Shown in pieces: positions 1-34,745 of a DNA stretch of 34,745 bases. The notes beneath the pieces were generated by a model. It saw only the letters and a program-made list of their open reading frames with translations. It ran no database searches and was not told where the DNA came from. Where the stretch lies: contig JADLGX010000239.1 of the NCBI GenBank assembly GCA_020849095.1, forward strand, positions 1 through 34,745, written 5' to 3'. How positions within the stretch are numbered: the first letter of the stretch is position 1; each line of letters starts with the position of its first letter. The position numbers and the translations under genes are program-made. This DNA comes from Candidatus Eiseniibacteriota bacterium (GTDB lineage: Bacteria > Eisenbacteria > RBG-16-71-46).

Positions 1-594
1 GCCAACAACCCCGAGGATCCCGCGGCCGGCACCCGGCCGGTTCCCTTCTCGCGCGAGATCTGGATCGACGAGGACGACTTCCGCGAGGTGCCGCCGCCCA
101 AGTACTTCCGGCTCTCCCCCGGCATCGAGGTTCGGCTGCGCGGCGCCTACCTGATCCGCTGCACGAGCGTGGTCAAGGACTCCGCCGGCGCGGTCACCGA
201 AGTGCGCGCCACATACGACCCCGAAACCAAGAGCGGCAACGCGCCCGACGGGCGCAAGGTGAAGGCGACGATCCACTGGGTCTCGGCGCGCCATGCCCTC
301 GACGCCGAGGTCCGCGTCTACGACACGCTCTTCACCGCCGAGGATCCCGAGACGGCGGCGGACGGCGCCGACTTCGTGACCATCCTCAACCCCGCTTCGC
401 TCGTGGTGGTCCCGCACGCCAAGGTCGAGCCCGCGCTCGCCGACGCCAACCCGGGCACCCCGGTGCAGTTCGAGCGCGTGGGCTACTTCGTCGCCGACAT
501 CAAGGACTCCAGAGCGGACGCCCTCGTCTTCAATCGAACCGTGACGCTGAAGGACGCGTGGGCGCGCATCGAGAAGAAGCAGGCAAACGCGTGA
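1..594 (+). CDS. glnS: Glutaminyl-tRNA synthetase, C-terminal anticodon-binding region (5' truncated by window edge)
   Basis: Frame 1 is open from base 1 (ANNPEDPAAGTRPVPFSREIWIDEDDFREVPPPKYFRLSPGIEVRLRGAYLIRC...GRKVKATIHWVSARHALDAEVRVYDTLF...FVTILNPASLVV...VQFERVGYFVADIKDS...VFNRTVTLKDAW); matches the remembered E. coli GlnRS C-terminus motif by motif. The ORF-track start at 88 is internal. Confidence 0.95.
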   Translation, partial: ANNPEDPAAGTRPVPFSREIWIDEDDFREVPPPKYFRLSPGIEVRLRGAYLIRCTSVVKDSAGAVTEVRATYDPETKSGNAPDGRKVKATIHWVSARHALDAEVRVYDTLFTAEDPETAADGADFVTILNPASLVVVPHAKVEPALADANPGTPVQFERVGYFVADIKDSRADALVFNRTVTLKDAWARIEKKQANA

Positions 595-607
595 GCGCAC
601 TCTTCGC

Positions 608-2251
608 ATGATCTACTTCAGCAACGTCTCCAAGCAGTACGGCACGCAGATCCTGTTCGTCGAAACGGGCTTCCAGCTGAATCCGGGCGAGAAGGTCGGA
701 CTCGTCGGCCCCAACGGCGCCGGCAAGACGACCGTGTTCCGGATGATCACGGGCGAGGAGTCCCCGGACGAAGGGGACGTCACCGTCCCCAAGCGCATCA
801 GCATCGGCTACTACCGCCAGGACATCGGCGAGATGAGCGGGCGCTCGGTGCTCGACGAAGCCATCGCCGGCAGCGGCAACCTGGGCGACCTGCACCACGA
901 GCTCAAGGATCTCGAGCACGCGCTCGCCGATCCCGAGCGCGCGGACGAGATGGAGGCGATTCTCGACCGGTTCGGGCACGTGCAGGACGAGTACATGCGC
1001 CACGGCGGTTACGACCTGGAGTCGCGCGCCAAGGAGATCCTGCACGGCCTCGGGTTCGAGGACGAGCAGATCGAGGGCGACGTGGGCGCGCTGTCCGGCG
1101 GCTGGAAGATGCGCGTCGGCCTCGCCCGCATCCTGCTCGGCCGTCCCGATGTACTGCTCATGGACGAGCCCACCAACCATCTCGACATCGAGTCCATCCT
1201 GTGGCTCGAGAAGTTCATCCAGTCCTACGCCGGCGCGGTCCTGATGACCTGCCATGACAAGGACTTCATGAACCGCATCGTGGACCGCATTCTCGAGATC
1301 GACACGGGCGAGTTCACGAGCTACAGCGGCGACTACGACTTCTACGTGCGCGAGCGCGCCATCGCCGAGGCCAACCGCGAGGCAGCCTACGCCCGGCAGC
1401 AGGCCATGCTGGCCAAGGAGCGCCGCTTCATCGAGCGCTTCGCCGCGCACGCGGCCAAGGCCGCGCAGGTGCAGAGCCGGGTCAAGAAGCTCGACAAGAT
1501 CGAAGCCGTGGAGCTGCCCCGCCACCGCCACGTGGTGGAGTTCCGCTTCCGCCAGCCTCCCCGCTCCGGTGAGGACGTGGCCGAACTGCAGGGCATCCGC
1601 AAGGGTTACGGCGAGAAAGTCATCTACGACGGCTTCGACTTCCGCATCCGCCGCACCGAGCGCTGGTGCGTCATGGGGCGCAACGGCGCGGGCAAGAGCA
1701 CACTCCTCAAGATGGTGGCCGGAGCGGCCAAGCCCGATTCCGGCACGGTCAAGCTCGGCGCGAGCATGCGCATGGGCTACTTCGCGCAGCAATCGCTCGA
1801 GCTTCTCGATCCCAGCCGCACCGTGTTCGAGCAGCTGCAGCACGACTTCCCGCTCGAGGGGCAGGGTGTGATCAAGAACCTGCTCGGGGCGTTTCACTTC
1901 TCGGGCACCGACGTGGACAAGCCCATTCGCGTGCTGTCCGGCGGCGAGAAGTCCCGGCTCGTGCTGGCGGGCATCCTGTTCGACCCGCCCAACTTTCTCG
2001 TGCTCGACGAGCCCACGAACCATCTCGATCTCGAGACCAAGGAGATGCTCGTCGGCGCGCTCGAGAACTTCGAGGGCACGATGCTGTTCGTGAGCCACGA
2101 CCGCATGTTCCTGCGCGGGCTGGCCAACCGAGTGCTCGAACTGCGGCCGGGCGACGGCGAGCATCCGGCACAGCCACCGTTCGAGTACCTGGGGTCGTAT
2201 GCCGAGTACGTCGAGCGCACCGGCAGCGAGGCCTCGGGCGTCCACCAGTGA
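608..2251 (+). CDS. ABC-F family ATP-binding protein (two tandem ABC ATPase domains, no TM)
   Basis: Two Walker A (GPNGAGKT, GRNGAGKS), two signature motifs (LSGGWKMRVGLARILL, LSGGEKSRLVLAGILF), two DEPTNHLD Walker B, inter-domain linker rich in charged residues. Confidence 0.95.
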   Translation: MIYFSNVSKQYGTQILFVETGFQLNPGEKVGLVGPNGAGKTTVFRMITGEESPDEGDVTVPKRISIGYYRQDIGEMSGRSVLDEAIAGSGNLGDLHHELKDLEHALADPERADEMEAILDRFGHVQDEYMRHGGYDLESRAKEILHGLGFEDEQIEGDVGALSGGWKMRVGLARILLGRPDVLLMDEPTNHLDIESILWLEKFIQSYAGAVLMTCHDKDFMNRIVDRILEIDTGEFTSYSGDYDFYVRERAIAEANREAAYARQQAMLAKERRFIERFAAHAAKAAQVQSRVKKLDKIEAVELPRHRHVVEFRFRQPPRSGEDVAELQGIRKGYGEKVIYDGFDFRIRRTERWCVMGRNGAGKSTLLKMVAGAAKPDSGTVKLGASMRMGYFAQQSLELLDPSRTVFEQLQHDFPLEGQGVIKNLLGAFHFSGTDVDKPIRVLSGGEKSRLVLAGILFDPPNFLVLDEPTNHLDLETKEMLVGALENFEGTMLFVSHDRMFLRGLANRVLELRPGDGEHPAQPPFEYLGSYAEYVERTGSEASGVHQ

Positions 2252-2263
2252 CATCCGGCGGAG

Positions 2264-3151
2264 CTACACCACCCAGGCGGTGACGCCCCTCTCCTCCAGA
2301 TAGGCGCGCGCGTTCGGGCCCTGCAGGCAGGCGAGCGTGGCGAGCATGCCCGCTTCGGCGCACGTGGCGCCCAGCACCGTCACCGAGCGCGGCGCGCCGG
2401 CCACCGGCCAGCCGGTGCGCGGATCGAGAACGTGCCCGAGCCGCTCGCCCCGCCACGTCACGAAGCGCCGCGCGTCCCCGGTGGTGGCGAGCGCGCCCTG
2501 TCCGAGCTCGACCCGGTGGGGCGCCGCGGCGCCCGGCTGCTCCGGATCCTCCACACCGACGCCCCACGGCGCGCCCGAACGCCGCGCCCCGCTCGCGTGC
2601 AGGTCGCCACCGAAGTCCACGAGACAGGCGCAGCGGCCGTGCCCGGAAACGAGCGCGACGGCGCGGTCCACCGCGTACTCCTTCGCGATGCCGCCGAAGT
2701 CGATCTGCATGCCCACGGGCAGCGTGAGAAGACGTCCGTCCCAACCGACCCGCCGCCAGCCCACGTGCGACAGGGCTGCGCGAATCACCGTTTCGTCGGG
2801 AGCCGCCTCGCGGCCGTCGAAAGTCCACGCCCGCCGCAACACGCCCGACGTGATGTCGAACAGCCCGCCCGAGCTGGCATGGCACGTGGCCGCGTAATCG
2901 AGCAGCCGCGCCGTCTCCTCGTCCACGCGCTGCGGCTTTCCCGCTGCCTCGTGAATGCGGGCGAGCACGTTGTCGGTGCGGTAGCGGCTGAACTTTCGCT
3001 CGATGCGCAGCGCCTCTTCCTGGGCCACGCGCGCGAGGACCGAAGCTTCGCCGAGCCGGTCCACGTCGAGCAGCACCTCGCAGGGGCTCGCCATGGCGGT
3101 GAAGCGCGCCACCCAGCCGTCGTCCTTCCTCACGAGCACGGGAGCGCCCAT
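2264..3151 (-). CDS. apbE: FAD:protein FMN transferase (ApbE family)
   Basis: ApbE motifs: MQIDFGGIAKEYAVDRAV, DFGGDLHASG, ALATTGDARRF, GHVLDPRTGWPV. Start may be 3217 (ORF track) or the internal ATG at 3151 (MGAPVLVRKDDG). Confidence 0.88.
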   Translation of the reverse strand: MGAPVLVRKDDGWVARFTAMASPCEVLLDVDRLGEASVLARVAQEEALRIERKFSRYRTDNVLARIHEAAGKPQRVDEETARLLDYAATCHASSGGLFDITSGVLRRAWTFDGREAAPDETVIRAALSHVGWRRVGWDGRLLTLPVGMQIDFGGIAKEYAVDRAVALVSGHGRCACLVDFGGDLHASGARRSGAPWGVGVEDPEQPGAAAPHRVELGQGALATTGDARRFVTWRGERLGHVLDPRTGWPVAGAPRSVTVLGATCAEAGMLATLACLQGPNARAYLEERGVTAWVV

Positions 3152-3333
3152 CAGCGGGCTACCGAGCCGCGCGCACCGAAGCCGTCCCGCTGGTCCGCTC
3201 GAGCGTGTACATGGCAAGTCAGCATGGACGCGCCTCGAGCGAGCGGTGGAGTGGGTGGCGGAACCAGCGGGCGAAGGAACCGCGAGGATACGGCAATCGC
3301 CGGAATCTCGCGCGGATCCACCGCCTCTAGGGT

Positions 3334-3702
3334 TCAGCGCGGCTTCCGCGCCTTCGCCCCGCCCTGCCAGCGATGCTCCGCCATTCGCACGCGCCCGCGC
3401 GCGTCGAACGTCACGCCCTCGTTCTCGAGACGCAGGCGCTGCGTCAACGCTCCCCCCGGATCGAGCTTGCCCAGGCTGAGCATGCCCTGCGCATTCACCA
3501 CGCGGTGCCAGGGAACCGAATCCGGAGCCGAGGCATGCAGCGCGTAGCCCACGAGCCGCGCCTGCCGGGGCAGCCCCGCGACTTCGGCCACCTGGCCGTA
3601 AGAGCCCACCCTGCCGCGCGGGATCCGGCGCACCGTCGCCCAGATGCGCGCGTAGGTCGGGCTCTCCAGCGCGGGGCGCGCCACGAGCGCTCTGCGCTTC
3701 AT
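3334..3702 (-). CDS. MGMT-family alkyltransferase-like protein (ATL; catalytic Cys replaced by Trp)
   Basis: [106 protein letters not shown] in place of PCHRVV. ATG at 3702 overlaps the stop of the upstream gene (ATGA). Confidence 0.9.
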   Translation of the reverse strand: MKRRALVARPALESPTYARIWATVRRIPRGRVGSYGQVAEVAGLPRQARLVGYALHASAPDSVPWHRVVNAQGMLSLGKLDPGGALTQRLRLENEGVTFDARGRVRMAEHRWQGGAKARKPR

Positions 3703-4214
3703 GCGCTCTCCTCCGCCGGCGCTTCGGCGAGCAGCGCGTCCAGGTCCAGCGCGCCGGTCGTCATGGCGAGCGCACCCGATCGATCCCGCGGCCACTCCTC
3801 GCGAGGGCGGTCCACGTACAACTCGATCCCGTTTCCGTCCGGATCGGCCAGGTAGAGGGCCTCGCTCACGCCATGATCGCTCGCGCCCTGCAGCGGCACG
3901 CGCGCACGCACCAGCCGGCGCAGCGCATCGGCGAGTGCGGCGCGTGAGGGATAGAGGATGGCGACGTGATACAGCCCGGTCGTGCCCGGCGCCGGCGCCG
4001 CCCCGCCGAGGCTCTCCCAGGTGTTCAGCCCGATGTGGTGGTGATACCCGCCCGCCGAGACGAATGCCGCGCCGGGTCCGTACCGCTGGACCAGTTCGAA
4101 CCCGAGCACCCCGCAGTAGAACCGCAGCGCGCGTTCGAGGTCGGACACTTTGAGATGGACGTGCCCGATACGTGTTTCGGGGTGAATCGGGCGGGCGATG
4201 CGGACTTCGGCCAT
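3699..4214 (-). CDS. VOC (glyoxalase/bleomycin resistance/extradiol dioxygenase) family protein
   Basis: [32 protein letters not shown]...[10 protein letters not shown]...[12 protein letters not shown]...[22 protein letters not shown]. Start at 4214 preceded by GGAGGT on the minus strand. Confidence 0.9.
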
Positions 4215-4337
4215 CGGGACCTCCACGAGTGTGAGCGACCGAGCGGACGCAAAGAGATAACCGATGGACGCTCCGGAGCGAAACACGCTTCGCTCGCCGG
4301 CGGCGCGCTGCTAGCCTGCGCACCAAAGGAGGTGTGC

Positions 4338-4826
4338 ATGTCGCATGACCATTCGCCGGCCGCGGCCGGCGCGCCCGAACACGTTCGCGTCCGGATCCGC
4401 CGCCTGGATCACGCCGAAGGGATTCCCCTGCCCGCCTACGAATCCGAGGGGGCTGCGGGCATGGACGCGCGCGCGGCGATCACCCAGCCCATCGACCTGG
4501 GGCCGGGCGACATCGTGCGCATACCCACCGGATTCGCGATCGAACTGCCGCCCGGATTCGAGCTGCAGATCCGTCCCCGGTCCGGCCTGGGCACCCGCCA
4601 TGGCGTGACGCTTCCCAACAGCCCCGCCACGATCGACAGCGACTACCGGGGCGAGATCGTGATCGCGCTCATCAACCACGGACACTCGCCGTTTCGCATC
4701 GAGCCGGGCATGCGGATCGCCCAGATGGTGCTCGCCCGCGTCCCGCGCGTGCTGTGGGCGGAGGCGAAGGAACTGGGCGAAACCCATCGGGGCGCCGGAG
4801 GGTTCGGCCACACCGGCACGGCCTGA
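4338..4826 (+). CDS. dut: dUTP diphosphatase (dUTPase)
   Basis: Trimeric dUTPase motifs: [68 protein letters not shown] 4338 follows AAAGGAGGTG. Confidence 0.96.
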
Positions 4827-4835
4827 GCCCGGTGG

Positions 4836-5276
4836 TCAGACCGAAAGCTCGCCCCGGATGTAGGCGGTGAGATACCGGATCTCCACCTCCTGCTCGGCCG
4901 CCAGCGACTGCACCAGGTCTCCGATCGACACGACGCCGCACATTCCGCCCGGACCCACGACCGGCAGGTGACGGATGCGCTCCTGCGTCATGAGCGTCAT
5001 CGCATCATGCACCGTGGCGCCGTTCTCGATGCAGATCACCTGCGCGGTCATCACTTCCCTCACCCGGGTCTGCTCCACGTCTCGCCCAGCGAGGGCCACG
5101 CGGCGCGCGAGGTCGCGCTCGGTGAAGATCCCCGCCACGTCGGAGCCGCGCAAGACCACGAGCGAGCCCGTGTTGTGGCGTTCCATCTCCGCGAGCGCGG
5201 CGATCACGGTCGCGTCTTCGGGAATGGTGAACACCTGCGAACCTTTGTGGGCGAGAATGTCGCTGATGCGGGACAT
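4836..5276 (-). CDS. CBS domain-pair protein
   Basis: MSRISDILAHKGSQVFTIPEDATVIAALAEMERHNTGSLVVLRGSDVAGIFTERDLARRV...VREVMTAQVICIENGATVHDAMTLMTQERIRHLPVVGPGGMCGVVSIGDLV; start ATG 5276 with GGAGGTGATC just upstream. Confidence 0.93.
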   Translation of the reverse strand: MSRISDILAHKGSQVFTIPEDATVIAALAEMERHNTGSLVVLRGSDVAGIFTERDLARRVALAGRDVEQTRVREVMTAQVICIENGATVHDAMTLMTQERIRHLPVVGPGGMCGVVSIGDLVQSLAAEQEVEIRYLTAYIRGELSV

Positions 5277-5460
5277 GATCACCTCCGGATGGGGTGGGCG
5301 AGCGGCCGCTTCGCGGCACCGGCATGGTCGCCCTCGGCGGCGCCCACCGCCAGTGGGAAACGCCGGCCGCTTGACCGGCGTTCGTCCCGCATCCGGGACG
5401 CCCGGCAGGCACGCCCGCGCGCCCGCTCCGTCCCCCGAGCCCGACGACCGGCGAACGAAG

Positions 5461-5484
5461 GGCCCGCGCCGGGTGGCGCGGGCC
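5461..5484 (-). terminator. Perfect 10-bp GC hairpin, terminator-like, just downstream of the PilZ gene
   Basis: ggcccgcgcc-gggt-ggcgcgggcc; stem perfect, but T tract is weak on either strand (strand assignment from gene context). Confidence 0.5.
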
Positions 5485-5501
5485 TTCCTGCTCTCGCCCG
5501 G

Positions 5502-5888
5502 TCAGCCCAGGCGGCGAATCCCGATGTGCTCGCGGAACTCGCGCTCCACTCGTTCGGGGTCGTGCGAGTTGAGCAGCACCAGGTTGCGCAGGTGCTCGTA
5601 GCTTTCGAGCGGAAGCTCGACGAACTCGATGCCCATTCCGTCCTCGTCCGAACTGACGATACGGGCCTCGACCTTGAAATGCAGGGCGTCTTCTTCGTCC
5701 TCGGTGAAGAGCGTCAGGTGGTGGCGGCTCTGGGCCGGCAACGCCTCGAACGTGGAGGCATGACAACCGCGCATGCTCAGGTTGTTGATCTCGGCCGTGA
5801 GGAGCTCCTCCCCGGCCTCGTTCGTGAACGTCCCCCAGATATGCACGGGCACGCGGGTGAACTCGCGATGGTAGTTCGGTTCCGTCAT
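5502..5888 (-). CDS. PilZ domain-containing protein
   Basis: MTEPNYHREFTRVPVHIWGTFTNEAGEELLTAEINNLSMRGCHASTFEALP...VEARIVSSDEDGMGIEFVELPLESYEHLRNLV; R-x3-R / NLSxxG / GxGIEF pattern of PilZ, with the first arginine box (REFTR) slightly divergent. Confidence 0.85.
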   Translation of the reverse strand: MTEPNYHREFTRVPVHIWGTFTNEAGEELLTAEINNLSMRGCHASTFEALPAQSRHHLTLFTEDEEDALHFKVEARIVSSDEDGMGIEFVELPLESYEHLRNLVLLNSHDPERVEREFREHIGIRRLG

Positions 5889-6093
5889 GGCTCCCCCCTC
5901 TCGATACCGGTCCGCCGGGGTTCCGTCCGCGCTCCCGGCCGGCAACCCTCCCACAGCCGGATTCTCGGTCGCCCGGCGTGGCGGCTGGAGAGGTGATTTG
6001 GGCGCCCCGCCACCGCCGCGTTGGTGGGCATTTTGCCGCCGGACGCGCTCCAGCCGGCGCGCCGGGTGGCCGGGCTCTGGTAGGCTGCGGCCC

Positions 6094-7428
6094 ATGAAAT
6101 CCTTCCGATTCGTCATGCCCGCCCTCGCGCTCGCCGCGACGCTGCTGCTGACCGCCGCGCCCGTCTTCGCCGCCACCGGTGCGGTCGAATGGGTGCACGA
6201 CGACTACGCCAAGGCCGTCCGGATCGCCCGGGAGCGCAAGGTGCCGCTCTTCGTGGACATCTGGGCTCCCTGGTGCCACACCTGCCGCTCGATGTGGGCG
6301 TATGTCCTCAACGAGCCTTCGCTCTCGCGCCATGCCGGCCAGTTCGTGTTCCTGAGCGTGGACACCGAGAAGCCGGCCAACGCCTCGTTCCGTGGCCGGT
6401 TCCCGGCCGACGCGCTGCCCTCCTTCTACGTGATGGACCCCGTGGCCGAGCGCATCTCGGTCCGCTGGGTGGGCGGCATGACGATCGCGCAGTTGCACGC
6501 CCTGCTCGACGACGCCGCCATCGGCGGCCGCGCACCGCGAGCCCTCGTGCGCTCGATCGCCCGGGCCGACAGCCTCTACGCGGACAACCAGCACGCGGCG
6601 GCCGCCGCTGCTTTCGGTGAGGTCCTGGCCACCGCGCCGGAAGGCTGGCCGGGTTACTCCCGGGCGGTGGAGTCCCGCATGTACGCCCTGTCGCGGTCCG
6701 ACGGCTGGGCGGAGGGCGTGGCGCTCGCGCGCGCGGCGCTTCCCCGCCTCGGCCGCTCACCGTCCGCTCTCGTGGTCGCCTCGAGCGCCCTCGCGTGCGC
6801 GCGTGAGCTCCCGGCCGGCGACACGGGCAAGGCGGGAGCCGTCGCCGAATTCGAGGCGGCCACCCGGTCGCTCGTGAGCGACTTCAGCTTCTCCACCGCC
6901 GCGGACGACCGCTCCGGGGCGTGGATCGAAATCCTCACCACGCGCCAGGAGGCCGGGGACTCGGTCGGCGCCCGCGCCAGCGCGCGCGCCTGGTCGGAGT
7001 TTCTCGACGCCGAAGCCGCGAAGGCCGGCTCACCCGAGCAGCGGGCGGTCTTCGATCCGCACCGGCTGTCCGCCTACCTGGAACTCGGGGAGGCCGACCG
7101 CGCCGTTCCCATGCTCCAGCAGTCGGAGCGCGACCTGCCGGGCGACTACAACCCGAGCCAGCGGCTCGCAACCGCCTACAAGGCGCTCCGCAAGTGGGAC
7201 GAGGCGCTGGCCGCTTCGGACCGCGCCATGGCGCTGGCCTACGGGCCGCGCAAGATGCTGCTCTACACGACGCGCGCCGATATCTTCGCCGGCAAGCAGG
7301 ATCTCGCGGCGGAGCGCAGGACGGTCGAGGAGGGCATCGCGTTCGGCCAGGCGCTGCCGGAATCGCAGCGCCCCGCGCGCGCGCTGGAGGCCATGCGCAA
7401 GCGGCTGGAGAAGCTCGCTACTCCCTGA
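6094..7428 (+). CDS. Secreted thioredoxin-fold protein with C-terminal TPR-like region
   Basis: Signal peptide MKSFRFVMPALALAATLLLTAAPVFA; VPLFVDIWAPWCHTCRSMWAYVLN (WCHTC redox motif), DALPSFYVMDP; helical TPR-like repeats to the C-terminus. Start ATG 6094 rather than 5887. Confidence 0.88.
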   Translation: MKSFRFVMPALALAATLLLTAAPVFAATGAVEWVHDDYAKAVRIARERKVPLFVDIWAPWCHTCRSMWAYVLNEPSLSRHAGQFVFLSVDTEKPANASFRGRFPADALPSFYVMDPVAERISVRWVGGMTIAQLHALLDDAAIGGRAPRALVRSIARADSLYADNQHAAAAAAFGEVLATAPEGWPGYSRAVESRMYALSRSDGWAEGVALARAALPRLGRSPSALVVASSALACARELPAGDTGKAGAVAEFEAATRSLVSDFSFSTAADDRSGAWIEILTTRQEAGDSVGARASARAWSEFLDAEAAKAGSPEQRAVFDPHRLSAYLELGEADRAVPMLQQSERDLPGDYNPSQRLATAYKALRKWDEALAASDRAMALAYGPRKMLLYTTRADIFAGKQDLAAERRTVEEGIAFGQALPESQRPARALEAMRKRLEKLATP

Positions 7429-7936
7429 CCTCGAACGCCATCAGCGCCTCGACACGGGCGGGTGCGAGCTTCGCGCGCCCGCCCAGTCCCACCAGTTCCA
7501 CCGGAAACAGCGCGGCGCTCACTCGAGCCCCCAGCTGCTCGACCAGCCCGATGGTCGCCGCGGCCGTGCCGCCCGTGGCGAGCAGGTCGTCCACGACGAC
7601 CACTTCCCAGCCGCGCTTGAGGGCGTCGGCATGCAGCTCGAGCGTGTCCTCGCCGTACTCGAGCGAATAGACCTGGCGCACCGTCTTGCCCGGCAGCTTG
7701 CCGAACTTGCGCGCCGGGACGAACGGCACGTTCCACAGCTGCGCGAGCGGCGCGCCGAAGATGAAGCCGCGCGATTCGATCGCCACGACGGCGTCCGGCT
7801 TGCCGACGCGCGCCGCCAGCTGGCGCACCGACTCCGCGAACGCCGCGGGATCTCCGATGAGCGGCGTGATGTCCTTGAAGAGGATGCCCTTGCGTGGGAA
7901 GTCCGGAACGTCGCGGATGTACGAGCGCAGGTCCAT
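7418..7936 (-). CDS. apt: Adenine phosphoribosyltransferase
   Basis: MDLRSYIRDVPDFPRKGILFKDITPLIGDP...VVAIESRGFIFGAPLA...VPARKFGKLPGKT...VVVVDDLLATGGTAAATIGLVEQLGA. Convergent 11-nt 3' overlap with the upstream + gene. Confidence 0.97.
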   Translation of the reverse strand: MDLRSYIRDVPDFPRKGILFKDITPLIGDPAAFAESVRQLAARVGKPDAVVAIESRGFIFGAPLAQLWNVPFVPARKFGKLPGKTVRQVYSLEYGEDTLELHADALKRGWEVVVVDDLLATGGTAAATIGLVEQLGARVSAALFPVELVGLGGRAKLAPARVEALMAFEVRE

Positions 7937-7945
7937 TGGCGGCTC

Positions 7946-9046
7946 CTAGTGAACGGTCGTGCCCGTGCTGCGGTCCATGTCGGCGAGGTCGATGGCCTCG
8001 CGCAACTTCTGCAACGCCCGCGCCTCGATCTGGCGCACGCGCTCGCGCGAGATGCCGAAGTGATCTCCGGTCTCCTGCAGCGACCGCGCGTCGCCGTCGT
8101 AGAAGCCGTAGCGGATGCGGATGACCTGCTCCTCACGCTGGCCGAGCGAGCGCAGCAGGCGGTCGATCTTTTCGTGCTCCAGCTGCAGCTCGACGAGGCG
8201 CTCGACGGAGGCCGGCGCCTGCCCCAGTTGCTCGGCGGACAGCTCCTCGAACGCGTCCACGCCCTCGCTGTTGTCGAGCGACTGCATGCCCGCCACCAGC
8301 GCGCGCAGGCGTTCGGCGCGCGGCATGCTGATGTCGAGTTCGTGCGCGATCTCCTCGAGCATCGGCTCGCGGCCGAGCCGGCCCGACAGTTGGCGCATCA
8401 CGATCACGAAGCGGTTGATCTGGCGGAACATCTGCACCGGAATGCGCACGGAACGCGACTGCTCAGCCAGCCCGCGCAGGATGCTCTGGCGGATCCAGAT
8501 CGAGGCGTAGGTCGAAAAGCGCAATCCGCGCTCGGGCTCGAAGCCGTCCACCGCGTGGATGAGCCCGATGTTGCCCTCCTCGATCAGATCGAGAAAAGCC
8601 AGGCCGCGGTTGCGGTACTGCCGCGCGAGATGAACGACCAGCCGGAGATTGGCGAGGATCAGCTGCTTGCGCGCGAGTTCGTCACCGCCGCGCGAGCGCA
8701 CCGAGAGCGCGAGAGTCTCGGCATGCGCGAGCAGCTTCACGCGGCCGATCTGGTCCAGGTAGATGTCGAGCAGGTCGCGTTCGGCCTCACCGGCGAACTG
8801 ACGCCGCTCGATGCGTCCCGGCGCCGCCTCTTCGCTCTCTTCGTCCGGCATGCGGATGCCGAGCGAAGCCAGCGAGGCGCGGAAGGACTCGAACTGCGCC
8901 TGGTCGAAGGCCTCGTCGAGCAGCAGCGACTCGTATTCCCTGCTCGTCAGCTCGCCGCGCGCGACGGCTTCCTGGCGCGCGGAAGCGAGCCGCGAGCGGA
9001 ACGGGACGAGGACGGGTCCTTCCATGATTTCCTTCGTCATGATCAT
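7946..9046 (-). CDS. RNA polymerase sigma-70 factor (RpoD/RpoS-like, group 1/2)
   Basis: Region 1.2 [21 protein letters not shown]; region 2 [74 protein letters not shown]; region 4 [43 protein letters not shown] 9046 overlaps the upstream stop (ATGA). Confidence 0.95.
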
Positions 9047-9315
9047 CCGACGATCGAGAAGCCGGCGTAACGGGCCGGGCCCTCGCTCCATGATTCATCG
9101 ATGGGTTCGACACGCGCGCTCACGGGACCGCTGCGCACGTCCTCGGCGAATGCCACGAGCACCTCGGCATCGCCCTCGGCGTTGATTTCCACGGTGCCGT
9201 CCGCGGCGTTGCGCACCGTGCCGGTGACGCCGTGACGTCCGGCGCACTGGTGCACGAACCAACGCATGCCCACACCCTGCACGCGGCCTCCGAGCCGCAT
9301 CTGAAGTCGACGCAT
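9043..9315 (-). CDS. Acylphosphatase
   Basis: [49 protein letters not shown]...YAGFSIVG; GRVQGVGxRWFV and GTVRNxxDGTVE motifs. Confidence 0.92.
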
Positions 9316-9377
9316 GGGCGCAGGATGGACTTTGCGCACGTCGCGAGGCAAGCCGGGGAGTGAGAACCGACAAGGAA

Positions 9378-9405
9378 GCGGACCCGCTCGCGAGAGCGGG
9401 TCCGC
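9378..9405 (-). terminator. Rho-independent terminator-like hairpin 3' of tRNA-Pro(CGG)
   Basis: Perfect 12-bp stem gcggacccgctc-gcga-gagcgggtccgc; minus-strand tail TTCCTTGTCGGTTCTC is moderately T-rich. Confidence 0.75.
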
Positions 9406-9412
9406 TCGAAGA

Positions 9413-9489
<77 letters not shown>

Positions 9490-9637
9490 ACAGGAGAGCT
9501 ATTTGGTGGCCGCGCGGTCCGGCGGGTCCGGGAGGGCCCGTCGATTGCAGTGCAGGCACGAACCCCGGTCGGATTCCCTCATCGCGAGCTGGGCGGATGC
9601 GGGAACCGGTGTGTGCCTGACCGTTGCGGCGGCGAGG

Positions 9638-9667
9638 AAGCTAGCACACGGTTGGAAGTCCTGCCAA
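9638..9667 (-). promoter_or_regulatory. Candidate sigma-70 promoter for the tRNA-Pro(CGG) transcript
   Basis: Minus strand TTGGCA - 18 nt - TAGCTT. Confidence 0.55.
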
Positions 9668-9680
9668 GCCACGGCCCGAA

Positions 9681-10427
9681 TCAGAGCGACAGAGCCCAGC
9701 TCGCCATGGTGGTGATGGACGCATGATCGGTGAGATTGAGGTGCATGGGGGTCACCGAGACGTGACCGGAATGCACCGCGTGATAGTCGGTGCCCGGCTC
9801 CGGCCGCCAGATCGGGTCTTCTCCCCCGATCCAGTAGTACTCGCGGCCGCGCGGGTCCACCTTCTTGACCAGCGTGTCCTCGTAGACCCTCGTTCCCAGC
9901 CGCGTGAGTTCCACTCCGGCGAGGTCGGCCATGGCCCGAAAGGGGAAGTTCACGTTGAGCAGCATGCGTTCCGGCATTCCCTGCGAGAGCACCTGGCGCA
10001 GCAGCCGGGCCACGAGCATCGCGGGCTCGGCGAAGTCGCTGGCCTGGCGCGTCACCAGCGAAGCCGCGATGGCGGGCACGCCCTGCAGCGCTCCCTCGAT
10101 CGCGGCGGCGACCGTCCCGGAGTAGAAAACGTCCTCGCCCATGTTGGGGCCATGGTTGATGCCGCTCACGACGAGATCCGGGCGTTCCACCATCTTGCCG
10201 TGGAAGGCCACCAGCACGCAGTCGGTCGGCGTGCCGTCGACGCTGTAGACATCCTCGCCCAGCGCGTGAATGCGCAGCGGGCGGTGCAGCGTCAGCGCCT
10301 GCGACGTGGCGCTCTGGTTGCGGTCGGGCGCGATGATCGTGACGCGGCCGAACGGAGTCAACTGCTGCTTGAGCTGCATCAGCGCCGGCGAGGCGATGCC
10401 GTCGTCATTGGTGACCAGGATGTGCAT
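9681..10427 (-). CDS. surE: 5'-nucleotidase SurE
   Basis: MHILVTNDDGIASPALMQL...VTIIAPDRNQSATSQALTLHRPLR...VDGTPTDCVLVAFHG...PDLVVSGINHGPNMGEDVFYSGTVAAAIEGA. Confidence 0.97.
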   Translation of the reverse strand: MHILVTNDDGIASPALMQLKQQLTPFGRVTIIAPDRNQSATSQALTLHRPLRIHALGEDVYSVDGTPTDCVLVAFHGKMVERPDLVVSGINHGPNMGEDVFYSGTVAAAIEGALQGVPAIAASLVTRQASDFAEPAMLVARLLRQVLSQGMPERMLLNVNFPFRAMADLAGVELTRLGTRVYEDTLVKKVDPRGREYYWIGGEDPIWRPEPGTDYHAVHSGHVSVTPMHLNLTDHASITTMASWALSL

Positions 10428-10437
10428 GAATGCCTTT

Positions 10438-11112
10438 CTAGCGGGGCCGCGGCTCGAACGTGAGCCGCAGCATCATGCCCACGATGCGCGGAACGTCGCG
10501 CGTCGGGGACAGGTGACTCTGCTCGTCACCGTAGACGGTGGGAATCTCCACTTCGGCGACGCGAAACCCGAGCCGGGCCGCGCGCACGGCCCGTTCCGTT
10601 TCGACTTCGTAGCGGCTGGCACGGACCGGCGTGGCCCGGATGAGTTCCCGCCGGTAGAGGCGGTACCCGCACTGACTGTCGCTGATGCGCTGTCCGGCAA
10701 TGAGCGAGCACCAGGAGCTGCTGAAACGGTTCGCGAACCGGCGCAGGGGCGGCATGTCCGGAGTGATCACGCGCGTGCCCAGCACCAGATCGGCGCCCGC
10801 CTCCGCCGCGGCCGCGAAGGCGGGAAAACAGTGCGGCGGATGCTGGCCGTCGGCATCGAGCGTCACGATGGCATCGAAGTCCCTCAGCAGCTCGAACCCG
10901 GCGAGCAGGGCGTGCCCCTTGCCGCGGTTGGCCGCGAAAGAATGCACACGCACGCCGAACTGGCGGGCGACCTCGGCGGTGGCGTCACGGGACCCATCGT
11001 CGACGACGAGCACGTGCGGCGGGTCCGGCAGGGCTGCGAGGCTCAACAGCACCTCACCGAGATGGGCCGCGGCCTGATATGCGGGCACCAATGCCGCGAC
11101 GCGCAGGCTCAC
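10438..11112 (-). CDS. Glycosyltransferase family 2 (DPM1/polyprenyl-phosphate mannosyltransferase-like)
   Basis: VSLRVAALVPAYQAAAHLGEVLLSL...HVLVVDDGSRDATAEVARQFGVRVHSFAANRGKGHALLAGFELL...DAIVTLDADGQHPPH; GTG start at 11112 inferred. Confidence 0.88.
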   Translation of the reverse strand: MSLRVAALVPAYQAAAHLGEVLLSLAALPDPPHVLVVDDGSRDATAEVARQFGVRVHSFAANRGKGHALLAGFELLRDFDAIVTLDADGQHPPHCFPAFAAAAEAGADLVLGTRVITPDMPPLRRFANRFSSSWCSLIAGQRISDSQCGYRLYRRELIRATPVRASRYEVETERAVRAARLGFRVAEVEIPTVYGDEQSHLSPTRDVPRIVGMMLRLTFEPRPR

Positions 11113-11175
11113 GCGATACCCGGACGGATGGAGGACGCGAGAACGGCGAGCATGCGGAAAGCCGAAAAGGAAGAA

Positions 11176-11252
<77 letters not shown>

Positions 11253-11282
11253 ACCGGATACCGCAATCAAATGCGGGGCCGC

Positions 11283-11311
11283 AATGTAGCCTGCGCGGGC
11301 GGGATTCGCAA
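11283..11311 (-). promoter_or_regulatory. Candidate sigma-70 promoter for tRNA-Pro(GGG)
   Basis: Minus strand TTGCGA - 17 nt - TACATT, followed by TTG CGGCC-like GC-rich discriminator; about 30 nt from the tRNA 5' end. Confidence 0.6.
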
Positions 11312-11323
11312 GGCGGCCGCCGC

Positions 11324-14300
11324 TCAGGTTCGTGCCCCCTGCGAAACGAGCGCCCGGCGCACGGCCGCGCCGAGTGACTCCATGTCGAACGGCTTGGCCA
11401 GATACGGAAGTCCGTCCGCCGTCAGCAGGGCGAGCGTCCCGGCATCGTGGGTGTATCCCGACACGAAGAGCACCGGCACGCCCGGACGCTGCTCGCGGAA
11501 AATCGCTGCGAACACCGGTCCGCTCGTCCCGCGCATCACCACGTCGGAGAGCAGGAGGTCGATTCGGCCCGGGTGAGTGGAAAGAAACGCGAGCGCCTCC
11601 TCCCCGCCCGGCGCCGAGTGCACCTGGTATCCAAGACGCTGCAGCATCGCCACCGTGATCGGCCGCACCATCTCGTCGTCCTCGACGACCAGAACGACTT
11701 CTCCGCGCCCAAGCGGCCGCTGCGGAGCGTCCTCGTCGTCGTCCACGCGGGAGGACACGCGAGGCAACAGGATGCGGAACATCGCACCTTCGCCCGGCCG
11801 GCTCTCCACCCACACGTGACCGCCGCTCTGGCGGACGATGCCGTACACCGTCGCAAGGCCGAGCCCGGTTCCCTTGCCCGTCTCCTTCGTCGTGAAGAAG
11901 GGCTCGAAGATGCGCGGGATCACCGACGGCTCGATTCCCTCACCGTTGTCGCTCACCGAGAGCAGCACGTAGGCTCCGGGCGCCACCTCGGGCTGGCGCG
12001 CGCAGAAGGACGGCGTGGCATCGAAGTTCTCCAGCTCGAGCGTGAGCCGTCCGCCCTCCGGCATCGCGTCGCGCGCGTTGACGACGAGATTGAGCAGAAC
12101 CTGCTCGATTTGCACGGGGTCGGCCTTCACGCTTCCGAGGTTGCCGTGCAGGCGCATGACGATCTCGACATCCTCGCCGATGAGCCGGCGGATCATCTTC
12201 TCCGTGTCGGTGAGCACGCGCCCCAGGTCGAGCACACGGAGCTCGAGCACCTGCTGGCGGCTGAAGGCCAGCATTTGCCGGGTCAGCGCTGCCGCACGTT
12301 CGGCGGCCCTTCCGATCTGCTCGAGCGCGGCCGAGTCGGCGGCATTCCGGTCCTTGCCGGCCTGAAGGATCTGGGTGTAGCCCTGGATGACCGTGAGCAG
12401 ATTATTGAAGTCGTGTGCCACGCCGCCCGCCAGCCGGCCGATCGTCTCCATCTTCTGGGACTGGAGAAGCTGCATCTGCGTCTGGCGAAGGGACTCGGCC
12501 GTCTCGCGCTGGCTCGTGAGGTCGATGACCGCGGCAAGCGAGCGCTCCCCCGAGGAGCCGACCGGAACGCGACCCACGAGGACGCCGACCGCGGTTCCAT
12601 CGGCCCGCCGGAAATCCGTTTCGAACGGCGTGCGGCCCTCGCACGGCATGAGTCCACCGCCGACGGCGACACACCCGCAGAAACCATCCCAATGCAACGC
12701 CCGGTCCCCGAGCGCCGTCCGATCGAGCCGGAGAATCCGCAGGAACTCCGCGTTGGCGTCCACGAGACGATTCTCGTGGTCGAGTACGGCAATGCCGACC
12801 GGGCCGGTCTCGAACAGCGCGTTGAGCGTCGCCTCCAGCTCGCGCCTGGCACGGCGTTCGGCGATCGATTCGAGGGCCATTCCCACGTCGCGAAGGATGC
12901 CCGTGAGTAGGGTGACCGTCTCGGAGTCGAAGACGTGGGGTTCGTTGGTGAAGACCTGGACCACTCCCCAGACCCGGCCCGCCACCACGATGGGCATCGC
13001 GCCCGACGCCTGCAGGCCCATGAGGGCGCAGCCGCGCTCCCACTCGGCGGCTCCCAGCGCGGAATGATCCTGGCGGATCGCGTCGCGCCCCGTGGCGAAC
13101 GCCTCTTCGACGAGGTCCAACGGCAGGTCGCTGCACGCCCAGTGCCCACCCTCGCGGGCCCGGCACGCCGACCACTCCGGCCCCTCCGCTCCGCGTGAGG
13201 CGACCGCGGCGACCACGACGGTGCCGGAGGAGACCGCGATCGCGAGCGCCTGGTCCACCAGCCTCGCCTCGTCCTCCTCGCGCATGATGACCGCGCCGAT
13301 GGCCGCCGCGGCGCGCAACTGCTGGTTCACCCGCAGCAGCCGGCGTTCCGCGGTCACGCGCGCCTCGATATCCCGCACGAGCGCGACCGTGACGGGCTGC
13401 CCATCCTCGACGTCGGCCAGCCGGGCGGAAACCTCGACCGTGGTCCGCCCTCCGCCGGCGGTCCGGTGCACCGCCTGGGAGAGCCCGTCCGCCGGTCGGA
13501 CCGCCGTGGTGCCCGGCGCGCCAGGCGCCGCGGGCTGAACTTCGAGATCGCGCCCGAGATTTCGTCCGATCAGCGCCCCGGGGGCGACACCGTAGAACTC
13601 CTCCGCGCGGGTGTTGTTCCGCAGGATGTCGCCCCGTTCATCCACGAACAAGATGGCGTCGTTCGCGTGCTCGAGCAGCAGGCTGAACCGCGCGCGTCCG
13701 CGCTCGAGCGCGGCTTCGACGGCCCGCCGACGCCCCCAGCTGATCGCGAACACGAGGCTCGTCAGCGCTCCGAGCAGCAGGAACGTGATCACACGCTGCA
13801 CCTGGAGCGCCGCACGCGCTTCGGCCATCGCCGCCGACTGGCTCACATTCATGACGAGGCGCCAGTTCGAGCGGGCGATCGCCTGATCGAGGCGGAACTG
13901 CTGCGAGGAAACCGGGCCCGCGACTCCCGATGCCGCAGGTAGCGCACCGAGCAGCAGCCGAGTTCCGGCGTCGGACCTCTCGACCAGCGCGACCTGGGCG
14001 CCCGGCAGGGTCAATGCGGCGGGCGCGAGAAGAGTCAGGAGCCATTGACCGGGGTCCTGTTCCGCCGCCACGAACCCCGCGTCGGCGTCTGCGGGAACGA
14101 CGAAGTAGATGCCGTTTCCACGCTCCGGGTCGTGCACGTGGACGAGGCGGTCCCGGCGCCACGCTTGGCCCAGGGGAATCGCGCTTCGGGCCGCCGCGCT
14201 GAGCGCGTCCCTCGGCGGTCCCGCCGCGAGCACGCGGTACGCGTCATCGAGCACGTAGACTTGCCTCATCCCCTGAAGCTGCGCGAAGTCGCCGAGGATC

Positions 14301-14575
14301 TTCGGAAACTCGGGATCCGGTACCCGCGCCGGATGCGGACTCGTCAGCGCGAGGGTCGTGGGGAACCCCGCAATCGTATGGGCGTCGGCGAAGCCGTCGG
14401 TGATCCAGCGGTCGATCGCGGTCCGGCGGGCATCGAGCAGCCGGCGCATGTCGCCGAGCACGCGCGTGGATTCGGCCCCGAGCACGCGCGGGACCACGAC
14501 GCCCTCGAACACGGCGGCGCCGAGCGCCAGGACGATCGCGAGGGAACCCAGATAGGCCGCGATCATGTTGCGCAT
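11324..14575 (-). CDS. Hybrid sensor histidine kinase (TM sensor - PAS - GAF - PAS - HisKA - HATPase - REC)
   Basis: GGVAHDFNNLLTVIQGYTQIL (H box), NLVVNARDAMPEGG (N), VSDNGEGI, FEPFFTTKETGKGTGLGLATVYGIV, then receiver VVLVVEDDEMVRPITVAMLQRLGYQVHSA...DLLLSDVVM...PVLFVSGYT. Start either GTG 14608 (track) or ATG 14575 (MRNMIAAYLG). Confidence 0.93.
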   Translation of the reverse strand: MRNMIAAYLGSLAIVLALGAAVFEGVVVPRVLGAESTRVLGDMRRLLDARRTAIDRWITDGFADAHTIAGFPTTLALTSPHPARVPDPEFPKILGDFAQLQGMRQVYVLDDAYRVLAAGPPRDALSAAARSAIPLGQAWRRDRLVHVHDPERGNGIYFVVPADADAGFVAAEQDPGQWLLTLLAPAALTLPGAQVALVERSDAGTRLLLGALPAASGVAGPVSSQQFRLDQAIARSNWRLVMNVSQSAAMAEARAALQVQRVITFLLLGALTSLVFAISWGRRRAVEAALERGRARFSLLLEHANDAILFVDERGDILRNNTRAEEFYGVAPGALIGRNLGRDLEVQPAAPGAPGTTAVRPADGLSQAVHRTAGGGRTTVEVSARLADVEDGQPVTVALVRDIEARVTAERRLLRVNQQLRAAAAIGAVIMREEDEARLVDQALAIAVSSGTVVVAAVASRGAEGPEWSACRAREGGHWACSDLPLDLVEEAFATGRDAIRQDHSALGAAEWERGCALMGLQASGAMPIVVAGRVWGVVQVFTNEPHVFDSETVTLLTGILRDVGMALESIAERRARRELEATLNALFETGPVGIAVLDHENRLVDANAEFLRILRLDRTALGDRALHWDGFCGCVAVGGGLMPCEGRTPFETDFRRADGTAVGVLVGRVPVGSSGERSLAAVIDLTSQRETAESLRQTQMQLLQSQKMETIGRLAGGVAHDFNNLLTVIQGYTQILQAGKDRNAADSAALEQIGRAAERAAALTRQMLAFSRQQVLELRVLDLGRVLTDTEKMIRRLIGEDVEIVMRLHGNLGSVKADPVQIEQVLLNLVVNARDAMPEGGRLTLELENFDATPSFCARQPEVAPGAYVLLSVSDNGEGIEPSVIPRIFEPFFTTKETGKGTGLGLATVYGIVRQSGGHVWVESRPGEGAMFRILLPRVSSRVDDDEDAPQRPLGRGEVVLVVEDDEMVRPITVAMLQRLGYQVHSAPGGEEALAFLSTHPGRIDLLLSDVVMRGTSGPVFAAIFREQRPGVPVLFVSGYTHDAGTLALLTADGLPYLAKPFDMESLGAAVRRALVSQGART

Positions 14576-14646
14576 CGGCTGCGGCCACGAACGCGAGCCT
14601 ATGGGCACGACGGCCTCCGGGGAATCGTCGGGTTTCTAACCGGGGA

Positions 14647-15069
14647 TCAACGCCCGGACGACTGCTCCACTTCGCTCTCGCGGCGCTCCGCCGCGGACGT
14701 CCGGCGCAGGCGCGCGACCACGTCGCGCAACCCCTCGCGCACCTCGAACAGCAGCATCTTGCGCTCGGCCTGGTCGAAGCCCAGCTCGACCTGGGGCGAG
14801 TCGTCCCGCCGCTCGGCCAGCAGCGTGCGCTTGGCGCCGGCGATGGTGAAACGCTTGTCGTAGAGCAGTACCTTGATGCGCAGCAGCAGCTTCACTTCGT
14901 CGGGCCGGTACATGCGGTTGCCGGCGCGGTTCTTCTTGGGACGCAGCATGCTGAACTGCGTTTCCCAGTAGCGAAGCACGTGCGGCTTCACGTCCAGCAT
15001 TTCGCTCACTTCACTGATCGAGCGGTAGAGCTTGCTGTCCGTCTCGGCTGCCGTCTTGCGGATCGCCAA
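14647..15069 (-). CDS. MerR family transcriptional regulator
   Basis: KLYRSISEVSEMLDVKPHVLRYWETQFSMLRPKKNRAGNRMYRPDEVKLLLRIKVLLYDKRFTIAGAKRTL. Confidence 0.92.
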   Translation of the reverse strand: MAIRKTAAETDSKLYRSISEVSEMLDVKPHVLRYWETQFSMLRPKKNRAGNRMYRPDEVKLLLRIKVLLYDKRFTIAGAKRTLLAERRDDSPQVELGFDQAERKMLLFEVREGLRDVVARLRRTSAAERRESEVEQSSGR

Positions 15070-15072
15070 GGG

Positions 15073-16083
15073 TCACTCCTTCCGGCGCGCGTCCTCGCTC
15101 TCGCTGCGAAGATCACGCGTCATCAACGTCCGGATCGCTTCGCGAGGGTCCCGGCCCTCGAGCGCGATCGCGCACACCTGTTCGGTGATCGGAAGCTCCA
15201 CGCCGCGCTCGCGTCCCAGGTCGCGGGCCGCGCGCGCGGTGTTCACGCCCTCGGCCACCATGACCATCCCGCCGAGGACCTGTTCCAGCGTTTCACCTTT
15301 GCCCAGCCGCTCACCCACGTGCCGGTTGCGGCTGTGGCGGCTCATCGCCGTGGCGATGAGGTCGCCCATCCCGGTCAAGCCGGAGAATGTCTCGCGCCGG
15401 CCACCCATGGCCATGCCGAGCCGGCTGATCTCGGCGAGCCCGCGGGTGAGAAGCGCGCCCTTCGTGTTGTCACCGTAACCCAGCCCGTCGCAGACTCCGG
15501 CGGCGATCGCCATCACGTTCTTCAGCGCTCCGCCGTACTCGCAGCCCACCACGTCGTCGTTCGTGTACACCCTCAACCGCGGCGTGGCGCACAGCACCTG
15601 CACCTCGCGGGCGCGGCCCTCGTCGGCGCACGCCGCCACGATGCTGGTGGGAATGCCCACCGCCACTTCCTCGGCGTGGCTCGGACCCGTGAAGGCGACC
15701 GGCGCCGGGTCCCCGAGCGCCTCGCCCAGGACTTCGGACATCCGCTTCAATGTGCCCAGCTCGAGGCCCTTGCTGGCGCAGACGGGCACCGCGTGGGAGC
15801 CCATCTCCCGAATCCGGGCGGCCACCGACCTCACGGCCTGGGAAGGCACCACATAGAAGTGGAAGTTCGTTCCGGAAAGCGCGGCTTCGAGTTCCGGCTG
15901 AACCTTAATGCTCTCCGGTATACGGATGCCAGCCAAAAACTTGGCGTTCTCCCGGGTGGCCGCGATCTCGGCCAGCTGCGGGCGATCGTTGCCCCAGATC
16001 CGCACGTCATGGCCGGCCCCGGCCAGGTGAATCGCGATCGTCGTCCCCCAGGAACCCGCGCCCAGCACCGCGACCACGCTCAT
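15073..16083 (-). CDS. gpsA: NAD(P)H-dependent glycerol-3-phosphate dehydrogenase
   Basis: MSVVAVLGAGSWGTTIAIHLAGAGHDVRIWG...FHFYVVPSQAVRSVA...SKGLE...AFTGPSHAEEVA...GCEYGGALKNVMAIAAGVCDGLGYGDNTKGALLTRGLAEI...TFSGLTGMGDLIATAMSRHSRNRHVG. ATGA overlap with plsY stop. Confidence 0.97.
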   Translation of the reverse strand: MSVVAVLGAGSWGTTIAIHLAGAGHDVRIWGNDRPQLAEIAATRENAKFLAGIRIPESIKVQPELEAALSGTNFHFYVVPSQAVRSVAARIREMGSHAVPVCASKGLELGTLKRMSEVLGEALGDPAPVAFTGPSHAEEVAVGIPTSIVAACADEGRAREVQVLCATPRLRVYTNDDVVGCEYGGALKNVMAIAAGVCDGLGYGDNTKGALLTRGLAEISRLGMAMGGRRETFSGLTGMGDLIATAMSRHSRNRHVGERLGKGETLEQVLGGMVMVAEGVNTARAARDLGRERGVELPITEQVCAIALEGRDPREAIRTLMTRDLRSESEDARRKE

Positions 16084-16721
16084 GACCGGGCCTTTCGGAA
16101 AGCGAAGCGGTTCTCCGTTCCCTGCATGAGCCGGCTGATGTTGTCCTTGTGACGGACAATGACCACCACGGCGAGCAGGGCGCCGAGCAGGAAGCTCGGG
16201 CTGGCCACTCCATTCGGGCTGAAACGCCACAGCGCGACGGTGAACGCGACCGCGCCGAGCATGGAGCCCAGCGAGACGAACCGCGTGACGAGCAGCGTCG
16301 CCAGGAAGACGGCGAGAAAGACGCCGAACGAGGGGGGCGAAAGCGCGAGCAGCACGCCCACCGTGGTGGCCACCCCCTTGCCTCCCTTGAAGCCGGCGAG
16401 AAAGGTCCACACGTGTCCGGCCACCGCGGCGAATGCCACCGCCACCGCGCACCACTCGGGACCGCCGGGGAAGTCCGCGGCGAATGCGGCGCGCGGCACC
16501 AGCCAGACCGGAATAGCGCCCTTGGCGATGTCCAGCAGGAGCGTCGCGACACCGATGCCCGGCCCGAGGGAGCGATAGACGTTGGTGGCGCCCAGATTGC
16601 CCGAACCGAGCGTGCGCACGTCCACGCCCTGGAATGCGCGCCCGAGCCAGAGCCCCCAGGGCAGCGAGCCGCTCACGTATCCGGCGGCCAGTGCGGCGAT
16701 CAGCGATGCGATCGGCGGCAT
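16080..16721 (-). CDS. plsY: Glycerol-3-phosphate acyltransferase PlsY
   Basis: AAGYVSGSLPWGLWLGR...DVRTLGSGNLGATNVYRSLG...LLLDIAKGAIPVWL...GHVWTFLAGFKGGKGVATTVGVLL...VVIVRHKDNISRLMQGTENR; polytopic. Confidence 0.97.
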   Translation of the reverse strand: MPPIASLIAALAAGYVSGSLPWGLWLGRAFQGVDVRTLGSGNLGATNVYRSLGPGIGVATLLLDIAKGAIPVWLVPRAAFAADFPGGPEWCAVAVAFAAVAGHVWTFLAGFKGGKGVATTVGVLLALSPPSFGVFLAVFLATLLVTRFVSLGSMLGAVAFTVALWRFSPNGVASPSFLLGALLAVVVIVRHKDNISRLMQGTENRFAFRKARS

Positions 16722-16722
16722 G

Positions 16723-18033
16723 TCACTCGCTCTTCTTCACCTTGAACCGCAGCGGCGTGCCCTTGAACCCGAAGTGCTCCGTGAAATGGCCCCACAGGTA
16801 GCGCCGATAGTTGTCGCTCAGGCGCGAGGGCGCATTCACGAAGAACGTGAAGGTCGGCGGGCGAACTCCGGTCTGGGTGACGTAATAGATCTTGGGAGCG
16901 CGGCCCTCGGAATTGCTGGGCACCGCGCGGCGGCGCTGGACGTCGGTCAGCCACTCGTTGAGCTTGCCGGTCGAGATGCGGCGGCTGTTTTCCTCGGCCC
17001 GCTGGGCAATGTACTCCGGCAACTTGGCGAGGTGAATGTTCTCGGTGGCCGAGACGGGATGCGCGGGCAGGTCGGCGAGCGTCGGGAACCGCCGGGCGCG
17101 TTCCTGCTGGACTTCCTTCCACGCCACCTCGCGATCCTCGACGAGGTCCCACTTGTTGTAGAGCAGCAGCACGGCGCAGCCGGCTTCGAGCGCGTGGTGA
17201 GCGAGGCGGGCCTCCTGCTTCTGGAAGCCCTCCTGGGTGTCCACCACCAGGCAGGCCACGTCGGCCCTCTCGAGCGCATGCAGCGCGCGCATGGTGGCGT
17301 AGAACTCGGCCTGGTCGTCGAACTCGGCCTGGCGGCGGATGCCGGCCGTGTCCACGAGCATGAAGTTCCCGTACGGCGTGGCCCACGGCGCGTCGATCGC
17401 GTCCACGGTGGTGCCGGCGCGGGGCTCGACGAGCACACGCTCCTCGCCCAGCAGCGCGTTCACAAGGGACGACTTGCCCACGTTGGGACGGCCCACGATC
17501 GCGACGCGCGCGTCGGGGCGCTCCTCCTCGCCGGTCTCCTCGGGCAGCATCGCGAGGATGGCGTCGAGCATGTCGCCGATCCCGAAGCCGCCCTCGGCGG
17601 CGATCGGCATGGGCTCCCCGAGCCCGAGCGAGTGGAACTCGTGCACGATGGTGTCGCCCGGCTTGTCCACCTTGTTGACCACCACGAGGGTCGGCCGGCC
17701 GAGCTTGCGCAGCTGCTGCGCGATCGCCATGTCGAGGTCGGTGACTCCCGTGTGCGCGTCCACCAGGAACACGATCGAGTCCGCGAGCCCGATGGCCATC
17801 TCAGCCTGGCGGCGGATGTCCGCGTCGCGGCCCTCGGAGGAGGCGGGCAGGAAGCCCCCGGTGTCCACCAGCACGAACGCGCGCGTCAGCCATTCGGTGC
17901 GCACGGCGTTGCGGTCGCGCGTCACCCCCGGCCGGTCGTGCGTGACGGCCTTGCGCTCCCCGATGACCCGGTTGAAGAGCGTGGACTTGCCGACATTGGG
18001 GCGGCCGATGATGGCGACGACGGGAGCGGACAT
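16723..18033 (-). CDS. der: Ribosome biogenesis GTPase Der (tandem GTPase domains)
   Basis: MSAPVVAIIGRPNVGKSTLFNRVIGERKAVTHDRPGVTRDRN... and second G domain VAIVGRPNVGKSSLVNALLGEERVLVEPRAGTTVDAIDAPW; KH-like C-terminus RRAVPSNSEGRAPKIYYVTQTGVRPPTFTFFVN. Confidence 0.97.
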   Translation of the reverse strand: MSAPVVAIIGRPNVGKSTLFNRVIGERKAVTHDRPGVTRDRNAVRTEWLTRAFVLVDTGGFLPASSEGRDADIRRQAEMAIGLADSIVFLVDAHTGVTDLDMAIAQQLRKLGRPTLVVVNKVDKPGDTIVHEFHSLGLGEPMPIAAEGGFGIGDMLDAILAMLPEETGEEERPDARVAIVGRPNVGKSSLVNALLGEERVLVEPRAGTTVDAIDAPWATPYGNFMLVDTAGIRRQAEFDDQAEFYATMRALHALERADVACLVVDTQEGFQKQEARLAHHALEAGCAVLLLYNKWDLVEDREVAWKEVQQERARRFPTLADLPAHPVSATENIHLAKLPEYIAQRAEENSRRISTGKLNEWLTDVQRRRAVPSNSEGRAPKIYYVTQTGVRPPTFTFFVNAPSRLSDNYRRYLWGHFTEHFGFKGTPLRFKVKKSE

Positions 18034-18109
18034 GGACACTCGCTTGAGAGACGACAACAGCACGGCGCGCCGCCTCTGAAAGGGACGACGCGCCGGAGGG
18101 CTGAAAACT

Positions 18110-18185
18110 TGGAGCGGGCAACGGGGGTCGAACCCGCGACCTCAAGCTTGGGAAGCTCGCGCTCTACCAACTGAGCTATGCCCGC
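18110..18185 (-). tRNA. tRNA-Gly (anticodon CCC), CCA encoded
   Basis: Minus strand GCGGGCA TA GCTC AGTTGGTA GAGC G CGAGC TTCCCAA GCTTG AGGTC GCGGG TTCGACC CCCGT TGCCCGC T CCA. Confidence 0.96.
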
Positions 18186-18213
18186 AGAAGCGCCATGAGT
18201 CAGGCGACGGGCC

Positions 18214-18243
18214 AAGCTACGGGAGGTCCCGCAGGGGTGTCAA
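18214..18243 (-). promoter_or_regulatory. Sigma-70 promoter for tRNA-Gly (and probably der readthrough)
   Basis: Minus strand TTGACA (perfect consensus) - 18 nt - TAGCTT, about 30 nt upstream of the tRNA 5' end. Confidence 0.75.
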
Positions 18244-18253
18244 CCGGCCGCCC

Positions 18254-19195
18254 TCAGACTCCGAGCGCCTCTCGCACCGCGGCCAGCAACGCCTGCGGAT
18301 CGCCCCCGCCGGCCAACCTGGCGCCCTCGACCTGGTGGCGGAACCATGTGCGCTGGCGCTTGGCCATGTTCCGCGTCCGCTGGTTCATGATTTCCACGGC
18401 GGCCGGCAGGTCCAGGCGCCCCTCGAGGACCGCGAGCGCCTCGTCGTAGCCGATCGCCTTGAGCGCGACGAGAGCCTCGCGCCTGCCCTGCCCCACGATC
18501 CCGCGGGTCTCCTCGAGCAGGCCGGAATCGAACATCGCCCGGGTCCGCGTCTCGATGCGCGCGGCGAGCGCCCCGGGTTCGAACGTGATCTCGGCGATCC
18601 GCCAGTCGGCGGCCAGCCCCTCACGCGGCGAGTTCGCGTGCCACCACGACAGCGGCCTGCCGCTCGCCTCGTGCACCTCGAGCGCGCGCGTGATGCGCTG
18701 GCGGTCGCGTGTCGTCAGGCGCGCGGCCGTGGGCGGATCCACCTGGGCCAGACGCGCGTGCAGCGCCTCGATGCCCGCCGACTCCACCTCGGCCGCCAGC
18801 CGGGCGCGAATGCCGGCATCGTGCGGCGGCCCCGCGTGCAGACCGTGCTGGAGCGCGCGCAGGTACAGGCCCGAGCCGCCGACCAGCACGGGAGTGACGC
18901 CACGCGAGAACAGCTCTTCGCAGGTGGAGGCGGCGAGCCGGGCGTACCAGCCGGCGCTCGGCGGCTCTCCCAGGTCGAGCGAGTCGAACAGGTGATGCGG
19001 AAGCCGCGCGCGCTCTGCCGCGGTGGGCTTGCCCGTGCCCACGTCGAGCTGGCGGAACACCTGGCGGGCATCGGCGCACACCACTTCCCCGCCGATCGCG
19101 TCCGCGACGCGCTCGCCCACTTCCGTCTTGCCGGTGGCGGTGGCGCCGACGATGGCGAGGATGCGGCGCGCGCCGGAGCGCGGCGTGGCGTTCAT
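18254..19195 (-). CDS. miaA: tRNA dimethylallyltransferase MiaA
   Basis: RRILAIVGATATGKTEVGERVADAIGGEVVCADARQVFRQLDVGTGKPTAAERARLPHHLFDSLD...PVLVGGSGLYLRALQHGL...RQRITRALEVHEASGRPLSWW...KAIGYDEAL...NMAKRQRTWFRHQ. Confidence 0.97.
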   Translation of the reverse strand: MNATPRSGARRILAIVGATATGKTEVGERVADAIGGEVVCADARQVFRQLDVGTGKPTAAERARLPHHLFDSLDLGEPPSAGWYARLAASTCEELFSRGVTPVLVGGSGLYLRALQHGLHAGPPHDAGIRARLAAEVESAGIEALHARLAQVDPPTAARLTTRDRQRITRALEVHEASGRPLSWWHANSPREGLAADWRIAEITFEPGALAARIETRTRAMFDSGLLEETRGIVGQGRREALVALKAIGYDEALAVLEGRLDLPAAVEIMNQRTRNMAKRQRTWFRHQVEGARLAGGGDPQALLAAVREALGV

Positions 19196-19204
19196 CGGCG
19201 GGAC

Positions 19205-20962
19205 TTAAGTGCGCCCGAAACGGCGGTGCAGTTCCTCGAGGTCGAGGCGCACGAACGTGGGGCGGCCGTGCGGGTCGCCGTGCGGCCGCGAGGTGGCGAA
19301 CAGCCGGTCCACCAGCGCGCGCATCTCCTCGCGCGACAGCGCGTCCCCCGCGCGCCAGGCGGCGTGGCAGGCGTGCGAGCAGGCGAGCCGCTCGACGAGC
19401 GAATCCTGCGCGGTCGGAACGCCCTCGCCGATGCCGTCGAGCACGTCCTGCAGCAGGCGGCCCGGATCCTCCACGCGCAGCCCCGAGGGCACGCCCTGGA
19501 TGACGACGGTCGGCGCGCTCAGCGGGGACAGGTCCCAGCCCAGCTGGCGAAGGTGCGGACCGACTTCGAGCAGCAAGTCGAACTGCGCCCGCGACAGATC
19601 CACGAGCGCCGGGAAGAGCAGGCCCTGCGCCGTGCCCTGCTGGCCCTCGAGCCGCGCCCGCGCCTCCTCGTACAGGATGCGCTCGTGCGCCGCATGCTGG
19701 TCCACGATCACCATGCCGCCGCGGACGGGCGCCAGGATGTAGGTGCGGTGCAGCTGCCAGAGTTCGGGCTCCGGCGCCGCCATGCGGGCGCTGACGTGAA
19801 CCCCCGCCCCGGCCGGGACCGGTTCGGTCGCGGTCGAAGCGGCGGCCGGAGCACTCAGCGGCAGGCCGAGCTGCGACTCGTCCACCATCGGGCGCTCACG
19901 AACCTGCTCCGCCCAGGCGGGCAGCGGATCCTCGGCCCCCTGGCGGCCGGGCACCACGGTGAACGGCGGATAGATGCTGGTGAGCGGCTGGGCGGCGGTG
20001 CCCGCGACGAAGGAGAAGACCAGATCGTCGTCGGCGAAGCGCACTTCGCGCTTGGTGGGATGCACGTTCACGTCGAGCCGCTCCGCCGGCACGTCGAGCC
20101 ACATCACGGCGCTCGGAAAGCGGCCGCCCGGCAGCAGGTTGCCGTACGCATGGCGAAGCGCCTGGGACAACGCCGGACTCTGCACCCAGCGCCCGTTGAC
20201 CAGGAACACCTGGCCTTCGCGCGTCGAGCGCGCGTGCTCCGGCAGGCCGAGCAGCAGGCCGAGCGTCATCCCGGAGCGCTCCCCGGTCGCCTCGAGCAAC
20301 TGTTCGGCGTGGCGCTGTCCCCAGATCTGCGCGGCGCGCTCGCGGCGCGTGGGCACCGCGCCCCAGTCGAACCGCTCGCGCTGGTCCACGACGAGCCGGA
20401 ACGCGGTCCCGGGCCGGGCCAGCGCGTAGCTCTCGATCATGCGGATCGCCGCGCGCAGCTCGCCGCCCGGCGAGTGCAGGAACTTGCGCCGCGCAGGAGT
20501 GTTGTAGAACAGGTCGCGCACTTCGACCGACGTTCCCGGAGCGCGTGCGGCAGCGCCCCTTTCCGTGACGGTGCCGCCGTCCACCGCGACGAACGAGGCC
20601 GCTTCGTGCCCGGCCGTGCGCGACGTGATGCGCATCCGGCTCACGGCGGCGATGCTCGGCATCGCCTCGCCGCGAAAACCCAGCGTCGCCAGCCGGTCGA
20701 GATCGTCGAGGGCGGACAGCTTGCTCGTCGCGTGGCGCTCGAGCGCCAGCTCGAGCTCTTCCGGCCCGATGCCCGAGCCGTCGTCCGCCACCGTGAAGGC
20801 CTGGTCGAGCGACTTCTCCACGCGCACTTCGACCGCGCGGGCTCCCGCGTCGAGCGCGTTCTCGAGCACTTCCTTGAGGGCGGACAGCGGCCGCTCGATG
20901 ACCTCGCCCGCCGCGATGCGGGAAGCGGTCTCGGGCGACAGCCGCAGGATGGGACGAGCCAA
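19205..20962 (-). CDS. mutL: DNA mismatch repair protein MutL
   Basis: RLSPETASRIAAGEVIERPLSALKEVLENALDAGARAVEV...DDGSGIGPEELELALERHATSKL...TLGFRGEAMPSIAAVSRM...GTSVEVRDLFYNTPARRKFL; C-terminal VDQHAAHERILYE. TTG start at 20962 with GGAGG upstream. Confidence 0.97.
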   Translation of the reverse strand: MARPILRLSPETASRIAAGEVIERPLSALKEVLENALDAGARAVEVRVEKSLDQAFTVADDGSGIGPEELELALERHATSKLSALDDLDRLATLGFRGEAMPSIAAVSRMRITSRTAGHEAASFVAVDGGTVTERGAAARAPGTSVEVRDLFYNTPARRKFLHSPGGELRAAIRMIESYALARPGTAFRLVVDQRERFDWGAVPTRRERAAQIWGQRHAEQLLEATGERSGMTLGLLLGLPEHARSTREGQVFLVNGRWVQSPALSQALRHAYGNLLPGGRFPSAVMWLDVPAERLDVNVHPTKREVRFADDDLVFSFVAGTAAQPLTSIYPPFTVVPGRQGAEDPLPAWAEQVRERPMVDESQLGLPLSAPAAASTATEPVPAGAGVHVSARMAAPEPELWQLHRTYILAPVRGGMVIVDQHAAHERILYEEARARLEGQQGTAQGLLFPALVDLSRAQFDLLLEVGPHLRQLGWDLSPLSAPTVVIQGVPSGLRVEDPGRLLQDVLDGIGEGVPTAQDSLVERLACSHACHAAWRAGDALSREEMRALVDRLFATSRPHGDPHGRPTFVRLDLEELHRRFGRT

Positions 20963-21005
20963 GGATCCTCCGGGCGGTCGCGGGATGGTGTCGCAGCTTC
21001 TCGCA

Positions 21006-21035
21006 GCAATACCGCCCGCGCTCGGCGGCGGTCAA
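21006..21035 (-). promoter_or_regulatory. Candidate promoter for mutL-miaA overlapping the thrC stop codon
   Basis: Minus strand TTGACC - 18 nt - TATTGC; the TGA stop of thrC lies inside the -35. Confidence 0.4.
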
Positions 21036-22345
21036 GCGGGAGCGCGCTCTCCCTCTCCGGCGGCGGCCCCTTCGCGAAGGCGGGCGGCCAGCAGCGCCGC
21101 GTCGGCCGGCAGCGGTTCGGCGCGCACCGGACGCTCGAGCAGCGCCGCGAGCGAAGCGGGCAGCGGCACACGCACGCCGAGCAGGGGTTCGACCAGGTCG
21201 AGGAACTTGGCCGGATGCGCGGTGGCCAGATACAGCCCGCACTCGCCCGGGCGCAGCGCACGGTCCAGCACGCGCCAGGCGACGGCCGCGTGCGGCTCCA
21301 CGACGTGACCCCGAGCGTGCAGCGCACGCATCGCCTGCTCGGTTTCGTGGTCGTCGCACGAACCCCAGCGCAGCGCCGAGCGAAGCGGCGCGAGGTCCCC
21401 TCCGAAGAGATGGCGGACACGCTCCCAGTTGCTCGGCGCGCCCACGTCCATGGCGCTGCTGTGCGTCGCCACGCTCTCACGCGCGCGGTACTCGCCGCTC
21501 TCGAGGTGATCGGGCACCGTTCGGTTGGCGTTGGTGGCGGCCACGATTGCCTCCACGGGCAGCCCGAGCGCGCGCGCGTACAGGCCGGCGCAGAGGTTCC
21601 CGAAGTTCCCGCTCGGCACCGAGATCACGACCGGCCGTCCCGGCTGCGCCTCGCGCACGCGCGCGACGCCCTCGAAGTAGTACGGCACCTGCGCCAGCAG
21701 CCGCGCGATGTTGATGCTGTTCGCGCTCGTCAGCCCCAGGTCGGCCGCCAGCCGATCGTCGGCGAAGCAAGCGCGCACCATGCGCTGGCAATCGTCGAAT
21801 GAGCCGTCGACCGCGAAGGCGCGCGTGTTGCCCCCCAGACATGCCAGTTGGCGCTCCTGCAGAGGAGTGACCCGGCCGCGCGGATACAGCACCGCCACGC
21901 TCACGCCGGCGCGGCCCAGGAACGCGGCGGCCGCCGCCGCGCCCGTGTCGCCGCTCGTCGCCGTCAGGACGGTGCGCGGTCCCGTGGCCGAAGCGCTCAC
22001 GACGCGCGCCAGGAAGCGCGCGCCGAAATCCTTGAACGCCAGCGACGGCCCGTGGAAAAGCTCGAGCGCGTGCGTGCTTCCCTCCACCGCCGTGACCCGC
22101 ACGGGAAAATCGAACGCCTCGCGGACCAGCGCGTCGAGCGCGGAGCGCTCCCACTCGTCGCCGAGCAAACGGCACAGGATCTCGCAGGAACGCTCGGCCC
22201 ACGGCAGGTCGAGCAGCGCCGGCACGTCGTCCCAGCGCGGCAGTGATGCGGGCACCCAGAGCCCGCCGTCGGCCGGGGCGTGCCCGAGCGCCGCGGCGGC
22301 GAAGGTCGTGGTGTGGCGCGCGTCGCGCGTGCTGACGAGTCTCAT
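21032..22345 (-). CDS. thrC: Threonine synthase
   Basis: [36 protein letters not shown]...FHGPSLAFKDFGARFLARV...VLTATSGDTGAAAAAAFLG...ANSINIARLLAQVPYYFEG...VPSGNFGNLCAGLYARALGLP. Confidence 0.96.
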   Translation of the reverse strand: MRLVSTRDARHTTTFAAAALGHAPADGGLWVPASLPRWDDVPALLDLPWAERSCEILCRLLGDEWERSALDALVREAFDFPVRVTAVEGSTHALELFHGPSLAFKDFGARFLARVVSASATGPRTVLTATSGDTGAAAAAAFLGRAGVSVAVLYPRGRVTPLQERQLACLGGNTRAFAVDGSFDDCQRMVRACFADDRLAADLGLTSANSINIARLLAQVPYYFEGVARVREAQPGRPVVISVPSGNFGNLCAGLYARALGLPVEAIVAATNANRTVPDHLESGEYRARESVATHSSAMDVGAPSNWERVRHLFGGDLAPLRSALRWGSCDDHETEQAMRALHARGHVVEPHAAVAWRVLDRALRPGECGLYLATAHPAKFLDLVEPLLGVRVPLPASLAALLERPVRAEPLPADAALLAARLREGAAAGEGERAPA

Positions 22346-23277
22346 GCGTCCTCGGTCAGGCGCGCGCCGCGCCGGTCGAGCACGCATTCGCGCACTTCCG
22401 CCGCGATGCCCGCCTCGCTCCACGCCCTCGTCATGGCCTCGCCCACGCCGGCCGAATCGCCCGCCGGGGCCAGCGCGAGCATCGCGGGGCCCGCGCCCGA
22501 AAAGCTGCATCCCCACGCGCCGGCTTCCCCTGCCGCGCGCTGGACCGCCGCGAACCCCGGCACCAGCGCCGCGCGATGCGGCTCCGCGATGCCGTCCACG
22601 AGCGCGCCGCGAAAACGCTCGCGATCGCCCGAATGCAGCGCATGCACGAGCGTGGCCAGCCGCTGCGCGTGAAGCAGCGCATCGGGCAGCGAAAGCGCGG
22701 CGGGCAGCACCGCCCGCGCCGCCCGCGTCTCCAGCAGCAGCGCGGGGCTGGCGATCACGAACCGCAGCTCGTCGAAGAACGGCAGCGCCGTCGCGCTCCC
22801 GTCCGCGTGCACCAAGCGCAGGCCGCCGAGCAGGGCCGGCGCCACGTTGTCCAGGTGAAGCGCGCCGGATGCGTCGCTCTCGGCATCGCCCGCGGCGGCC
22901 AGCAGCACGTCGTCGGACAGCGACAGGCCCAGCGCGCCGTCGAGCGCGCGCAGCAGGGCCACGATGCTCGCGCTGCTCGAGCCCACCCCGCTACCCACGG
23001 GCAGCCCCTTGGTGAGCCGCACCCGGAACGCCGGCAGTTCGACACGCGCGCGCCTCGCCAGCGCGTCGGCCGCGCGCCACACCAGGTTCTCCGTGCCCGC
23101 CGGCAGCTGGTGCGCGAACGGTCCGTCGCAATCGAGCGAGCGCGCCGCGGCGGGCGTGAGTTCGACGAAGTCGCCCCAGCGCTCGCCGCTGACCGGGGCC
23201 AGCGCCGCCCCGAGTGTGTCGAACCCGGCGATGACGTTGCCGCAGCTGGCCGGGCCGAACGCGCGCGCGGGGATCAC
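22342..23277 (-). CDS. thrB: Homoserine kinase (GHMP family)
   Basis: [23 protein letters not shown]...[29 protein letters not shown]...[11 protein letters not shown]...[17 protein letters not shown] start overlaps thrA stop; 3' end overlaps thrC start (ATGA). Confidence 0.95.
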
Positions 23278-25757
23278 GGCTGCCCCCACGGCACGAGCCG
23301 CATGACGTCGGCCAGCACTCCGGCCGCCGTCACCTCGGCGCCCGCCCCGTAGCCGCGCACGACCAGCGGCCGCGGGCTGTAGGCCGCGCTCGTGATGCTG
23401 ATGGCGTTCTCGCCGCCCCGAACCGCGGCGAGCGGGTGCGTCGCGTCCACCGCCACGGGCCCCACCGCGCACCGCCCTCCCTCGACGAGCGCGACGAAGC
23501 GCAGCACTTCCCCCGCGGCGGCGAGGGCGGCGACACGCGCGGCCACCTCGGCGTCGGCCGACGGCAGCCTGGCGAGGAACTCTTCGACCGTGCCGCTCGC
23601 GTCGAACAAAGGGGGCAATAGCCCCTCCAGCGCGACATCGGACAGCTCGAGCGGAGCGCCCAGCTCGCGCGCGAGCACCAGCGCCTTGCGCGCCACGTCG
23701 AGTCCGCTCAGGTCCACGCGCGGATCGGGCTCGGTGTACCCGGCTTCGCGCGCGCGGGCCACCGCCTCGCTCAGCGGAACCCCGTCCTGCAGGAGGCCGA
23801 GGACGTACGAAAGCGTGCCGCTCAGGACCCCCTCGATACGGATCACCTCGTCGCCGCCGGCCAGCAGGTCATGAAGCGGACCGATCACCGGCAGGCCCGC
23901 TCCCACGTTCGTCTCGTAGTGGAACCGCCTGCGACGGAGACGCAGCCGCTCGCGCAGGTCGCGATATCGCGGCAGCGGCCCGCTGTTGAGCAGCTTGCTT
24001 GCGCTCACCACGTGCATGCCGGAATCCACGAAATCGCCGTAACGCTGCGCGAGGGAGTCGGCGCTGGTGCAGTCCACGAGCACGGGAGTCGGCGGACGGC
24101 GTTTGCGCACGTCCGTGAGAAGGGACTCGGGATCGAACGGTGGCGCGCCCTCGAGCGCCGCCATCGCATCCCGGGGCACGAGGCTGCGCGGCGCGATGCG
24201 GCAGCGGCGCGAATCCGCGACGGCGCACAGCCTCAGGTCCACGCCGCGCTCGCGCCAGCGCTCCGCCGAGCGTTCCAACTGTGCGAGGAACTGCCGGCCC
24301 ACCAGACCGACGCCGACGAGGTACACGTCCACACGCTGCGCCGTGTCGAAGAAGCGCGCGTGCACGGCAGGCAGGGCGCGCACCCCCTCCTCCTCGGTGA
24401 CGACGGCCGAGATGGATCGCTCGCTGGAACCCTGCGCGATCGCGACCACGTTGCAACCCAGGTCGCCGAGCGCGCCGAAGAGCGCGGCCGCCACGCCCGG
24501 GCGGTGGCGCATGCCGTCGCCCACGAGGCTGAGGACGGCCAGCCCGGCGAGCGGCTCGACCGATTCGACGAGCGAAAGCGCTCGCTCGCGCGCGAACTCG
24601 TCGTCCAGGGCGCGAACGGCTTCGTCGCGGTCGGCGGTGCGGATGCCCAGCGAGATGGCGCACTCGCTCGAGGCCTGCGTGATCAGTAGCACGTTGATGC
24701 CGCACCGCGCCAGCGACGAGAAGACGCGGGCCGCGACTCCGGGAAGGCCGGGCATGCCCGGGCCGCTCAGCGTCAGCAGCGTGACGTCGCGAAGCAGCGT
24801 GAGTCCGCGCGCCAGGTGCGGGCTGGCGGGCGCGTGCCCGGTGATGAGCGTGCCCTCGCCGTCCGGAGCGAACGTGTTGCGCACGCGGACGGGAATGCCG
24901 GGATCGCGCACCGGGGCGAGCGTGCGCGGGTGCAGCACCTTGGCGCCGAAATGCGCCAGCTCCATGGTCTCGTCGTAGCTCAACGCGCTCAGCCGCATCG
25001 CGTCCGGCACGAGCCGGGGATCGGCGGTGAAGACGCCGTCCACGTCGGTCCAGATCTCGAGCAGCGCCGCCTCGACTGCCGCCGCGGCGAGCGCGGCCGA
25101 AAGATCCGACCCGCCGCGCCCGAGCAGCGCGATCCGCCCGCTCTCGTCCCCGCCGTAGAATCCGGGCAAGAGCGCGAGATCGCGCCCCGAGCGCTTCCAC
25201 TCCGAGAACCGCTCGCGCAGGGCGCCGGGCAGCGCGGTCGCTTCGAGCAGGGATCCCGTGCACGGGATGTATTCGCACGGATCCAGATCGTCGTGTTCCA
25301 GGCCGCGCTTCTGCAGGATGTGGGAAAGCAGCGCGCAGGAGGCGCGCTCGCCCGCCGAGGCGATCCTCGCGTGGGTCTGGGGCGGGCACACCCCGAGCGC
25401 GCGCACCCCGGCCAGCAGCCGGCCCACTTCGTCGCCGAGCCCCTCGAGCAGCGAGCGCATCGCCTGCGTCGGGAAGCCGTCCGCCATCCCGATCTGGTCG
25501 AACATCAGCAGGTGCCAGCGGCCGAACGCATCCGCTGCTCTGTCGTCTTCCCCCTTCACCGCCGCGGAGATGCCGTCCAGGAGCCGGTTCGTGACTCCCT
25601 CCATCGCGCTCGCCACGACGATCACGCGCGACTCGGCCAGCGCCTCCTCGATCAGGCCGGCGACCGCGGTCATGCGCTCGGTGGAGCCCACCGAAGTGCC
25701 GCCGAACTTCATGACGCGAACGGGACGGCGGGCGTCGCGCTTGCGCTGCGTCGTCAT
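23274..25757 (-). CDS. thrA: Bifunctional aspartokinase / homoserine dehydrogenase
   Basis: [29 protein letters not shown]...[41 protein letters not shown]...ACT regions...[17 protein letters not shown]...[36 protein letters not shown]...[47 protein letters not shown] 6 nt before ATG 25757. Confidence 0.97.
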
Positions 25758-25772
25758 GGAGCGCTCCGATCG

Positions 25773-25806
25773 AAAAACGAGAGGCCCCGCCGGTTCGGCG
25801 GGGCCT
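25773..25806 (-). terminator. Rho-independent terminator/attenuator in the thrA leader
   Basis: Minus strand AGGCCCCGCCG-AAC-CGGCGGGGCCT (perfect 11-bp stem) CTCG TTTTT; T5 tract ends 15 nt before thrA ATG and lies between promoter and gene. Confidence 0.88.
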
Positions 25807-25837
25807 GCGAAGGATGAAGCGGGGAATCGCGCAGGCG

Positions 25838-25909
25838 CTATGCCGGACCGCAACCGGACGAGAAGTCCGGCGTCGTCGTGAGCGTGCGCGTCGACCCGAG
25901 TGCGTTCAT
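25838..25909 (-). CDS. Candidate threonine-rich leader peptide of the thrABC attenuator (thrL-like)
   Basis: ATG AAC GCA CTC GGG TCG ACG CGC ACG CTC ACG ACG ACG CCG GAC TTC TCG TCC GGT TGC GGT CCG GCA TAG = [23 protein letters not shown]. Five Thr in residues 7-13, upstream of a terminator preceding thrA. Not in the ORF track (too short). Confidence 0.85.
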
Positions 25910-25915
25910 GCGGAA

Positions 25916-25945
25916 ACCGTACGCCGCCGCACGAACGGCCGTCAA
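25916..25945 (-). promoter_or_regulatory. Candidate sigma-70 promoter for the thr leader/operon
   Basis: Minus strand TTGACG - 18 nt - TACGGT in the 44-nt gap between the upstream gene's stop (25954) and the leader ATG (25909). Confidence 0.6.
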
Positions 25946-25953
25946 CGATTCGT

Positions 25954-27285
25954 TCACGGCACGATCCAATCGTGGGCCGCGGCGAGGAACGCCTCAGCGT
26001 CCTCCGGGCCGGCCATGGTGACGCAATGGTCCACGATCGCGGGTGCGGGCGTGCCGTCCGCCTGCTCGCGCCACGCCTCGTCCCACAGCGTCAGCAGACG
26101 GCGGCGCAGGTGGGTGAAGCCGTCGGGCGAACCGGCCGTGAGCAGCAGGATGCTGAGCGGTTGCGTCTGGGAAAGACAGTCCGTGTCGCGGACCTGCGGC
26201 GGCAGCGCGGCGCACAGCTTCTGCACGGCGGCCGGGCAGTCCGGGAAGTCGATGCGATGGAGTTCGAACCGCATCCGGTCGTGCCGGTTGCGCTCGAGCG
26301 CCAGCTCGAGGCGCTTGCGGAACTCGGAGGCGGGCAGCCATCCGGTCTCGCGCAGCGGGGTGTAGGGGAATGACGTGCCGGCGCGTTCGCGGTCCTCCTC
26401 GTCCCAGGTGGAACGCAGGTCCTCGACCATGCTCTGCCACTGCCCCATCCCCTGCTCGGGATCGATCGCGGCCACGGCGAGCACGCCGCGGCGCTGAGTC
26501 GTGCGGAACGGCCAGGCGCCCCAGGTGCGGCCCTTGCCGGGTTCCGACAGCCGGGTGACCACCTGCGGAGTGCCCAGCTCGCTGGCGAGGTCCACGAGCC
26601 CGCGCAGCAGCTTGTCCTCGGGACCCACCTGGGCGACCAGCTGCAGCGGCCCGGTGTCGCCCGCGTGGAGTTCGGCCGTGCCGGCGCCCGAGGTGCCCAC
26701 GAGATCCTTGAGCGCGGCTTCGAGCCGGGCGCGGGATTCGACCGAGGGAAAATCGTCGAGCGACGTGACGCGCCAGTGCGGTTCGGAGGGCTCCGGCACG
26801 GGCGCCATGGCCACGGGCGCGTCGGCGCCGAGGTCGGGCAGCGCGTGCTCGAGCAGCGCGTCGTAGTCGGTGCCGCCCAGCGTGTGCTCGAGCGTCGCGG
26901 CGTGCAGCGCCAGCGGAGCCTCGATCGCCGGGGAATCCTCCTCGTGCTCCGCCGTGCCGCGCATGAACTCCTGCGGCGTCTGGGTGGGCGTGCCGAGCGC
27001 CAGCAGCAGGCTCTCCAGCTGGGTGCGCCGGGAGCTGCGTTCGCCGACGATCGCGAGGTCGAAGATCTCGCGCGTCAGGTCGGCCAGGTCGAGCGTGCGC
27101 GGAATGCCGCACAGCTCGGCCACCCGGACTCCCGGGTCGTGGACGCGCTCACCGGCCACCAGCCGCACCGAGACTCCGGGGCGCTTCAGCAGCTCGGGCA
27201 GAAGGTCCGCGTCCTGCCAGTCGAAGTCGATCAGGACGACTCGACGAGGCATCTCGTGCGCGTGCTCCGTGGTATGGGTCGCCAT
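25954..27285 (-). CDS. Uncharacterised protein: N-terminal Rossmann-like segment, C-terminal degenerate GGDEF/GAF-like region
   Basis: [81 protein letters not shown]...; C-term [30 protein letters not shown]...[21 protein letters not shown] resembles the GGDEF scaffold but has no GGDEF motif. Confidence 0.7.
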
Positions 27286-27370
27286 GCTCGGGGGTGGGAA
27301 AGGGTGGGTATCGAGGGCTCGACCCCTACCATCGGCACCCCGGCCCGCCGACGTGAGTCCGACTTCTCGG

Positions 27371-27403
27371 TCGAAGGGCGGCCTCGGAACGGCCGCCCTT
27401 CGA
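27371..27403 (-). terminator. Terminator-like hairpin downstream of the SurA/PpiD-type PPIase gene
   Basis: Perfect 13-bp stem tcgaagggcggcc-tcggaac-ggccgcccttcga; no T tract on the minus strand, so intrinsic termination is uncertain. Confidence 0.5.
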
Positions 27404-27410
27404 CCGCGCC

Positions 27411-30392
27411 CTAAGGGGTCTGGCTTTCCGTGGGCGGGCTGACCAGCTGCATCTCCCGCATGCGCGACTCCAGGATTCGGACGGGGAAGCGCTTCTGCAG
27501 CTCCTCGAAATAGCCCCGCATGCCCTGCTCGGTCTCGGCCGCGAGCAGGTTCCGCACGCGTTCCGTCAACTGCTGGGGCGAAGGATCCTTGCGCTCCACC
27601 ATCCGGAACCGGGTGATGCCGTTCGGAAGGGAGAGCCACGGCGAGACCGAACCCACCGCGAGACCGGGGTGCCCGGTGGTGCCGAACGCCACCGAGTCGA
27701 AGATCGCCGCCCCGCCCATGCCGGTGATGCCCTTGCCGCCCGCGATGTCGCGCGCGCGCTCCACCCCGCCCCAGAGGGCCGCGAGGCTGTCGAAAGACCA
27801 GCCGGCCATCCCGAGCGAATCCATCTCCGCCCGCTTGGCCTGCAGGGCGCGTTCCCCGGCTCCGCGCCGGTAGGTTTCCGCGGCCAGCGTGCGGACGTCT
27901 TCCCACTTGGGCGACGCGGGATCCGAGATGCTGTCCACCCAGGCGATCCAGTACCCCTGTCCCTTGGCCTTGAACGGCTCGGTGATGAGCTGGCCGGGCT
28001 TGAGCTTCTCGAGCGACAGGTAGAACGGGCGGAACAGCGCCGAGGGAAGGTTGGTGCCGATCTTGTAATCCTGCTGGGTCACGGCGTAGCCGTACTTCTC
28101 GGCGATGCGCCGCATCTGCGCCGGCGTGCGCGCCGCGCGCATCATGCTGTCGGCGGTCACCGCCGCCATGCGCTCACCCTTGGCGAGCGCGGCATCCGAG
28201 GAAACGGTCGCGTAGATCCAGACGAGCGGCTGGATCACGGCCGGCTCGTGCTCGGTGACCTGGATCACGTGATAGCCCAGCTCGGTGCGAACGGGCTCCG
28301 GGGCCATCTCACCGGCCGGAAGCGCGAAGGCCGCGCGCTCGAAGTCGGCGAGCATGGTGTTGCGCCCGAAGACGCCCAGATCGCCGCCCACGTCCTTGGT
28401 GGAGACGTCGCTGCTGAACTCCTTCGCCAGCGCGGAGAAGCTCTCCCCCGCGCGGATGCGCTCGATGAGGCGGCGGGCGAGGGCCAGGGCCTCGGCTTCT
28501 CCCCCCGGCGTTTCGGTGGCGGGTTGTAGCAGGATGTGCCGGGCGCGGATGAGCTCCGGCGCGCTGTACTTGTCGATGTTCTCGCGGTGGTGCCGCTCGA
28601 CTTCGGCGCGAGTCAGCGGAATGCTCAACAGCGGCGGCGGCGGCACGGTGAACGTCGAGAACGAGATCACGTCGCCGCGGCTGAACTGCCGCGGGTTCTC
28701 GTCGAACATGCGCCGGGCGCCTTCGAGATCGGTCAGGTCGCGGCGCAGCTTGACCGCCTGGGCGACGGCCGAGCGCGCCTGGGCGAACGTCGGGGTCACG
28801 CGTTCGACCTTGCCGGCGACCTGCCAGACGACCCAGTTGCCGCGGAGCGCGAACAGTCCGCCGCGCGGCTCGGTCCGGGCCCAGATCGTGTCGGCGAGCA
28901 CGCTGCCCTCGAGCGTCGAATCGAAGTCCGCGCCGCGCGGAGCCGCCGCCTCGCGGATCGAGGCCAGCGCCTCGTACCGGGCGTCCTTCTTGCCGGCCGA
29001 CCAGGCGCGCTGCACCGCGTCGGCGCCGAGCCTCGCGGTGCGCGAGCGCTCGTCGCGCATGAAGCGCATGCGCACGTCGGCGCGCACCTCGTCGAGCGGC
29101 TTCGCGGTGATGGAACCCGTGGCCGCGTCGAAGCCGGAATAGTCGGCGAGATGCCCGCGGTAGTAGCGATCGAGGTCGGCCGCCGTCGGCTCGGGCGCGG
29201 GGATCTTCGCGGTGTCGAACACCGCGTAGCGCACGCGCAGGCCGGGGGCGCTCAGCGAATCCCGCAACGAGGCGAACAGGGCGCGCTGCTCGTACTCGTC
29301 GGCGTGCGCCTTGCGGTCGCGGCGCAGGACACCGCGAATCTGGCGCGCGACCTCGCTCAGCGGCGCCACGTGCGCCGGGTTCGCCTGGTCCACACGCACG
29401 AGCATCCACCCCTCTTCACCCTGCACGGCTTCGGGCAGGACCTTGCCCGCCATGGCCGGATCGAACAGCCGGCGTTCCTGCGCCGGCGTGCCGCGCCAGT
29501 AGCCGGGGAAGTTGTCGGACTGGACCACGATGCCGGGCCGCGGGCTGAGGAACGCCGCCGCCTTTCCGAAGTCCTCACCGGCGGCGATCACGGCGAGCAC
29601 GCTGTCCGCGACCACCTTCATGCGCCGGTTCCACTCTTCCGCACGGCCCGGAATGCGGCGCACGGAATCGCTCAGCCCCGGCGTGTTCACGAACACCACG
29701 GTGAGGCTCGAACGGTCCGGGCGCGAGAAATCCTCGGCGTGCGCGCGGTAGTAGGCGATCACGTCGCTTTCGCGCGGTTCGGCGTAGCTGCCGTCGAACT
29801 CGGGGCGATGGAGCGACAGATGGTCCACGGTCACGCGGGAGAGCGCCCGCTGGGCGGCGAGCCGGGTCGGCCCTTCGGCCGGCGCGAAGCGCGCGATCAC
29901 CCGGTCGTTCAGCTTGCGCCCCGCGAGCTGACTCTGGATGGTGGCCAGGGCGGCGTCGTAGGACGCCTTCTGCGTCGTCTTCACCGCCACGAAGCGGTTC
30001 TGGTCGAACTGCCCGCCCGGGTTGAAGAACGCGTCGCGCTTGAGAACGTCTTCCGCTTCGGCAGCGGTCGCGGTGATGCCCTGTCGCTTCGCCTCCAGCG
30101 TCAGGAGTTCGAGCCGGATGAGGCTCTCGAGCACCTGGCGGCGGAGCAGGTCGCGCATCTCGGGCGGCGTTTCGGCGTTGCCGCTGCGGCGCGAGAACTC
30201 GGCGATGGCGAGCGTGGCGCGCCGGTCCAGTTCGGAGCGGGGAATGCTGCGCCCACCCACCGTGGCCGCGGACGGGCCGGTGACCGGAGCGGCGGGTTTC
30301 GCGGGCGCCGCCCCCTGCTGGGCCAGGGCCAAAGCCGCCTGCGTGGCGCACACGACGATCACGATCAGCGAAACGATTCGACGGACATTCAC
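27411..30392 (-). CDS. Long SurA/PpiD-type parvulin peptidyl-prolyl isomerase (about 993 aa), exported
   Basis: Signal peptide VNVRRIVSLIVIVVCATQAALALAQ; SurA_N-like ATVGGRSIPRSELDRRATLAIAEF; canonical parvulin core IRARHILLQPATETPGGEAEALALARRLIERIRAGESFSALAKEFSSDVSTKDVGGDLGVFGRNTMLADFERAAFALPAGEMAPEPVRTELGYHVIQVTEHE. GTG start 30392 inferred. Confidence 0.88.
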   Translation of the reverse strand: MNVRRIVSLIVIVVCATQAALALAQQGAAPAKPAAPVTGPSAATVGGRSIPRSELDRRATLAIAEFSRRSGNAETPPEMRDLLRRQVLESLIRLELLTLEAKRQGITATAAEAEDVLKRDAFFNPGGQFDQNRFVAVKTTQKASYDAALATIQSQLAGRKLNDRVIARFAPAEGPTRLAAQRALSRVTVDHLSLHRPEFDGSYAEPRESDVIAYYRAHAEDFSRPDRSSLTVVFVNTPGLSDSVRRIPGRAEEWNRRMKVVADSVLAVIAAGEDFGKAAAFLSPRPGIVVQSDNFPGYWRGTPAQERRLFDPAMAGKVLPEAVQGEEGWMLVRVDQANPAHVAPLSEVARQIRGVLRRDRKAHADEYEQRALFASLRDSLSAPGLRVRYAVFDTAKIPAPEPTAADLDRYYRGHLADYSGFDAATGSITAKPLDEVRADVRMRFMRDERSRTARLGADAVQRAWSAGKKDARYEALASIREAAAPRGADFDSTLEGSVLADTIWARTEPRGGLFALRGNWVVWQVAGKVERVTPTFAQARSAVAQAVKLRRDLTDLEGARRMFDENPRQFSRGDVISFSTFTVPPPPLLSIPLTRAEVERHHRENIDKYSAPELIRARHILLQPATETPGGEAEALALARRLIERIRAGESFSALAKEFSSDVSTKDVGGDLGVFGRNTMLADFERAAFALPAGEMAPEPVRTELGYHVIQVTEHEPAVIQPLVWIYATVSSDAALAKGERMAAVTADSMMRAARTPAQMRRIAEKYGYAVTQQDYKIGTNLPSALFRPFYLSLEKLKPGQLITEPFKAKGQGYWIAWVDSISDPASPKWEDVRTLAAETYRRGAGERALQAKRAEMDSLGMAGWSFDSLAALWGGVERARDIAGGKGITGMGGAAIFDSVAFGTTGHPGLAVGSVSPWLSLPNGITRFRMVERKDPSPQQLTERVRNLLAAETEQGMRGYFEELQKRFPVRILESRMREMQLVSPPTESQTP

Positions 30393-30425
30393 CTTGGGCG
30401 ATCCCCCTGCGATGCGGTCGTGCGC

Positions 30426-30454
30426 TTGACTCCCCGCGCGCCGCTTCCTAGCTT
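30426..30454 (+). promoter_or_regulatory. Candidate promoter for pgeF
   Basis: TTGACT - 17 nt - TAGCTT, then GCGGCCAACC ATG. Confidence 0.65.
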
Positions 30455-30464
30455 GCGGCCAACC

Positions 30465-31223
30465 ATGTGGACGCTCGATGACACTTCCGGCCCGCCATCC
30501 TGGCGGCGACGCGCCAGTGCGACGGGCGCGACGCTCGCCTTTTCCACCCGGCGCGGAGGCACCAGCCTCCCGCCCTTCGACACCCTGAACCTGGGGCGCT
30601 CGACGCTCGACGACCCGGAAGCCATCGGCAACAACCGCGCCCTTCTGCTGAACTCCCTCGGCCTGTCCCCGCTCCTGCTCGCCACCGCCGGCCAGGTGCA
30701 CGGCACCCGGATCGTGGAGGCGACCGGCCCGGGCCACCAGGCCGACTGCGATGCGCTCGTCTCGAGCATACCCGGCCTGGCGCTGGCGGTGACCACGGCC
30801 GACTGCATGTCCCTGTTGTTCGAAGCGCCCGGCGCCGTCGCGGCCGCGCACTCCGGCTGGCGCGGCGCCGCCGACGGCATGCCCGTCGCTGCGCTGTCCG
30901 CCGTGTGCGAGCGGGCCGCCTGCGGAGCGGATCGCGTACACGTTCACTTTGGTCCCTGCATTCGCGGCTGTTGTTATGAAGTCGGAGAAGATGTCGCGGC
31001 CCGCTTTCCGGAAGGCGCCCTGCGCCATCCGGGCGGCAAGCCCCGGCTCGATCTTCCGACCGCCACCCGGCTCGCGCTGCTCGCGGCCGGAGTTCCCGGA
31101 GCGAACATTCACGACACGGATGCCTGCACGGCCTGCGAACCGTACTGGTACTTTTCCCACCGGCGCGACCAGGGCAGGACGGGACGCCTGTGGGGCATCG
31201 CGGCTTGCGCGGTCACGGCCTGA
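30465..31223 (+). CDS. pgeF: Peptidoglycan editing factor PgeF / YfiH (polyphenol oxidase, laccase-domain family)
   Basis: FSTRRGGTSLPPFDTLNLG...QVHGTRIVEA...ADALV-like DCDALVSSIPGLALAVTTADCMSLLFEAPGAVAAAHSGWRGAADGM...FGPCIRGCCYEVGEDVAARF...YFSHRRDQGRTGRLWGIAAC. Confidence 0.95.
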   Translation: MWTLDDTSGPPSWRRRASATGATLAFSTRRGGTSLPPFDTLNLGRSTLDDPEAIGNNRALLLNSLGLSPLLLATAGQVHGTRIVEATGPGHQADCDALVSSIPGLALAVTTADCMSLLFEAPGAVAAAHSGWRGAADGMPVAALSAVCERAACGADRVHVHFGPCIRGCCYEVGEDVAARFPEGALRHPGGKPRLDLPTATRLALLAAGVPGANIHDTDACTACEPYWYFSHRRDQGRTGRLWGIAACAVTA

Positions 31224-31373
31224 CGGAATGAAGACACCCAGCGGCCGTGGAGGGCGGAAAGTATAGCAGCATCACGCGGCGTTTCGGTGGGCTTTCCCGC
31301 CTTCCGGGCCCCCGGCGCCCGGCGAGGGTCCCGGATCCCACGTTGATTCGAGTTCCACCCCTTCGGAGGGCGA

Positions 31374-32003
31374 ATGCCCCGCGCCTCACTGCTCGCGATC
31401 GCACTCATGACCCTGACGGTCCTCGCGTCCCCCGGGGACACCGCGCCGGCCCGGACGCCGGCCCCGACCGTGGTCACCCTGGACACCGCGCAGGGCCGGA
31501 TCGTGATCCAGCTCGCCGCGAGCGATGCGCCCCGGACCTGCGCGAACTTCGTCAAGCTCGCCCGCTCGGGATTCTATGACGGCACCACGTTCCATCGCGT
31601 GGTCGAGGGCTTCATGATCCAGGGTGGAGATCCCGGCTCCAAGGACGGCGACCCCTTCAACGACGGCGACGGCGGCCCCGGATACACGGTGCCGGCGGAG
31701 ATCCGGCTGCCCCATCGGCGCGGCTCCGTCGCGATGGCGCGGCTGCCCGACTCCGTGAATCCGCGCCGGGACTCCAACGGCAGCCAGTTCTTCATCTGCG
31801 TGGCCGACCGCGAGGATCTCGACCGCGGCGGCTACACCGTGTTCGGCAAGGTGGTCTCGGGCATGGAAGTGGTGGACGCCATCGTCGCGCTCGGTCGCGG
31901 CAAGGACGTCATCCGCAGCTCGATGGGCGCCAACCCCGCCGCGCTCGCGCTCATCCGCAAGGTGACGGTGGAAACCCGCCCGGCGCGCGCCCCCGCCCGG
32001 TAA
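31374..32003 (+). CDS. Cyclophilin-type peptidyl-prolyl cis-trans isomerase, exported
   Basis: Signal-like N-terminus MPRASLLAIALMTLTVLASPGDTAPA; FVKLARSGFYDGTTFHRVVEGFMIQGGDP...GSVAMARLPDSVNPRRDSNGSQFFICVADREDLDRGGYTVFGKVVSGMEVVDAI; GGAGG upstream of ATG. Confidence 0.95.
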   Translation: MPRASLLAIALMTLTVLASPGDTAPARTPAPTVVTLDTAQGRIVIQLAASDAPRTCANFVKLARSGFYDGTTFHRVVEGFMIQGGDPGSKDGDPFNDGDGGPGYTVPAEIRLPHRRGSVAMARLPDSVNPRRDSNGSQFFICVADREDLDRGGYTVFGKVVSGMEVVDAIVALGRGKDVIRSSMGANPAALALIRKVTVETRPARAPAR

Positions 32004-32024
32004 GACGTCCCGGACCGGCGAAGC

Positions 32025-33923
32025 TCAGCGCCAGGCGCTCGCGCCCATCGCAGCGGCGAGTTCGAAGAACTCGCTCACGTGCCCGTCGCTCACCTCGTGC
32101 CCTTCGTCGCGCACGAGTTCGGCGATCTCGAACAGCGTGCGCTCCCCGTCGCAGGCGAACCACGCCACATCGAGCGCGCCGCTCCCTCCCGCCACGTCGC
32201 GATCGAGCGCCACGAGCCGCTCGCGCTCGGCGGCGCGCAGCGAGGCGTAGCCCTGCTGGTGCAGGCGCATCGGGGCCAGCAGCGACCGCTGGATGCGGAC
32301 GGGCACGCGACCCGCCCGGGCGGCGGCGGGCGGAGCATCGGCCGGCAGAGCGGGCGCGATCTCGGAGTCGTAGTGCCCCTCCATGCCGTCCATGCACTCC
32401 GGCACGCCCGCGCGCAGCGCCACGACCGCGGCATGCTCCGCGGCGAGCCCCTGCACGAAGCGCGACACGCTCGCGAGCGCCACCTGTCCCGAAAAGCGTG
32501 CGGCCCGCACGGCCCGCACGGGATCGGGGCTCTCGAGCGCCGCGCGCAGCTTGCGCCGCGTCGCGCGTTCGACCGCGCCGAGCAGCCATGCGACCGGCTC
32601 CGCGCCGGGCGAGGCCACCGCGAGCGCGTACGCCGCCGCGCAACGCGCCGCGTGCGCCAGCGACCGCGGGTCGCAGCGCTCGATCGTGTCGAAGTTCGAA
32701 TGATAGAAGCGGTCCGGCCACTGGATGAGCATGGGGCAGGGCACGCCCACGGCCGGGTCCAGCCAGAGCGAGTGGTCGCTGCCGCCCGAGTAGCGGACCT
32801 CGCGAACGGCGAGCGGCTCGGCCTCGGTCCAGGCCGCCGGGCGCAGGGCGGAGAGCAGTTCCTCGGCGAAGCTGGCCGCGAAGTGCGGGGCGCGCTCCAG
32901 CTGCTGTTCGCTCGCGCACTGCGCCTGGTCCTCGCCCACCATGTCGAGGTTGATCGCCGCCACGGTGAGAAAGCACTCCGGCCGGCGCTCCATCCACGCG
33001 TAGGTGCCGGTGAACTCCGGCATCCACAGCCAGCGCACCGTGCGCCGCCCCGCGGGCAGCGCGCCGGCGTCCCGCAGCGCCGCCAGCGCGCGGGCGGATT
33101 CCAGCGCGGCCGCGACGCCGGAGGCGTTGTCGTTCGCGCCGGGGCGGTAGTGGCAGAGGTGGGCCGTCACCAGCACCTCGCCCGGCAGGTCGCCCGGCAG
33201 CGTGGCGGACACCAGCGCGATGTCGGCCGGAGCGAACCGCGAGACGATCTCCGCCTCCAGCTGCACGCGCTCCCCGGTGGCGAGCCGGCTGCGCAACTCC
33301 TCGCCCCGGTCCGGCGTCAGCACGAAACCCCAGCCCGACGCTTCACTCGCCCCCCACCAGAACGACGTGTAGGCGAGCGAGTCGCGATCGTGATCCCGCG
33401 TGCGCGCCGGGGGAACCAGCCGGCGGCCGTCGCACAGGATGCCGGCCGCGCCGCGCTCGAGCACGGCCAGCTGGTGGACGCGCTGCACTGCGCCGTCGGT
33501 GAGCACCACGCGCCCGCGAACGTCCACGCCGTCGTAGTGTTCGGGGCGCGTGCCGTCCGCGAGCGCCACGATGTCGAAGCAGCCGAACGCCGGCGTGCTG
33601 CGCTGCACCAGCGAGAGCGGCTCGGCCGCGAAGTCGGCCAGCGGCTCACGGCCGTCTTCGCCCTGCAGCGACGCCACGCCGCGCTCGCACACCCAGCCCA
33701 TCGGCAGCACGCATCCGAGCGGCGCGTTCCGGCCGTCGCCGCTCACGTGCTCGACCTCCACCTCGAGTCCGGTGGCGCGCAACTGCGACTCGAGCCAGCG
33801 CGCCGCTTCGGAGTACCCGGGCGTGGACTGGATGCGATGGTGCGCGGAAATCTCCCGCACGGCATCGAGCGCCCGCTGTCCCGAGACGAGTGGGGTGACG
33901 AGCGCGAGCGGCCGTTCAAACAT
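32025..33923 (-). CDS. M28-like (DUF4910-like) zinc aminopeptidase with PA-type insertion and C-terminal extension
   Basis: VLVTAHLCHYRPGANDNASGVAAALESARAL; INLDMVGEDQ; VRYSGGSDHSLW; YHSNFDTIERCD; PA-like VDVRGRVVLTDGAVQRVHQLAVLERGAAGILC. Start ATG 33923. Confidence 0.85.
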   Translation of the reverse strand: MFERPLALVTPLVSGQRALDAVREISAHHRIQSTPGYSEAARWLESQLRATGLEVEVEHVSGDGRNAPLGCVLPMGWVCERGVASLQGEDGREPLADFAAEPLSLVQRSTPAFGCFDIVALADGTRPEHYDGVDVRGRVVLTDGAVQRVHQLAVLERGAAGILCDGRRLVPPARTRDHDRDSLAYTSFWWGASEASGWGFVLTPDRGEELRSRLATGERVQLEAEIVSRFAPADIALVSATLPGDLPGEVLVTAHLCHYRPGANDNASGVAAALESARALAALRDAGALPAGRRTVRWLWMPEFTGTYAWMERRPECFLTVAAINLDMVGEDQAQCASEQQLERAPHFAASFAEELLSALRPAAWTEAEPLAVREVRYSGGSDHSLWLDPAVGVPCPMLIQWPDRFYHSNFDTIERCDPRSLAHAARCAAAYALAVASPGAEPVAWLLGAVERATRRKLRAALESPDPVRAVRAARFSGQVALASVSRFVQGLAAEHAAVVALRAGVPECMDGMEGHYDSEIAPALPADAPPAAARAGRVPVRIQRSLLAPMRLHQQGYASLRAAERERLVALDRDVAGGSGALDVAWFACDGERTLFEIAELVRDEGHEVSDGHVSEFFELAAAMGASAWR

Positions 33924-34745
33924 TGGGGCTTCTCCGAAAGCGCCGCAGGGAGATCGCGAGCAGGAGCGGCAGGCCGTACTCGATCCAGCGCCAGGAAACC
34001 GGAAGATGGAACGCCCCTCCGTCAGCCGGAGGAACGAACACACCGTAGTTGAGCAGCGCCAGCGCGGAAAGCAGCAGCCACGGCCACGAAGGCGCGAGCG
34101 GCTCCCAGACGAGCGCCCAGCCGAGATACCAGGGATGCAGGACCGGTCCCGCGAGCAGGGCGGTGCGGAACGCGGCGCGCGCGGCGAGAGCGGCGTCCTT
34201 CATCCAGCGCGCGGCGGCCAGCGCGACCAGCACGATGACGACGGCGGTCGCGACGCGGGCCCGGGGCTCGCCCATCCACGCGGCGGCGTAGTGAAACGCC
34301 AGTTCGTTGTTGCGCCAGCTCGAGGCGTAGGCCTGCAACCCGGACGAACGGCCGAGCGCCAGCCACGCGAACAGCGCCAGCCCCGCACCGGTCACTGCGA
34401 CGGCCACGCCCCTCGCCCGCCACGGCCAGTGGCGCCAAAGCATGGGCAGCGCCACGAGGGGCAGCAGCTTGCCCAGCACCGCGACGGCGAACGCGAGCGC
34501 CGACAATCCGGGGCGCCGCGCGGCGAGGAAGAAGGCCAGCGCCAGAGGCAGCAGCGCGATGGGGTCGTGATGCCCGCTGCCCGCGTACTCGAGGATCACG
34601 AGCGGGTTCCAGGCGTAGGCGGCCGCCGGAAACGCCGACCCGCCGCGGCGCAGGCACCAGGTGGAGAGCAATGCGCAGAGCGCCACGTCGTGCAGGAGCA
34701 CCCACACCTTCATGCCCGTCACCCCGGGCAGGACGAAGTGCGCGA
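33916..34745 (-). CDS. Polytopic membrane protein, GT87/DUF2029-like mannosyltransferase (5' part runs off the window)
   Basis: Frame is open to the window edge (AHFVLPGVTGMKVWVLLHDVALCALLSTW...AAAYAWNPLVILEYAGSGHHDPIALLPLALAFFLAARR...LGKLLPLVALPML...PVLHPWYLGWALVW); multiple TM segments. Confidence 0.75.
   Translation of the reverse strand, partial: AHFVLPGVTGMKVWVLLHDVALCALLSTWCLRRGGSAFPAAAYAWNPLVILEYAGSGHHDPIALLPLALAFFLAARRPGLSALAFAVAVLGKLLPLVALPMLWRHWPWRARGVAVAVTGAGLALFAWLALGRSSGLQAYASSWRNNELAFHYAAAWMGEPRARVATAVVIVLVALAAARWMKDAALAARAAFRTALLAGPVLHPWYLGWALVWEPLAPSWPWLLLSALALLNYGVFVPPADGGAFHLPVSWRWIEYGLPLLLAISLRRFRRSPNV

Follow-up and report, generated by a model that had tools for sequence, protein, structure and literature searches.

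The thrABC operon in the window (the whole 34,745-nt stretch of DNA analysed here, one contig of a 629-contig genome bin) is very probably controlled by a ribosome-mediated transcription attenuator that would sense threonine through a leader peptide, itself probably encoded on a leaderless mRNA, and the unit as a whole appears to have been acquired laterally. The positions of the features on which this reading is based are collected in Table 1. From 25909 to 25838 on the minus strand the leader reads ATG AAC GCA CTC GGG TCG ACG CGC ACG CTC ACG ACG ACG CCG GAC TTC TCG TCC GGT TGC GGT CCG GCA TAG, so that the original prediction, a 23-codon minus-strand ORF with five ACG threonine codons, a TAG stop and a terminator ahead of thrA, is exact on direct reading. 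ACG threonine codons make up 5 of the 23 leader codons; threonine accounts for 4.5% of the codons of the window's genes, and about half of its codons are ACG. When the 196-nt region was shuffled 20,000 times with its dinucleotides preserved, no ATG-started ORF with five threonines in seven codons arose; in the window as a whole, both strands included, the leader is the only ORF of this threonine density, where 0.05 would be expected. An attenuator calls for a short ORF in which codons for the end product of the operon cluster; the leader is such an ORF (five threonines in seven codons), and it is conserved. The original prediction added that the leader may sense threonyl-tRNA alone, which fits the window, where it has no Ile codon, but Ile codons occur in 21 of 26 related leaders.

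Table 1. Positions of the features of the thr control region and operon in the window.
Feature	Position	Strand	Basis or remark
-35 box TTGACG (candidate leader promoter)	25940..25945	-	TTGAC box at matching place in nearly all relatives
-10 box TACGGT	25916..25921	-	consensus; spacer 18; ends 6 nt before leader ATG
Leader ORF	25838..25909	-	23 codons + TAG stop, read directly
Control region	25871..25891	-	Thr codons 7, 9, 11, 12, 13, all ACG; read directly
Possible 1:2 hairpin GCCGGAC-ttctc-GTCCGGT	25853..25871	-	folding; directly after Thr run
Segment 2, CCGGTTgCGG (antiterminator 5' strand)	25848..25857	-	folding; in last leader codons
Inner antiterminator helix, 5' strand GCCTGCG	25830..25836	-	folding
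Antiterminator 3' strand, CGCAGGC (25809-25803) + CCGAACCGG (25798-25790)	25790..25809	-	folding; overlaps terminator
Intrinsic terminator, AGGCCCCGCCG-aac-CGGCGGGGCCT, then CTCGTTTTT	25773..25806	-	terminator scan, folding
thrA, bifunctional aspartokinase/homoserine dehydrogenase I	23274..25757	-	NF006959, 910.7 bits (cut-off 726)
thrB, homoserine kinase (open frame)	22342..23472	-	TIGR00191, 210 bits; family match from residue 70-74
thrC, threonine synthase (open frame)	21032..22516	-	TIGR00260, 275 bits
Probable acquired unit (promoter, leader, terminator, thrABC)	21033..25953	-	flanked by 650-aa gene and mutL, direct neighbours in relatives

Between the leader and the first structural gene lies an intrinsic terminator, as it does in all leader-bearing relatives. 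In the window its stem (25806-25782) comprises 11 pairs closed by a 3-nt loop, with TTTTT at 25777-25773. When segment 1 was masked, folding of the window gave a competing structure in which CCGGTTgCGG pairs with CCGAACCGG and GCCTGCG with CGCAGGC, amounting to -27.2 kcal/mol before the 3' arm of the terminator is complete. In each of the 21 sequences folded, the 5' arm of the terminator was able to pair with the last part of the leader ORF, with a gain over shuffles that averaged a z of -2.1 (window, -2.3); the antiterminator signal of the window taken alone was modest (p 0.023). Segment 2 of the window paired with its own arm at -12.0 kcal/mol, compared with -1.4 to -8.5 kcal/mol for 14 foreign arms. 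Column covariation was uninformative as a test of the antiterminator, the GCCCCGC arm being invariant among relatives. Because the terminator arm pairs with the leader end, the conserved RGA or RGT ending of many leader peptides probably reflects a constraint on nucleotides.

The effect of a ribosome on these pairings was modelled by occlusion, with a footprint of 30 nt, for seven leaders (the window, UBA706, L034, L042, L062, G162 and G411). For the window, the modelled probability of the antiterminator was 0.80 when the ribosome was placed on the Thr codons, as opposed to 0.12-0.54 when it stood anywhere from codon 19 to the stop. The UBA706 and L034 leaders behaved in the same way, and for L042 the probability dropped to 0.48 at the stop only. 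In the remaining three of the seven a ribosome near the stop reduced it only modestly, so that the exposure by stalling of an antiterminator that excludes the terminator, found in silico, is weaker there. No clear or strong 1:2 pre-emptor hairpin was seen in the folding, and the possible one listed in Table 1 lowered antiterminator formation only weakly. Since no strong 1:2 hairpin was seen, the ribosome itself is the likelier switch.

Taken together, the conserved threonine-rich ORF and the antiterminator/terminator switch, as it appears on paper, favor the threonine-sensing attenuation leader that had been proposed. RNA polymerase would start at or beside the leader AUG, and a ribosome would load straight onto the 5' end of the mRNA and trail the polymerase. 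With charged tRNA-Thr scarce, the ribosome would stall in the ACG run at codons 7-13, leaving CCGGTTgCGG free to pair with CCGAACCGG, supported by GCCTGCG:CGCAGGC; this pairing would block the terminator and allow thrABC to be read. With threonine plentiful, the ribosome would reach the TAG and cover CCGGTTgCGG, upon which the terminator AGGCCCCGCCG:CGGCGGGGCCT would form and transcription would stop.

The start proposed here follows from the placement of the promoter, which in the window has the layout TTGACG-18-TACGGT-ttccgc-ATG. Promoter calls were consensus-based, and the best promoter was searched for without regard to the ATG in 26 leaders. In 22 or 23 of them the -10 box lies 6-8 nt before an in-frame ATG, a placement that would put transcription initiation at the leader start codon in the window (6 nt) and its relatives alike, while shuffles yield such an ATG in 0.1-2.5% of cases per sequence. 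In L047 a first ATG lies 1 nt after the -10 box and a second at 7; the promoter of L033 (TTGCGG-17-TACACT-6) agrees on inspection, and those of G418 and the truncated G372 show the same spacing by eye. As this gap of 6-8 nt between the end of the -10 box and the leader ATG recurs in nearly all cases, the leader mRNA of the window and of its relatives is probably leaderless, beginning at or beside the AUG. It is unlikely that the threonine attenuator instead has its leader on a conventional mRNA that carries a 5' untranslated region, beginning further upstream, for instance at the TTG at 25969, or being transcribed from a promoter farther away. The frame is indeed open upstream to that TTG, and the -10 box TACGGT is weak, matching at 3 of 6 positions, which is why a stricter promoter scan of the window reported no leader promoter. 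However, that TTG falls within the last part of the gene before the operon, no Shine-Dalgarno-like stretch precedes the leader ATG in the window (TTCGTGCGGCGGCGTACGGTTTCCGC-ATG), and the 6-8 nt spacing recurs in divergent leaders.

We scanned the named genomes with the window ThrA and obtained 47 loci, mostly from Holophagaceae/Geothrix (Acidobacteriota), with some from Myxococcota, Treponema and Vibrio. A threonine-rich ORF that ends about 25 nt before a terminator with the GCCCCGC stem was found upstream of thrA in all 34 Holophagae-type loci. Their leaders diverge in sequence and mix ACC, ACT and ACG codons for threonine, as in ...MTTTNGTITHPVQRGA of Geothrix fermentans and MKSFPEISTTTTTTTRDRRAGPS of UBA706, so the check on related thrA loci proposed with the original prediction found the ORF kept at this place despite divergence. 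Threonine-rich leaders were absent from the thrA loci of Myxococcota, Treponema and Riflebacteria, apart from one TTG-started frame (L076) that overlaps the start of thrA and looks spurious, and from 19 ThrA loci of other types in Acidobacteriota. A covariance model built on the leader region (R1) matched in 26 of 396 Acidobacteriota genomes and found four more, divergent leaders before thrA (G411, G418, G372 and G162). Among the 47 genomes of the host's own phylum it matched only the window itself and, weakly, an ordinary terminator; in 189 Myxococcota genomes it gave no match, which shows little, as there was no positive control there. Four weak matches (L115, L118, L120 and L122) were rejected as leaders, being ordinary terminators with no leader for a biosynthetic gene. 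These data bear on a simpler explanation, a constitutive intergenic terminator accompanied by a chance or relic threonine-rich ORF. A terminator at this place would also insulate the operon from the upstream gene, but we consider this explanation very improbable: the ORF is retained in 38 loci overall despite divergence, the antiterminator pairing occurs in every folded sequence, and in relatives the upstream gene and mutL are neighbours with this terminator missing between them.

The thr genes lie on one strand in the order thrA-thrB-thrC, followed by mutL, miaA and der. Upstream of the operon is a 650-aa frame (25954-27906, minus strand) whose C-terminal two thirds are conserved in relatives and which matched no NCBIfam or Pfam family. 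Mis-binning of the contig was rejected, the window MutL being 87% identical to that of a same-genus genome (87, 79, 79 and 75% for four such genomes) and the flanking gene order being the same. Same-genus relatives that have no thrABC carry the flanking genes side by side, at about 60-87% identity; in G001-G004 and G012 the 650-aa gene stands directly beside mutL (about 110 nt apart in G001). Because the mutL-side spacer is shared, the stretch from about 25953 to 21033, with promoter, leader and thrABC, has the look of a single insertion. In G005, a genome of the same family, mutL and the 650-aa gene are separated by a different stretch of about 6.7 kb (L084, 7830-14480), in which one frame reaches up to 1490 aa; another insert seems to have entered at this junction. 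The host family's own aspartokinase/homoserine dehydrogenase genes were rejected as leader carriers, as no threonine-rich ORF lies upstream of them.

In a ThrA tree the window groups with UBA706 and bog_363, leader-bearing MAGs labelled Holophagaceae, with 100/100 support. The UBA706 protein (L073) was entered as aligned pieces, its whole frame having distorted the tree: at about 6561-6570 of that locus thrA changes reading frame, because of either a frameshift or a fault in the assembly. The host does not belong to the Acidobacteriota: among the genomes compared its phylum is represented by 47, all of one class, as opposed to more than 396 for the phylum of Geothrix. The control region and thrABC would thus appear to have been taken up together from a lineage near the Holophagae-type Acidobacteriota, the direction being read from one locus and a long branch. 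Had thrABC instead been native to the host lineage and lost by its relatives, the attenuator reading would be unaffected. This history is unlikely: the direction of transfer is an inference and the ThrA end branch of the window is long (0.91), but no relative of the window ThrC was found genome-wide in six other genomes of the host family or in the one order-level genome tested, the flanking genes are directly adjacent in five tested genomes, and ThrA is nested with the Holophagaceae-labelled MAGs. Both the leaderless start and the lateral acquisition of the operon go beyond the original prediction.

The Rfam model of the gammaproteobacterial leader (RF00506, Thr_leader; gathering score 55 bits) did not list the window even at an E-value of 10, and it gave no gathering match in nine Holophagae-type loci and none over the cut-off in 396 Acidobacteriota genomes. 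The positive controls, Vibrio (L079, 69.1 bits) and E. coli, were detected. The window leader accordingly falls outside this family, and the covariance search suggested with the original prediction misses it while catching Vibrio. It resembles gammaproteobacterial ThrL in having a short threonine-rich leader ORF, a terminator, a thrABC operon with fused aspartokinase-homoserine dehydrogenase I and the same proposed logic, but differs in being probably leaderless and in having no clear 1:2 pre-emptor and no Ile codon. Judged from sequence and folding models, the leader would work like ThrL, and RNA homology between the two is not demonstrable. Of the alternatives originally posed, a convergent or a more widespread leader, our data favor a leader that is widespread in Holophagae-type Acidobacteriota and came with the operon, leaving its kinship to the gammaproteobacterial leader beyond demonstration.

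Leaderless attenuator leaders have been described for Sinorhizobium meliloti trpL, where the 5' end of the transcript is the leader AUG (PMC7298713), for trpL, ilvL, leuL and a thrS-linked thrL of Streptomyces lividans (PMC8079986), and, as cited in PMC13236596, for mycobacterial polycysteine ORFs (Canestrari 2020). The principle is therefore not new. The present leader shares with these an amino-acid-related peptide and an attenuated transcript with its 5' end, here predicted, at the leader AUG, but the known examples belong to Alphaproteobacteria and Actinobacteria and to other operons. In particular, S. lividans thrL precedes thrS and has two Thr codons only and no clear terminator (PMC8079986), unlike the window leader. 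As far as the searched literature shows, leaderless attenuation is new for thrABC and in the Holophagae-type lineage. A genome scan by Naville and Gautheret in 2010 predicted attenuators in Acidobacteria, assigning a function to almost none and leaving thrA unmentioned (PMC2965389); our candidate is likewise a predicted acidobacterial attenuator but comes with a proposed function. We found no earlier report of an acidobacterial thr leader in the literature searched; Lopatovskaya 2010 (PMID 20198868) lay outside its scope, so such a report is possible.

The leaders described here would assign a specific role to attenuators of a phylum in which hardly any has had one, and would extend threonine attenuation beyond the gammaproteobacterial Rfam family. 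They supply some 40 natural versions of a probably leaderless leader with which to test stalling in the absence of a 5' untranslated region, and an apparent case of a regulated operon that moved from one phylum to another with its sensor still in place. Leaders similar in layout, with few threonines, lie upstream of thrA at three loci (L144, L145 and L152, about 1200-1480 of the oriented locus). They carry Ile-rich stretches (SIMINGTHPARG, SIIISGTHPARG and GTIMMIGTRPARG), a peptide end GTHPARG or GTRPARG and a CCCCGCG terminator, as though isoleucine had taken the place of threonine in the control codons. More tentatively, and leaning slightly against it ourselves, we raise the idea that the Holophagae-type Acidobacteriota have a native, distinct two-state thr attenuator, which would start at the AUG, adopt the antiterminator by default when free of ribosomes (there being no pre-emptor) and terminate only with a ribosome at the stop; such a module might cross phyla with its operon and change its control codons, as in the Ile-rich leaders. 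Finally, an acidobacterium carries a His-rich leader, MAFTRSHLHHVHHHRHAAGERSSG, and a terminator before a hisG-like gene (L117 / L127; G325:C203, about 61150-61300). Its promoter, TTGACA / TAGTCT, ends 9 nt before the ATG, and the locus would therefore represent a his attenuator whose start is nearly leaderless.
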